Source of the DNA: Candidatus Nitrosopumilus sp.
GTDB lineage: Archaea > Thermoproteota > Nitrososphaeria > Nitrososphaerales > Nitrosopumilaceae
Reading direction: 5' to 3'
Assembly (NCBI GenBank): GCA_028448965.1
Contig: JAONQT010000003.1
Coordinates: 1 to 56,056, forward strand
Length of the DNA: 56,056 nt
The translations under genes were made by a program, and so were the position numbers. The notes beneath the pieces were generated by a model. The model saw only the letters and a list, made by a program, of their open reading frames with translations, ran no database searches and had not been told where the DNA came from. The stretch's first letter is position 1; the number at the start of each line of letters is the position of its first letter. Of this stretch, positions 1 through 56,056 are shown in pieces.

Positions 1-594
1 TGCAATGAGACAACCGCCGCCTTCTTCTTCAGATTCTTGAGTAGCAACAACTGGTTCTACAACAGGTTCTACAACAGGTTCTACAACTGGTTCTACAACT
101 GGTTCTACAACAGGTTCTACAACAGGTTCTACAACTGGTTCTACAACAGGTTCTACAACAGGTTCTACAACTTCAGAATGTGTTTGTTCTTTAGATTCTT
201 GAACTATAATCAATCCTTTCATCCAAGGATGAATCATATCAAAGTAAGCAAATTCACCAACATTTTCTGGTGTCCATTGAGCAGAGTCACCTGGTGCAAG
301 CATTCCTGAATTAAATTCTGTTCCAATAACATCATCAGATGGAACTCCTGAAGAAAAAGTGTGTGATACACTATCTGTATTTGAAAATATTACAATACTA
401 CCAACATAAACTGTTACAGTACTTGGATTGTAACATCCTTCTTCTGTAACTTCACAACCAGGACCTGAACCAGAACCAGGTATTGGGTTAATTGTAACTT
501 CATGGTGATCTGCAAAAGCATCAGGTGTAATTGAAATCATGCTTATTGCTATAGTAAATAATAAAAAGATTGAGCTTATTGCTTTAGTCTTCAT
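1..594 (-). CDS. Secreted plastocyanin-like protein with VVEP-repeat linker (3' end cut by window)
   Basis: The ATG lies at 592-594 and 198 codons are visible before the window edge. Residues 1-28 form a signal peptide ending in AFA, followed by a cupredoxin-like domain (about 30-135). His78 (SHTF) and the YFDMIHPWM stretch (117-125) match the copper loop of archaeal plastocyanins, but Asp119 stands where the copper-ligand cysteine belongs. C47 and C54 may form a disulfide. Residues 143-182 are ten VVEP-type repeats; then comes an acidic GGGCLIA segment, the start of the C-terminal domain seen whole in the 655-1608 and 36768-37511 proteins. Family knowledge: cupredoxins of this type carry electrons in ammonia oxidisers. 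Inference: without Cys it is probably not a blue copper protein. It lies 60 nt downstream of the 655-1608 gene on the same strand. Confidence 0.8.
   Translation of the reverse strand, partial: MKTKAISSIFLLFTIAISMISITPDAFADHHEVTINPIPGSGSGPGCEVTEEGCYNPSTVTVYVGSIVIFSNTDSVSHTFSSGVPSDDVIGTEFNSGMLAPGDSAQWTPENVGEFAYFDMIHPWMKGLIIVQESKEQTHSEVVEPVVEPVVEPVVEPVVEPVVEPVVEPVVEPVVEPVVEPVVATQESEEEGGGCLIA
49..168. repeat. Ten tandem 12-bp coding repeats
   Basis: Ten copies of the 12-mer AAC(A/T)GGTTCTAC stand in direct tandem. They vary only at the fourth base. On the minus strand they encode the Val-Val-Glu-Pro linker of the plastocyanin-like protein. Units are multiples of three and in frame, so copy-number change would only alter linker length. 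Confidence 0.95.
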
Positions 595-654
595 TAAATA
601 AATTACTTGAATGGATACATAAAAACTTCTCTAGGAGTTCCAACTAGTGTGTAC

Positions 655-1608
655 TCAGTTCTTTCTTAGTTGAATGACTTTAAGGATTCCAAATGCTGGA
701 AGTCCTAGATACATTCCCAAGTTTAGTGCAATAACGGATAATCCAAATCCTAATACTTCTGATTCAGAGTCAGCGTTCTCCATGATTGCCAATGATGAAA
801 GCATTGGTGTCAATCCAAGTTTGACTGCTTCTTTGAACATTGGATTTTCACGTTCCATGTCTGCAATTGGACTAAATGAATAATACATTTCATTGAATCC
901 AGACATAAATGCTGAGCCAGCTTCTGTGTTCATTAATTGGTTATCACGAATTTCTCTGAGCAGTTGTACTTGCGGTGCCATTTCAGAACCGTATGCTGCT
1001 GTTGCAATTAGACAACCGCCGCCTTCTTCTTCAGATTCTTGAGTTTGTATTACTTGGCAGATACCGTTTACTGATTCAGTTCCAGGACCACAATTTACTA
1101 CTTGTTCTACAACAGGTTCTGGTGTTGGTTCTGGTGTTGGTTCAGGTTCCGGGGTTGGTTCAGGTTCCGGGGTTGGTTCAGGTTCCGGGGTTGGTTCAGG
1201 TGTTTGAATTGGTATTGATGTAGAATCAGTTGAAATAAAATTAAAAGTACTTGTAATTTTTTGTGCTCCATATTGTGCACGAATTTCATACTCACCACTA
1301 GAATTCATAGTTCCTCCAGCCTGTACAGTTGTAGAATAATTTCCAAAAGAATCAGGTAAAATTTGGTCTATGAAAACCATATTGCCGTTAGGACTAACAA
1401 CCATTACAGTTACAGATTGAGCAAATTCTGATAAATTTTGAATTGATCCAGAAATTACAATAGAATTTCCAGTAGTATAACTTGAAGAATCAGTTCCGAC
1501 AGATACTGGAAGACCAGATTGTGCATTTACTGCACCAGTTAAGCCAAAAGATAGAATTGAAATAGATAATATTGTAAATGCTAAGAATCCAGATACTTTC
1601 ATTTTCAT
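655..1608 (-). CDS. Secreted beta-sandwich protein with PEPT linker and CLIATAAYG C-terminal domain
   Basis: This 317-residue protein starts with a signal peptide (about 1-30, cleavage after VNAQ). Residues 32-125 look like an Ig-like or macroglobulin-like beta domain. A TPEPEP linker (about 136-167) follows, then a small Cys pair (C173, C184). The C-terminal block (about 196-317) begins GGGCLIATAAYGSE, continues with a conserved helical stretch containing MERENPMFKEAV, and ends in a membrane segment (about 287-310) and a basic tail. The C-terminal block is nearly shared with the 36768-37511 protein and with the truncated 1-594 protein. NCBI uses the name CFI-box-CTERM for a similar motif; assignment to that family is inference. 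Function unknown; a surface protein anchored at its C-terminus is likely. Confidence 0.8.
   Translation of the reverse strand: MKMKVSGFLAFTILSISILSFGLTGAVNAQSGLPVSVGTDSSSYTTGNSIVISGSIQNLSEFAQSVTVMVVSPNGNMVFIDQILPDSFGNYSTTVQAGGTMNSSGEYEIRAQYGAQKITSTFNFISTDSTSIPIQTPEPTPEPEPTPEPEPTPEPEPTPEPTPEPVVEQVVNCGPGTESVNGICQVIQTQESEEEGGGCLIATAAYGSEMAPQVQLLREIRDNQLMNTEAGSAFMSGFNEMYYSFSPIADMERENPMFKEAVKLGLTPMLSSLAIMENADSESEVLGFGLSVIALNLGMYLGLPAFGILKVIQLRKN
1139..1192. repeat. Three perfect 18-bp tandem coding repeats
   Basis: Three identical copies of an 18-mer beginning GGTTCAGGTTCC, flanked by degenerate half units from about 1108 to 1206. They encode the Pro-Glu-Pro-Thr linker of the minus-strand secreted protein. 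Confidence 0.95.
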
Positions 1609-1788
1609 TTTGAATCGTGCCTCAGAGTATTTATATTTTAAATCAAATTAAAATTGACTAATTTATGGTCTAATTTTCCTTTTTTTAGTAAAATATTCAC
1701 AAACATTGAAAAATCAAATAATTGAAATTGCTATAAAATTATTATTTACTTAAGAAACCTGTAATACCAGATCAAATAATTCATAATA

Positions 1789-3150
1789 ATGGAAATATTT
1801 GCTCAAAGAACAAAAGTTTTACAAATTTCCTTATTTGCAATTTTTTCAGCCTTTGTAGTAGAATTAATTTTTGGTTTAATTTCTAACAGTCTTGCTCTAA
1901 TTACAGATAGTATACATGCATTGTTAGATAGTGTTGTAACACTAGTTTTACTTTTAGCAGCAAGATGGGCGATGAAACCACCAGATGCAGAACATACCTA
2001 TGGACATGGAAAAATTGAATCATTAGGTGGATTAATTGGAGGAATAGCAATTTTTCTAATTGCTTGTTTTTTCATTTATGAATCAATTAACAGATTACAA
2101 AGTCCACCACCAAGTGTGTTACCAGGATTATTTGCAATAATTGGTGGACTGTACACAATTGGAGTTGATTTTTTCAGAATCATATTACTTAGAAAAAGTA
2201 TCAAAGCAATTGGAGGAACTACTCTCAAGGCAGATTTCTATCATGCATTTATGGATCTTGGATCCACATCTGTTGCAATTATAGGAATTATTCTAGTTAC
2301 ATATGGGATTTATTTTGGGGATTTTGTTGCAGCCTTAATTCTCGGAGGCTTATTAGCAGTACTCAGTATAAAATTAATCTATAAAACAGCATTAGATTTG
2401 ACAGATGTAATATCACCAGAACTTGTAAAAAAAGTTAGAGAAATTTCAAATTCAACAAATGGAGTTATGGAAACAGGATCGATTTTGATGAGAAGATCAG
2501 GTGAGACAATTTTTGCTGATGTGACCATATCATTGAGAGGTGATACAAGTTTTGAAAAGGCTCATAAAATTAGCGATAGTGTTGAAAAAAATATCAAAAA
2601 TAAAATTCCCAATACAGGAATTACGATTCATTTTGAACCCAATTGGAAAAACGTTCCATTAGATGGGAAAGTTTTAGAAATTGCAAAAAGTGTAAAAGGA
2701 GTTAAAGGAGTTCACAATGTGATCACACATAAAACAAAAGGAAAATCATATTGTAATTTGCATGTAATGGTAAATAGAGAAATTAACTTAGTTTCAGCAC
2801 ATAGAATTTCTGAAATTATTGAAAATAAAATACAGAAAGAAATACCAGAAATTACTCATGCCACAATTCATTTAGAACCATTTCTAACAGTTCCAAAAAA
2901 CTTCAATGTAGAAGATACAGTTACAGAAGAAAAAATTAAAAAAATTGTCGAAGATTATCCAGATGTCAAAAAAGTAGGTAGAATTTTATCACTAAAATTT
3001 GAAAATATTCTTAAAATTGATATTGATTGTTCTTTTGATAAAGAACTATCAATTGAAAAAGTACACGATCTTACATCAGAAATTGAACATGTAATTAGAT
3101 TAAAAATTAAAAATTCAGTAATTACAATTCATCCTGAACCTAATGAATAG
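1789..3150 (+). CDS. Cation diffusion facilitator with three C-terminal dimerisation domains
   Basis: 453 residues. The N-terminal 200 residues hold about six membrane helices of the CDF family, which exports Zn2+, Mn2+, Fe2+ or Co2+ in exchange for protons. Metal-site residues are visible in TM2 (D40, H43, D47) and TM5 (D149, H152, D156). After the membrane part come three tandem copies of the cytoplasmic ZT_dimer fold at about 207-285, 290-365 and 375-453. Each has an (A/V)H..(I/L)(S/T) start and an ATIHLEP-like end (ITIHFEP, ATIHLEP, ITIHPEP). One such domain is usual. The gene is divergent from the 655-1608 gene; its stop is 11 nt from that of the convergent metal ABC importer, so import and export genes sit together. 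Which metal is moved cannot be read from the sequence. Confidence 0.9.
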   Translation: MEIFAQRTKVLQISLFAIFSAFVVELIFGLISNSLALITDSIHALLDSVVTLVLLLAARWAMKPPDAEHTYGHGKIESLGGLIGGIAIFLIACFFIYESINRLQSPPPSVLPGLFAIIGGLYTIGVDFFRIILLRKSIKAIGGTTLKADFYHAFMDLGSTSVAIIGIILVTYGIYFGDFVAALILGGLLAVLSIKLIYKTALDLTDVISPELVKKVREISNSTNGVMETGSILMRRSGETIFADVTISLRGDTSFEKAHKISDSVEKNIKNKIPNTGITIHFEPNWKNVPLDGKVLEIAKSVKGVKGVHNVITHKTKGKSYCNLHVMVNREINLVSAHRISEIIENKIQKEIPEITHATIHLEPFLTVPKNFNVEDTVTEEKIKKIVEDYPDVKKVGRILSLKFENILKIDIDCSFDKELSIEKVHDLTSEIEHVIRLKIKNSVITIHPEPNE

Positions 3151-3161
3151 GAGTATTCAAA

Positions 3162-4262
3162 TTAATTTGAATAATTTTCTACCTTTTTTAATCCAATATC
3201 AGTAAGTGCAAAATTACCTTGAGCATTTTTTTCAACAAATTTTTGTTCTTGAATAAATTCACTTAATTTTTTAGAATATTCTTTGGTCCAACCTAAGGAA
3301 TTTGACATACTTGATGTAGAAACTTGACGATCTGAGCCCAATTCTTTATGGATATGAGTTAACACAATTCCTAAATCTACTTCAAATCTTTGTTTTGAAA
3401 TTCGTCTCCATCTTGAAATTAGTCCTCTATTTGGTCCAAAGATCCAAACCAATCCAAAAATAATTCCAGTAATTGTAGCCATTGAACCAGATATGGATAC
3501 ATCAGCAAAAATTGCAAACAAATAACCCATTACAGCACTTATGATTCCAAGAGAAACTGAAAGAACTAACATTCGAGATAAACGATCTGTAAGTAAAAAT
3601 GCTGCAGATGCAGGCACAATGAAAAATGCAATTACCAAAATAGCACCAACGGATTCAAAAGCAACAACTGCAGTTGTAGCTACCATAATCATTAACAAAT
3701 AATGAACTAATAGAGGCATTAATCCAGCACTCAATGCAAGCGACTTGTCAAAGGTGCTAATTTTTAGTTCTTTGTAAAGAATCACAATAAAAGATACATT
3801 TGCAATTGCCAAAATACCAAGAACCCATATAGATTTTGAACCAATGTTCAATTCATCCAGATACAATGTATCAAATGGTGCAAATTCTATTGAACCATAC
3901 AAAACATGTTGTACGTCAATGTGAACATTACCAGCTTGTGTAACAAGAATTACTCCAATAGCAAATAAGAAAGGAAAAATAATTCCAATTGAACTATCTT
4001 GTTTTAATTTACCTGAACGATACAATAACTCAACCAAAGATATTGTAAGAATTCCAGAAAGAACACCACCCACAATTACTGCAACAGGTTCTCTTCCACC
4101 TACAGCAAACACAGCAATAACTATTCCCAGTAAGACAGAATGACTAATGGCATCAGACATCATTGCCATTTTTCTCAATACCAAAAATACACCAATTGAA
4201 GCACAATTTGCTGCAACTAAAATTGCAGTACCAATAATTATTAGATCACTAGATATTTCCAT
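3162..4262 (-). CDS. Zn/Mn ABC transporter permease with C-terminal winged helix
   Basis: 366 residues. About 1-275 form the ABC-3 (ZnuB/MntB/TroD-type) permease with 8-9 membrane helices and a typical start (NCASIGVFLVLRKMAMMSDA). About 290-366 is a soluble tail that reads as a winged-helix domain (ends GNFALTDIGLKKVENYSN). Fusion to a DtxR-like helix-turn-helix is known in some TroD-like permeases. Inference: the tail could sense metal or bind DNA. It is the last gene of a minus-strand operon and overlaps the preceding permease by 14 nt, which suggests coupled translation. Together with the other permease it forms the membrane channel of the importer. Confidence 0.88.
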   Translation of the reverse strand: MEISSDLIIIGTAILVAANCASIGVFLVLRKMAMMSDAISHSVLLGIVIAVFAVGGREPVAVIVGGVLSGILTISLVELLYRSGKLKQDSSIGIIFPFLFAIGVILVTQAGNVHIDVQHVLYGSIEFAPFDTLYLDELNIGSKSIWVLGILAIANVSFIVILYKELKISTFDKSLALSAGLMPLLVHYLLMIMVATTAVVAFESVGAILVIAFFIVPASAAFLLTDRLSRMLVLSVSLGIISAVMGYLFAIFADVSISGSMATITGIIFGLVWIFGPNRGLISRWRRISKQRFEVDLGIVLTHIHKELGSDRQVSTSSMSNSLGWTKEYSKKLSEFIQEQKFVEKNAQGNFALTDIGLKKVENYSN

Positions 4263-5208
4263 GATTCTCCTTTTCCTTATCTGAGATAGTTTTGATGTTG
4301 TCTAGAGAAGTTTGAGATTTTCTTTGATTACGAATATACCTGAATAGGTAACCTTGTTTAGGTGAAAAGACAAATGAGATTCCCAATATGGCGGTAATTG
4401 TAATAACAATGACCGGACCAGTTGACATCCCTTCAGCTGTACTACTAATCATAGAACCAATAATTCCACTTAAACCTCCAAAGATAGCAGATAGAATAAT
4501 CATATTTTTTAGATTTGAAGTCCATTGTCTTGCAGCAGCTGCAGGAGCAATTAGCATAGAAACCATCAAAACTACACCAACAGTATGTAATCCAATTACA
4601 ACGGCTACAACAATTACTGATGTTAATAAGACATTAAGGTATTTGATTGGAAATCCTAGACTTTGACCAAATGAACTATCAAATGTTGTTATCTTGAATT
4701 CTTTATAGAATAAAATTAGAATAGTAAAGCATACGGCAGATAAGATTCCCAGATTAATGACATCAGATTCTATTAATGCAGCTGCCTGACCAAACAGAAA
4801 TCTATCCAATCCCCCCTGACTAGCACCACCAATACTTTGTAAATAACTTAGTAAAACAATGCCCAATCCAAAAAATACTGAAAGTGTAATTCCCAATGCA
4901 GCATCTTGTTTAATTCTAGTAGTGCTTGTGATTGCAAGTGTGATCATTCCACCAAACCATGCAAAGATTGCAGCACCCAACATTAAAAGAAGTGAATCTT
5001 TTGTTCCAGCAAACAAATAGGCAAATCCAATTCCAGGTAGAGCTGCATGAGCAATAGCATCTCCAAACAAACTTTGTTTTCGTAATACAGTGAAACATCC
5101 TAAAGCACCACTAGTAATTCCCAAAATAGCTGAACCTAGAGCAACATATCTTAGTGTATAATCAGTGAAAATTCCTAGAAAAATAGATAATATTTCTTCA
5201 AGAATCAT
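4249..5208 (-). CDS. Zn/Mn ABC transporter permease
   Basis: 319 residues with about nine hydrophobic segments and the ABC-3 family signature GALGCFTVLRKQSLFGDAIAH near the N-terminus. It is shorter than the partner permease and lacks a winged helix; its C-terminus is a short polar tail. It pairs with the 3162-4262 permease, the 5228-5992 ATPase and the 5992-6954 binding protein. The gap to the ATPase gene is 19 nt. Confidence 0.9.
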   Translation of the reverse strand: MILEEILSIFLGIFTDYTLRYVALGSAILGITSGALGCFTVLRKQSLFGDAIAHAALPGIGFAYLFAGTKDSLLLMLGAAIFAWFGGMITLAITSTTRIKQDAALGITLSVFFGLGIVLLSYLQSIGGASQGGLDRFLFGQAAALIESDVINLGILSAVCFTILILFYKEFKITTFDSSFGQSLGFPIKYLNVLLTSVIVVAVVIGLHTVGVVLMVSMLIAPAAAARQWTSNLKNMIILSAIFGGLSGIIGSMISSTAEGMSTGPVIVITITAILGISFVFSPKQGYLFRYIRNQRKSQTSLDNIKTISDKEKENHGNI

Positions 5209-5227
5209 TTGTCATCACATTCATTTA

Positions 5228-5992
5228 CTAAATAGACATGCGCTGTTTTTCTTGATAGGTCCTGTCCAAATTTATTTTTGTAAACACTTCTTTAATTGGT
5301 CCATTAGCAATTAAATTTCTATTAACCATCACAACCCAATCAAAATATTTGTCAACAGTCTGAAGTTCATGATGAACCATAACAATGGTTTTTCCTTCTT
5401 TTTTTAGGTTCTCAAGAATAGAGAGGATTGTTTTTTCTGTAATGACATCCACTCCGTTTAAGGGTTCATCCATCAAGTAAATCTGAGCATCTTGTGCTAA
5501 AGCCCTAGCCAGAAAAACTCTTTGCTGTTGTCCTCCTGACAATTGTCCAATCTGTCTATCTGCATAATTAGATAACCCTACCTTATCCAGACATTCTTTT
5601 GCTAAATTCCGCGTTTTAGAATTAGGACGACGAAACCATCCAAGTTTTCCATACAATCCCATTTCAACTACATCTAATGCATCTGTTGGAAAATCCCAGT
5701 CAACAGAACCTCGTTGAGGAACATATGCAACTTTGTCTCGATTCTTAGAATATGTTTTTCCAAAAATACTCACTTTACCAGCAGTAATTGGAACTAATCC
5801 CATTACAGCCTTAATTAGAGTAGACTTGCCTGCACCATTTGGACCAACAATTGCAATCATCTGTCCTTTAGGAAAATTAAGATCAATATTCCACAATGCT
5901 GGTTCAGTTCGGTATGTAACTGATAGATTCTTAATTATTACAGAATATTCTTTTTCCGATTCAGAATTTTTCTTACTAGATTTTTGCTCCAT
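5228..5992 (-). CDS. Zn/Mn ABC transporter ATP-binding protein
   Basis: 254 residues with the full ABC ATPase motif set: Walker A GPNGAGKST, signature LSGGQQQR, Walker B IYLMDEP and switch His in MVHHELQ. The family is the manganese/zinc ATPases (ZnuC/MntA/TroB). It energises uptake through the two neighbouring permeases. The start codon overlaps the stop of the binding-protein gene by one base, the mark of a tightly coupled operon. Confidence 0.92.
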   Translation of the reverse strand: MEQKSSKKNSESEKEYSVIIKNLSVTYRTEPALWNIDLNFPKGQMIAIVGPNGAGKSTLIKAVMGLVPITAGKVSIFGKTYSKNRDKVAYVPQRGSVDWDFPTDALDVVEMGLYGKLGWFRRPNSKTRNLAKECLDKVGLSNYADRQIGQLSGGQQQRVFLARALAQDAQIYLMDEPLNGVDVITEKTILSILENLKKEGKTIVMVHHELQTVDKYFDWVVMVNRNLIANGPIKEVFTKINLDRTYQEKQRMSI

Positions 5993-6954
5993 TATTTCAA
6001 AGCCTTTACAATTGTATCAATATTATGAGTAAATGCTCCAATGTAGGTTCCTTCAGCAGTTCCTTTTTCTCCAATAGCATCAGAAAATAATTCCCCACCA
6101 ATTACAATATCATGACCTTTATCTTGAACAGCTGCCTTTAGAGCCTCAATTGTTGCCGGAGAAATAGAAGTTTCTACAAACAAAGCCTTGATTTTTCGTT
6201 TAGAAATTTCGTCAGCTAAATTTTGGATTTCTTTAATTCCAGCTTCACTATCAGTGCTCCATCCCTGAATAGCTAATTCTTCAAAACCATATGTATGTCC
6301 AAAATATTGGAATGCATCATGAGCCGTTACAAGAACTCTTTGTTCTGAAGGAATTGAATTAATCTTGTTCAAATTATTTGAATTAAGTGAATCTAATTGG
6401 TTCAGATATTCTAAAAGATTTTTCTCATAATTTTCAGAATTATTAGGATCATATTCTTTTAATCCAGTTGCTACAACTTTTGCAGCTTCTGTCCAAAGTT
6501 CTACATCCCACCAAATATGTGGATCAAAATTACCATTAGCATCCAAGATTAGTAGTGATTCTGGAGGAATATTTTCAGATACTGCAAAAACAGAGGTTCC
6601 TTCTCTTCCAATTTTAACAAAAATATCCCCCATCTTCCCTTCCAAATCCAATCCATTGTAAAATATAATATCAGCATTCTGTAGTGATTTGACATCACTT
6701 GCACTAGGTCTATACAAATGAGGATCTATACCAGGACCCATTAATCCAGTAACAGAAACATGATCACCTCCAATGTTTTCTACTAAATCTGTAATAACGT
6801 TAGTTGTTGTTGTAATAGCAATTTTCTCAGAATAACTATCAGGACTTTCAATATCGTTAATTTTTGCATCATCATTGTTTTGTACAAAAATGGCTGAAAT
6901 TCCAATAAGTATTGCAACAATAACAATAGTTCCAACTAAAATGGGTTTTTTCAT
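5992..6954 (-). CDS. Zn/Mn ABC transporter substrate-binding protein (TroA/ZnuA-like)
   Basis: 320 residues. An N-terminal hydrophobic segment (about 4-24) anchors or exports it; there is no clear lipobox Cys. Metal ligands of the cluster A-I family are visible: H79 (GIDPHLY), H146 (DPHIWWD), H212 (TAHDAF) and D292 (LFSDAIG). Three His plus one Asp with this spacing matches TroA-type proteins, which take Zn or Mn. The His-rich loop of ZnuA is absent. It is the first gene of the importer operon. An A/T-rich TATA-like stretch at 6978-6990 and an inverted repeat at 6991-7004 lie just upstream. Confidence 0.9.
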   Translation of the reverse strand: MKKPILVGTIVIVAILIGISAIFVQNNDDAKINDIESPDSYSEKIAITTTTNVITDLVENIGGDHVSVTGLMGPGIDPHLYRPSASDVKSLQNADIIFYNGLDLEGKMGDIFVKIGREGTSVFAVSENIPPESLLILDANGNFDPHIWWDVELWTEAAKVVATGLKEYDPNNSENYEKNLLEYLNQLDSLNSNNLNKINSIPSEQRVLVTAHDAFQYFGHTYGFEELAIQGWSTDSEAGIKEIQNLADEISKRKIKALFVETSISPATIEALKAAVQDKGHDIVIGGELFSDAIGEKGTAEGTYIGAFTHNIDTIVKALK

Positions 6955-6990
6955 GTCAACAAAAAATACTACAATTAGGATTATTTAAAT

Positions 6991-7004
6991 TTAGCATGAG
7001 CTAA
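6991..7004. promoter_or_regulatory. Inverted repeat next to the TATA box of the metal importer operon
   Basis: TTAGC-ATGA-GCTAA has perfect 5-bp arms around a 4-bp spacer. It lies 37-50 nt before the importer start codon and directly upstream of the TATA-like stretch AAATTTAAATAAT (6978-6990, minus strand). The position suits an operator for a metal-dependent repressor such as DtxR/MntR; that role is inference. Confidence 0.4.
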
Positions 7005-7077
7005 CTTTTTTAGCCCAGTCTAAGTTTTCTATAAAATTAAAAATTAGGTTTAATATAAAGAAAATAAAACAAATCAC

Positions 7078-7584
7078 GTGCAAAAAACAGGATTAGTAAT
7101 AGTAATTTTTGGGATATTGATAGTTGCAGGTATTGCAACATCGGTAGTTGAAAATCAAGTCACATTAGAAGGAATAATTCAAGGGAATGGAAAAGTTAGT
7201 TCAGGACAAATAGTTACAATTTCAGTTAATTTAGACAAAAATGAGACTCCAGTTGGAATTTTTGCAGTTCAAGTAATGGATTTTAAGGAAAAAACATTTT
7301 CTGTAAAAATGTTAGATCCTTTAGGTTTTGAAATAATTTCAGAAAAAATTAATGAAGATACCATAGAGCAGGAATTCAAAGTATTTGATTCTGGAGATTA
7401 TGAATTAATTATTGAGAGTTCAGATGATAAAGAAAGTTATGTAGCTGGTGCAATTGGTCCACTTCCAGATGCAAGTAAGAAGCTCATAATTTCAAGTGTT
7501 TCTTCATCTTGTATAATTATAGGAATGGTAGGATTAGTAATATTAGCAATATATGAAATTAGAAATAAAAGAAAATCAGTTTAG
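7078..7584 (+). CDS. Small membrane protein with GOLD-like extracellular domain
   Basis: 168 residues with a GTG start at 7078; no in-frame ATG lies close by. A membrane helix at about 4-22 and another at about 141-161 bracket a beta-rich domain (about 25-135). That domain has alternating hydrophobics and an FDSGDYELIIESSD stretch reminiscent of GOLD/emp24-type jelly rolls; this resemblance is weak. No catalytic motif is seen. It is divergent from the metal importer operon and converges with the small regulator at 7576-7887, overlapping it by 9 nt. Confidence 0.65.
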   Translation: MQKTGLVIVIFGILIVAGIATSVVENQVTLEGIIQGNGKVSSGQIVTISVNLDKNETPVGIFAVQVMDFKEKTFSVKMLDPLGFEIISEKINEDTIEQEFKVFDSGDYELIIESSDDKESYVAGAIGPLPDASKKLIISSVSSSCIIIGMVGLVILAIYEIRNKRKSV

Positions 7585-7887
7585 GTAACTATCCATTTTT
7601 TCTAAACCATTTATTGCACCATCAAATGCATCACTATCTTCAAGTAATGAACCAAGTTTTTCAGTATTTGCAGATATAGAACATTGATCATTTTCAACTG
7701 TTTTAATTAGAAATTCACATTCTATCAAATAATCAAGTCTTTTCAAAAGATCAGATTCGGACATAGAGAATTGTTGGGATAAAACAGAACATTCTTTTTT
7801 TCCATTTTCTAATTCTGCCAATATTTCAGATGTTATAGGATCAAACATAGAATCAATAACTTTCTCTCTATCAAATGGTTCACTCAT
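7576..7887 (-). CDS. Small winged-helix (ArsR/MarR-like) regulator
   Basis: 103 residues. The pattern FDPITSEILAELENG...CSVLSQQFSMSESDLLKRLDYLIECEFLI is typical of a winged-helix DNA-binding domain in which helix 3 follows SMSESDL. Three Cys (C33, C57, C69) are present but make no clear metal motif. The acidic C-terminal tail could form a dimer helix. Its target is unknown; the metal importer is close, but nothing directly ties the two. Confidence 0.6.
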   Translation of the reverse strand: MSEPFDREKVIDSMFDPITSEILAELENGKKECSVLSQQFSMSESDLLKRLDYLIECEFLIKTVENDQCSISANTEKLGSLLEDSDAFDGAINGLEKMDSYLN

Positions 7888-7973
7888 GATCTAAGTGCAG
7901 GAAATTAGAAAGTAATAACGTTTTGAATAATCCAAGCCAATAGAATAATTAAGAAATAAAACAATTGTAAAAT

Positions 7974-8126
7974 ATGCAAAAACTCTGTAGTCATGATCCA
8001 TCAGGTAAGGGAGAGCATTGTTTTTGTATAGATATAGACACTCAAAGAGGAGTAAAAAAATGCTGTAAATGTAATCAATGGAATGTTCAAGGTAACGATT
8101 GGACAAATGACGAGGACTTTAGATAA
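7974..8126 (+). CDS. 50-residue Cys/His-rich protein, probably zinc-binding
   Basis: An ATG at 7974 opens a 50-codon frame ending TAA at 8124. The product has C5, H7, H15, C16, C18, C30, C31 and C33, followed by two Trp and an acidic end. The spacing C-x-C and C-C-x-C suggests one zinc ribbon or knuckle. An A-rich stretch (AAATAAAAC) lies about 20 nt upstream and could be the TATA element. The opposite strand has a 71-codon frame with no recognisable features. Cys density and start context favour this strand. Function unknown. Confidence 0.6.
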   Translation: MQKLCSHDPSGKGEHCFCIDIDTQRGVKKCCKCNQWNVQGNDWTNDEDFR

Positions 8127-8221
8127 ATTCAAGTAAAAATACATCAAAATTAAGCATGCAGTACTTCTGATCGCTCAAAAAACTATGTCATTAGAACAAA
8201 AAGATTGACGCCTAGCAATGG

Positions 8222-8229
8222 TTTTTATC
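8222..8229 (+). promoter_or_regulatory. TATA box of rps13
   Basis: TTTTTATC is centred about 28 nt before TTG 8255. With archaeal spacing of about 25 nt from TATA to start site, transcription would begin at or next to that codon, which supports a leaderless rps13 message. Confidence 0.55.
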
Positions 8230-8254
8230 GGGGTTTCTTAGAATTTTGGAATAC

Positions 8255-8815
8255 TTGAGTAGCCAAGAATACAGACACATTGTAAGAATCGTAGGTAACG
8301 ATATTCCAGGAGAAAGAAAACTTCTCGTAGGATTAACTCAAATCAAAGGTATAGGATATAATTTTGCAACAGCAATTACATCAACATTAAAAATTAATCA
8401 AAATTCCAACATTGGTCATCTTACAGAAGAAAATGTTCAAGCAATTGAAAAATTAATCTTAAATCCAATTGAAGCAAAATTTCCATCATGGTTTATCAAT
8501 AGACAAAGAGATATTGAAACTGGAAAAGATTTACATTTGTTAACATCAGATATTCCATTTACATTAAGAAATGATATTGAAAGAGAAAGAATAACTGCCA
8601 GTTGGAGAGGTTATCGTCATCTAAGTGGTCTAAAAGTTAGAGGACAAAGAACTAGAACATCAGGCAGAAAAGGTGGAGCAGTAGGAGTAGCAAAAGGTGG
8701 ATTAGCAGCTCCAGTTAAGAAAGGAAGTGCAGGTGTACCAGCAGCAGATGCACCAGCAGCAGATGCACCAGCAGCAGCACCAGCAGCAGCACCAGCAACG
8801 GAGAAAAAAGAATAG
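8255..8815 (+). CDS. rps13: 30S ribosomal protein S13
   Basis: Core S13 sequence is clear: [19 protein letters not shown] near the N-terminus, the helix-hairpin-helix KGIGYNFA, and the basic end [13 protein letters not shown]. The frame also contains a TTG at 8246. TTG 8255 (MSSQEYRH) is preferred because it fits family length and lies about 28 nt after a TATA box. The last 35 or so residues form an Ala/Pro-rich tail with PAADA repeats ending in EKKE, longer than usual for S13. Nine nt separate it from rps4; the two are certainly one operon. Confidence 0.93.
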
Positions 8816-8824
8816 GTGTTTTGA

Positions 8825-9505
8825 ATGGGAGATCCTAAATATCCACGTAAAGCTTGGCGTAAACCAAAACGACCTCTTAATTATGAATTAAAGATGGAAG
8901 AGTTGCAAACTCTGGGTACATTTGGATTAAGAACTAAAAGAGAATTATGGAAAGCACATACTGAATTATCTCGGGTTAGACAACAAGCAAGATCATTACT
9001 AGCTTTAACACAAAAAATTAGAGATGAAAAAGAACCAATATTATTGAAGTCACTTGCAAGAATTGGTCTAATATCAAATGATGCAACATTAGATGATGTA
9101 CTTAATCTAAAACCTACAGATTTACTTGCACGAAGATTACAAACTATTGTTTCAAACAAATTAGGATTTAAAACACCATATCAAGCAAGACAGGCAGTAA
9201 TTCATGGTCACATCATGGTTGGAGATAGAAAAGTCGATATTCCATCATATACAGTTACAGTATCAGAAGAGGATAGTGTTCATTTTAGTCCTGAATCTAA
9301 AATTCCAGAAATGTTAGAAAAAACTAAAGTGAAAGTAACTACTGAAATTGAAGAAGAAGTGGAGGTTCAAGCATCTACTGAAGCAAAATCTACTGAAGCA
9401 AAATCTACTGAAGCAAAATCTACTGAAGCAAAATCTACTGAAGCAAAATCTACTGAAGCAAAATCTACTGAAGCAGTAAAAGAAGATAAACCTTCAACAG
9501 ACTAA
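8825..9505 (+). CDS. rps4: 30S ribosomal protein S4 with STEAK-repeat tail
   Basis: 226 residues. The N-terminal part (YPRKAWRKPKRPLNYE) and the S4 RNA-binding domain (about 100-165, RQAVIHGHIMVGDRKVDIPSY) match archaeal S4. The tail after about residue 183 consists of six STEAK repeats and one STEAV repeat, then an acidic end. The usual archaeal neighbour rps11 is not next to it; glmS follows after 49 nt. The tail is probably disordered and exposed on the ribosome. Confidence 0.94.
   Translation: MGDPKYPRKAWRKPKRPLNYELKMEELQTLGTFGLRTKRELWKAHTELSRVRQQARSLLALTQKIRDEKEPILLKSLARIGLISNDATLDDVLNLKPTDLLARRLQTIVSNKLGFKTPYQARQAVIHGHIMVGDRKVDIPSYTVTVSEEDSVHFSPESKIPEMLEKTKVKVTTEIEEEVEVQASTEAKSTEAKSTEAKSTEAKSTEAKSTEAKSTEAVKEDKPSTD
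9374..9478 (+). repeat. Seven 15-bp tandem repeats in rps4
   Basis: Six perfect copies of TCTACTGAAGCAAAA and a seventh ending GTA, all in frame. They encode Ser-Thr-Glu-Ala-Lys repeats. Perfect identity at DNA level points to recent slippage expansion. Confidence 0.95.
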
Positions 9506-9554
9506 TCAAAGTATCATTATCAGTAAATACCCCTAATTATCAAATAGAATTACA

Positions 9555-11312
9555 ATGTGTTCAATAATTGGCTATTCTGGAAATGAAATTGCAGCTCCAA
9601 TAATTGTAAAGGGACTCAAACGGATGGAGTATCGAGGATATGATAGTGTAGGAGTTGCAACAGAATCAGAAAATCAAATTAAATTAAAAAAAGGAATTGG
9701 TAAAGTTAACGAAGTAAATTCAAAAATACAATTAGATACATTACCAGGTAAAACAGGTATAGGTCATACAAGATGGGCAACTCATGGAAAAGTTACAGAA
9801 CTTAATGCACATCCACATCCAAGTAATTCTGGAAAAATTGCAATAGTACACAATGGGATAATAGAAAATTTTGAAGAATTAAAAAAACAGTTACAAGATG
9901 AGGGATATAATTTCAAAAGTGAAACAGATAGTGAAATAATTGCAAATTTACTTCAAAAAAATTATGAATTCACAAAAAATGTTAAAGATACAATTATCAA
10001 AACAGTAGCAGAAATCAAAGGTCATTATGCATTTGTTGCAATGTTTGAAAATGGTCAACTTGCAGCAGCTAGATTTCATGAACCATTAATTATTGGTGTC
10101 GGAGAAGAAAATATTTTCTTGTCAAGTGATGTTTTAGGATTTATTGAATATACAGATAATGCAATATACATGAAAAGTAAAAATTTTATAATTTTAGATA
10201 ATAAAGAATTTAAAATTTTAGATTTTAATGGTGAACAGGTTAAACATGAAATTACAAAAGTTTCAAAAGAATTTGGGGATGCATACAAGGGGGATTATGC
10301 ACATTTTACATTAAAAGAAATTTATGAACAACCAGATGTGATCTTAAAAGCAGGAGAAAAAACAGTAAAGGGTTTAGAAGAAGCAGTAGAATACATTAAA
10401 AATGCAAAAAATATCTACATTACAGGTAGTGGAACAAGCTATAACTCTGCACTCATTGCAAAACAAATTTTATCAAAATATGTTAAAATTAAAGCAGAGC
10501 CAATTATCGCAAGTGAACTTCAATTTTCACCAGAAACTATTGAAGAAAATTCAGTTCTAATTGCAATATCACAAAGTGGAGAGAGTGCAGATGTTTTAGA
10601 GGCTGTAAGAATTGTAAAAAAATTAAACTGTAAAATTATTTCTATTGTTAATTTACTCACATCATCACTTACGCGTAAGGGAGATGTCATATTAGGAATG
10701 AATTGTGGACCAGAAATTGGAGTTGCTGCAACAAAAAGCTTTACTGCACAATTAATAATATTATATAAAATTGTACAAAAATTAAGTGAAAATATCACAA
10801 TTAATTTTGAAGAATTTTCAGAATCAATTTCAAAAATGATAGAAAATCCAGTTGAAATTCAAAAGATTGCAAAAGAATTGAAAAATGTATCAGACATTTA
10901 CATTTTAGGTAGAGGAATAAACTATCCAATTGCAATAGAATCAGCATTAAAATTAAAAGAATTAACATACATTCATGCAGAAGGAATTCCAGGTGGAGAA
11001 TTAAAACATGGTCCTCTGGCATTAATGGACACAGATGTTTTTGTAATTATCATTAATCCAAATGATTCAACATATACTGACACATTAACAAGTGCACGAG
11101 AAATTAAAGCTCGTGGAGCAAAAATTATTGGTGTTTCAGATATTGAAAGTGACATTTATGATTATTGGATAGAAATTCCAAAAATTAATGAAATATTATA
11201 TCCAATTTCAGAAATTATTCCAATACAACTACTAGCATATTATTCAGCATTAGAAAAAGATACAGATCCAGATTATCCTAGAAATTTAGCAAAATCAGTC
11301 ACTGTAAAATAA
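9555..11312 (+). CDS. glmS: Glutamine--fructose-6-phosphate aminotransferase
   Basis: 585 residues. Makes glucosamine-6-phosphate from fructose-6-phosphate and glutamine, the entry to amino-sugar and glycan synthesis. The protein begins MCSIIGYSG, so Cys2 becomes the N-terminal nucleophile of the class II amidotransferase domain (about 1-215; GHTRWATHG and HNGIIENF visible). Two SIS isomerase domains follow (about 260-400 and 430-585; TGSGTSYN, SQSGESADV, and the terminal DPDYPRNLAKSVTVK). All expected parts are present at normal length. Confidence 0.96.
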   Translation: MCSIIGYSGNEIAAPIIVKGLKRMEYRGYDSVGVATESENQIKLKKGIGKVNEVNSKIQLDTLPGKTGIGHTRWATHGKVTELNAHPHPSNSGKIAIVHNGIIENFEELKKQLQDEGYNFKSETDSEIIANLLQKNYEFTKNVKDTIIKTVAEIKGHYAFVAMFENGQLAAARFHEPLIIGVGEENIFLSSDVLGFIEYTDNAIYMKSKNFIILDNKEFKILDFNGEQVKHEITKVSKEFGDAYKGDYAHFTLKEIYEQPDVILKAGEKTVKGLEEAVEYIKNAKNIYITGSGTSYNSALIAKQILSKYVKIKAEPIIASELQFSPETIEENSVLIAISQSGESADVLEAVRIVKKLNCKIISIVNLLTSSLTRKGDVILGMNCGPEIGVAATKSFTAQLIILYKIVQKLSENITINFEEFSESISKMIENPVEIQKIAKELKNVSDIYILGRGINYPIAIESALKLKELTYIHAEGIPGGELKHGPLALMDTDVFVIIINPNDSTYTDTLTSAREIKARGAKIIGVSDIESDIYDYWIEIPKINEILYPISEIIPIQLLAYYSALEKDTDPDYPRNLAKSVTVK

Positions 11313-11328
11313 CATAATTCCAACATTA

Positions 11329-11721
11329 CTAACTGGAATTAGTTCCAGAATGATCATGAATTTTTACTTCATTGATTATTTTATCCATGATCTGTTGTTG
11401 TCCCCCTGCATTATCTATTGTTACCAGAAGTAAGTTTCCACTAGGTAATGGAATTGTTGCACGTCTTAATTTTTCGTAGACTGCCAAAGTGTATAGTCCT
11501 TCCCCAATTTTGGGATAATGTTTTTCTCGAGATTTCCATGCAGTTATTGCATGATGAAGAGTTTCTTGTGTTTCCTCAGGAGATAGCAGTAGAGGGGTAT
11601 CAGGTTTTGAACCTTTAGCAAGAATTTCACCAGATTTGTTTGCTACTGCAACAAATCTAATATTTTTATCTAAAGTAAACAGTCTATTTACAAAACGCCC
11701 ATATTCTATAATTTGACTCAT
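11329..11721 (-). CDS. Conserved small protein, possible roadblock/profilin-like fold
   Basis: 130 residues without signal peptide or membrane helix. The pattern NIRFVAVANKSGEILAKG followed by a central helix and LYTLAVYEKLRRATIPLPSGNLLLVTID resembles roadblock/longin-type sensor domains, which bind regulatory GTPases or form dimers. That call is weak. It lies 125 nt downstream of the CobT-like gene on the same strand and has its own space for a promoter. No function is assigned. Confidence 0.65.
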   Translation of the reverse strand: MSQIIEYGRFVNRLFTLDKNIRFVAVANKSGEILAKGSKPDTPLLLSPEETQETLHHAITAWKSREKHYPKIGEGLYTLAVYEKLRRATIPLPSGNLLLVTIDNAGGQQQIMDKIINEVKIHDHSGTNSS

Positions 11722-11846
11722 GTGAAATTAATCTTAGAGCAGAACATAACTATATTGAATGAAATTTTGAAACAATGTTTAGTTTTTTTGGATTATCTAA
11801 AAATTTGTTTAATGTTTGTACTTAATTTTAGACTTTTATCAATACG

Positions 11847-12917
11847 TCAAAGATTTGATAGAGTAGATAATCGATCATATTCCTGTTCTGCAAGATTCAA
11901 AAATTTTGTAGAGTCATTGCCAGTTTTGAGCATGGATGAGATAATAGTACCTCCAGCACCTACACCTTCTTTTCCAAATCCTTCTGAAAATGCCTTTAAA
12001 CCAGAATATTTAGAATTATTTAATCCAGGATTTACAGAAATTGCAGGTATGTCTGCAATCTGTTCAACTAGATTTGTAAAATTTGCATTTTGATCATTTG
12101 TAATGTATGAAGTAGTTCCGATTGCAGTATTTTCTTCATTAAATCCAATTTTAGATGCAAATGCTAAAACAGCAGTCATTTGAGTTCCACCAGCTAACAT
12201 TACTTTAGAAACAGCTGATGCAGAACTTAACATTCCTGCAACAAAAGCAATCATAGGATCACCAACTTTTGCAAGTATACTGTATGGATGATCAGAGTCA
12301 ATTCGTTTAAGTGCAGAATCAACAATTTCATTTTTTAATTTTATAGGATTAGTAGGAATACTAGAACTTACTTTTGCATCAAAATCAAAAGCTCGTAAAA
12401 CAGCTAAAGCAGTTGTTGTTCCAGCAGGAATACTTTCACCAATTACTAAACAATCAGTTAATGAGGCCATATTTCTTCCAACAATTCTACCATATTCAAC
12501 AGCAGCAGAAACTTCAGAATCAGTCATTGCAGATTCAACAGAAATATTTTTTCCGAAAGATAAACCAGTTTCAATAAAAGGTAATTGAGGTGTAATTTTA
12601 CTTCCAGCATTAATTGTTAAATGAGGAATACTTGCAGATTCTAAAGCTGTTTTTGTTAAGAGACCAGGAGTGGGCTTTCCATCAGGAGTCATCGGAATAT
12701 TATCAATTGTTTTACAATATCCATAGTGAAGATATTCTGCATCAGCTGGAGGTGTATATTGCATTGAATTAGTATCAGCACCAGCAATAGTAATTCCTGG
12801 AATTTCACAAGTTTGAGTATAAGACATTACAAAAGAAAAAAGAAATCTTCCAGATTTTACAGATTCAAGAAAGTTTTGAGCCTGTTTAACATTACCAAAT
12901 AATTCAAAATTTTCCAA
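11847..12917 (-). CDS. CobT-like nicotinate-nucleotide phosphoribosyltransferase family protein
   Basis: 356 residues. Archaeal CobT-like family, related to the enzyme that activates the lower base of cobamides with nicotinate mononucleotide. Visible marks are the glycine-rich VIGESIPAGTTTALAVLRA and VMLAGGTQMTAVLAFA and a late GFGKEGVGAGG. Ammonia-oxidising archaea make cobalamin, so a role in lower-ligand activation is plausible, but the exact base cannot be told. It lies 7 nt downstream of the MBL hydrolase gene, in one operon with it and with the NAD(P)HX epimerase. Confidence 0.8.
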   Translation of the reverse strand: MENFELFGNVKQAQNFLESVKSGRFLFSFVMSYTQTCEIPGITIAGADTNSMQYTPPADAEYLHYGYCKTIDNIPMTPDGKPTPGLLTKTALESASIPHLTINAGSKITPQLPFIETGLSFGKNISVESAMTDSEVSAAVEYGRIVGRNMASLTDCLVIGESIPAGTTTALAVLRAFDFDAKVSSSIPTNPIKLKNEIVDSALKRIDSDHPYSILAKVGDPMIAFVAGMLSSASAVSKVMLAGGTQMTAVLAFASKIGFNEENTAIGTTSYITNDQNANFTNLVEQIADIPAISVNPGLNNSKYSGLKAFSEGFGKEGVGAGGTIISSMLKTGNDSTKFLNLAEQEYDRLSTLSNL

Positions 12918-12924
12918 AATATCA

Positions 12925-13533
12925 CTAACCCATCATATCTAGAAACTGTTGTTCAGTTCGTTTTTGCATTATCATATTACTCATTTTTTCTTTCCCCATA
13001 GTGGATACTTCAGTCGGACCATAATTATGACCAGGATACAAGACCAAATTATCATCTAAAGAGTAAAGCACATCAAAAAGACTATGATAAAGTTTAGATG
13101 CACTACCTCCAGGTAAATCAATTCTGCCACAATTACCAACAAATAATGTATCACCTGAAAAAATATTTCCGTCACCAACTAAACAAATACCATCATCAGA
13201 ATGTCCAGGGGTATGAAGAACTTTTAATTTTGAATTACCAAATTCAACAAAATCTCCATCTTTTACAGTAATATCATTTTTCAATGTTGAAGATTCATGT
13301 TGAATGATAGGAGCATTTGTAGATTCAACCATTTCTTGGTTTCCTCTAGTATGATCATCATGATAGTGAGTATTCACAATATATTTTATTTTTAAATTAT
13401 TATTTTCAATTATTAATTCTAATTCCATTAAATTCCAAGAAGGATCTATAATTATAGATTCACTAGTATTTTCATCAACTACAATGTAAGAGAAATTCTG
13501 CATTGGTCCAACTGGAATTTGATGTACTATCAT
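12925..13533 (-). CDS. MBL-fold metallo-hydrolase (glyoxalase II-like)
   Basis: 202 residues. Zinc-binding motif THYHDDH gives H56, H58, D60 and H61; further ligands are in HTPGHSDDGICL, SGDTLF and YPGHNYGPT. The length and motif order match glyoxalase II-like thioesterases and persulfide dioxygenases without extra domains. Substrate unknown. The start codon overlaps the stop of the NAD(P)HX epimerase gene by 4 nt. Confidence 0.88.
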   Translation of the reverse strand: MIVHQIPVGPMQNFSYIVVDENTSESIIIDPSWNLMELELIIENNNLKIKYIVNTHYHDDHTRGNQEMVESTNAPIIQHESSTLKNDITVKDGDFVEFGNSKLKVLHTPGHSDDGICLVGDGNIFSGDTLFVGNCGRIDLPGGSASKLYHSLFDVLYSLDDNLVLYPGHNYGPTEVSTMGKEKMSNMIMQKRTEQQFLDMMG

Positions 13534-14177
13534 AGAATTCCTTCTTCAGCTTCAACAGGAATTCCAATTTTTTCGGCATAGAGTTCACCAGTTAGATCCT
13601 TTCTTTTTGGAATACCTTCTTTCATTTTATGAAATGTAACTGTCATATCACATTTTGTAAAGATATTGGCAGTATTTCCTGTTTGAGGGTCTAATCCAGA
13701 TGGAACATCTACAGCAAATTTGTAACAATCAGTTGAATTGATATAATTAATTGCAGATGCATATGGTTCTCTAATTTCACCAGTAATTCCAGTACCTAAA
13801 ATTCCATCTATAATGATGTCAGGTTTAAAATTAAAATCCAAAGAATTTCCAGACATTAATTTTACGGATGGCATTTTTTGTAAAATAGACCAATTCCAAT
13901 TACTTTCATCAGTTTTAATTTTTTCAGGTTCACCAAGAAGCATAACAGTGACGTTTGATCCATATCCAGCTAAATGTCTAGCCATTACCAAACCATCTCC
14001 ACCATTATTTCCCAAACCTACAAAAACTAAAATATTTTTTGAGGCTATATTTTCGAATTTAGTAATTAAACGTCTTACTGCAGCAGCGCCAGCATTTTCC
14101 ATCATGAATTTTTTTAAAAAACCCATATCATGACCTTTATTTTCAATTTGATACATTTGATCTACAGTTATTTCCAT
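13530..14177 (-). CDS. nnrE: NAD(P)H-hydrate epimerase (YjeF N-terminal domain only)
   Basis: 215 residues, the epimerase half of the NAD(P)HX repair pair, without a fused dehydratase. Diagnostic stretches are VFVGLGNNGGDGLVMARHL, DGILGTGITGE and AVDVPSGLDPQTG, all characteristic of the YjeF_N domain. It interconverts the R and S forms of damaged hydrated NAD(P)H. The partner dehydratase is not in the window. First gene of a three- or four-gene minus-strand operon. Confidence 0.92.
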   Translation of the reverse strand: MEITVDQMYQIENKGHDMGFLKKFMMENAGAAAVRRLITKFENIASKNILVFVGLGNNGGDGLVMARHLAGYGSNVTVMLLGEPEKIKTDESNWNWSILQKMPSVKLMSGNSLDFNFKPDIIIDGILGTGITGEIREPYASAINYINSTDCYKFAVDVPSGLDPQTGNTANIFTKCDMTVTFHKMKEGIPKRKDLTGELYAEKIGIPVEAEEGIL

Positions 14178-14249
14178 ACTTTACATCAGAATAATTACCA
14201 AAATAAAAGTTTAGCAAACGGCTTTATCCTAGTTTTAGAACATTGTAAC

Positions 14250-14864
14250 ATGACATTAAAAAATGTTAAACCATCATTGAATAAAATAACAAAAACTTTA
14301 GCTGCAACTCAAGATTCAAGAGAATTTTTGCTAAAAAATACTAGAGAAATAATTATTCTGTGTAGTAAATCAATCATTGCAGTTCATAAGGGAGATTTAG
14401 TAACTGCTAAAAATAATTTAAAACAAGCTGATACATTATTAAAAAAATACAAGAAAAAAGCAACAGGTCAGTTAAGAAGATATCTCATTACACCAGAACA
14501 AGAATTTGTTGAAGCAGCATGTTTAATTGCAGTTGTTGAAAAAAAAGATATTCCATCAGATAAAAAATTAGCAGTAATGCCAGAATCATATGTTTTAGGA
14601 TTACTAGATTGTGTAGGGGAGTTAAAAAGACGAGTTTTTGATGAAATGCGAACAGGAAATATCGATGAAGCAGTAAGATTTTTTGAAATTATGGAAGGCT
14701 TGTATCTTCAGCTTTATACTTTCTCATTATATGATAAAGTTGTAAAAGAGGCAAGACGAAAAATTGATGTGAACAGAATTTTGGTCGATGATGTTAGATC
14801 TGCAATTACAGAAGAAAAAAGACGAACAGAATTAATTAAAGCATTAGAAAAACTTGAAAAGTAA
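14250..14864 (+). CDS. Translin family protein
   Basis: 204 residues from ATG 14250; an in-frame ATG at 14130 would add an unrelated 40-residue stretch antisense to nnrE. The preferred start lies 24 nt after a TATA-like CTTTATCC (14222-14229). The all-helical sequence with SREFLLKNTREIIILCSKSIIAVHKGD and ESYVLGLLDCVGELKRRVFDEMRTG is typical of archaeal translin/TRAX relatives, which bind single-stranded nucleic acid as ring-shaped oligomers. Some family members have RNase activity through acidic residues. Confidence 0.82.
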   Translation: MTLKNVKPSLNKITKTLAATQDSREFLLKNTREIIILCSKSIIAVHKGDLVTAKNNLKQADTLLKKYKKKATGQLRRYLITPEQEFVEAACLIAVVEKKDIPSDKKLAVMPESYVLGLLDCVGELKRRVFDEMRTGNIDEAVRFFEIMEGLYLQLYTFSLYDKVVKEARRKIDVNRILVDDVRSAITEEKRRTELIKALEKLEK

Positions 14865-14874
14865 TTTTAAAAAA

Positions 14875-14962
14875 TGGTGCGGATGATGGGATTTGAACCC
14901 ACGTACTCCTAAGAGACTAGCCCCTCAAGCTAGCGCCTTTGGCCAGGCTGGGCGACATCCGC
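14875..14962 (-). tRNA. tRNA-Leu (GAG)
   Basis: Acceptor stem GCGGATG/CATCCGC, anticodon stem CTAGC/GCTAG with loop TTGAGGG giving anticodon GAG, a long variable arm with a CTC/GAG stem, and a TTCAAAT T-loop. The CCA end is encoded (14875-14877). The long variable arm is the class II feature expected for Leu. No intron is seen. Confidence 0.95.
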
Positions 14963-14982
14963 AACAAAAGAATCTTGAATGG

Positions 14983-14990
14983 TTTTTATA
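14983..14990 (+). promoter_or_regulatory. TATA box of the rpoN-eno-rps2 operon
   Basis: TTTTTATA ends 22 nt before GTG 15013, the preferred start of rpoN. The spacing implies a leaderless message and argues against the upstream TTG at 14995. Confidence 0.6.
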
Positions 14991-15012
14991 ATCCTTGGCG
15001 ACTTTTTCGAAC

Positions 15013-15249
15013 GTGTTAATTCCTGTTAGATGTTTTACATGTGGAAATTTAATTGCAGATAAATTCGACGATTATCAAACAAAACTCAAAGCAGGAGAGG
15101 ATCCTGAAAAAGTTCTAAATGAATTGCAAATTAACAGATATTGTTGTAGAAGGATGCTTCTTACTACAGTTGAAACAATTCAACAAGTTATTCCATTTTA
15201 TGAATCAATTCAGAAAAGAAAACAAGAAGTTCAAGCTGAATTAGATTAA
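15013..15249 (+). CDS. rpoN: DNA-directed RNA polymerase subunit N (Rpb10)
   Basis: About 78 residues from GTG 15013 (MLIPVRCFTCGNLIADK). Zinc ligands are the CFTC pair and the NRYCCRRML pair, the invariant Rpb10 signature. An in-frame TTG at 14995 would add six residues not found in the family. It opens the conserved archaeal series rpoN-eno-rps2-mvk; eno starts just after the stop. Confidence 0.95.
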   Translation: MLIPVRCFTCGNLIADKFDDYQTKLKAGEDPEKVLNELQINRYCCRRMLLTTVETIQQVIPFYESIQKRKQEVQAELD

Positions 15250-15250
15250 T

Positions 15251-16489
15251 TTGTCCAAAATCACTTCCATCGAAGGACGTGTTTTATTCAATAGTAGAGG
15301 CAGTAAAACAATTGAAGTTGATATAAAATCAGATAGTAAGTTTCTAGGGAGAGTTTGTGCACCGTCAGGTGCAAGTGTAGGAAAATATGAAGCAGTCAGT
15401 TTTCCAAATGGAGGTCCAGAAGAAAGTCTCAAAATATTAACACAAAATTCTCAAAAATTTATTGGATTAGATTCATCGGATTTAAAAACAATTCATGATA
15501 CTTTGAAAAGTTTAGACAGTACTAGTAATTATTCAGTTATTGGAGGATCACTTGCATTTGCAGTAACAATTGCATCAATGGAATCAGCATCAAAATCATT
15601 AGAACAACCATTATTCAAAACATTATCAAATGATTCAGATATTAAATGTCCATTTCCGTTAGGAAATATTTTGGGTGGTGGTGCACATGCAGGACCTGGG
15701 ACTCCAGATATTCAAGAAATTTTAATTTGTGCAGCTGGTTCAAAAACTATCGAAGATGCAATTGAAATAAATTTAGCAGTTCATAAAGAATTACGAGAAG
15801 TTTTAGAAAAGGAAGATCCTAACTTTACAAATGGAAGAGGGGACGAAGGTGGATGGGCACCAAAATTAGAAAATCAGAAAGCACTAGAAGTTTCAGCAAA
15901 AGCTTGTGAGAATTTGGGATTCACTTTAGGTAAAGAAGTTTCATTGGGAGTAGATTTTGCATCATCAACACAATGGAATGAAGAGAAAGGAAAATATTTG
16001 TATGAAAGATCTGGGTTTGAAAATTCAACTGGAGAACAAATTGATTTTGCAGCAGATATTATTGATAAATTCAAATTAATTTATGCCGAAGATGCAGTTC
16101 ATGAAGAAGCATTTGAAGACATGGCAGAATTAACTGCAAAATTTCCAAACACACTTGTAACAGGTGATGATTTGACGGTCACAAGTAAAGATATTCTAAC
16201 AAAAGCAATTGAGGTTAAAGCATGTAATGCAGCAATTTTGAAAGTTAACCAAGCAGGTAGTCTATTTGATGCTCTCGAATTTGCAAATATTGCGAATCAA
16301 AATAATATTAGATTAATCACATCACATAGATCTGGAGAATCTACAGATTCTCAAATTTCACACATAGGTATAGCGACAAAGTCAAAAATGCTCAAAGTGG
16401 GCGTAGTAGGAGGTGAAAGAGTAGCAAAATTAAACGAATTATTACGCTTATCAGGGCATGATTTTATATGTGGCATGGCGGAGATTTAA
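15251..16489 (+). CDS. eno: Enolase
   Basis: 412 residues from TTG 15251. Interconverts 2-phosphoglycerate and phosphoenolpyruvate. Metal ligands appear in LGVDFASS, IYAEDAV and VTGDDL; the catalytic Lys is in AILKVNQAGS; the substrate loop SHRSGES and the C-terminal GGERVAKLNELLR are intact. The N-terminal SRGSKTIEVD replaces the more common SRGNPTVEVD, and the phosphate loop reads SGASVGKYEA. It overlaps no other gene and lies in the rpoN-rps2 operon. Confidence 0.94.
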   Translation: MSKITSIEGRVLFNSRGSKTIEVDIKSDSKFLGRVCAPSGASVGKYEAVSFPNGGPEESLKILTQNSQKFIGLDSSDLKTIHDTLKSLDSTSNYSVIGGSLAFAVTIASMESASKSLEQPLFKTLSNDSDIKCPFPLGNILGGGAHAGPGTPDIQEILICAAGSKTIEDAIEINLAVHKELREVLEKEDPNFTNGRGDEGGWAPKLENQKALEVSAKACENLGFTLGKEVSLGVDFASSTQWNEEKGKYLYERSGFENSTGEQIDFAADIIDKFKLIYAEDAVHEEAFEDMAELTAKFPNTLVTGDDLTVTSKDILTKAIEVKACNAAILKVNQAGSLFDALEFANIANQNNIRLITSHRSGESTDSQISHIGIATKSKMLKVGVVGGERVAKLNELLRLSGHDFICGMAEI

Positions 16490-16496
16490 AATCGTC

Positions 16497-17120
16497 ATGA
16501 GTGAACAAACTGAATCAATAGACATCAAGAAGAAAGTTATTTCAACAGGGATCAGAGTTGGAACACAAGTTAAAACAAAATTCATGAAACCATTTATCGA
16601 AAAAGCAAGTCCAGAAGGACTTTACATGTTAGATATTGATATGACATTAGAAAAAATTAACACTTCTGCAAAATTCATCAATAGAGTAGGAGCAGAAAAT
16701 ATCATAGTATGTTCTGGTAGACAATATGCAGGAATTCCAATTGAAAAATTCTGTGAGATGACAGGAGCTAAACAACTTCTTGGAAGGTTTATGCCAGGAA
16801 CATTAACTAATCCATCATTACCATACTATATTGAACCAAAATTAGTTTTCATTTCAGATCCTGAAGTAGACGAACAAGCATTAATTGAAGCAACTAATGC
16901 AGGAATTCCAGTGATTGGAATTGCAAATACAGACAACATTACATCAAAATTAGACATTATCATTCCAGCAAATAACAGAGGAAGAAAAGCACTGGCAACA
17001 GTTTACTGGTTACTAGTTCGTCAAATTCTCATTGAAAAAGGAGAATTAAAAGAAAATGAATCAATGAAATATGAAATTGATGATTTTGAAGCAAAGATGA
17101 CCGAAGAGGAAATCGAATAA
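16497..17120 (+). CDS. rps2: 30S ribosomal protein S2
   Basis: 207 residues from ATG 16497; the frame opens earlier, but that part is antisense noise over the end of eno. Archaeal S2 (eukaryotic SA) features include YMLDIDMTLEKINTSAKFI, ENIIVCSGRQYAG, GRFMPGTLTNPS and GIANTDNITS. It forms the usual archaeal pair with enolase. The mevalonate kinase gene follows after 18 nt. Confidence 0.96.
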   Translation: MSEQTESIDIKKKVISTGIRVGTQVKTKFMKPFIEKASPEGLYMLDIDMTLEKINTSAKFINRVGAENIIVCSGRQYAGIPIEKFCEMTGAKQLLGRFMPGTLTNPSLPYYIEPKLVFISDPEVDEQALIEATNAGIPVIGIANTDNITSKLDIIIPANNRGRKALATVYWLLVRQILIEKGELKENESMKYEIDDFEAKMTEEEIE

Positions 17121-17138
17121 AATAATTCCAGTATTTAA

Positions 17139-18080
17139 TTGAAATCTAAAGCATCTGCTCCAGCAAAAGTTATTCTTTTTGGAGAACATTTTGTAGTATA
17201 TGGAGTTAAAGCAATTCTATGTTCAATCAATAAAAGAATTACAGTAACTGCAGAAAAAATTAGTGAGAGAAAAATTTCCATAAGTTCTGAAATAGGAAAA
17301 TTAATTCTAGAACCAGATAAATCAATTTTAGAAATTAATTCGCCATTAAAACCATTTTATTATTTAGCGAACAAAGCAATTGAAAATGAAGATACAGGAA
17401 TACATATTGAAATTGATTCAGAGATACCATTAGGTGCAGGATTAGGTTCATCATCAGCTTGTTGTGTTGCAGGAGCTGCAGCAATTTTCAAATTATTTAG
17501 AAAAATATCCAAAGAAGAAATCTTAGAACTTGCAATAGAGGCTGAAAGAACAATTTTTGAAAATACATCAGGGGCAGATTGTACTGTTTGCACATATGGA
17601 GGAATTATGGAATACGAAAAAAATAGTGGCTTTAAAAAAATTGAAGATGAGCCCAATTATCAATTAATTATTGCAAATTCAAACATAGAGCATTCAACTC
17701 AATCCATGGTTTCCAAAGTCAAGGAATTTAAAAATAAAAATAAAGAAGAATTTTTTAAATTATCAAATTTGGAATCAAAATTAGTGGAAGATGTTTTAAA
17801 ATTAGTTAAAGAAAATAAAATAGAAAAAATAGGAGAAAAAATGAATCAGAATCAAAAATATTTAGAAACTTTAGGAATTTCAAATAATCAATTAAGAGAA
17901 ATGATAAAAATAGGACAAGAATCATCTTTTGGAGCAAAAATAACAGGTTCAGGAGGTGGTGGATGTGTTTTTGCATTAACAGATGAATCAGATTTACAGA
18001 ATACGTTAAAAAAATTCAAAGATAATAATTATGAATGTTTTTCAGCCAAAATCGATTTCACAGGACTAAATACTTTTTAA
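17139..18080 (+). CDS. mvk: Mevalonate kinase
   Basis: 313 residues from TTG 17139. GHMP kinase that phosphorylates mevalonate. Motif 1 near the N-terminus (APAKVILFGEHFVVYG), the ATP loop PLGAGLGSSSACCVAGAA and motif 3 GSGGGGCVFAL are all present. It starts the isoprenoid part of the operon, followed by isopentenyl phosphate kinase, IPP isomerase and prenyl synthase. The phosphomevalonate-processing enzymes are not in the window. Confidence 0.94.
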   Translation: MKSKASAPAKVILFGEHFVVYGVKAILCSINKRITVTAEKISERKISISSEIGKLILEPDKSILEINSPLKPFYYLANKAIENEDTGIHIEIDSEIPLGAGLGSSSACCVAGAAAIFKLFRKISKEEILELAIEAERTIFENTSGADCTVCTYGGIMEYEKNSGFKKIEDEPNYQLIIANSNIEHSTQSMVSKVKEFKNKNKEEFFKLSNLESKLVEDVLKLVKENKIEKIGEKMNQNQKYLETLGISNNQLREMIKIGQESSFGAKITGSGGGGCVFALTDESDLQNTLKKFKDNNYECFSAKIDFTGLNTF

Positions 18081-18103
18081 TTGACTAGATAGTTTGGTAC
18101 AAC

Positions 18104-18856
18104 ATGATTCTGATAAAATTAGGCGGATCAATTATTACAAATAAAGAGAAGCCATTATCAGCAAGGAAAAAAACAATTGATGATCTTACAAAAAGTTTGA
18201 AAAAAATTAAAGAGCCAATCATAGTTGTTCATGGAGGGGGATCATATGGGCATTATTGGTCTGTGAAATATGATATGCACACAAAAGAAAGAAGGTATGA
18301 CATTAGAGGAGTTTCGATTATTAAAAATTCAATGATTGAATTAAATAAAATTATTATAGATTCACTATTAAAAAATAAATTAAATCCATACTCTCTACCT
18401 CCTACGGATTTTATGTCAGGTGACAAGCCAATTATTAAAAAAATTAAAGAAGTTGAAAAAATAGCAAAATCAGGCTTGATTCCAGTTACATATGGAGACG
18501 CATTATGGTTTGGTCAAAATAAAACGTACATTTTATCAGGTGATAAAATTATGACTCATTTTGCAAAAATTCTAAAACCAAGATTATGTATTTTTGCATT
18601 AAATGAAGATGGGTTATACTCTGATCTTAAATCAAAGAAATTAATTTTAGAATTAAAAGGAAACATTCCATTAATGTCAGAAAATAAAATGGATGTAACT
18701 GGAGGAATGACAAGAAAAGTAGAGGAAGCAATTAAAATTTCTAAGATGGGTATGAATGTATTTTTTGTGAATGGCAAAAAACCTGAAAGAATTGTAGCAG
18801 CTGTTAAAAATAGAGAGTTTAAAGGAACCATGTTTAGAGGAAAAAGAAATGCCTGA
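18104..18856 (+). CDS. ipk: Isopentenyl phosphate kinase
   Basis: 250 residues of the amino acid kinase fold. It makes isopentenyl diphosphate from isopentenyl phosphate in archaeal variants of the mevalonate pathway. The N-terminal LIKLGGSIIT, the GGGSYGHYW loop with the family's catalytic His, and DVTGGMTRKVEEA near the C-terminus mark it out from other kinases. It overlaps the next gene (idi) by 8 nt. Confidence 0.94.
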   Translation: MILIKLGGSIITNKEKPLSARKKTIDDLTKSLKKIKEPIIVVHGGGSYGHYWSVKYDMHTKERRYDIRGVSIIKNSMIELNKIIIDSLLKNKLNPYSLPPTDFMSGDKPIIKKIKEVEKIAKSGLIPVTYGDALWFGQNKTYILSGDKIMTHFAKILKPRLCIFALNEDGLYSDLKSKKLILELKGNIPLMSENKMDVTGGMTRKVEEAIKISKMGMNVFFVNGKKPERIVAAVKNREFKGTMFRGKRNA

Positions 18857-19499
18857 GGAATTAGTAATATTAGTAGATGAGAATGATAATTCAATTGGAA
18901 CTGAAGAGAAAGTAAAATGTCATTTACCAAATGGGAAATTGCATAGAGCATTTACTGCATTGTTGTTTGATATTGATGGAAGATTAGTTCTAACAAAAAG
19001 AGCAAAAGGAAAAATGTTATGGCCAGGGGATTGGGATGGAACATTTGCAAGTCATCCAAGAGAATCAGAAGGATATGTTTCATCAGGTGAAAGAAGGATG
19101 CCTGAAGAACTAGGAATTTCTGGAAAATTAGATTATTTTCATAAATTTGAATATCATGTACCATACAAAGAGATAGGATCAGAAAATGAAATTTGTGGAA
19201 CCCTAGTTGGAGTGATTGATAAAAATATAGAATTAAAAGAAATTGAAGGAGAAATTGATGAAATAAAATGGATTTCAGCCAAAGAATTAATTGATGAAAT
19301 AAAAATAAAACCTGAAATTTATTGTCCATGGATGTTAATTGCACTCAAATTACTTGAAAAATCAGAACAATCCATGCTCAAAAAGCATGAAAATGTATTA
19401 TCCACGTGGATTAATAGTGAAATTCGTGCAGGATTGCAAGAAGCAATTAAGACACATATTCCAACAGAAAAATGGAGATTAGTAAATGAAAAAAACTAA
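18849..19499 (+). CDS. idi: Type I (Nudix) isopentenyl-diphosphate isomerase-like, catalytic Cys replaced
   Basis: 216 residues. The Nudix-type IDI fold is clear: KCHLPNGKLHRAF with H25 and H32, WPGDWDGTFASHP with H69, the helix GERRMPEELGI, and SENEICG with E112 and E114. These are the metal and acid residues of the family at almost the same numbers as in the E. coli enzyme. The catalytic cysteine (C67 of E. coli, in a CGHP or CSHP context) is Ala67 here. Many other archaea use the unrelated type II flavoenzyme. Cluster position between ipk and a prenyl synthase argues that it works in IPP/DMAPP supply. It overlaps the next gene by 14 nt. Confidence 0.88.
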   Translation: MPEELVILVDENDNSIGTEEKVKCHLPNGKLHRAFTALLFDIDGRLVLTKRAKGKMLWPGDWDGTFASHPRESEGYVSSGERRMPEELGISGKLDYFHKFEYHVPYKEIGSENEICGTLVGVIDKNIELKEIEGEIDEIKWISAKELIDEIKIKPEIYCPWMLIALKLLEKSEQSMLKKHENVLSTWINSEIRAGLQEAIKTHIPTEKWRLVNEKN

Positions 19500-20466
19500 A
19501 CAAATTGAAAATAATGCTAAAATTGTAAACAAATATCTTAATTCAAAATTAAAAGGTAATCCAAAAAAACTCTATGATGCAGCAGGGCATCTTATTGTTA
19601 ATGGTGGAAAAAGACTTAGACCATACATGGTAATTAGAAGTTGTCAAATTTTAGGCGGTAAGTCATCAAAAGCCATGATAGCTGCAAGTGCTGTAGAAAT
19701 GGTACACAATTTTACTCTAGTACATGATGACATAATGGATAATGACGAAATGCGTCATGGTGTTCCAACAGTTCATAAAAAATTTGGTATGCCAATTGCA
19801 ATTTTAGCAGGGGATGTATTATTTTCAAAAGCATTTCAAATTATTTCAGAATCAAAATTATCACCAAATGCAACTACACATCTAATATCCAGACTTGCAA
19901 AAGCTTGTGTAGATGTTTGCGAAGGTCAGTTACTAGATATTAAAATGGCAGATGAGAAAAGAATTCCAACAGAAAGAGAATACATTACAATGATAGGTAA
20001 AAAAACAGCAGCATTATTTGACGTATCATGTGCAATGGGAGCAATTTGTGCAACAAACAAACCTAAAGATATTTCAAATCTTTCAGCATTTGGAAGAAAC
20101 TTAGGAATTGCATTTCAAATTACAGATGATTTGATAGGAGTTATGGGTGATCCAAAAATTACAAAAAAACCAGTAGGAAATGATTTAAGAGAAGGTAAAA
20201 AATCTCTTCCAATTTTAATGTCAATAAAATTAGCAAAAGGTAATGAGAAAAAAATAATTTTAAAGGCATTTGGAAATAGTAAAATTTCAAAGAAGGATCT
20301 AAACAGAGCAATTGAAGTTATTCGTTCCTTAGGTATTGAAGAAAAAGTTAGGAATCAGGCTTTAAAATACGCAGAAAAATCAGAAAAATCACTAACAAAA
20401 TACAAAGGAGCAGCCAAAATAGAATTAACAGCATTATTAGACTTTGTAGTTAGGCGAAGTGTGTAA
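19486..20466 (+). CDS. Polyprenyl diphosphate synthase (probable GGPP synthase)
   Basis: 326 residues. First Asp-rich motif HDDIMDNDEMRHG and second motif TDDLIGVMGD identify a trans-prenyltransferase; the second motif reads DDLIG where DDxxD is common. GGKRLRP binds IPP. It extends DMAPP to geranylgeranyl or similar chains for archaeal lipids. Chain length cannot be read with certainty. A second, shorter paralogue is at 42038-42889. Confidence 0.9.
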   Translation: MKKTKQIENNAKIVNKYLNSKLKGNPKKLYDAAGHLIVNGGKRLRPYMVIRSCQILGGKSSKAMIAASAVEMVHNFTLVHDDIMDNDEMRHGVPTVHKKFGMPIAILAGDVLFSKAFQIISESKLSPNATTHLISRLAKACVDVCEGQLLDIKMADEKRIPTEREYITMIGKKTAALFDVSCAMGAICATNKPKDISNLSAFGRNLGIAFQITDDLIGVMGDPKITKKPVGNDLREGKKSLPILMSIKLAKGNEKKIILKAFGNSKISKKDLNRAIEVIRSLGIEEKVRNQALKYAEKSEKSLTKYKGAAKIELTALLDFVVRRSV

Positions 20467-20486
20467 TTATAATAAAGAGAACCATC

Positions 20487-22196
20487 ATGGATGAAGAAAT
20501 AAAAAAAGAAATTAGAAAAATGACTCTTCAAAATGCATTTGAGCATGAGGGGGGAACTCGAGATAAAATAATTTTGGGAAAAATTCTTGGAGCTAAACCA
20601 GAATTCAGAACTAAAGTAAAAGAAATTTCAATTGAAATATCTAAAATTGTATCTAGTGTGAATAAATTATCAATTGATGAACAAAAAAAAGAAATTGATG
20701 AAAACTTTCCAGAAATTTTAACACCTAAAGAAAAAATAAAAGAAAGAGAAGGATTGCCTGAATTAAAAAATGCACAACAAGGAAATGTCATTACAAGATT
20801 TCCACCTGAACCAAACGGATATCCACATATTGGACATGCAAAGGCAGCAATCATTAATTCAGAGTATGCAAAAATGTATGGAGGAAAATTTATTCTAAGA
20901 ATGGATGATACAAATCCTGAAGCCGAAAGAATGGAATATCATGCAGCAATTAAAGTTGGATTGGAATGGCTAGGAATAGAATTTGATGTTGTAAAAAATA
21001 CTTCTGACGATATGGAAGTATTTTATGAAAAAGGAATGGAATTAATTAATTCTGGGAAAGCCTACATTTGTAAATGTAAAAGAGATGACATGAGTAAAAA
21101 TAGACGAGAAAGAAAAGCATGTAAGTGCAGTAGAGAAGATTTAGATAAAAATATCAATAATTGGGGGAAAATGCAAACTAAATTCAAACCAGGTGAAGCA
21201 GTTGTTAGATTTCGTGGAGATATGAAAGCAGATAATGCAGTAATGAGAGATCCAGTACTATTCAGAATAATTGATGGAAAACACTACACAGTAGGTGAAA
21301 AATATAGAATCTGGCCAAGTTATGATTTTGCAGTAGCAATTGAAGACAGTATTGATGGAATCACTCATGCATTTCGTTCAAAAGAATTTGAATTAAGAGA
21401 AGAATTAACTGAAACAATTTTAGATTCATTAAATATGAGAAAACCAGAACAAGGCTTTTTCTCAAGATTAGAATTCAAAGGTATGCCAATTTCAAAAAGA
21501 ATCATCAAACCACTAATTGAGGAACGTAAAGTTTCATGGTACGATGATCCTAGATTACCAACTTTAGAAGCATTAAAGAAACGAGGAATCAAACCAGAGG
21601 CAATTAGAAAATTCATAATGTCATTAGGTTTAACCAAAGCAAACACTCTTGCACCTTTTGATTCTCTTGAAGCATTTAATAGAAAATTAGTTGATGGAGA
21701 TAGTATTAGATTGTATATGGTTAGCAATCCAAAAAAACTTACAGTAAAAAATTTATCAATTACATCTGTTGAAGTTTCAAATCATCCAATAAATGATATG
21801 GGTAAAAGAAAAATTGATGTTGATGGAAATTTCTATATTTCTGGAGAGGATGCACAAAATATCAAAGAAGGGGAACAAATTAGACTTTTAGGATTAGGGA
21901 ATATTTTAATTACAAAGCAAGGATTAGCCTTAGAAGGGGAGTATGTAAGAGATGGAGAAATTAAAAATATTCCAAAAATACAATGGGTTTCAGAAAAAAC
22001 AGCACATCAAATTAAAATGATTATTCCAAAAATATTATTTATTGATGAAAAATTTAATGAAGACAGTTTAGAAGAAACAGATGTTTATTGTGAACCGCAT
22101 TACTTACAAATAAAAGAAGGAGAAGAAATACAATTTGTTAGATTTGGATATTGTAGAAAGGATTCACAAAATCAAGCAATTTTTACACATAAGTGA
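20487..22196 (+). CDS. gltX: Glutamyl-tRNA synthetase (archaeal type)
   Basis: 569 residues. The class I HIGH motif is P113-HIGH at 114-117 (GYPHIGHAKAA), and the KMSKS counterpart is MPISKRIIKPL. The two-stage anticodon domain is of the beta-barrel type shared with GlnRS. An internal CKCKRDD...CKCSRED region is Cys-rich and may bind zinc. Archaeal GluRS of this group usually charges both tRNA-Glu and tRNA-Gln; whether that holds here is inference. Last gene of the isoprenoid block. Confidence 0.95.
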   Translation: MDEEIKKEIRKMTLQNAFEHEGGTRDKIILGKILGAKPEFRTKVKEISIEISKIVSSVNKLSIDEQKKEIDENFPEILTPKEKIKEREGLPELKNAQQGNVITRFPPEPNGYPHIGHAKAAIINSEYAKMYGGKFILRMDDTNPEAERMEYHAAIKVGLEWLGIEFDVVKNTSDDMEVFYEKGMELINSGKAYICKCKRDDMSKNRRERKACKCSREDLDKNINNWGKMQTKFKPGEAVVRFRGDMKADNAVMRDPVLFRIIDGKHYTVGEKYRIWPSYDFAVAIEDSIDGITHAFRSKEFELREELTETILDSLNMRKPEQGFFSRLEFKGMPISKRIIKPLIEERKVSWYDDPRLPTLEALKKRGIKPEAIRKFIMSLGLTKANTLAPFDSLEAFNRKLVDGDSIRLYMVSNPKKLTVKNLSITSVEVSNHPINDMGKRKIDVDGNFYISGEDAQNIKEGEQIRLLGLGNILITKQGLALEGEYVRDGEIKNIPKIQWVSEKTAHQIKMIIPKILFIDEKFNEDSLEETDVYCEPHYLQIKEGEEIQFVRFGYCRKDSQNQAIFTHK

Positions 22197-22202
22197 TGAG
22201 AT

Positions 22203-23072
22203 ATGAGAATAGTTAGAGTAACAGATGGTACTAGTGAAACCTATGGTTTTCTTAAGGGTGAGAAAATAGCTATAAAAAGTGAAATTACAGAATTAACAGG
22301 CGTACCAATCCCCATTAATGTCAAAGATTTTTTGTTTGATGGATGGTATGATGAAATTAAAAATAAAACAGATGAATTAGAGTATAGAGAAGATATTTCA
22401 AAGTATAAATTATTAGCACCTATTCCAAATCCAAATAAAATAATATGTCTAGCATTCAACTACGTAGATCATGCTAAAGAGCAAGGATTACAAGCACCTG
22501 ATGAACCAGCATTGGTAATTAAACCTAGAACAACACTAAACCATACAAAATCAGATATTGTGTGTCCAGACTTTGTTACACAATTAGATTATGAAGTTGA
22601 ATTAGCTTTGATAATTGGTAAAGATTGTAAAAATGTCAGTATTGAAAATGCTTCAGAAATGATATTTGGATATATGATTTTCAACGATGTATCAGCAAGA
22701 GATATTCAAAATAAAGATAAACAATTTACTAGAGGAAAAGGATTTGATTCGTTTGCACCATGTGGTCCATGGATAACAACAACAGATGAAATTAAAAATC
22801 CTCAAAATCTAAAAATGACAACAAAAGTTAATGGAGAAATAAGACAAAATTCCTCAACAAGTAATATGTTTATTAAAATTCCAGAAATAATTGCTAAAAT
22901 TACGAAAGTAATGACATTAGAAAAAGGGGACATAATTTCAACCGGGACACCTGCAGGTGTAATGTTAAACAAACCAAATGCAGTGTATCTAAAGAATGGA
23001 GATGAAATAGAAATGGAAATTGAAGGTTTAGGAATGCTAAACAACACAATCAAAGTTACTAAATCAAATTAA
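22203..23072 (+). CDS. Fumarylacetoacetate hydrolase family protein
   Basis: 289 residues. The FAH C-terminal domain begins at about residue 75 (ICLAFNYVDHAKEQG) and contains the metal-binding EVELALIIGK and the DVSARDIQ stretch, ending GDIISTGTPAGV. Family members cleave or isomerise beta-diketo acids or decarboxylate oxaloacetate; the substrate cannot be told here. It starts 6 nt after gltX and converges with the acetyltransferase gene, overlapping it by 4 nt. Confidence 0.9.
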   Translation: MRIVRVTDGTSETYGFLKGEKIAIKSEITELTGVPIPINVKDFLFDGWYDEIKNKTDELEYREDISKYKLLAPIPNPNKIICLAFNYVDHAKEQGLQAPDEPALVIKPRTTLNHTKSDIVCPDFVTQLDYEVELALIIGKDCKNVSIENASEMIFGYMIFNDVSARDIQNKDKQFTRGKGFDSFAPCGPWITTTDEIKNPQNLKMTTKVNGEIRQNSSTSNMFIKIPEIIAKITKVMTLEKGDIISTGTPAGVMLNKPNAVYLKNGDEIEMEIEGLGMLNNTIKVTKSN

Positions 23073-23848
23073 AGTAAAGATTTTTTCATTAAATTAAATG
23101 AAATTTTATATTCTAACAAATCGAATGGTTGTAATTTTTCTTTAGTTAAAATTTGAATTCGTTCATAGTTTTTTTCAATTGCATAATTTTGTAAATATGA
23201 CAGAATATTGTATGAAGTGTCAAATGAGCCTGAAAATAAGGTAACAATCAAAGTTTTATCAAGATGTTTGTAATCACCAATTATAGCAATAGACGTTTTA
23301 CCATTAAAATTAGATTTTATTATTCTATTTTGTATAAATAAATTAAATAGAATCTTCTTTGTAGTTTTAATCCATCTCCATGAATCTACATAGAAAGGAA
23401 AAATATCAAAATTGACAGATTTTTCAAATTTAATTTTAAAATTTAAGTTTTTTTTAGGAATTAATGAATAATAATTCCAAATTTGAAATATTTTATAATT
23501 TAAAGAATTAGCCATAAAAATAGATTTTTTATTTTCAGTATCTATTAACATAGAAGAGAATGATGCACCATTATTTTTACCAATTAATTCAGCATGCATT
23601 ACAAGTTTTGATGCAATCTTTTGTCTTTGAAAATTTGGATCAATACGAATACCTTCAATCCAAATTTGATCTTGAAAATAGAATGCATGACAAATTCCTA
23701 TAGGAAATTCTTCTTCAAATAAAAATAAATTTCCTTCATCTAACCAAGAGGACCAAACTTTATCGACATAATCTCCCCATGAAAATGTATTTTTACAAAA
23801 TTTTAAAACTAAATTTTTATCAGAAGAAGTTGCATCTCTAATTTCCAT
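23069..23848 (-). CDS. GNAT-type N-acetyltransferase
   Basis: About 259 residues from the preferred ATG at 23848 (MEIRDATSSDKNLV); an in-frame ATG at 23875 adds nine residues. The acetyl-CoA fold is visible around GIRIDPNFQRQKIASKLVMHAE, which matches the Q/R-x-x-G/A-x-G/A loop only loosely (QRQKIA). The C-terminal half lacks clear landmarks. Substrate unknown. Divergent from the Rieske gene. Confidence 0.75.
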   Translation of the reverse strand: MEIRDATSSDKNLVLKFCKNTFSWGDYVDKVWSSWLDEGNLFLFEEEFPIGICHAFYFQDQIWIEGIRIDPNFQRQKIASKLVMHAELIGKNNGASFSSMLIDTENKKSIFMANSLNYKIFQIWNYYSLIPKKNLNFKIKFEKSVNFDIFPFYVDSWRWIKTTKKILFNLFIQNRIIKSNFNGKTSIAIIGDYKHLDKTLIVTLFSGSFDTSYNILSYLQNYAIEKNYERIQILTKEKLQPFDLLEYKISFNLMKKSLL

Positions 23849-23887
23849 ATACGAAAAAATATTAACTATGATCAAATAAAAAGTATC

Positions 23888-24196
23888 ATGGGAAGAATAA
23901 TTGCAGGGAAAACATCAGAAATTCCACCTGGAAAAATGATTAAAATTTCAATTGATGGTAGAGATATACTAGTTGCAAATATTGATGGAGAATATTGTGC
24001 AACAGATGATTCATGTACTCATTCAGGTTCTAGTTTATCTGAAGGTAAGTTAGACGGATGTACCATTACATGTGGATGGCATGCAGCTGAATTTGATTGT
24101 AAAACAGGGAAATTTTTAAAATTTCCAATGAAATTAAGAAATTTAACATCATACAATATTGTAGTTGAATCAGATAGTGTATTTGTAGAGATGTAA
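23888..24196 (+). CDS. Rieske-type ferredoxin
   Basis: 102 residues. The 2Fe-2S ligands are C43 and H45 (CTH) and C62 and H65 (CGWH), with spacing of small Rieske ferredoxins that serve oxygenases. No signal peptide or membrane helix, so it is cytoplasmic. The redox partner is not in the immediate neighbourhood. Confidence 0.92.
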   Translation: MGRIIAGKTSEIPPGKMIKISIDGRDILVANIDGEYCATDDSCTHSGSSLSEGKLDGCTITCGWHAAEFDCKTGKFLKFPMKLRNLTSYNIVVESDSVFVEM

Positions 24197-24232
24197 CTAT
24201 ATACTGCTAATTTTTAACAAAATACGTTAAAC

Positions 24233-24502
24233 ATGGTAGACAAGGCTCAAAATAAACAAGCAATGAAAGAGGCTATTGATACATTAAACCTTATTGTATC
24301 CACAAACTCAACTCCAAAAACAATTAAAAAATCTGTAACTGATCTTGTCACAGATTTAGTTAAAGAAGAATATTCACTCTCAGTTAGGGCTGCAAATACA
24401 ATCAGCCTACTTGATGATGTAACACAAGATCCAAACATGCCATCATATGTTAGAACTCAATTATGGCAAGCAGTATCAAAATTAGAAAGTATAAGAGAAT
24501 AA
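24233..24502 (+). CDS. UPF0147 family protein
   Basis: 89 residues, all-helical, matching the archaeal UPF0147 family (ends NMPSYVRTQLWQAVSKLESIRE). No biochemical role is established for the family. It stands alone between the Rieske and methyltransferase-like genes. Confidence 0.88.
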   Translation: MVDKAQNKQAMKEAIDTLNLIVSTNSTPKTIKKSVTDLVTDLVKEEYSLSVRAANTISLLDDVTQDPNMPSYVRTQLWQAVSKLESIRE

Positions 24503-24527
24503 ATTATTGGTTAGAATAGTATAGGTA

Positions 24528-25286
24528 TTGAAATTTGAAGAATATTTAAAAACACTTCCAGAAAATTTACTTAGTGGAGAGGATGTGCAATTACCAGAAA
24601 AATCATTTAGAGAGATATTCAAATTTTCAAATTTAAGAGAGAATGATATATTTTTTCATTTAGGATGTAATAATGAAAAAGGGGTAGAAATTGCGATTAA
24701 TGAATTTAAAGTAAAAAAAGCCATAGGAATAGACAATAATTTAAAAAAAATTCAAAATGCACAAAAAAATATTGATGAGAAGAAAATTAATGCAAAAGTA
24801 ATTCATCAAAATATAGAGGAATCAGATATATCAGATGCAACTGTAATTCTGTTTTGGTTTACAGATGAAGATATCATACATAAGATGATCAAAAAATTTG
24901 AAAAATTAAAACCTGAGACTAAAATAATTACAATATGGGGACCACTTCCAAATTGTCTTCCAGACAAAGTAGACTTTCCATATATTATTAACAAATTACC
25001 ATTTAAAAAAGCAGAAAATTTACAAGCACAATTATTAGCAGTTTTTGGTGTAAAATGTATAGATTTTGTTACTGCATGGGAATTTGCAGAAAGATATACC
25101 AAATCAGTTTCAGGATCTCAGGTTAAAAATGATAGATTTCTTACAATTATACAGACATTAGTTATTTGGATTAATGCAAAAGAATTAGGGGTAGTATGTA
25201 CAAAAGAAATTCCAGAATCAATTAAAACGTATATCAGTATTATGAAAATGCATTTTGATATTGATTTTGAATATTTACTAAAATGA
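24528..25286 (+). CDS. Class I SAM-methyltransferase-like protein
   Basis: 252 residues from TTG 24528. The Rossmann-like start DIFFHLGCNNEKGVEIAI and the acidic strand KAIGIDNNLKKI fit motifs I and II of class I methyltransferases, with motif I degenerate. VILFWFTDEDI would be motif IV. The C-terminal half (about 160-252) has no family landmark. Substrate unknown, possibly protein or tRNA. Confidence 0.7.
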   Translation: MKFEEYLKTLPENLLSGEDVQLPEKSFREIFKFSNLRENDIFFHLGCNNEKGVEIAINEFKVKKAIGIDNNLKKIQNAQKNIDEKKINAKVIHQNIEESDISDATVILFWFTDEDIIHKMIKKFEKLKPETKIITIWGPLPNCLPDKVDFPYIINKLPFKKAENLQAQLLAVFGVKCIDFVTAWEFAERYTKSVSGSQVKNDRFLTIIQTLVIWINAKELGVVCTKEIPESIKTYISIMKMHFDIDFEYLLK

Positions 25287-25329
25287 AAATAGGTAAAAGC
25301 CTTTTATTTTGTATATGTATAAAAAAATT

Positions 25330-25677
25330 ATGGAAAATAGACTAAACATCAACGTATCTGCCATAGATTATGATAAAACAAGTAAAGCATTAACGCATCA
25401 ACTAACATTTTTAGAAGAAATGGTTCATGGAAAAGATGATTTTGTCATGACAGATTCGGAATTTGCTTTTGGATGGCATTTTTTTGTCTTAAGTGTAAAT
25501 AGAACATTAATACAAAAATTGGAATCAATGATGGATGCAGATTTTCAAAAATTAAAGGGTAGGGGAACAGACAAGAAATTTCTTACATGGCTAACAAAAA
25601 ATATTGAAAAAAAATCTCCTAGATTTAAAGTTGCAATTAAAGAAGAGATGGAATCAAGTAAGTTCGGAATATTTTAA
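25330..25677 (+). CDS. Conserved hypothetical protein
   Basis: 115 residues from ATG 25330, which lies 24 nt after a TATA-like CTTTTATTTT (25301-25310); an upstream in-frame ATG at 25309 would fall within that promoter. The protein is soluble and mostly helical, with a Trp/Phe-rich middle (EFAFGWHFFVLSVNRT). No motif is recognised. tRNA-His lies just downstream on the other strand. Confidence 0.65.
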   Translation: MENRLNINVSAIDYDKTSKALTHQLTFLEEMVHGKDDFVMTDSEFAFGWHFFVLSVNRTLIQKLESMMDADFQKLKGRGTDKKFLTWLTKNIEKKSPRFKVAIKEEMESSKFGIF

Positions 25678-25684
25678 AAAGAGA

Positions 25685-25757
25685 GGCCCTCGAGGGGAAT
25701 CGAACTCCTGTCCGAGGATCCACAACCCTCTATACTAACCACTGTACTACGAGGGCC
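25685..25757 (-). tRNA. tRNA-His (GTG)
   Basis: Anticodon loop TTGTGGA gives GTG. The acceptor stem GCCCTCG/CGAGGGC is extended by an encoded G(-1) opposite C73, the identity mark of tRNA-His. CCA is not encoded. The T-stem AGGAG/CCCCT has one A-C mismatch at 52:62. Confidence 0.93.
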
Positions 25758-25935
25758 ACAAAAAAAGTATTTCTTCATCCAGTAATAATCTTTAAGATCC
25801 AATCATAGAGGGGGAATGATCTAAATTAATTAGTCTCAAATCAATAATAGAGCAGAATTTTTTTATCATAAGATAATTACTTGTGGAACTAAGTAACGAT
25901 CGCTTTAAATTTGTAGAATCTGGGTATTTTTCACC

Positions 25936-26958
25936 ATGAGACGAGGATTCATCACTAATAGACTACGTTCAGGGAAAAAACCGTTAGAAGAACCTGTTGA
26001 GAGAAAAATTGAAACTATACAAGGTAATGAATTTACATGGATAGATTTACAAAATCCAGATAGAGAAGATGTAGAAAAATTAGCTGAAAAATACAATTTC
26101 AATGAATTAAACATAGAAGATTGTATGACAAAATTTGAACTTCCAAAACTGGATAGTTATGATGATCATTTCTTTGTAATTTTACATTTTCCACCACTTG
26201 CACAAAAAATTGGAATATCAAAAAATAGTCAATTATCTATATTCATCGGAAAAAATTTTCTAGTTACAGTACAACAAGGAGATTTAAAACCATTAGTAGA
26301 ATTAGTAAATGCATCTAAATCAGATTTAGACCAAGAAAGAAAAAATAAATTGTTAGGAGAATCATCAGGGGATTTACTTCACGAAATTATAGATGCTTTA
26401 GTAGATGATCTTTTACATACATCAAGAAAAATTATTGCAAATTTAGATGAAATGGAAGATAATGTTTTTGATGAATCAAAACCAGTTGCTAGAAGTATTG
26501 CATTACTTAGAAGAGAAATTAATAGATTAAGAAGAATATCAGTGCCGTTAAAGAGATTTGTATTAGAAATTGCAAAAAATGTTAAAAGATTTTCAGATAA
26601 TTCAGATGATGAACTTTCATTATACTTTGATGATGTAATCGATCACATTGACAAAGTTATTGAAACATTAGAGGAATCAAGAGAAACTATGGAAATTTAC
26701 AAAGATACAGATTTTGTATTAAGTAATGAGAAAACAAACAAAGTGTTAGCCGTTCTAACTATGATTTTTACATTAGCCATTCCATCAACAGTGATTGGAA
26801 CATTTTATGGAATGAATGTCAATCTACCAGGAGGAATTGGAGATAATTTGATGATTTTAGGTCCATTTACAACATTTGTAGTCATAATTCTAGCATCTGC
26901 AATACCGGCAATTGTCATGTTTATGTATTTCAAAAAGTTAGGTTGGATTAGCAGTTAG
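25936..26958 (+). CDS. corA: CorA family magnesium/divalent metal transporter
   Basis: 340 residues. A long cytoplasmic alpha/beta domain is followed by two C-terminal membrane helices, the first ending in the invariant YGMN motif, with the second at about 308-332. The basic end KKLGWIS is typical. It conducts Mg2+, sometimes Co2+ or Ni2+, as a pentamer. A TATA-like TTTAAATT (25904-25911) lies about 28 nt upstream of the ATG, so the message is probably leaderless. Confidence 0.93.
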   Translation: MRRGFITNRLRSGKKPLEEPVERKIETIQGNEFTWIDLQNPDREDVEKLAEKYNFNELNIEDCMTKFELPKLDSYDDHFFVILHFPPLAQKIGISKNSQLSIFIGKNFLVTVQQGDLKPLVELVNASKSDLDQERKNKLLGESSGDLLHEIIDALVDDLLHTSRKIIANLDEMEDNVFDESKPVARSIALLRREINRLRRISVPLKRFVLEIAKNVKRFSDNSDDELSLYFDDVIDHIDKVIETLEESRETMEIYKDTDFVLSNEKTNKVLAVLTMIFTLAIPSTVIGTFYGMNVNLPGGIGDNLMILGPFTTFVVIILASAIPAIVMFMYFKKLGWISS

Positions 26959-26969
26959 TAGAGGAATTT

Positions 26970-27752
26970 CTAAATTTTTTCATGTAAATTTACTTTAATT
27001 TTTGTTAAAGAACGATTCAAATTGTCAGGAATTATAATTAGAAGACCAGATTCTTGATCAATATTTTCACAAATTCCACTAAAACTTTGATAATTTTTAC
27101 CAAAACAACCATCATTGGTATAGAAATTAAATTTATCAAAAGTTAGATAATTTTCAAATTGTTTCTTTGAATCAACAAAATAAACATCTATCCAAGAAGT
27201 CTCATCATCAATAGAAATTGAGTATTCATAAGAAGTTGTATTTTTATCTGTGCATATAGGAATAAATTGAATATAAAATTTAGAAGCAATTGAATTTATA
27301 GATTTAACATTAGGGAAAATTGAAACGTAAGGATCATTATTTAATTCACTACCTTGAATTAATTCAATTTGATTTCTAACAGTGTCAATTGCATATCTAT
27401 ACAACATTGGTTTCCAGTTTGAATTACAATCACTAAATTGATGTTTTAATTCTACATAACCGCGATTGTCCTGATATTGTAAATTATTAGAATTATAATT
27501 ATCAAAACTAAAAGTATTAGAAAAATCAGTAAAATAAGTCTGGTTATTGATATTGGGGTTAGACCATACATTTGTGACATCAAATAAAATATTTGAAGGG
27601 TAACTATTCCATTCTTCTTGAAAATGAACATAGATAGAATATTTGTTAATGTCTTGATCATAAGGAGATGTAAAAAGTAAATGTCCAAAAAATCCATTCA
27701 AAAAAACTAATAGAAATGCAGCTACAGGCAATATCAAGAATATTTTCTTCAC
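26970..27752 (-). CDS. Secreted or membrane-anchored hypothetical protein
   Basis: 260 residues. An N-terminal hydrophobic segment (about 3-28) serves as signal or anchor; the rest is an Asn/Ser/Tyr-rich outer domain with few charged clusters and four or five Cys that may pair. No known domain recognised. It converges with corA, 11 nt apart. Confidence 0.65.
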   Translation of the reverse strand: MKKIFLILPVAAFLLVFLNGFFGHLLFTSPYDQDINKYSIYVHFQEEWNSYPSNILFDVTNVWSNPNINNQTYFTDFSNTFSFDNYNSNNLQYQDNRGYVELKHQFSDCNSNWKPMLYRYAIDTVRNQIELIQGSELNNDPYVSIFPNVKSINSIASKFYIQFIPICTDKNTTSYEYSISIDDETSWIDVYFVDSKKQFENYLTFDKFNFYTNDGCFGKNYQSFSGICENIDQESGLLIIIPDNLNRSLTKIKVNLHEKI

Positions 27753-27886
27753 AAAAAATTTAAAAAATTAACATAATTTTATGCTAATGGCAATTATTAA
27801 AAAATATCAAAGTAAAAATATGAATAGTATCATAAAAGATAAAAATTATGATATATTGTTTTTAGAAGAAGATTATAGACATATCC

Positions 27887-27894
27887 TATAAAAG
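27887..27894 (+). promoter_or_regulatory. TATA box of the TGRGTG-repeat protein gene
   Basis: TATAAAAG, the best consensus TATA sequence in the window, centred about 29 nt before the ATG at 27919. Confidence 0.6.
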
Positions 27895-27918
27895 CCCGTA
27901 GATGATTTTAGTAAAAAC

Positions 27919-28179
27919 ATGGTTAAAGTAAAAGTTAGAACAGGAAGAGGAACTGGAACTATAGAAGTTGATGTAGGCGATCTTAAATTCTCAGGCGAGG
28001 AATTTAAAAAAATTCAAGCTGACAGAAAGAAAGCTGCAGGAGGTAGAACAGTTACTACGGGTAGAGGTACGGGTAGAAGAAAACTTTCAGATACCCCAGA
28101 ACCAAAATCTAGACCTTCAACCAAAGGTAAAACAAGAAGTACCGGCAGAGGTACTGGTTCAAGAAAAGGTACATCGTAA
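27919..28179 (+). CDS. Small basic protein with three TGRGTG motifs
   Basis: 86 residues, strongly basic, rich in Arg, Lys, Gly and Thr. The hexapeptide TGRGTG occurs three times: near the start (followed by TIEVD), in the middle (followed by RRKL) and near the end (followed by SRKG). A short central stretch with mixed charge (KFSGEEFKKIQADRKKA) could be a helix; the rest is likely disordered. GRGTGR resembles AT-hook and RGG-type nucleic-acid binders, so a chromatin or RNA-binding role is a guess. A strong TATA box suggests good expression. Confidence 0.75.
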   Translation: MVKVKVRTGRGTGTIEVDVGDLKFSGEEFKKIQADRKKAAGGRTVTTGRGTGRRKLSDTPEPKSRPSTKGKTRSTGRGTGSRKGTS

Positions 28180-28180
28180 A

Positions 28181-28222
28181 CTCCTTTTTGGATTTTATTT
28201 TTCTTATATTTTTCTAATATTT
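28181..28222 (+). terminator. T-rich terminator between convergent genes
   Basis: Runs of T (CTTTTTGG, TTTTATTTTTC, ATTTTTC) follow the stop of the basic-protein gene. Archaeal termination uses such T tracts without a hairpin. On the other strand the operon at 28224-31524 ends here too. Confidence 0.5.
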
Positions 28223-28223
28223 C

Positions 28224-28889
28224 TTATATCTTAGTATCAGGGTTTTTTTCTTTTAGTTTTTCCCAGTCTGCAAGAAAATTATCTAAACCAATTTTTGTTA
28301 AAGGATGTTGGAGCATTTTATCTAAAACTCCCGGAGGTAATGTGACTACATCTGCTCCAATCTTTGCGGCATCAATTACATGTAATGGATGACGAACACT
28401 TGCAACAAGAATTTGAGTTTTAAAAGAATAGTTTGAAAAAATTGCTTTAATTTCTTTAATTAAGTTCATTCCATCTTGACCAATATCATCTAGTCTTCCA
28501 ATAAATGGACTAACATATTTTGCTCCAGATTTTGCAGCAAGTAAAGCTTGATTTGCAGAAAAAATCAAAGTAACATTTACTGGAATTCCCTGGGATGAAA
28601 AAGATTTACATGCCTTAAGACCATCAGGAGTCATTGGAACTTTAACAACAACATTATCACCATATTGACGAAGACGTTTACCCTCTTCCATCATTCCAGA
28701 ATATTCAGTACTAACAACTTCTAAACTCACATCACCTTGAATAATTTTTGTAATTTCTTCCATTGCATGTTTTGGATTACCCTCTTCTTTTGACATTAAA
28801 GAAGGATTTGTAGTAATTCCATCTAGTAATCCCATGTCATTAAATTTTTTTATAGATTTTAAATTAGCAGTATCAAGAAAAATTTTCAT
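28224..28889 (-). CDS. Transaldolase / fructose-6-phosphate aldolase family protein
   Basis: 221 residues, the short TalC/FSA class. Typical start FLDTANLKSI, then GITTNPSL; the Schiff-base Lys is K83 in VVVKVPMTPDG. Operon position after the two transketolase parts argues for transaldolase work in the non-oxidative pentose phosphate pathway, though members of this class can also be aldolases. The start overlaps the transketolase C gene by 4 nt. Confidence 0.9.
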   Translation of the reverse strand: MKIFLDTANLKSIKKFNDMGLLDGITTNPSLMSKEEGNPKHAMEEITKIIQGDVSLEVVSTEYSGMMEEGKRLRQYGDNVVVKVPMTPDGLKACKSFSSQGIPVNVTLIFSANQALLAAKSGAKYVSPFIGRLDDIGQDGMNLIKEIKAIFSNYSFKTQILVASVRHPLHVIDAAKIGADVVTLPPGVLDKMLQHPLTKIGLDNFLADWEKLKEKNPDTKI

Positions 28890-29860
28890 ATTTTTTTACT
28901 CCTTAATTCTTTTGCTTGTTTTGCCATATTAAAAGATGTAATTCCGTGCTTCTCTAAAAGTAAAGGAATTTCAGCATCACGTGCAGACTCTCCAAACATA
29001 TCTTGGGCTCCAATTCTTTTGATAGGTACAGGATAAGATTCAGAAACAGATTCTGCTACTGCGGATCCCATTCCTCCAAAAATATTATGTTCCTCAGTTG
29101 TAACAATACAACCAGTTTCTCTTGCCGCCTTCTCTAAAATATTATCATCAATAGGCTTGATTGAAAACATATCTAAAATTCTACAAGAAATCCCATCTTG
29201 TTGTAACATCTCTGCTGCTTCTAATGCCATTCTAACTGTTGTTCCACATGCGGCAATAGTACAATCAGAACCATCTCTAACAGTAATCCCTTTACCAATT
29301 TTAAATTCTTGAGATTCTGAATGTACAATAGGTGTTTTTGATCTTGCCATTCTCATGTAAAATGGTCCATATTCAGATGCCATCAATTGTGTTAATTTTG
29401 AAACACAAATAGTATCAGCTGGAATAAAAACTCGAAAGTTTGGAATGACTCTCATAATAGCAATATCTTCAATTTGTTGATGAGAACCTCCATCAGGTCC
29501 AACAGACAAACCTCCATGGGATGTAACCAATTTTACATTTAATCCTTTTTTTCCAGGGGGTGAGGGATATGCAATGTTATTTCGAATTTGATCAACAGCC
29601 CTTCCAGGTAAAAAGATTGCATAAGTACTTGCAAAAGAAATTTTTCCAGACACAGCTAATCCGGCAGATGTAGTTACAAGATTTGCTTCAGCAATACCAA
29701 CATTAAAAAATCTTTCAGGAAATTGTTTTCCAAATTTAGAAGTCTTTAATGAATCAGTTGTATCAGCACCTAAGACAACAACGTTAGGATTATCATGTCC
29801 AACTTGAATTAGTGATTTTACATATTCTGAACGCATGTCAGTCATTATTGGTTCATTCAA
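28886..29860 (-). CDS. Transketolase, C-terminal subunit
   Basis: 324 residues, the pyrimidine-binding and C-terminal domains of transketolase as a separate chain. VGIAEANLV carries the catalytic Glu; HGGLSVGPDGGSHQQIEDIA and TTEEHNIFGGMGSAVAE are family marks. It works with the thiamine diphosphate-binding half encoded by the next gene upstream, with which it shares a 4-nt overlap. Confidence 0.94.
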   Translation of the reverse strand: MNEPIMTDMRSEYVKSLIQVGHDNPNVVVLGADTTDSLKTSKFGKQFPERFFNVGIAEANLVTTSAGLAVSGKISFASTYAIFLPGRAVDQIRNNIAYPSPPGKKGLNVKLVTSHGGLSVGPDGGSHQQIEDIAIMRVIPNFRVFIPADTICVSKLTQLMASEYGPFYMRMARSKTPIVHSESQEFKIGKGITVRDGSDCTIAACGTTVRMALEAAEMLQQDGISCRILDMFSIKPIDDNILEKAARETGCIVTTEEHNIFGGMGSAVAESVSESYPVPIKRIGAQDMFGESARDAEIPLLLEKHGITSFNMAKQAKELRSKKI

Positions 29861-31524
29861 AGATATCCTGACTCCTGTGCTATTTTTTTAATTTCCTTTT
29901 GTTTTGCACCAATGATATGTAATCCAATCCATTTATTGACTAAATCAGAACCTCCCAATTGATTTGCTTTATCAAGCAACATACGTCTCCTTGATTTTAA
30001 AACTGCATTTCTAAAATCTTTAATTGCAGATCTAACATCCTGTTGCCCAACAATTGCACCACCACCAACAAAGGCACGTGCACCATCTCTAAAGACAGAT
30101 CCAATATTTTCAATATTTACACCGCCATCAGCCTCAATACAACCAGAAAAATTGTGTGTATTGAGAATAGAGTTTAGTCTAGCCATTTTGGTATGGGTTT
30201 CTTCAATATATTTTTGACCAGATTTTCCAGGAATTACAGACATTACAATTAGCTGATCTAATGTGGACAAAAATTTGTAAGACCATTCAGGTAGTTCAGT
30301 ATCAGGATTAATTGCAAAACCAACACCAACTTGATGTTGTTTTAAGAGATCATGAATTTCTCCAAAACTAGATTCATCAGTTACCTCAGCATGAACTGTT
30401 ACAATATCACTTCCAGCATCTATGTAATCTTTAACATATTTTACAGGTTCATGAATCATAAGATGTGTATCAAATGGAATTACAGTTAATGGTCTTAGTT
30501 CTTTTATTTTGTTATGATCAAAAGTTTTAGTTGGAACAAATTGACCATCCATTACATCAAGATGAATTAGATCAGATCTTCCTGTTACACATCGCTTAAC
30601 TTCATTTTCTAAATTAGACATATCACCTGCAATAATAGATGGAGCAATTAAAAATTGAGAATCTAATTCAGAATTAATTATAGGAATAATGTCAGTGTCA
30701 GGTGCTTTTCCATGCCATTGTGGATTATCTTCCATATGTTCCAAAGACTTTCCTTTGATAGTTCTTGAGATAATTATTGTAGGAACTCCTTTAGTTGCAT
30801 TAGCTTTTGTAATTGCTGCATCAATTTGTTCAACTCTATGTCCATCAATTTCAAGAACATTCCAACCAAATGATCTCCATTTGTCACCAGTTTTCCATCT
30901 TGATGCATCTTTCCACATTTCAGTAATGTCGTCACCTTCTAAGTTTTCATCTAATGGCATTATTTTTTCAGTGTATGAATCCTGTTGAATAAAATTTCTA
31001 TCAAGAAAAGCAGTTAGATTATCAACTTTGTATTTGGAAGCTGTCATAGCAGCTTCCCAAACTTGTCCCTCATCAGATTCACCGTCTCCAATAATTGTAT
31101 AGATATGATGATCCTTAGAATCAATTTTTGCAGCTAGTGCAATTCCAACAGAATATGATAATCCTGTACCTAAGGAGCCTCCACAAAATTCAACTCCAGG
31201 ACATTTTAGATCAGGATGTCCCTGTAATCTGCTACCAAATTTTCGTAAAGTTTCAATTTCAGATTCTGGAAAATATCCTGCAACTGCCATATTAGAAAAC
31301 AAACCTGGGGCAGCATGACCTTTGGACAATACTAACCGGTCCCTATCTTCCCATTGAGGGTTTTGAGCATCAAATTTCAAGTGTTTATTAAATAAACAGC
31401 CTAAAATTTCAGCCATGGAAAAAGAACCACCAGGATGACCAGAACCTGCAGAATTAGTTGCCTTGATTACTAATTTACGAGCTTTTAGAATATTTTTTTT
31501 CATTTGATAATAATTAAGTCCCAT
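29857..31524 (-). CDS. Fusion of transketolase N-terminal subunit and ribulose-phosphate 3-epimerase
   Basis: 555 residues in one frame. Residues 1-285 are the thiamine-binding half of transketolase: SAGSGHPGGSFSMAE, LSKGHAAPGL, and IGDGESDEGQVWEA with the Mg-ThDP motif (GDG 146-148). Residues 291-505 are a complete ribulose-phosphate 3-epimerase: FLIAPSIIAGD, HLDVMDGQFVP (321-331), HLMIHEP, MSVIPGKSGQKY and EADGGVN with D466. A basic tail of about 50 residues follows. The two parts catalyse neighbouring steps on xylulose-5-phosphate, so fusion makes sense. A minus-strand TATA-like box (31548-31555) stands 28 nt before the ATG. Confidence 0.94.
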   Translation of the reverse strand: MGLNYYQMKKNILKARKLVIKATNSAGSGHPGGSFSMAEILGCLFNKHLKFDAQNPQWEDRDRLVLSKGHAAPGLFSNMAVAGYFPESEIETLRKFGSRLQGHPDLKCPGVEFCGGSLGTGLSYSVGIALAAKIDSKDHHIYTIIGDGESDEGQVWEAAMTASKYKVDNLTAFLDRNFIQQDSYTEKIMPLDENLEGDDITEMWKDASRWKTGDKWRSFGWNVLEIDGHRVEQIDAAITKANATKGVPTIIISRTIKGKSLEHMEDNPQWHGKAPDTDIIPIINSELDSQFLIAPSIIAGDMSNLENEVKRCVTGRSDLIHLDVMDGQFVPTKTFDHNKIKELRPLTVIPFDTHLMIHEPVKYVKDYIDAGSDIVTVHAEVTDESSFGEIHDLLKQHQVGVGFAINPDTELPEWSYKFLSTLDQLIVMSVIPGKSGQKYIEETHTKMARLNSILNTHNFSGCIEADGGVNIENIGSVFRDGARAFVGGGAIVGQQDVRSAIKDFRNAVLKSRRRMLLDKANQLGGSDLVNKWIGLHIIGAKQKEIKKIAQESGYL

Positions 31525-31547
31525 CTGGAACGTATCTTCATAAATCG

Positions 31548-31555
31548 AATAAAAA
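31548..31555 (-). promoter_or_regulatory. TATA box of the transketolase-RPE operon
   Basis: TTTTTATT on the minus strand, centred about 28 nt before the ATG at 31524. It would drive the fusion gene, the transketolase C subunit and the transaldolase as one message. Confidence 0.5.
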
Positions 31556-31599
31556 TCTACTTCTGTAAAATTTTAATTTGATCGCAATCATGTCTAATT

Positions 31600-31977
31600 A
31601 TGGAAATTAAAGATGAAGTTCCAATTGTACTTTTTGATGATCAGTGTTATGTTTGTATAAAATTTGCAACAATTGTAAATTTTTTGGCTAAAGGTAAAAT
31701 TACAATGGTAGGGCACTATTCAAATTTTGGAATAAAAATTAGAGACGAAATTTTAGATGAATCAGCATTAGAGATGTTTTGGTTTATTGATGAGAAAAGG
31801 GCAAGTGGTGGAAGAGCAGCATTATTTCCACTAATAAAAGCAATTTTTTCTACAAAATCAAAAAGAATAAAATTTACTCAAATGAATAACATCTGTAGTG
31901 ATGATTGTAAAAGTGTCAAAGCAGTATTTATTAGATCATTTACACTCATTACAAATAGTAAAAAAATTGATTTATAG
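31600..31977 (+). CDS. DCC (DUF393) family thiol-disulfide oxidoreductase-like protein
   Basis: 125 residues. Starts IVLFDDQCYVCIKF, the D-x-x-C-x-x-C pattern after the first strand that defines the DCC family. A second Cys pair lies near C108-C112 (NICSDDCKS). The family is assumed to be thioredoxin-like but is poorly studied. It stands alone, divergent from the pentose phosphate operon. Confidence 0.78.
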   Translation: MEIKDEVPIVLFDDQCYVCIKFATIVNFLAKGKITMVGHYSNFGIKIRDEILDESALEMFWFIDEKRASGGRAALFPLIKAIFSTKSKRIKFTQMNNICSDDCKSVKAVFIRSFTLITNSKKIDL

Positions 31978-32014
31978 AAAATCTAAATAATGCTTTAAAA
32001 AACATAATTTCATC

Positions 32015-33490
32015 ATGAAGATTAAAACCGAAAATTCCACTAAAAGAAAAACAGAACTTCTATGTGGATTTGTGTTAGAAGATTCTAACAAAGTTCTAGG
32101 ATTACCAAAATTTGATATAAAAACATCATCATCTATCAATCAATCTCTAAAAGATATGAATGGTAAATTAGGAAGATTAACAATCATTCCAATTCCAGGT
32201 AAAAAGCAAGCTCAAAGAATACTTCTTGCAGGTATCGGTAAAAAAGAAAATTTAACACAAGATACGATAAGATTTGTTTCAGGTAAAATTGGACAAAAAG
32301 CTAGGGAATTAAAATTAAAAGAATTTTCAATCATAACACCACCAAATTTTGTAATTGATTCAATTTCATCTGTTTCTCAGATTGTAGAAGGTGCAAAAAT
32401 GTCATTATACAAATTTGATAAATTCAAAGCAGAAAAAGTAGATAAAGCACCAGACATGACAATCATAATTTCTAAATCAAATAAAATTTCAAAAGCAATT
32501 AAAATTGCAGAAGCTGTTGCAGAAGGTGCAATATTTACTAAAAGTATTGCAAATTTACCACCAAACGAATGTACGCCTACAACACTAGCAAACTTTGCTA
32601 AAGATATTTCTAAAAAAAATAAAATGAAATGTACTATAATTTCACAACCAGAATTAAAGAAAAAAGGGTTTGGAGGAATTACAGCAGTAGGTAAGGGAAG
32701 TAAAAATGAACCAAAACTGATTATCATAGAACATAATCATGGACCTAAAAATCAAAAACCAATTGTTCTAGTTGGAAAAGCTGTTACATTTGATACTGGT
32801 GGAATTTCATTAAAACCTGGGCAAGGTATGGATGAAATGAAATTTGATAAATGTGGAGGGTGTACAGTGTTAGGAATTATGAAATCAGTTTCAGAATTGA
32901 AATTACCAATTAATGTGGTTGGAATTATTCCATCAGTAGAAAATATGCCAGGAGGAGAAGCATACAGACCAGGAGATATTTTAAAATTATACAATGGAAA
33001 GACAGCAGAAATTCTAAATACAGATGCTGAAGGTAGGCTCATTTTAGCAGATGCTTTAGCATATGGTGAAAAACAATATTCTCCAAAAGCAATTATTGAT
33101 TTTGCAACTTTAACAGGAGCATGTATTGTTGCATTAGGTAACAATGTAGCTGCAATTGTATCAAACAATGAACAGTTAACAAAGAAAATTACAGATTCAT
33201 CCAAATCAACAACAGAGGAAGTTTGGGAATTACCATTGACACAAGACTATATGGACATGATAAAATCAGATGTTGCAGATATCAAAAATGTGGGAATAGG
33301 AAGAGCTGCAGGAACCATTACAGCTGCAGCATTTTTGAAAAGTGCAATAGAAAGTACACCGTGGGTGCATGTAGATATTGCAGGTGTTGCATGGACTCAA
33401 GGTGCAGCAACAAAAGAAAAACCATACAATCCAAAAGGAGCTACAGGTTTTGGGGTAAGATTAATTTTAGATTATTTACAAAAATTATAA
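32015..33490 (+). CDS. pepA: Leucyl aminopeptidase (M17)
   Basis: 491 residues. Two-zinc exopeptidase with an N-terminal macro-like domain and C-terminal catalytic domain. The catalytic signature NTDAEGRLILADALAYG is intact, as are VGKAVTFDTGGISLKPG (metal Lys and Asp) and MDEMKFDKCGG. It releases N-terminal amino acids in the cytoplasm. Length is normal for the family. Confidence 0.95.
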   Translation: MKIKTENSTKRKTELLCGFVLEDSNKVLGLPKFDIKTSSSINQSLKDMNGKLGRLTIIPIPGKKQAQRILLAGIGKKENLTQDTIRFVSGKIGQKARELKLKEFSIITPPNFVIDSISSVSQIVEGAKMSLYKFDKFKAEKVDKAPDMTIIISKSNKISKAIKIAEAVAEGAIFTKSIANLPPNECTPTTLANFAKDISKKNKMKCTIISQPELKKKGFGGITAVGKGSKNEPKLIIIEHNHGPKNQKPIVLVGKAVTFDTGGISLKPGQGMDEMKFDKCGGCTVLGIMKSVSELKLPINVVGIIPSVENMPGGEAYRPGDILKLYNGKTAEILNTDAEGRLILADALAYGEKQYSPKAIIDFATLTGACIVALGNNVAAIVSNNEQLTKKITDSSKSTTEEVWELPLTQDYMDMIKSDVADIKNVGIGRAAGTITAAAFLKSAIESTPWVHVDIAGVAWTQGAATKEKPYNPKGATGFGVRLILDYLQKL

Positions 33491-33492
33491 AA

Positions 33493-33621
33493 TTAGTAAC
33501 CCCTACTATTTCTATCAGGTTTTTCAACATTTGGATTTCTCCATCCATGTTTTTCCATCATATGATTTAGTAATCTAATATCATTATCACATTTTTCACC
33601 ACAAACACTACAATTTGACAT
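33493..33621 (-). CDS. 42-residue C2H2 zinc-finger microprotein
   Basis: ATG at 33619-33621 and stop at 33493-33495 bound 42 codons. The product has C4-x2-C7-x12-H20-x4-H25, the spacing of a classical C2H2 finger, with a hydrophobic pair (L17, L18) at finger positions and a further C11. A short Asn/Arg-rich tail follows. It fills the gap between pepA and 5S rRNA and ends 3 nt from the pepA stop. It could bind nucleic acid or protein; the single-finger archaeal C2H2 proteins are mostly unstudied. Confidence 0.65.
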   Translation of the reverse strand: MSNCSVCGEKCDNDIRLLNHMMEKHGWRNPNVEKPDRNSRGY

Positions 33622-33672
33622 TGAAACCAATTCAATCAAATGGATATTAAAAGATTGTTTGAAAATTGAAAA

Positions 33673-33789
33673 ATGCCAGCACTGTTGCTTCCCAAGAGCT
33701 CTCGCATCTTAGTAACACAACAGCGCTATCAGGTTTGACTTCTAAGTTCGGAATGGGATTAGGTCGCACCCTGACGCTATGGCCGGCTT
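33673..33789 (-). rRNA. rrf: 5S ribosomal RNA
   Basis: The minus strand holds a 5S-like sequence of about 117 nt. Helix I is formed by GCCGGC (5') and GCTGGC (3'), and the conserved loop region CCCATTCCGAACTTAGAAGTCAAACC is present around 33735-33760. Exact ends are uncertain by a few bases. It is not next to 16S or 23S genes in the window, so the 5S gene is unlinked, as in other ammonia-oxidising archaea. Confidence 0.92.
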
Positions 33790-33853
33790 GAAAATCATAC
33801 CATAATTCTAGTGTATTAACGTAACGACAGATTTGAAATCTACTCAAAATAGG

Positions 33854-33860
33854 TATAAAG
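33854..33860 (+). promoter_or_regulatory. TATA box of the ABCE1 gene
   Basis: TATAAAG centred 28 nt before ATG 33885; implies a leaderless or near-leaderless message for ABCE1 and Trm5. Confidence 0.55.
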
Positions 33861-33884
33861 CAAAGAAAATATCGAATTACAACT

Positions 33885-35672
33885 ATGACACACAGAGTTG
33901 CAGTATTGGATCAAGATCTATGTCAGCCACAAAAATGTGGATTAGAGTGTATAAAATACTGCCCAGTAAACAAATCAGGTGCAGAATGTGTTACAATTAA
34001 TGAAGAGTCAAAAAAAGCCCAAATTGATGAAGATATTTGTAACGGATGTGGAATATGTGTTAAAGTATGTCCATTTGATGCAATAACAATTGTAAATTTA
34101 GCAAGTGAGTTAGCTACTGATAAAATTCATCAGTATGGAACAAACTCTTTTCGATTATACAAACTACCAACTCCAAGAAAAGGAGAAGTCGTTGGACTAC
34201 TTGGAAGAAATGGAATGGGGAAAAGTACAGTAGTCAACATATTGTCGGGAAAACTAAAACCAAATCTTGGAAGATATGAAAATCCACCAGAATGGAATGA
34301 GATTTTTAAACATTATAGTGGAACTGAATTAAAACAACATTTTCAAAGAATTGAAAAAAATGAAATTCGTGCATCAATTAAACCACAACAAATTCATCAT
34401 CTTGCAGACGCATTTGATGGTACAGGAAATGAGTTACTTGATAAATATGATGAAAGAGGAATAACTAGAGAATTAGTTAGAGAATTGGGATTACAGAATT
34501 CTATGGAGCAAAGTTTGAAAGAACTTAGTGGAGGAGAATTACAAAGAATTGCAGTAGCTGCTGCTGCATCAAAAGATACAGAATTTTATTTTTTTGATGA
34601 GCCTTCATCATATAATGATGTATTTCAAAGAACAGGTGTTGCAAGAGTAATTCAAGGATTAGCAAAAATTGGAAAAAGTGTAATGGTTGTAGAACATGAT
34701 CTAACATTACTTGATTTTCTTAGTGACTACATTGAGGTACTATATGGTGAACCAACAGCATATGGAATTGTTTCAAATATTTTATCAACAAAAATAGGAA
34801 TTAATGTTTTTCTTGATGGATATCTGCCAAATGAAAATGTTAGATTTAGAGAGAAAAAATTTTCTATGGATGTATCGTCGTCAGCCACAGATATTTTCCA
34901 AGAAGGTACCGAAATTGTAAATTATCCAAAACTAGAGAAAAAATTTGATTCATTTTCAGTCTCAATTGAACCTGGAAAAATAAGAAAAGGAGAAGTTTTG
35001 GGCATAATGGGTGCAAATGCTCTTGGAAAAACAACAATGATGAGAATGATTGCAGGAGCAGAAAAACCTGATGTAGGTTCAATTGATAAAAAAATCAAAA
35101 TAGCATACAAGCCACAGTATCTCCAAAATGATATTGATGTAGAAGTTATAGCACTTTTAGAAAAAGCAAATGGAGGCCCCATTGAGGGAAGTCAAGAAGA
35201 AGAACAAATTCTAGACCCATTAAAAATTAGAAAATTATACAATAAATCGGTAAAAAATCTTTCAGGCGGTGAACTACAAAAAATTGCAGTTGCATCATGC
35301 TTAATTCAGAAAGTAGATTTGTATGCATTGGATGAGCCTTCAGCATTTTTAGATGTTGAAGATAGAATTGCAGTCGCAAAATTTTTGCAAAAATTTGTTC
35401 GTTCGTTTGGAAAATCAGCAATTATTATTGACCATGATTTACAATTAATGGATTTAGTATCAGATTCAATGATAATATTTGAAGGAGAGTCAGGAAAGGC
35501 AGGAACCGCTACATCACCTATGCCAAAACCAGAAGCAATGAATAGATTCCTAAAATCATTAGACATGTCATTTAGAAGAGATGAAAAAAGTCTAAGACCT
35601 AGAGTAAATAAAATAGAGAGTAGATTAGATAAAGATCAAAAGGCATCAGGAAATTTTTACCACAAGCATTGA
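33885..35672 (+). CDS. Ribosome recycling ATPase ABCE1 (RNase L inhibitor homologue)
   Basis: 595 residues. The N-terminal iron-sulfur domain has C13, C18, C22, C26 and C52, C55, C58, C62 for two 4Fe-4S clusters. Two ABC domains follow: Walker A GRNGMGKST and GANALGKTT, signatures LSGGELQR and LSGGELQK, Walker B FYFFDEPSS and LYALDEPSA. It splits ribosomes after termination. Usual length and domain order. It overlaps the Trm5-like gene by 4 nt. Confidence 0.97.
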   Translation: MTHRVAVLDQDLCQPQKCGLECIKYCPVNKSGAECVTINEESKKAQIDEDICNGCGICVKVCPFDAITIVNLASELATDKIHQYGTNSFRLYKLPTPRKGEVVGLLGRNGMGKSTVVNILSGKLKPNLGRYENPPEWNEIFKHYSGTELKQHFQRIEKNEIRASIKPQQIHHLADAFDGTGNELLDKYDERGITRELVRELGLQNSMEQSLKELSGGELQRIAVAAAASKDTEFYFFDEPSSYNDVFQRTGVARVIQGLAKIGKSVMVVEHDLTLLDFLSDYIEVLYGEPTAYGIVSNILSTKIGINVFLDGYLPNENVRFREKKFSMDVSSSATDIFQEGTEIVNYPKLEKKFDSFSVSIEPGKIRKGEVLGIMGANALGKTTMMRMIAGAEKPDVGSIDKKIKIAYKPQYLQNDIDVEVIALLEKANGGPIEGSQEEEQILDPLKIRKLYNKSVKNLSGGELQKIAVASCLIQKVDLYALDEPSAFLDVEDRIAVAKFLQKFVRSFGKSAIIIDHDLQLMDLVSDSMIIFEGESGKAGTATSPMPKPEAMNRFLKSLDMSFRRDEKSLRPRVNKIESRLDKDQKASGNFYHKH

Positions 35673-36505
35673 CTCGAATGTTAAAAAAATCACTAGAAAG
35701 TGTGTTAACATCAAAAGAAAGTGAAGAATTAATCTCAGCATTTGATCAAATAGGAAGTATCATAATAGTTAGAATACCAGATTCATTATTATCCAAGAAA
35801 AAAATTATTGGTGAAACTCTACTAAATGAAGTTAAAATTGTCAAAAGTGTATTTTACCAGTCTTCAGCAGTAGAAGGAGATTTTCGTACAAGAAATCTAG
35901 AGATTCTAGCAGGAGAAGATAATACAGAAACAGAATACAAAGAATTCAATTGTAAATTTATTGTGGATGTAGAAAAGGCATTTTTCTCACCTCGTCTCTC
36001 AACTGAAAGAGAAAGAATTGCAAAATTAACTCAAGATGGTGAAGTAGTAGTAAACATGTTTGCAGGAGTTGGAATGTTTTCAATTATGGCTGCAAAAAAG
36101 AAAAAATGTACTGTGTATAGTCTTGATTTGAATCCAGTAGCATCAAAACTTTGTGAAAGAAATATTTTGATAAACAAACTAGCAGGAAAAATAATTTCAA
36201 TTAATGGAGATGCATCAAAAATTATCCAAGAACAATTAATTGATAAATCAGATAGAACACTAACATTGTTACCAGAAAGATCAGATGAATTTTTAGATTC
36301 TGCGATAAGTACAACAAAGAGTGGAGGAATTATTCACTACTACTCTCACATGCATGCAGATAAAAAATCAGAAGCTGGGAAATTAACTGAAGAACATTAT
36401 AAAAAAATTACAAAAGTAAAATCAGAAATCCTTGGATCTAAAATTGTAAGAGCAGTAGGTCCAAGATATTATCAAACAGTTGTAGATGTTAAAATTACTA
36501 AGTAG
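35669..36505 (+). CDS. Trm5/TYW2-family tRNA methyltransferase
   Basis: 278 residues from TTG 35669 (or ATG 35678). N-terminal D2-like domain with SAVEGDFRTRNLEIL, then class I SAM fold: VVVNMFAGVGMFSIMAA is motif I, YSLDLNPVA motif II. The stretch LTLLPERSDEFLD stands where Trm5 has N-L-P. Trm5 makes m1G37 in tRNA; Taw2/TYW2 acts later in wyosine synthesis. The truncated N-terminus and missing D1 domain suggest the Trm5b or Taw2 group; the choice is open. Confidence 0.87.
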   Translation: MTRMLKKSLESVLTSKESEELISAFDQIGSIIIVRIPDSLLSKKKIIGETLLNEVKIVKSVFYQSSAVEGDFRTRNLEILAGEDNTETEYKEFNCKFIVDVEKAFFSPRLSTERERIAKLTQDGEVVVNMFAGVGMFSIMAAKKKKCTVYSLDLNPVASKLCERNILINKLAGKIISINGDASKIIQEQLIDKSDRTLTLLPERSDEFLDSAISTTKSGGIIHYYSHMHADKKSEAGKLTEEHYKKITKVKSEILGSKIVRAVGPRYYQTVVDVKITK

Positions 36506-36728
36506 ATGAATCGTCAGCTGAAGTAATTGTTGCAGATGTAGGTTTTGTTGTTGCCATCACATATCCAATCCAAGCAATAATACCAAGAATACCTCCAACT
36601 GCCATCAATACAGATAGTTGTAAAACAATTGGGGACCATTCAGATAACATGAGTAAGTATGCATAAACAAAGAATCCACCGATACAAAGTGTAAAAATTA
36701 GAGCACCCATGCCTTTACGCTTATCCAT
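36498..36728 (-). CDS. Small two-helix membrane protein
   Basis: 76 residues with membrane helices at about 8-28 and 36-59 and a Thr/Ser/Asp-rich tail. Basic N-terminus MDKRK suggests it faces the cytoplasm. No function is known. It overlaps the Trm5-like gene by 8 nt at their 3' ends. Confidence 0.7.
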   Translation of the reverse strand: MDKRKGMGALIFTLCIGGFFVYAYLLMLSEWSPIVLQLSVLMAVGGILGIIAWIGYVMATTKPTSATITSADDSST

Positions 36729-36767
36729 GTGAAAAAACTTTTTCTGAGTTATTTATCGGTTATCTTC

Positions 36768-37511
36768 TCAAAATTTCTTTTTAATTCCAATTACAACTAT
36801 GGCTGGAACACCAAGATACATTCCCAAATTCAATACAATTACTGACAATCCAAGTCCTAAAACTTCAGATTCGGATTCAGCATTTTCCATTAAAGATAAT
36901 GTGGAAATCATTGGAGTAATTGCAATCTTTACTGCCTCCTTGAAATATGGGTTTTCACGCTCGTAATCTGCAATTATTGGAGAGAATGAATAGTAAATGT
37001 CATTGAACGTTCCCATGAAAGCAGTTCCTGATTTTGTTTGTAGTAATTGATTGTCTCTTAGTTCTCTGAGTTGCTGAACTTGTTGTGACATTTCTGAACC
37101 ATATGTTGCTGTAGCTATAAGACAACCACCACCATTACCAGTTTTTACACTGGTTGATTCTTTTGCAGATTCAGTTGATCCATTTTTAGAAAAAGTTGAA
37201 ACATCTGTCCACTCTTTTAGGGTATAATCATTAATGTGATTTGCAATTAGCATTGTACCTTCCATGAAATTATAATCATCATGGTAAATTGTAAATTCAC
37301 CAGAAGTTGTTTCACCTAATATTGTTGCAATTTCACCATTACTTACAGAAATTATAACTTTACCAGGGGAATCAATAAAAATTGTTAATGGATTATCAGG
37401 AGTAGGAATTTCATAAATATCTTTATCTAAAAATACAAGTACCACACCAAAAGCAATTGATGATGATCCAATCATCATAACTGCAATTAAAATAATTACT
37501 AAAACTTTCAA
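36768..37511 (-). CDS. Secreted or membrane protein with CLIATATYG C-terminal domain
   Basis: 247 residues. An N-terminal hydrophobic segment (about 3-27) is followed by a small beta-rich domain (about 30-105), a Ser/Thr linker, and the block beginning GGGCLIATATYGSE at C130. This block keeps YERENPYFKEAVK, ENAESESEVLG and a final membrane segment (about 220-242) with a KKKF end. It matches the 655-1608 protein closely over about 118 residues while the N-terminal parts differ. Its ATG overlaps the stop of the GNAT gene by 4 nt. Confidence 0.8.
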   Translation of the reverse strand: MKVLVIILIAVMMIGSSSIAFGVVLVFLDKDIYEIPTPDNPLTIFIDSPGKVIISVSNGEIATILGETTSGEFTIYHDDYNFMEGTMLIANHINDYTLKEWTDVSTFSKNGSTESAKESTSVKTGNGGGCLIATATYGSEMSQQVQQLRELRDNQLLQTKSGTAFMGTFNDIYYSFSPIIADYERENPYFKEAVKIAITPMISTLSLMENAESESEVLGLGLSVIVLNLGMYLGVPAIVVIGIKKKF

Positions 37512-38005
37512 TTTAGTTCAATTGCCATCAAGTATGCAGATTCACCATCACGATAATATGAATTGAGTTCTTGTCTAATTACAAATCCAAGTTTTTCATA
37601 AAGACGAACAGCATCAGTGTTACTGCATCTAACTTCTAAGTAAAATTCATCGCAATTTCTTGTCTTTACACCAGTAACAGATTCTTCAACAAGTGCTTTA
37701 CCAATTCCTTTTTTTCTATGTTCATCAAGAACAGCAATTGATACCACATGTCCTTTTTTAACAAAACCCAATTTTTTAAAATTTGAAAATCCAAATTCAG
37801 TTTTACACATTTCATATCCAACTATTTTGCCATCAATTTCTGCAACCAAAAATGCTTCAGGTAATTCCTGCAATAATGACTCATAGAAATAGTCAGAATA
37901 GTGTTCAGGTAAGGTTTTGAGGTTAATTTCCATGACTGAGATTAGATCGCTTGGGACCGCTCTACGTATGCTACAGTCACCTATCTGTTTTAAAATTACT
38001 TGCAT
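37508..38005 (-). CDS. RimI/Ard1-like protein N-acetyltransferase
   Basis: 165 residues, GNAT fold. The acetyl-CoA loop is HRKKGIGKALVEE, and the C-terminal half has YLEVRCSNTDAVRLYEKLGFV, a signature of N-terminal acetyltransferases related to RimI and archaeal Ard1. It probably acetylates protein N-termini; substrates are unknown. First gene of a two-gene unit with the CLIATATYG protein. Confidence 0.88.
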   Translation of the reverse strand: MQVILKQIGDCSIRRAVPSDLISVMEINLKTLPEHYSDYFYESLLQELPEAFLVAEIDGKIVGYEMCKTEFGFSNFKKLGFVKKGHVVSIAVLDEHRKKGIGKALVEESVTGVKTRNCDEFYLEVRCSNTDAVRLYEKLGFVIRQELNSYYRDGESAYLMAIELN

Positions 38006-38079
38006 AATTATAGCATTAAACTATCAATATTTAATTTTAAACAAAAAGATCATTAATGGAATAAGAAAGTATGAGGTAG

Positions 38080-39186
38080 ATGGAAGAGGATTCTCAAGAA
38101 GGCATCATTTCAATAGTTAATTCAATTTTTGATGTAGGAGAGTTTACAAAAACAGAATTTACCTTAGAATTTAAAATAACAAATGTAGAATTTCAAACAA
38201 AATTTGAAGATTTGGCAAGGTCTTTAGAAAATATGAGTTATGTCTGTAAATTACTAAAAAAAGATGATGGTATTTACATTGAAATTCAAAAATTTACAGT
38301 AAAAAAACCTAGAAGATGGCTCAATGCAACTTGGACACCGAGATTATTGTTTGCAATTGTAATATCATTTGTAATGATTGATGGTTACTATAGAACATCT
38401 GGAACAAATAATATTATTGAAATTGGAGATCCATTTCAAATGGCAATTGTTTATACATTTGCACTATTAGGAATTTTAGGAACACATGAACTTGGACACA
38501 TCATTGCAGCAAAAACACATAGACTAAAAACAAGTTGGCCTTATTTCATTCCAGGTTTACCAGTAGTAGGAATTCCAACATTTGGTGCATTCATTCAATC
38601 AAAAGGATTAACAATTAATCGTAATATCTTATTTGATGTAGCTATTGCAGGACCAATTGCAGGGCTTGTTATTACAATTATAGTTTCACTTTATGGTGCA
38701 TATACTGCACCAATTTTGGATCAAGGAATAGCTGAGGGATTATTTGCAGAACAAATTCTGGTGGAATGGGAACAAGGGGAACCATTACTAATGACTGCAA
38801 GTTTAGCATTGTTTGGTAAAGGAGGGCCAGGTCATGAAGTAATTATGACACCAGTTATGTTTGCAGCATGGATTGGATTTTTAATTACATTTTTGAATTT
38901 ACTTCCAGCATGGCAGCTTGATGGAGGACATATGGCACGAACTCTTTTGGGTCAAAAAATCCACAGATATGCAACTTATGGAAGCATGTTAGTTCTGGTT
39001 TTACTAAATTATTGGCTCATGGCAATCTTAATCTTAGTAATGTCAACCAAAAATCCAAGTGCAACTCCACTGGATGATATATCTCCCCTTACAAGAAATA
39101 GAAAACTAGCATACATTGGAATTATAGTATTAGCGGTTTTGTGTGCTCCACTTCCATCAGGCTTATTTTCAGGAATTCTACCTTAG
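38080..39186 (+). CDS. Site-2 protease family (M50) membrane peptidase
   Basis: 368 residues from ATG 38080. Zinc motif HELGH (136-140) inside a membrane helix and the third ligand in AWQLDGGH; six or seven hydrophobic segments in all. The cytoplasmic N-terminal 75 residues resemble the small alpha/beta domain found in archaeal and plant EGY-type relatives. Intramembrane cleavage of membrane-bound proteins is the family role; substrate unknown. It converges with the LarA-like gene, overlapping by 9 nt. Confidence 0.92.
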   Translation: MEEDSQEGIISIVNSIFDVGEFTKTEFTLEFKITNVEFQTKFEDLARSLENMSYVCKLLKKDDGIYIEIQKFTVKKPRRWLNATWTPRLLFAIVISFVMIDGYYRTSGTNNIIEIGDPFQMAIVYTFALLGILGTHELGHIIAAKTHRLKTSWPYFIPGLPVVGIPTFGAFIQSKGLTINRNILFDVAIAGPIAGLVITIIVSLYGAYTAPILDQGIAEGLFAEQILVEWEQGEPLLMTASLALFGKGGPGHEVIMTPVMFAAWIGFLITFLNLLPAWQLDGGHMARTLLGQKIHRYATYGSMLVLVLLNYWLMAILILVMSTKNPSATPLDDISPLTRNRKLAYIGIIVLAVLCAPLPSGLFSGILP

Positions 39187-40260
39187 AAAAATTCTTGCAC
39201 CATCAGTTACAACTGCAACTTTTTGTCTAGCACCTTGTGTTTTTAAAATATAATCCATAGAATATTTTATTCCAGGTAAGGAAATCATATCAAGTTTCTT
39301 TGCATAAAATTCAGGTAAAATTGATACCAACCCAATTTGAAAATTTTTCTGAATTTCTGAAAGAAAAAGTAAATCCTCCATTCCATCAACATATTTTGTA
39401 GGGTTTCGTAATTGTTCTAAAGTCAATCTATCTTCAATGTATTGTTGAATTGCATCAGAACCTAACCCACTTTTACATTCAGCAACTAAAATTGCAAGAC
39501 CATCTTTTTTGATAGCATTTGAACAATTCCAAAGTGAAGATAAAGAATTTCCCAAAGTATCATTGCTTGAATCCTTGCCAGTACTCATTATGATAGTTTT
39601 ATGTTCACCAATATCTTTAATTGAATTTAATTCCAAAGTTTTAGTTGTAGAAAGTGTTTGAGAGGGATGACCAATTGTAAAATCGAGTATTCCTTCAGAA
39701 TTTGCAATAATTTCAATTGCTTGAATTTCAAAATTATCGGCAAACTTTTTTGCTTCAGTTAAACTTTCAGAATATTGTCCTGGTGTTGGAAGATTACCTT
39801 GTCTTTTTGCATATGCTGAAAGCATAAATTCAGCTCCAAATTTTTTGATAAGACGAGTTGCAACAGTCTCATAACCAAATAAACCGTCAAAACCCATTTC
39901 TCCCATAAATACAAGATTTGAATTTGAAATGTGAATATCATCAAATTCATTAATTGAACTTCCTTCAGGCAAGCCGGATTTAACCAAATTAAGAATTTTT
40001 TTTTCAGTTAATATTTTTGGAAACGGTTTTGATTTTTGCTCACATAATGTGAATAAGGATGAGATGATTTTTAGAATAGATTTAGAATTGTGTAATACTA
40101 CTAATTCCATCGGTTTAGACAAATCTAGTGAATTGAGTTTCTCAGTAATTGCAGAATCATCCATAATTTTACCATCAGAATCAATTTTTTGTTCTAGATT
40201 TTCAGCTTTTATGTCTAAAACCACGTCTGTAATCCCATAATTCAACCAAATTTCAGGCAT
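39178..40260 (-). CDS. Lactate-racemase-like (LarA/DUF2088-related) protein
   Basis: About 360 residues from ATG 40260 (MPEIWLNYG); an in-frame ATG at 40278 adds six. The N-terminus PEIWLNYGITDVVLDI and the C-terminal AIKKDGLAILVAECKSGLG match the layout of LarA-like proteins, in which IILVAEC is a recurring stretch. The His/Lys residues that hold the nickel pincer cofactor in true LarA could not be confirmed by eye. So the fold call is moderate and the activity is open. Divergent from pyrE. Confidence 0.55.
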   Translation of the reverse strand: MPEIWLNYGITDVVLDIKAENLEQKIDSDGKIMDDSAITEKLNSLDLSKPMELVVLHNSKSILKIISSLFTLCEQKSKPFPKILTEKKILNLVKSGLPEGSSINEFDDIHISNSNLVFMGEMGFDGLFGYETVATRLIKKFGAEFMLSAYAKRQGNLPTPGQYSESLTEAKKFADNFEIQAIEIIANSEGILDFTIGHPSQTLSTTKTLELNSIKDIGEHKTIIMSTGKDSSNDTLGNSLSSLWNCSNAIKKDGLAILVAECKSGLGSDAIQQYIEDRLTLEQLRNPTKYVDGMEDLLFLSEIQKNFQIGLVSILPEFYAKKLDMISLPGIKYSMDYILKTQGARQKVAVVTDGARIFLR

Positions 40261-40310
40261 AATAGATACTAAATACAAACCAAAATAAATCCAATGTAGT
40301 GAATTTTGAT

Positions 40311-40916
40311 ATGGAGTTTGTGAAAGAATTTGTGACCTTTTTACATCAAAAAGGGATAATAAAATTTGGTAATTTTACACTAGCCAGTGGAAAAAGCAGT
40401 TCATATTATGTTGATTTAAGATTAGTTCCAAGTTATCCTCATGAATTTAGAATGATGGTAAAATATCTGGAAAATCAAATTACAGAAGAAATAGGATTAG
40501 AAAATTTTGAAAGTATTGTTTCAGTTCCAACAGGAGGATTAATTATTGGATCAGCATTAGCAATTGAAACACTAAAACCACTAATCTATGTTAGAAGTAA
40601 ACCAAAAGATTATGGTACTTCAAAATCAGTTGAAGGAAAAATTCATGATGGAATGAAAGTTGTAATGATAGATGATGTTGCAACTACTGGCGGTTCAGTT
40701 GTGAATGCAATTAACTCATTAACAGAAGTAAATGTTCCAGTAAAAGATGCATATGTAATTGTAGATAGAATGGAGGGTGCCAAAGAAGTTCTTGCAGAAT
40801 TGGGAGTAAAGATGCATTCAATTCTAGATATATTACAAATTGCAGAAGTATTGTATGAGCAAAAAATGATTGAAGTAGAAATTTTAGATAAAGTGAAAAA
40901 ACAGATTAGTAAATAA
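40311..40916 (+). CDS. pyrE: Orotate phosphoribosyltransferase
   Basis: About 201 residues from ATG 40311; an in-frame GTG at 40299 would add four. The PRPP-binding motif VVMIDDVATTGGSV, the flexible-loop Lys-rich stretch YVRSKPKDYGTSKSVEG and the start FGNFTLASGKSSSYYVDLR are diagnostic. It joins orotate to PRPP in UMP synthesis. The OMP decarboxylase is not adjacent. Confidence 0.94.
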   Translation: MEFVKEFVTFLHQKGIIKFGNFTLASGKSSSYYVDLRLVPSYPHEFRMMVKYLENQITEEIGLENFESIVSVPTGGLIIGSALAIETLKPLIYVRSKPKDYGTSKSVEGKIHDGMKVVMIDDVATTGGSVVNAINSLTEVNVPVKDAYVIVDRMEGAKEVLAELGVKMHSILDILQIAEVLYEQKMIEVEILDKVKKQISK

Positions 40917-40921
40917 ATTCT

Positions 40922-40986
40922 GGCAGCTCAGACAAATGCCTTCCAATCATCAATTTCAGATATAACTCTGATTCTTCATTGCAGCC
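40922..40986 (-). ncRNA. C/D-box sRNA (rRNA or tRNA methylation guide), candidate
   Basis: On the minus strand the order is: stem GGCTGC (40981-40986), C box ATGAAGA (40973-40979, one mismatch to RUGAUGA), 13-nt guide, D' box CTGA (40956-40959), 3-nt spacer, C' box TGATGA (40947-40952), 15-nt guide, D box CTGA (40928-40931), stem GCTGCC. The outer stem can form five of six pairs. Size, box spacing and the short D'-C' gap fit archaeal C/D sRNAs. A TATA-like box lies about 25 nt before the 5' end. The two guides would direct 2'-O-methylation; targets were not identified. Confidence 0.65.
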
Positions 40987-41007
40987 AATAATTTGTGTAT
41001 TGACTCA

Positions 41008-41015
41008 TTTTAAAA
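41008..41015 (-). promoter_or_regulatory. TATA-like box for the C/D sRNA
   Basis: TTTTAAAA, 22-29 nt before the predicted sRNA 5' end at 40986 and downstream of tRNA-Met on the same strand. The spacing is that of an archaeal TATA box. Confidence 0.45.
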
Positions 41016-41029
41016 CTAATTGAAAATAA

Positions 41030-41103
41030 TGGGCCCGAAGGGCTTTGATCCCTTGGCTCACCGGTTATGAGCCGGTTACTCTACCAGGCTGAGTTACGGG
41101 CCC
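41030..41103 (-). tRNA. tRNA with CAT anticodon (elongator Met or Ile2)
   Basis: 74 nt. Acceptor GGGCCCG/CGGGCCC, anticodon stem ACCGG/CCGGT with loop CTCATAA, T-stem AAGGG/CCCTT. The T-loop reads ATCAAAG, with A at position 54 in place of U. CCA is not encoded. G1:C72 and the lack of a third G:C pair of initiator type (29:41 is C:G) argue against initiator tRNA. Whether C34 is modified to read AUA (Ile2) cannot be told from DNA. Confidence 0.88.
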
Positions 41104-41144
41104 TAAAGTCATAAATTTTTTTTGAGGTATAAAATGTTATGAGA

Positions 41145-41777
41145 TTAACAGTATTCGTCATAACAACTGTCAAGTAAAAGATTTTGTGCTGAAACAGATT
41201 TTTCAGCAATTTCAATAAGATTACTTCTATCGGCATTTGATTTCTCTAAGATATTTCTCCAAGATGCTGTATGTCTAATATCAGCTTCAGTATGGAGTTT
41301 AAAGTATTCAGTTGCATTATCACTTGTAATTTGATAGAATTCAGATAACCCATCTAGTTTTGTTTGACTAATTTTTGGAATTTCTTTTTCAAATGCATAC
41401 ATTGCACATGCACCGCCGTCAAAAGTATTCATTAATTCAGACAAGTCAGATACTGCTTTTTTGGTTTTATTTAATCCTGAATATGGAATTAGTTCATCTT
41501 CAGAAATACCAAGTTCTCCTGCAAAGCTAATCCAGGGTTTAATGTGATCAGATTCTTCCTGTTGATTTTCAGTTAATTCTGTAATGACAGAATTAGGTGC
41601 TTTTTCAATAATTGGAGTCATAAATTCAGGAACTGCTTTTACAAGTTGAAAGTATTCTTTGGAATATCCTGCTAAAGATTCCTGAGTTAATTTTCCATCA
41701 GACCACATTTCATAAAATGGGTGTTTTAGTAAGCTTCGTTCTTCAATAATTTGATCAATTTTTGGAATTAAATTCAT
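41145..41777 (-). CDS. CADD-like / TenA-PqqC superfamily diiron protein
   Basis: 210 residues, all-helical haem-oxygenase-like fold. HPFYEMW near the N-terminus, an acidic cluster with H78 (QQEESDH), E130 (MYAFEKE) and H162-x3-D166-x2-H169 (LHTEADIRH) match the diiron ligand layout of CADD-type oxidases (H-x3-D-x2-H). TenA thiaminases lack this set. CADD proteins make p-aminobenzoate from a tyrosine of their own chain; Y22 in HPFY is a candidate. Inference: a pABA supply for a folate or pterin cofactor. Confidence 0.75.
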   Translation of the reverse strand: MNLIPKIDQIIEERSLLKHPFYEMWSDGKLTQESLAGYSKEYFQLVKAVPEFMTPIIEKAPNSVITELTENQQEESDHIKPWISFAGELGISEDELIPYSGLNKTKKAVSDLSELMNTFDGGACAMYAFEKEIPKISQTKLDGLSEFYQITSDNATEYFKLHTEADIRHTASWRNILEKSNADRSNLIEIAEKSVSAQNLLLDSCYDEYC

Positions 41778-41858
41778 ATTTCAACAATAATTTTGCCAAT
41801 ACAAAAATCTTTGTTGTGTACCAAAAGATTTTATGATCTAAAAGAAAAAATTTCATGG

Positions 41859-41937
41859 GTTCCAGTGGTGTAGTCCGGTCAAGCATACTGCCCTTTCAAG
41901 GCAGTGATCCCGGGTTCAAATCCCGGCTGGAGCACCA
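41859..41937 (+). tRNA. tRNA-Glu (TTC)
   Basis: Anticodon stem CTGCC/GGCAG with loop CTTTCAA gives TTC. Acceptor GTTCCAG/CTGGAGC has a T-G pair at 2:71. The T-loop TTCAAAT is normal and CCA is encoded (41935-41937). A TTTTATG element about 28 nt upstream may be its TATA box. Confidence 0.95.
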
Positions 41938-42037
41938 TTCCTATAGTTAACTACTCTGACAGAATATTTTTTATCCTAATTTAGTATAAAAGCACCAAGA
42001 TTTAATTAGTAATAAGAAAGGTTTTTGATCAATTATC

Positions 42038-42889
42038 TTGGACAGGAAAAATATTGAAATAAATCCTCTACTAGAGACATATGGAGAATATATCAAGAAA
42101 ATTGATCAAGCTTTGGATAAAGAACTTGCATTATATTCTGAATCTGAATTTATCGAGCCTCTAAAATATTCATTAGAAGGTGGGAAAAGAATAAGACCAA
42201 TTATTTTGAGTTTATGTGCTGAAAGTATCGGTAAAATAGATGAAAATGTTTTATCTGCATCATGTGCAGTTGAATTTTTACATATGGAATCAATCATCCA
42301 TGATGATATTATAGATAATGAAACTATGAGAAGACAGAAGGATCCATTTCATGTAAAATATGGATACAATACAAGTGTGTTAACAGGAGATTTTGTTTTA
42401 GGATTAATCCTTGCAATATCATCAAGATTAGATAATGCAAGAGTTACAAAAGATTTGGCTACAACTGCAATGCTGATGAGTGAAGGAGAAATGATAGAAG
42501 GAAGATTAGAAGATAGTGGAGACATTACATTTGATGATTATCTAAAAGTTATAGAATACAAAACTGCAACTGCATTTGAAGTTTCAGCCAGAATTGGAGG
42601 TATAATTGCAAATGGAACAGAGGAACAAATTGAGGCGTTGACAGGATATGGGAAAAATCTTGGAATTGCATATCAAATTAGAGATGATTTGTTAGATTGG
42701 AAAAATGAAGAGAAATTATTTAATTTACTAATTAAAAAAAGTGTAGATCCTAGAGATGGTTTTAACAAAATGGAAGAATTATTAAAAGAATATTCTGAGA
42801 AAGCAAGATCATTTTTAAGAAAAATCCCAGACAATGATGCAAAAATAAATTTAGAAAAATTAATTAAATTTACTTCGTTTAAGGCATAG
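42038..42889 (+). CDS. Polyprenyl diphosphate synthase (second paralogue)
   Basis: 283 residues from TTG 42038. First motif IHDDIIDNETMRR and second IRDDLLDW, both complete DDxxD motifs, plus GGKRIRP. Shorter than the 19486-20466 paralogue. The pair could split work between short (C15-C20) and longer chains, for example for quinone side chains; this is inference. Converges with nuoN, overlapping by 11 nt. Confidence 0.88.
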   Translation: MDRKNIEINPLLETYGEYIKKIDQALDKELALYSESEFIEPLKYSLEGGKRIRPIILSLCAESIGKIDENVLSASCAVEFLHMESIIHDDIIDNETMRRQKDPFHVKYGYNTSVLTGDFVLGLILAISSRLDNARVTKDLATTAMLMSEGEMIEGRLEDSGDITFDDYLKVIEYKTATAFEVSARIGGIIANGTEEQIEALTGYGKNLGIAYQIRDDLLDWKNEEKLFNLLIKKSVDPRDGFNKMEELLKEYSEKARSFLRKIPDNDAKINLEKLIKFTSFKA

Positions 42890-44363
42890 TACCTAAACTA
42901 ATAACTGGAGTTGCAAATTCTACAAATTTAAGCAATGGTTCCGGATAAACACCAAATCCTACCAAAAAGATTGTTGAAAATATCATAACTGCCATAACAG
43001 ATTTTGGTTCAATAACTCTCTTTTGAGTTTCACCTTCAAAGTACATTTTTCTAGTTAACCAACCATAGTAAGCAAGGGATAATGCACTGTTTAATACACC
43101 TGCAACTGCAAGCCATGGAGCCCACCATAATACAGAACCTGCATCTAATGCACTTCCAAATAACATCAATTTACTCCAAAATCCAGAAAGTGGTGGAATA
43201 CCAGCTAAAGCAAATAATGCAATTACCAAACCTAAAGCAGTGATAGGCATTCGTCTTCCAAGTCCCTGTAATTTATCGATATGAGTTACTGCAAGGGTTG
43301 TAACAATTCCTGCAATTGCAATAAATGCAGCACCTTTCATTACAGCATGATTCATGATTTGATACAAAGAACCTTGTAAACCAAGAGAACTGTGTGGTGC
43401 GACTGCAAGTCCAATCAGGATGTAACCTGCATGTGCAATACTAGAGTATGCCAACATTCTAGAAATGTTCTTTTGCATAATTGCTGCAACATTACCAATA
43501 GTCATTGTCATTACTGCAATAATACCAAGTGCTAGAGTCCAATCAAGATGGAGAACTACCATTCCTAAAACTACAATTCTAATTGTTGCTGCAAATCCAG
43601 CTTTTTTGGTTGCAGCTGCAAGAAGAGCAGTGATTGGGGCGGGGGCACCTTCATAGGTATCAGGAAGCCACTGGTGGAATGGAATAAGTCCCATTTTGAA
43701 TCCAAATCCTGCAATAAACAATCCAACTGAAAGTAATGCAAGTGGAAGTAAGGAAGGATCAAGTACAGAATAACCTTGAATGACTTCTCCAATATTTGTA
43801 GAACCGGTTAATCCGTATGAGAGTGAAATACCATAAACAATGATTGCAGAGGATAATGCACCAAACAAGAAATATTTCAAAGCTGCTTCATTTGAACTTG
43901 GACTCTTTTTCATAAATCCAACCAAAATGTATGTTGGAATACTCATTAGTTCCCATGCAACAAATAGCATTACAAGATCAGTAGAATATGCAACTAGAAC
44001 CATACCAATTGTTGCAAGTAAAATTAGAGAATAGTAAACAGCAGGAGAATTATGTTTTCTCATATAATTAAAAGATCCAACAGTTGTGAACAAAGCAACA
44101 ATTAACATTGCTATTGCAAAGAATCCACCAAATGCATCATCAACTACAACGTCTTCAGAAAATAATGCTGATGCAGAAACATTATCCTCAAGGAATTGAT
44201 ATCCAACATATCCCATGGATACAATTAATGCAGAAAATGCAATTATAGCATAAAATGAATTAGAACCCTGTTCTTTTCTTGCAATACTTATGATTGGAAG
44301 AAGTACACCAACAGTACCCAATATTGCCATTATTACAAGAGGAGTGGAAGTAATTTCTAACAT
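42879..44363 (-). CDS. nuoN: Complex I subunit N (antiporter-like)
   Basis: 494 residues with about 14 membrane helices. One of three antiporter-like subunits; Lys and Glu in helices (GFGFKMGLIPFHQWLPDTYEGAP) mark the proton path. Last gene of the operon. The start is 13 nt downstream of the nuoL stop. Confidence 0.95.
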   Translation of the reverse strand: MLEITSTPLVIMAILGTVGVLLPIISIARKEQGSNSFYAIIAFSALIVSMGYVGYQFLEDNVSASALFSEDVVVDDAFGGFFAIAMLIVALFTTVGSFNYMRKHNSPAVYYSLILLATIGMVLVAYSTDLVMLFVAWELMSIPTYILVGFMKKSPSSNEAALKYFLFGALSSAIIVYGISLSYGLTGSTNIGEVIQGYSVLDPSLLPLALLSVGLFIAGFGFKMGLIPFHQWLPDTYEGAPAPITALLAAATKKAGFAATIRIVVLGMVVLHLDWTLALGIIAVMTMTIGNVAAIMQKNISRMLAYSSIAHAGYILIGLAVAPHSSLGLQGSLYQIMNHAVMKGAAFIAIAGIVTTLAVTHIDKLQGLGRRMPITALGLVIALFALAGIPPLSGFWSKLMLFGSALDAGSVLWWAPWLAVAGVLNSALSLAYYGWLTRKMYFEGETQKRVIEPKSVMAVMIFSTIFLVGFGVYPEPLLKFVEFATPVISLGTMP

Positions 44364-44376
44364 GTCATCATATCTC

Positions 44377-46449
44377 CTATATCAACAATATCAGGACTAC
44401 GAATAATAATCCTGCTCCAAATACAAATAGATACGATTGTGATACACCAGTTTGAGTTCCCTGAATTACTTTAGCACTCCAACTAACAGCTTTTTGAACT
44501 CCATCATTCATACCGTAATCAATTGCTGTCTTCTCAAAGTATCTAGAAACACCTCTTGCTAACCATAATGGTGTTGTAACAAAGCACCAGTAAACTAGGG
44601 CATTAAGATACCATCTGTTTAAGAAAAGTTTGTGAATTGAATAAAAGAAGATGTTTGAATTTACAAATTTAACAGGATCAACCCATCTGCCAATATAGAA
44701 GATGTAACCTAATCCAATACCTGTAGCAAATGCGACTAATGATGCACCAAGTGCAATTGGGTTAAGTCCTTGTAAGAATCCAGGTAAGATTGATGCTTCT
44801 GTTGTAACATGTTCACTATGAATACCAAATGAGTGTTCAAGATATTCTTCAAACAAATGATGTATTCCTTCTTCAGCAGATAATCCAATTATACCAATTC
44901 CAATTGTAAGTAATGCAAGTATTCCGTATGGAATCCACATTGATGGTGATGCTTCATGAATGTGATGTCCTTCTTCTTCCATCTTTTCTATATGCTTACT
45001 CTTCTTTCCGAAGAATACCATGCCAATCATTCTTGTGGTATAGAATGCAGTGATTATAGCAGTCAAAACAGCGATAAGGAATAATGGTAATGCCCATTCA
45101 TTTCCAGATTCATATACTGCAGCAAATATTGCATCCTTACTCCAGAAACCTGTTGTGATAAATGGTGCTCCCATCAAACCAAGACCTGCGGCCCACATGA
45201 AAGCATAAGTTTTCTTCATGTGTTTTCTCAGACCTCCCATATCTGTCATAAATCTAGAACCAACAATATGCAGCAGAGCTCCTGCTGCCATGAACAATGA
45301 AGCTTTAAACATTGCGTGAGAAATTAAGTGGAAAAATCCTGCAGTATAACCATCAACATATTGAGCAGATAATCCTGCAACACCTAATGCCATCATCATG
45401 TAACCAATTTGAGACCCAGTAGAATATGCTAAAACTTTCTTAATTTCAGGATTAACCATTCCCTGAGTTGCAAGTAATAATGCAGTAATTGCACCAACCC
45501 AAGCAATAATTTCAAAGAATTGATCAGCCATAATTCCTGCAGCACTTAAAGCAAATACAATTGGACCAATCCTTGCTACCAAGAAAACTCCTGCCTTGAC
45601 CATTGTTGCTGCATGAATTAATGCAGATACTGCAGTAGGTCCAGTCATTGCCTCTAACAACCATTCGTTTAGTGGGAATTGCGCAGATTTACCCATTGCA
45701 CCACCAAATAGTAAAACAAATGCAGGAACTAGTAATCCCTGAGCAGCCATTGCAGTTGCCCAATCAGTGTTACCCATTAATTCTTTAAATCCAAAAGTAC
45801 CAGCAAACAGGAATATCAAAAGCATACCTGCAATCATCATTACGTCTCCAACTTTGGTCATGATGAAGGCCTTCATACCAGCGTGTGTTGGTGAATAGTA
45901 ATCTAACATTCCAAGAACAGTACGTCCTTCAACACCAACATGATCTTTCTTTTTATCACGATACCAGAAGCTGATTAATGCATATGATGCAAGTCCAACA
46001 CCCTCCCAACCAAAGAATACTTGAAGTAAGTTATCAGATAATACAATTAACTGCATTGAACCAATAAAGAACAACATCCAGAACCAAAATCTTGTAATGT
46101 CTTTATCGCCTTTCATGTATCCTGTACTGTAAATCATAATCAAGAATGAAATCCAACCAACAACATTTGCCATAATTATTGAAAGTGGATCTGCTAGTAC
46201 ACCAGCTTTGATACCAAGTGCTTCAATCCACATTATTTGACTATGAACTTCACCTGCTTCTAATGCAAGAGGAATTAAAGATGCTGCAGATAATGCACTC
46301 ATTAAAGCAAATCCAACTGCAACATATCCAGTAGATTTTTTAGATAATTTTCCAATTCCTGGCATAATTAATGCTGCAGCAAATGGAAGCATCCAGATTA
46401 ACCATGCACTGGTTACTTCAAATGTTGGCTCTAAAACTTCAGTTGCCAT
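44377..46449 (-). CDS. nuoL: Complex I subunit L (antiporter-like)
   Basis: 690 residues. WEGVGLASYALISFWY and GAMGKSAQFPLNEWLLEAMTGPTAVSALIHAAT are typical of NuoL. A long C-terminal part includes an amphipathic lateral helix region and a final membrane helix (VFGAGLLFVVLILLI). A His-rich loop (EEEGHHIHEA) sits at about residue 485. The gap to nuoM is 3 nt. Confidence 0.96.
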   Translation of the reverse strand: MATEVLEPTFEVTSAWLIWMLPFAAALIMPGIGKLSKKSTGYVAVGFALMSALSAASLIPLALEAGEVHSQIMWIEALGIKAGVLADPLSIIMANVVGWISFLIMIYSTGYMKGDKDITRFWFWMLFFIGSMQLIVLSDNLLQVFFGWEGVGLASYALISFWYRDKKKDHVGVEGRTVLGMLDYYSPTHAGMKAFIMTKVGDVMMIAGMLLIFLFAGTFGFKELMGNTDWATAMAAQGLLVPAFVLLFGGAMGKSAQFPLNEWLLEAMTGPTAVSALIHAATMVKAGVFLVARIGPIVFALSAAGIMADQFFEIIAWVGAITALLLATQGMVNPEIKKVLAYSTGSQIGYMMMALGVAGLSAQYVDGYTAGFFHLISHAMFKASLFMAAGALLHIVGSRFMTDMGGLRKHMKKTYAFMWAAGLGLMGAPFITTGFWSKDAIFAAVYESGNEWALPLFLIAVLTAIITAFYTTRMIGMVFFGKKSKHIEKMEEEGHHIHEASPSMWIPYGILALLTIGIGIIGLSAEEGIHHLFEEYLEHSFGIHSEHVTTEASILPGFLQGLNPIALGASLVAFATGIGLGYIFYIGRWVDPVKFVNSNIFFYSIHKLFLNRWYLNALVYWCFVTTPLWLARGVSRYFEKTAIDYGMNDGVQKAVSWSAKVIQGTQTGVSQSYLFVFGAGLLFVVLILLI

Positions 46450-46452
46450 AAT

Positions 46453-48006
46453 CTAAACCCCCATCACTCCATTCATGTATGGAATAATTGTTTTCAAGAA
46501 AATATCTGGATAAATTCCAACTACAATTGAAAATCCTGCGAGAACCATCATTGGAATTGTCATGTACCAACTTCCTTCTTTTACATGTTGAAGATTTTCA
46601 GGAAGTTTTCCAAAGAATACACGTTTTAACATCCAAAGCATGTAAGACATTGTAAGTGCTGTTGCAACAAGACCTAATCCAAATGCTACTGCTCTAACTG
46701 TAGAACCTTCTGCAATTGCAGTTTCTAATGCACCGTAAAACATAATCCATTCACCCATAAATCCACTAGTTGGAGGTACACCCATTATTGTTAATGCACC
46801 AATTACTGCACATACTGCAGTGATTGGCATCTTACCAGCAAGTCCTCCAAGTTTAGAGAAACTTCTAGTTCCAACTTTAACAATAATAATTCCAGCCATC
46901 ATGAAGAGAATTCCTTTACCAATAGCGTGAGTAACATACATCATTTCAGCACCTGCAAGACCATATGCAGACATTGATCCTATACCGAATAACAAATATC
47001 CCATCTGACTTATACTAGAATAAGCAAGGAAACGTTTCAAATCATCTTGCATTAATGCCATTGCGCCACCATAAATCATAGTGACAAGTCCCCAAATGTG
47101 GAACCAAATCGCAAGTTCAGAAAATGTCGCAGGTAAGAATTCAACAATTAATCTAAAAAGACCATAAGCTCCAATTCCAATCATTGCTGGTGACAATAAT
47201 GCACTGATTGGTGTCGGTGCTGCACCGTGAACGTATGGAAGCCAGATGTGATACATGAAAACTGCTAATTTAACACCAAGACCTATGGAAATTGCAACCG
47301 CGGAATACATTGCAATATCTGCAGGAAGTTCAGATTCTTTGATATCTGCAAAGTCAAAGCTACCAAGAGTAAGTCCTATCATCAAAAATCCTAACAATAA
47401 AACAACTGCACCGGCATGAGTCCAAAATAAGAACATCAAACCAATTTTTCTTCTTGGTCCATCACCCCATAATGCAACTAAAAAGAAACCAGGAATCAAC
47501 ATGACCTCAAAGAAAATATAAAATTCAATAAGATTAGTTGAAAGAACTGTTCCAAGCATTCCCATTGCAAATACAAGATAAAGTGCAAAGTAAAGACCAG
47601 ATTTTGCATTTACATAATTTGAAAGAGCAGATGATTCAACAATTGAAGTTTGACCATTTGTAGAAGTGTTAATTTTTTGTTCTTCTTCAAATTGTTCATG
47701 GAATTTATGAATCATATATGGTTTTGAATAAATTGCCAAGATTGTAGATAGAACATAAATCATAATTGCAAATGGTGATGCAAGTCCATCTAACAAGAAA
47801 CCAAATTCTCCAAATTGTTCAGTCCATGGATAATGTTCCTCTACTGTTCCAGAAAGGGCTGCATTAATTACAAGAATTGTAGTGTAAAGTAAAATTGCAA
47901 ATGTAAACCACATTGCTGGAGTAGGGCCTAATTTTCTTCCGATAAGATATGCTACTGGAGACAGTAGTAATGGCAGGAAAACTGCCTGTAATAGTGCATA
48001 TTCCAT
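46453..48006 (-). CDS. nuoM: Complex I subunit M (antiporter-like)
   Basis: 517 residues, about 14 membrane helices. KLAVFMYHIWLPYVHGAAPTPISALLS is the NuoM signature. A loop at about 110-128 (Thr/Ser/Gln-rich) is longer than usual. It overlaps nuoK by one base. The order K-M-L-N differs from the bacterial K-L-M-N. Confidence 0.95.
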   Translation of the reverse strand: MEYALLQAVFLPLLLSPVAYLIGRKLGPTPAMWFTFAILLYTTILVINAALSGTVEEHYPWTEQFGEFGFLLDGLASPFAIMIYVLSTILAIYSKPYMIHKFHEQFEEEQKINTSTNGQTSIVESSALSNYVNAKSGLYFALYLVFAMGMLGTVLSTNLIEFYIFFEVMLIPGFFLVALWGDGPRRKIGLMFLFWTHAGAVVLLLGFLMIGLTLGSFDFADIKESELPADIAMYSAVAISIGLGVKLAVFMYHIWLPYVHGAAPTPISALLSPAMIGIGAYGLFRLIVEFLPATFSELAIWFHIWGLVTMIYGGAMALMQDDLKRFLAYSSISQMGYLLFGIGSMSAYGLAGAEMMYVTHAIGKGILFMMAGIIIVKVGTRSFSKLGGLAGKMPITAVCAVIGALTIMGVPPTSGFMGEWIMFYGALETAIAEGSTVRAVAFGLGLVATALTMSYMLWMLKRVFFGKLPENLQHVKEGSWYMTIPMMVLAGFSIVVGIYPDIFLKTIIPYMNGVMGV

Positions 48007-48311
48007 TATCCCTTCAAGCTCCTGAAGTCAGCAATATCGACATTTTGATACATACGGTATGCTACAATTATTAACGATAGGCCTACAGCTACTTCTGCTG
48101 CAGCAATTGCTATTGAGAATAATGCTAAAGTTTGACCACCAGCATGAGGTAAGAATCTACCAAAAGCAACAAGATTAAGATTTGCAGCATTGATTATAAT
48201 TTCAACTGCAAATAACATTCTAATGAAATTACGCTTTACTGCGAGGCCGTAAATTCCTATTGCCAATAAAGCAACAGAAACTAATGTAAAATCAACTAAC
48301 TCGTTGGTCAT
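48006..48311 (-). CDS. nuoK: Complex I subunit K
   Basis: About 101 residues with three membrane helices from the preferred ATG at 48311 (MTNELVDF); an in-frame ATG at 48320 adds three. The membrane Glu in FAVEIIINAANLNLVAFG and the second Glu in AAAEVAVGLSLI are the conserved charge-path residues. It overlaps nuoJ by 20 nt. Confidence 0.93.
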   Translation of the reverse strand: MTNELVDFTLVSVALLAIGIYGLAVKRNFIRMLFAVEIIINAANLNLVAFGRFLPHAGGQTLALFSIAIAAAEVAVGLSLIIVAYRMYQNVDIADFRSLKG

Positions 48312-48804
48312 TTTCCACATCCTCTCTTCTTGCTAAAATTAATGCACCAGTTACAGAACCGGCTAAAATTAAACCCATTAAAATTAATGCAGGCCAATAA
48401 TAAATTACAAAGTCAGTACCGATATCTCTAAAATCAACTGGTGGTTCATCAGTAGTTATTGTTTTAATTCCAGAATCTAAGAATACAGCACCTAATGATA
48501 CCATGATAATTAACATCAAACCAATTCCTGCAAATTTTCTTCTTCTATCTTCAATTTTTTTAAAAATAAGTTCTCTCTTTACAAGCATGACAGTAAATAG
48601 AATTAAAACAGCAATTGAACCAACATAAACTGCTAATTGAAACAATGCAACAAACGGTGCATCAAGTAAAAAGAAGAATCCAGCAATACCACCAAGAGTT
48701 CCCATTAATGCAATTGAACCATAAATTAATGATCTCATTTCAAGTGCGGCAATTGCAGAACCAATTGTAATAACGGTTAGTGCAAGAAATGCAGCATCAG
48801 CCAT
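48292..48804 (-). CDS. nuoJ: Complex I subunit J
   Basis: About 170 residues with five membrane helices, from the preferred ATG at 48804 (MADAAFLALTV); an ATG at 48816 would add four residues. AVYVGSIAVLILFTVML is the family's central helix. A hydrophilic loop near residue 85 (KKIEDRRRK) is basic. Overlaps nuoI by 8 nt with this start. Confidence 0.92.
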   Translation of the reverse strand: MADAAFLALTVITIGSAIAALEMRSLIYGSIALMGTLGGIAGFFFLLDAPFVALFQLAVYVGSIAVLILFTVMLVKRELIFKKIEDRRRKFAGIGLMLIIMVSLGAVFLDSGIKTITTDEPPVDFRDIGTDFVIYYWPALILMGLILAGSVTGALILARREDVENDQRVS

Positions 48805-49297
48805 GAGTTGCTCCATATTTAGTAATTACAATTTCACTATCTTGCTCAACATACGGTTTGACTGCAAGTTGTGCAGGAGTATAGATCAAACCCTCTTTAC
48901 TAAATGAAGATAATTCATAATCATTAGTCATGTAAAGTGCATAAAATGGACATGCGTCAACACATAGACCACAAAAAACACATTTTCCATAATCAATTTG
49001 TGGCATGATAGATTTTTTATTTTGTTTTTGTTGATCTGGAACTTTGACCATAGCAATTGCTTCAGCAACTCCTTCACATGCAATGGAACATAATTGACAT
49101 CCGGTACAGTGATCGTGGAATAACATATGACGTCCCTTTAATCCAGCAATACCAACTCCTGTAGAAGGATCAAATTGATAACCATCACCTACGAACTTTA
49201 GTTTTTCCTCAGGATAACGAAGAGTAAATCGTTTTGTTGCAATGTGTTTAATTCCAGAATTTAGTGCACGTATGATTCCTGTAGCAGTATTTGTCAT
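48797..49297 (-). CDS. nuoI: Complex I subunit I (2x 4Fe-4S)
   Basis: 166 residues. Ligands C64, C67, C70, C74 and C106, C109, C112, C116 form two tetranuclear cluster motifs; the first ends CEG where CP is usual. It carries electrons to NuoB. No NuoEFG genes are present, so electrons must enter from ferredoxin or another carrier. Overlaps nuoH by 4 nt. Confidence 0.95.
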   Translation of the reverse strand: MTNTATGIIRALNSGIKHIATKRFTLRYPEEKLKFVGDGYQFDPSTGVGIAGLKGRHMLFHDHCTGCQLCSIACEGVAEAIAMVKVPDQQKQNKKSIMPQIDYGKCVFCGLCVDACPFYALYMTNDYELSSFSKEGLIYTPAQLAVKPYVEQDSEIVITKYGATHG

Positions 49298-50607
49298 TGT
49301 AAACCTCCTGGTCCTAGCACTCCAGCGTAAACCAAGGCTAGTGCAATAAAGATGTTAACGAATGCTAGACCGATCAATTTAGTCCAACCAAGATCTAGTA
49401 ACATATCAACTCTAATTCTTGGGAATACTCCTCTTGGGAGTAATATGAAAAATATAACACCAACTGTCTTTAGAACAAACATTAAAGTTCCGTTAAGCAT
49501 TTCTTGAGTAATTACTTGGGTAAGTAACGGTTCTAATCCACCTATCTTTGCAGTTACAGGACCAAGCTCAATTCCTTCAGTTGCAAGTTCCATAGGGAAT
49601 GGTGGAACTATCATTGGACCATTCCATCCACCAAGGAATAATACAACAAACAATGCTGCAAATGCGTAAAGTTTGAGATATGTTCCTAATTGAACAAGTC
49701 CATACATCATTCCAGATAATTCAGTTAACCATCCAGCAACAATTTCACTTTCTGCCTCTGGTAAATCAAATGGAATTCTTTCTAATTCTGCAAGCATTGT
49801 AATGAAAAATACAATTGCTCCAACGGGTAAAAATACAATCCATGGGAAACTAGATTGACTTGCAGCAATTTCAGATAAATTAAGAGTTCCAGTAACCATT
49901 ACAACTCCCAATAAAGATAAGATTAATGGAATTTCAAATGAAACCATTTGGAATAGTGCTCTAATTCCTCCAATGAATGGGAATTTACTATTTGCAGACC
50001 ATGCAGAAAGAATTGTTACAATTGGGAAAAATCCAATTACTGCAAATACTGCAAGTAATCCCATATCCACATCTGCAACTACCCAACCTGGTGCAACTGG
50101 TATTAATGCAACAAACGCTGCTGCAGATGCAACAAAAAGAACAGGTGCTGCCCAGAAAATGGGTTTATCAGCTTTCGCAGGAATAATAATTTCTTTTGAA
50201 ATTAATTTTAGACCATCACCTGCTAATTGTAAAATACCTTCAATTTTTCCACAGTAAAAAGGACCAACTCTTAATTGTAATTTTGCAAGCATTTTTCTTT
50301 CAACAAAAATTGTTCCAGCAGCTAACAGTGCAGCAAAACCGAATCCAGGAAATGCCATAATCTTAAACATATCAGTGGTCATGAAGGCTTGAACAATTGG
50401 AAGTGTACGTGTTGGATCCGCTAGGTAAGTAAATGCAAGAAATGGTGTAAGTAATTCACCATCAATAACTGGCATTGGAATGAAAAACAAAATCATCATG
50501 ATGATTGGAAAACCAATTAATGAAAAAATCAATAAGAACCATACAGCATCATTGATTATAGCTTTGATAAATCCGCTAAGTTTGAAATCTGGTGCAATAA
50601 CAGACAT
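49294..50607 (-). CDS. nuoH: Complex I subunit H with N-terminal extension
   Basis: 437 residues, about 100 longer than common NuoH. The core begins near residue 105 (FVERKMLAKLQLRVGPFYCG). Before it lie an extra membrane helix (about 18-42) and a second hydrophobic part at about 83-102. EAESEIVAGW and the quinone-site region IPFDLPEAESE are conserved. It forms the quinone chamber with NuoB and NuoD. One base follows to nuoD. Confidence 0.95.
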   Translation of the reverse strand: MSVIAPDFKLSGFIKAIINDAVWFLLIFSLIGFPIIMMILFFIPMPVIDGELLTPFLAFTYLADPTRTLPIVQAFMTTDMFKIMAFPGFGFAALLAAGTIFVERKMLAKLQLRVGPFYCGKIEGILQLAGDGLKLISKEIIIPAKADKPIFWAAPVLFVASAAAFVALIPVAPGWVVADVDMGLLAVFAVIGFFPIVTILSAWSANSKFPFIGGIRALFQMVSFEIPLILSLLGVVMVTGTLNLSEIAASQSSFPWIVFLPVGAIVFFITMLAELERIPFDLPEAESEIVAGWLTELSGMMYGLVQLGTYLKLYAFAALFVVLFLGGWNGPMIVPPFPMELATEGIELGPVTAKIGGLEPLLTQVITQEMLNGTLMFVLKTVGVIFFILLPRGVFPRIRVDMLLDLGWTKLIGLAFVNIFIALALVYAGVLGPGGLQ

Positions 50608-51744
50608 TTATCGGTCTGCCTCCACTGGCCAATAATTAAGACTCCAATAAACAGATGGCATGTTACCAAGTTTTTCACCTTTTAAGAGATATGGTAATGC
50701 AATTAGATTTCTAAAAGAACCAACGCTAAGTTTCAGTCTGTATGGTTCAACTTTACCATCAGAAACAATATGACATCCTAAAGAACCTCTACCAGATTCT
50801 ACACGTTTGTATACAGAATCAAGTCCTTTACCTTTTGGATTTGGTTTTAGTTTAACTCTAACAGAACCTGACTTAGGCATTTTTTGTAATGCTTGTCTAA
50901 TAATATTACAACTTTCCAACATATCAAGCCATGGAACTTTGGATCTTGCGTAAGAATCACCTTCTTTCATCACATTAGTGTGAACATCTAATTCTTCATA
51001 GACGTCGTAAGGTTCCTTTAATCTAAGGTCATAATCAACTCCACTTGCACGTAATACTGAACCAGTTGTGCCAAGTCGAATTGCATCTTCACGTGAAAGA
51101 ACTCCAGTATTTTCTGTTCTTGAAATTAAAATTGGATTATCATAAAAGACTGCAGCATATTCTTTGATACGTTTTTCAAAGTAATTTACTTGACGCAAAC
51201 AAACTTCTTCAAAGTTTGGTGGTAAATCATTTCTAACTCCACCTGGAACAAAATGTGCATGAGTAACTCTTGCACCACTTATTTTTTCCATAAGATCAAT
51301 TAAGAGTTCACGATCACCTGCTGGCCACATAAACATTGTAGAGTGACCTAAGAAAATTCCATAGATAGCAAGCCAGTACATTGTATAGATACAACGATTT
51401 AGTTCTGAACAAATAACTCGAACATATTGTGCACGTTCAGGAACTTCAATACCAAGAAGTTCTTCCACACCCAAGACATAAGGATAAAGAGCATTACAAG
51501 AGTCATGAATTACAGGTCTTTCTAAATGAGGAATGTTTGTAATATAATTTCTATATTCTGCCATTTTTTCTTCTCCACGATGTACATATCCTGGATCTGG
51601 ATCACATGCAACAATATAATCTCCATCAATTTGTACAATAATTCTCATATGTCCGGAACCTGGATGTTGAGGTCCAACATTGAGAGTCATGATTCTCTCA
51701 TCAACTTTTTGGATTGCTAATCCTGGGGGTAATTCTGCTGTCAT
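50608..51744 (-). CDS. nuoD: Complex I subunit D
   Basis: 378 residues, related to the large subunit of NiFe hydrogenases but without nickel-binding Cys pairs. NVGPQHPGSGHMRIIV and DPDPGYVHRGEEKMAE bear the quinone-site His. The C-terminal end is complete (SLNYWPVEADR). Separate from NuoC, as in the archaeal form. Confidence 0.96.
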   Translation of the reverse strand: MTAELPPGLAIQKVDERIMTLNVGPQHPGSGHMRIIVQIDGDYIVACDPDPGYVHRGEEKMAEYRNYITNIPHLERPVIHDSCNALYPYVLGVEELLGIEVPERAQYVRVICSELNRCIYTMYWLAIYGIFLGHSTMFMWPAGDRELLIDLMEKISGARVTHAHFVPGGVRNDLPPNFEEVCLRQVNYFEKRIKEYAAVFYDNPILISRTENTGVLSREDAIRLGTTGSVLRASGVDYDLRLKEPYDVYEELDVHTNVMKEGDSYARSKVPWLDMLESCNIIRQALQKMPKSGSVRVKLKPNPKGKGLDSVYKRVESGRGSLGCHIVSDGKVEPYRLKLSVGSFRNLIALPYLLKGEKLGNMPSVYWSLNYWPVEADR

Positions 51745-51746
51745 AT

Positions 51747-52316
51747 CTATCGTCCCTTTATTGCGAAGTCCTTTCTAAGAGGAGGTAAATCGGCCCAATC
51801 TTCAGGCAAGAGTAATCGTCTATTATCAGGGTGACCAGTAAAGTAAACTCCAAACATTTCAAAAACTTCTCTTTCATGAAATTCTACACTGTAAAATATA
51901 TCTCGAAGAGTGGGTAGTTTTGTTGCATCTTTTCCAGGAATTGGATTTTCTTCTCTTACTGCTCTAGTTGCCAAAACAAGAATTTGTTTGGCTAAGGATG
52001 AATCAGAATAAGATCCAATATGGTAAACAACTTCAATTTCTTTATCTTGTGGATAATCTACACCTGAAACAGATTCTACATGATCATAATTTAGTCCATC
52101 CCGAATGAACTCAGCTACATCATGAATATTTTCTTTATCAACTTTAATTCCAACTCTATTTTCTTTAACAAATTCAACTTCAATTTTATCACCAAATTTT
52201 TCAACGATTTTATCAGAAATACTATTTTCAAATGCAGGAAGATTTGCTGCTGGTTTTGCTGCTGGTTTTGCTGCTGGTTTTTCTTCACTAGTAACTTGTT
52301 TTGTATCAGTACTCAT
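51747..52316 (-). CDS. nuoC: Complex I subunit C with KPAA-repeat N-terminus
   Basis: 189 residues. The core from about residue 28 is the 30-kDa subunit; EREVFEMFGVYFTGHPDNRRLLLPEDW is its signature. Residues 13-24 are three AAKP-type repeats encoded by three 12-bp DNA repeats (52246-52281). It overlaps nuoB by one base. Confidence 0.95.
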   Translation of the reverse strand: MSTDTKQVTSEEKPAAKPAAKPAANLPAFENSISDKIVEKFGDKIEVEFVKENRVGIKVDKENIHDVAEFIRDGLNYDHVESVSGVDYPQDKEIEVVYHIGSYSDSSLAKQILVLATRAVREENPIPGKDATKLPTLRDIFYSVEFHEREVFEMFGVYFTGHPDNRRLLLPEDWADLPPLRKDFAIKGR

Positions 52317-52852
52317 TATACAAACTTCCTAGCCTTCATTCTCTTAATTTTTTCTTGCAACAAAATACATCCTTGTATGAGAGTTTCAGGTCTAGGTGGG
52401 CAACCCGGAACATACACGTCAACTGGAAGAACTCCATCAATTCCTGGAAGTACATTGTATGAATCAAAATACAATCCTCCAGTAATTGCACAAGCTCCCA
52501 TTGCAATCACATATTTTGGTTCTGGCATTTGATCATAAACTAATCTAAGACGTGGAGCCATTTTTCGTGTGATAGTTCCTTGAACAACAATTAGATCACA
52601 TTGTCTAAGTGAACCAAATGCTTCAATGATACCAAATCTTTCAACATCGTATCTAGGACTCGATGCTGCACCAAACTCAACACTACAACAGGCTGTTTCA
52701 ATATGCACAGGCCAAAGTGACCAAATTCTACCCCAATTGATAGCATAGCCCAATGGTTTGTCAATTGCTTTTTCTAAAATATCTCCTAATTTTCCTATGA
52801 AGACATTTGCATTTTCTGGTGTTACTAAATCTTTAAGCAATTTTATTCCCAA
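52316..52852 (-). CDS. nuoB: Complex I subunit B (N2 cluster)
   Basis: 178 residues. N2 ligands C55, C56 (ACCSVEFGAA), C121 (GACAITGG) and C151 (VPGCPPRPE) are all present. It passes electrons to quinone. The gap to nuoA is 28 nt. Confidence 0.96.
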   Translation of the reverse strand: MGIKLLKDLVTPENANVFIGKLGDILEKAIDKPLGYAINWGRIWSLWPVHIETACCSVEFGAASSPRYDVERFGIIEAFGSLRQCDLIVVQGTITRKMAPRLRLVYDQMPEPKYVIAMGACAITGGLYFDSYNVLPGIDGVLPVDVYVPGCPPRPETLIQGCILLQEKIKRMKARKFV

Positions 52853-52880
52853 CCCCCATTAACATTATTTCTATAAATAA

Positions 52881-53267
52881 CTACCATATTCTTCGTCTCC
52901 CTGATTGATAAAGTGCAAATGACATTGCACCAAACATGATTGCCAAGAATCCCATCATAGGTAATGTTGCACTTTTTGGAAGTTCCAAAAGTGCACTGCC
53001 CCAAGCATACAAGAAAATTGCAACAACATCAAAAATAACAAACATCAGAATATACGGGTAATACTGCATCATAAAATGAGTTCTTCCTTCACCACTTGGA
53101 ACTTGTCCACATTCCATTGGCAAAAACTTTACAGGATTACTTTTTTTACGAGGTGATATCATACGTGAAATTAATAGTGCAGGTGCCATTGCTACTACGG
53201 CAAATCCAAACATCAATACTACGGTGCTGTAATTGCCCGCTATTTCTCCGACCAATTTAGTTTGCAT
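52881..53267 (-). CDS. nuoA: Complex I subunit A
   Basis: 128 residues with three membrane helices. KFLPMECGQVPSGEGRTHFMMQYY matches the conserved loop with its Glu-Cys-Gly. First gene of the 11-gene operon. A TATA-like CTTATTATA on the minus strand (about 53281-53289) lies about 18 nt before the ATG. Confidence 0.95.
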   Translation of the reverse strand: MQTKLVGEIAGNYSTVVLMFGFAVVAMAPALLISRMISPRKKSNPVKFLPMECGQVPSGEGRTHFMMQYYPYILMFVIFDVVAIFLYAWGSALLELPKSATLPMMGFLAIMFGAMSFALYQSGRRRIW

Positions 53268-53315
53268 TTCTAACTTTTGTATAATAAGGTATGCTTCGTT
53301 TTTTCGATCAAGTTT

Positions 53316-53336
53316 TTACAAAAATTCTTTTTGTAA
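53316..53336. promoter_or_regulatory. Perfect 9-bp inverted repeat between nuoA and peroxiredoxin
   Basis: TTACAAAAA-TTC-TTTTTGTAA has perfect arms. It sits in the divergent promoter region, 34 nt before the peroxiredoxin ATG and 49 nt before the nuoA ATG. It may be an operator shared by the two units. Because the arms are A/T-rich, chance cannot be excluded. Confidence 0.4.
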
Positions 53337-53369
53337 AGTAATTAATAGGATAATTGTGAAACACCGATC

Positions 53370-53834
53370 ATGGCAATAAATGTAGGCGATCTTGCTCCAA
53401 ATTTTGAACTCGTTGATACAGAGTTAAAAATGAGGACTTTGGATGAATTTAAAGACAAAAAAATTGTATTATCATTCATCGTAGCAGCTAGTTCACCAGT
53501 ATGTGAAGTTGAATTATGCACTTTTAGAGATTCATGGCAAGAAATTTCAGATATGGGTGCACAAATAATTTCAATTAGTAATGATGGACCTTTTGCAAAC
53601 AAAGCATTTGCAGAAAAACATAACTTCAATTTTCCATTACTAGGTGATTATACCAGTAAAACAATCAAAGATTATGATGTTTTGCTAAAAGATCTATTAC
53701 ACATTAAAGATTACAATGCAGCAAAACGTTCAGTATTCATAATTATGGAAGATGGTAAAATTGGTTACAAATGGGTATCAGAAGATCCATTGAAAGAACC
53801 AAATTATGAAGAAATTAAAAACTTTTTAAAATAA
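53370..53834 (+). CDS. Peroxiredoxin (AhpC/TSA family), atypical active site
   Basis: 154 residues. The fold is clear (LAPNFELVDTE, SPVCEVELCTFRDSW, NFPLLGDY, KRSVFIIMEDG). The peroxidatic Cys is in SPVCE. The family motif P-x-x-x-T-x-x-C reads V-x-x-x-S-x-x-C here: Pro is Val and Thr is Ser. A second Cys five residues on (ELCTF) could resolve. It reduces peroxides in the cytoplasm with an unknown thiol donor. Divergent from the nuo operon. Confidence 0.88.
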   Translation: MAINVGDLAPNFELVDTELKMRTLDEFKDKKIVLSFIVAASSPVCEVELCTFRDSWQEISDMGAQIISISNDGPFANKAFAEKHNFNFPLLGDYTSKTIKDYDVLLKDLLHIKDYNAAKRSVFIIMEDGKIGYKWVSEDPLKEPNYEEIKNFLK

Positions 53835-53847
53835 TTAATTAATTTTT

Positions 53848-54042
53848 TTATTCTATATCAGCAATTATATCGCCTTTAGCAACAGTTCCAGTCTCTTTAG
53901 CTTTGATATTTCGTATAACTCCATCTTTGTGTGCTTTAACTGCAACTTGCATTTTCATAGATTCCAAAGTACAAACAACATCACCTTTCTTAACAGAATC
54001 TCCATGTTCAACTGAAATTGAAACTACTTTTCCAGGAATTGA
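53848..54042 (-). pseudogene. Biotin carboxyl carrier protein, 3' part only
   Basis: 64 codons on the minus strand match a biotinyl domain: IPGKVVSISVEHGDSVKKGD, the biotin site LESMKMQ with its Lys, KDGVIRNI and a final GDIIADIE before TAA. Upstream the frame runs into non-homologous codons and a stop at 54109-54111, and no ATG, GTG or TTG precedes the domain. The N-terminal half of the BCCP is therefore missing. In this lineage BCCP belongs to the acetyl/propionyl-CoA carboxylase of carbon fixation. It adjoins the thermosome fragment head-to-head. Confidence 0.85.
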
Positions 54043-54304
54043 TGTTATGAAAGGAAAAATTGGAAATATGAAATCAAGTGATATTATTGAACCATTAGCC
54101 GTTAAACTTCAAATCATTTCAGCAGCATCTGAAGCAGCATGTATGTTACTTCGAATTGATGATGTAATCGCTACCCAAAGTTCTGGTGGTGGCGGTGGAG
54201 GTGAAGGAGGAATGCCACCTGGAATGCCACCTGGAATGGGTGGAGGAATGCCACCTGGAATGGGTGGAATGGGTGGAATGCCTGACATGGGCGGAATGAT
54301 GTAA
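54035..54304 (+). pseudogene. Thermosome (group II chaperonin) subunit, 3' part only
   Basis: 89 codons on the plus strand match the C-terminus of an archaeal thermosome: GIDVMKGKIGNMKSSDIIEPLAVK, SAASEAACMLLRIDDVI, then the Gly/Met-rich tail GGMPPGMGG...MGGMM. The open frame extends left to 53903 only by reading the BCCP antisense. The remaining 450 or so residues, including the ATPase domain, are missing. Nothing in the window resembles the 5' part. Broken by inversion or by misassembly. Confidence 0.88.
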
Positions 54305-54366
54305 GATTATTTGTAAAATTTTCCTTTCTTCAAAAGTTTATTTGATTACTAAATTTACGAATAATA

Positions 54367-54645
54367 TTGAGTAATATTTCATCAAAAGCATTTTCAAGCT
54401 TCAAATATGTTTATTTGATTGCATTTTTTGCTTTACTTTCTGGATTTTTTTATCCATTAATTAATAATCTAAGTTTTCATATACTAATTACTGGAATTTT
54501 TGTTTTATTTTTAGGGCTTGCAGGTGGTGTTTTATTATACAAAACTACTACATCTGAAACAAAAAGAGAAATATTTTTTGTATCTGGATTTATGTTAATT
54601 GGAATTTCATTATATTTTATTATTGAATTAACAGGAAGAACCTAA
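54367..54645 (+). CDS. Small membrane protein with three helices
   Basis: 92 residues from TTG 54367. Hydrophobic segments at about 15-32, 36-58 and 68-88. A short basic loop (TSETKRE) lies between helices two and three. No motif recognised. Overlaps the glnA 3' end by 4 nt on the opposite strand. Confidence 0.6.
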   Translation: MSNISSKAFSSFKYVYLIAFFALLSGFFYPLINNLSFHILITGIFVLFLGLAGGVLLYKTTTSETKREIFFVSGFMLIGISLYFIIELTGRT

Positions 54646-56056
54646 ACATCAAAGTATAGATAAAATTCATGCGGATGTGGTCTAATTGCAATTTCTCTTT
54701 GATCTCTTCTTTCTAATTCAATAATTTTATCAATTACATCATTAGTGTAAATTGGATTTAAGAATTTTCTATCACTTTCTAATTCATCCAATGCCTCTCC
54801 AAGACTTTTTGGAAGAACTCCAATTCCTCGTTTAGCTCTATCAGATTTTGTCATTTTGAATATATCATCACGTACTTGATCACCTGGATCCATTTTCTTT
54901 TTGATTCCATCCATTCCTGCTGCCGTAACTGCTGCAAATACAAGATATGGATTTGACGAAGGATCAGGTGCTCTAAATTCTAATCTTTTTAATTTAGAAT
55001 GTCGTTTTCCTTTCAAATGTTTTGGAACTCTTACAATTGCAGAACGATTTCCTGCACTCCATGCAATGTATGCTGGAGCTTCATACCCTGGAACTAATCT
55101 ATGATATGAATTAGTAGTAGGATTACAAATTGCTGATAATGCTTTTGCGTGATTAATAATTCCACCACAGAAATATCTACCAACTTGACTTAATTCAATT
55201 TCATCATCAGGATCATAAAATGCATTTTCCTTTCCTTTCCATAAACTAACATTAACATGCATTCCAGAACCTGCATCCATTGCAATTGGTTTAGGCATAC
55301 ATGTTGCAACTTTACCATATTTTTGTGCAACATTTTTGATTACGTATTTGTAAGATTGTGCTGCATCTGCAGCATTTGTCATATGATCATACATGATATC
55401 AATTTCACACTGTCCTGCAGTTGCAACTTCGTGATGGTGATTATCGCATAAAATTCCAAAATTATTACTAAGAATATTCACACACTCATTTCTGTAAGGT
55501 GTGAGTGTATCTGAAGGTGTTGTAGGATAATATCCTTCTTGTAATCCCATTGGATATCCATCTCCATCATTACTCCATGGAGCTTCTTTCGATTCAATTG
55601 AATATGATTGTCCTTTGTATGGTGTTAATACATCCCAGTGAACTTTGTCAAAAACAAAAAATTCTACTTCAGGACCCCATGTACTAAAATCAAATCCTTG
55701 AGTTTTGATATATTTCTCAGCATTTTGAGCAATTCCTCTAGGATCTCTAGATAATCTACCTCTATCTTCACCCCAATAAACATCACAAAGAAGTCTTGCT
55801 GTTTTATTTTCAGTCATCCAAGGAATAATTGCAAATGTATTTGGATCTGGTTTTAATAATAAATCTGAATCATCAATGGTTGTAAAACCTACAATAGATG
55901 AACCATCTAATTTTGGTAAACCATCTTTCATTTGTTCTGGTGTGAAAGTATTTGCTGAAATTGTAGTATGATGAAAATGACCAGTTAACCCTGTAAATTG
56001 TAAATCAATAAACTGAATTCCTTCATGTTGAATTCTTGAAAATACTTCATCAGGTG
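54642..56056 (-). CDS. glnA: Glutamine synthetase (5' end beyond window)
   Basis: 471 codons visible; the frame stays open to the window edge, so the ATG at 55931 is internal. The upstream part reads FIDLQFTGLTGHFHHTTI, the start of the beta-grasp domain. Metal and substrate residues appear in WGPEVEFFVFD, NHHEVATAGQCEID, SGMHVNVSLW, GNRSAIVRVP and LEFRAPDPSSNPYLVFAA. It makes glutamine from glutamate and ammonia; in an ammonia oxidiser this is the main assimilation step. Confidence 0.96.
   Translation of the reverse strand, partial: PDEVFSRIQHEGIQFIDLQFTGLTGHFHHTTISANTFTPEQMKDGLPKLDGSSIVGFTTIDDSDLLLKPDPNTFAIIPWMTENKTARLLCDVYWGEDRGRLSRDPRGIAQNAEKYIKTQGFDFSTWGPEVEFFVFDKVHWDVLTPYKGQSYSIESKEAPWSNDGDGYPMGLQEGYYPTTPSDTLTPYRNECVNILSNNFGILCDNHHHEVATAGQCEIDIMYDHMTNAADAAQSYKYVIKNVAQKYGKVATCMPKPIAMDAGSGMHVNVSLWKGKENAFYDPDDEIELSQVGRYFCGGIINHAKALSAICNPTTNSYHRLVPGYEAPAYIAWSAGNRSAIVRVPKHLKGKRHSKLKRLEFRAPDPSSNPYLVFAAVTAAGMDGIKKKMDPGDQVRDDIFKMTKSDRAKRGIGVLPKSLGEALDELESDRKFLNPIYTNDVIDKIIELERRDQREIAIRPHPHEFYLYFDV

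Follow-up and report, generated by a model that had tools for sequence, protein, structure and literature searches.

Does the short interval between pyrE and a tRNA-Met gene on a contig of the marine ammonia-oxidizing archaeon Candidatus Nitrosopumilus hold a gene of its own, and what would its product do? An earlier note, made from the letters of the window (the whole stretch of 56,056 nt analysed here), had placed a C/D-box sRNA there; this reading is supported by conserved boxes, complementarity to 23S rRNA in the N+5 register, a covarying closing stem, a promoter-like element and the RNP proteins encoded in the genome. We consider it nearly certain that the locus encodes an archaeal dual-guide box C/D sRNA; it is a genuine and previously unannotated gene for a well-known, ordinary kind of RNA. 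The proposed position is also borne out, the sRNA lying between the pyrE stop codon (40916) and tRNA-Met (from 41030) and overlapping neither. The features are the following.

40922 to 40986, minus strand: C/D box sRNA gene, predicted RNA of about 65–68 nt (ordered boxes and covariance-model match)
40981 to 40986, minus strand: 5′ arm of the closing stem, GGCTGC; the stem covaries
40973 to 40979, minus strand: box C, ATGAAGA; A or G, not U, at position 5 in relatives
40960 to 40972, minus strand: D′ guide ATCAGAGTTATAT, 9 Watson-Crick pairs with 23S UAACUCUGA in helix 69; predicted N+5 target equivalent to E. coli A1912
40956 to 40959, minus strand: box D′, CTGA
40944 to 40950, minus strand: box C′, ATGATTG, in the conserved register (comparison with relatives)
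40932 to 40943, minus strand: D guide GAAGGCATTTGT, 10 Watson-Crick pairs with 23S CAAAUGCCUU; predicted N+5 target equivalent to E. coli A1938
40928 to 40931, minus strand: box D, CTGA
40922 to 40927, minus strand: 3′ arm of the closing stem, GCTGCC; the stem covaries
41008 to 41015, minus strand: TATA-like promoter element TTTTAAAA, 22–29 nt upstream of the stem
40299 to 40916, plus strand: pyrE (name taken from the earlier note), convergent neighbour whose stop codon lies 5 nt away from the 3′ end of the sRNA
41030 to 41103, minus strand: tRNA-Met (CAT), upstream neighbour on the strand of the sRNA

Read along the minus strand, the order is GGCTGC-A-ATGAAGA-ATCAGAGTTATAT-CTGA-AATTG-ATGATTG-GAAGGCATTTGT-CTGA-GCTGCC; the 3′ arm of the stem begins directly after the last A of box D, with its G at 40927. 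The window contains this ordered arrangement once, and none of 40 Markov-resampled windows contains it; the comparison is supporting only, as the pattern was written after the locus had been seen. Searches against Rfam returned nothing for the locus at gathering thresholds, and its matches at relaxed thresholds are almost exclusively to C/D families. The covariance model described below matches 40920–40987 in the organism's own genome with an E value of 5.6e-20, which is so by construction since the window sequence is in the model seed. The genome itself encodes fibrillarin, Nop5 and L7Ae-family proteins.

All four boxes are present in the order C, D′, C′, D that the earlier note had given, but its placing of C′ (TTGATGA, 40947–40953) is out of register: in relatives the TGA stands at a fixed distance from the D guide, which gives ATGATTG. 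In one relative (L007), ATGATGATTG follows straight after CTGA; the earlier register would leave no loop there, the conserved register leaves 3 nt. The D′ guide keeps the 13 nt first assigned to it, whereas the D guide is 12 nt and not 15 nt long because box C′ sits 3 nt further on. The kink-turn core has an exact box D (CTGA) next to the closing stem, and box C has one departure from RUGAUGA, an A for U at position 5, where relatives likewise have A or G. In kink-turn geometry this position faces the U of box D; from what is established about the motif, an A-U or G-U pair would take the place of the usual U-U, and both sheared G-A pairs would be retained. The internal motif consists of an exact D′ (CTGA) and a degenerate C′, which in the window is weak (ATGATTG, with G6 altered) and in relatives reads RTGATGT or ATGAAGA, the TGA being kept.

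The closing stem claimed by the earlier note is present as GGCTGC/GCTGCC and covaries in relatives. Thermodynamic folding alone is unremarkable for the sRNA (z −0.79). In the window five of the six stem pairs form and one is a U-U mismatch; it falls on the inner position third from the boxes, which is often mismatched in Nitrosopumilaceae. Over seven stem pairs in an alignment of 29 sequences, standard pairs form at 86%, and five of the seven pairs show two-sided changes; there are 23 cells with such changes against 7.3 ± 2.3 in shuffled alignments, which is also clearly above every slid version. The covariation score behaves likewise (0.281, against 0.118 ± 0.019 when shuffled and at most 0.139 when slid), and the variants among relatives include GGCAGC/GCTGCC, GACGAC/GTCGTC, GGCGTC/GACGCC and GGTGCC/GGCACC.

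The earlier note had named the lack of the four boxes in close relatives as a finding that would refute the sRNA; their conservation in fact extends far beyond such relatives. With a 91-nt query, BLAST against 61 genomes found the sRNA in 29 of the 36 genomes of the same genus (E below 1e-11), along with weaker matches in further families of that order. Twenty-nine diverse copies served as the seed of a covariance model; of 200 genomes sampled evenly over the phylum, 129 have a match to it with E ≤ 0.01. Many of these matches have E values between 1e-10 and 1e-20, and some in families outside the order are near 1e-13. A pattern scan of species genomes yielded at least 120 stretches; among the 80 matches listed, all belong to Thaumarchaeota/Nitrososphaeria or to unassigned archaea, the genera being Nitrosopumilus, Nitrosarchaeum, Nitrosopelagicus, Nitrosotenuis, Nitrosotalea, Cenarchaeum and Nitrososphaera. 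The pattern-found set comprises 134 distinct upstream contexts and includes loci from a pattern that fixes parts of the guides and boxes, so that part of its invariance is built in; free of this bias are the sets obtained with BLAST and with the covariance model, the seed of the latter also containing pattern-found members. One match (L064) is a chance match without boxes, and viral contigs held no copies of the sRNA. Conservation covers the boxes, the stem and those parts of the guides that pair, whereas flanks and neighbours vary. Copies in distant families still have RTGARGA, or something close to it, and AAGGCATTTG before D; most of them also have the D′ guide core CAGAGTTA. As judged from sequence comparison, conservation at the level of genus, class and phylum, together with the covariation of the stem, confirms that the locus is beyond chance.

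What, then, would the two guides recognize? The organism's own assembly (54% complete) has no 16S or 23S gene, and the target search was therefore made on the rRNA of relatives; a lone 5S rRNA gene lies in the window at 33671–33790 on the minus strand. Positions 2–11 of the D guide form 10 Watson-Crick pairs with 23S CAAAUGCCUU, and positions 4–12 of the D′ guide form 9 with UAACUCUGA in helix 69, position 5 being paired in both. The earlier note had suggested looking for complementarity of 9–12 nt; 10 and 9 bp are thus found ahead of D and D′, in the N+5 register, and both pairings recur in the 23S rRNA of 12 of 12 relatives, with a target segment identical in all 12. Matches elsewhere are weaker, with at best 7 pairs in 16S (oriented sequences) and at best 6 in the four tRNAs of the window. 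Shuffled guides equal the real match on 23S in 0.6% of cases for D (10 pairs) and in 4% for D′ (9 pairs), each match alone being only moderately improbable; none of 4,000 shuffled guide pairs had both sites within 40 nt. Relatives have either T or A at guide position 1, beside D, opposite a C with which neither can pair; a guide constrained in its paired part alone would be expected to vary in this way.

Guide position 5 lies opposite A2040 (D) and A2014 (D′) of the 23S rRNA of one relative (G017), sites which are 26 nt apart and which we take to be E. coli A1938 and A1912 from the sequence of helix 69 and the spacing to m5U1939. A1912 has been named as part of helix 69, and helices 68–71 are a known hotspot of archaeal methylation with predicted sites around A1912 (PMC4644070). 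Among loci found without fixed spacing, the D′ register leads to A1912 in 34 (mostly of this genus) and to A1913 in 16 (other families), because the latter have one nucleotide fewer before D′; a shift of the D′ target by one nucleotide between lineages is thus predicted. In some copies from distant families (L219–L222), the D guide is retained and the D′ guide has given way to a TACTCCCGA-like stretch with its complement in the 5′ strand of helix 69, that is, one guide has been turned over within one target helix.

In the proposed mechanism, transcription from the TATA-like box would yield an RNA of about 65 nt, in which the closing stem with boxes C and D would form a kink-turn and D′/C′ a kink-loop, both bound by L7Ae; Nop5 and fibrillarin would then join. 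In domain IV of 23S rRNA the guides would pair with two adjacent stretches, one in helix 69 and one in the strand leading into helix 71, and fibrillarin would methylate the 2′-OH opposite guide position 5, at A1938 (D) and A1912 (D′). The sRNA is very probably a guide for methylation at two closely spaced positions in the ribosomal RNA core, and binding at both sites may in addition have a chaperone effect.

Other explanations start from the neighbours of the locus. It abuts both the stop codon of pyrE and the tRNA, as might a conserved cis-element of either (a terminator, a leader or a protein site) that is not an sRNA at all; however, the element persists beside other neighbours in other families, where synteny is lost and boxes and guides are retained, its stem covaries and both guides match 23S rRNA, which makes such an element extremely improbable. 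A second proposal accepts the sRNA and concerns its origin: archaeal tRNA-sRNA dicistrons are known (PMC7994747), and in most of the genus a tRNA-Met gene on the strand of the sRNA precedes it by about 44 nt, so that the sRNA might be released from a tRNA-Met precursor, TTTTAAAA then being spacer and not promoter. Only about 20% of the archaeal C/D genes studied carry such a promoter element (PMC7994747). The TATA-like box is at the right distance from the stem, as the earlier note had stated, and positions −28 to −23 are 96–100% A/T across 134 distinct upstream regions. This A/T-rich element keeps its distance to the sRNA although the tRNA is 100–260 nt away in Nitrosotalea and others, and it is still present at loci whose tRNA lies beyond 1.3 kb (L017, L155) or was not found (L009). 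Since the element accompanies the sRNA even without a tRNA close by, a promoter of its own is likely and co-transcription with the tRNA less so; we regard the dicistronic origin as unlikely.

The last proposal leaves the gene as it is and changes the function of its product, which would be a C/D-like RNA acting mainly as a folding chaperone that joins the strands of helix 69 and helix 71, without directing methylation. Such a role has been proposed for sRNAs of this kind (PMC4644070), and two guides on sites 26 nt apart speak for it; yet both guides keep the Watson-Crick pair at position 5, and the predicted target of the D guide equals a nucleotide methylated in eukaryotes. A role as chaperone alone thus appears very unlikely to us; neither role excludes the other.

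The surroundings of the sRNA in relatives offer some further observations. Upstream of the copy in L009 (genome G013), at the place of the relatives' tRNA-Met, lies a degraded-looking remnant, AAAGCCCTTTTGACCCAT, in which BLAST finds no tRNA. Loci of the Nitrosotalea type (for example, L069 and L106) have about 680 nt between pyrE and the sRNA, room for a gene absent in Nitrosopumilus. In L222, a second C/D sRNA-like match (106–151, plus strand; Rfam sR11, 33.1 bits, sub-threshold and cut by the end) follows directly after the sRNA, which suggests a tandem pair of sRNAs in that genome.

Among the papers searched, none reports C/D sRNAs from Nitrosopumilus or from ammonia-oxidizing archaea. The archaeal sR families (PMC4644070, PMC7994747) share with the present sRNA the size, the C-D′-C′-D order, the short closing stem, the protein set, two guides of 12–13 nt and N+5 targets in the known 23S hotspot. 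In contrast to them, it reaches the threshold of no Rfam family, and at position 5 of its box C the U is replaced by A or G. Archaeal C/D sRNA guides are described as fast-evolving (PMC7994747), and published comparisons stress rapid guide change, whereas here the paired guides are conserved over much of the phylum, a depth of conservation that is unusual for an archaeal C/D sRNA.

The eukaryal guide RNAs include a close match for one of the two guides: the D guide and box D (AGGCAUUUGUCUGA) coincide letter for letter over 14 nt with the Rfam consensus of U15/SNORD15 (RF00067), and U15, yeast snR13 and plant AtU15 have the same target nucleotide as that predicted for the D guide. The SNORD15 gathering score is missed (19 bits against 75), only the guide and the D box match, in the 3′ part of a model of 146 positions, and the other half of SNORD15 does not resemble the D′ guide found here. 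In eukaryotes, human Am3764/yeast Am2281 (U15/snR13) and Am3739/Am2256 (U46/snR63) are 25 nt apart (PMC8817022, PMC5199042). This spacing corresponds to A1938 and A1913, and by the N+5 rule and the spacing of the segments the predicted D target agrees with the equivalent of human Am3764. The predicted D′ target lies in the helix 69 loop that yeast snR63 and human U46 modify; lineages whose D′ tail is one nucleotide shorter are predicted to reach the same nucleotide as these, A1913, whereas in the window and the genus it is the neighbouring A1912.

Could the sRNA, then, go back to a guide RNA already present in the ancestor that archaea and eukaryotes share, one which also gave rise to U15/snR13 and, via the D′ site, perhaps to the function of snR63/U46, the ammonia-oxidizing lineages later moving the second methylation from A1913 to A1912? 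We think this unlikely; the shared letters of the D guide are dictated by a universally conserved target, so that convergence would give the same letters as common descent. A survey of snoRNAs traceable to the eukaryotic ancestor lists U15, and those for which it finds an archaeal counterpart are very few; sR12/snR70 and some others are discussed in this respect, U15 is not (PMC3511168). With the U15 target retained over much of an archaeal phylum, the present guide RNA would be a further candidate for such a counterpart, and for the ammonia-oxidizing archaea themselves the sRNA yields exact predicted methylation sites at the interface of the ribosomal subunits.
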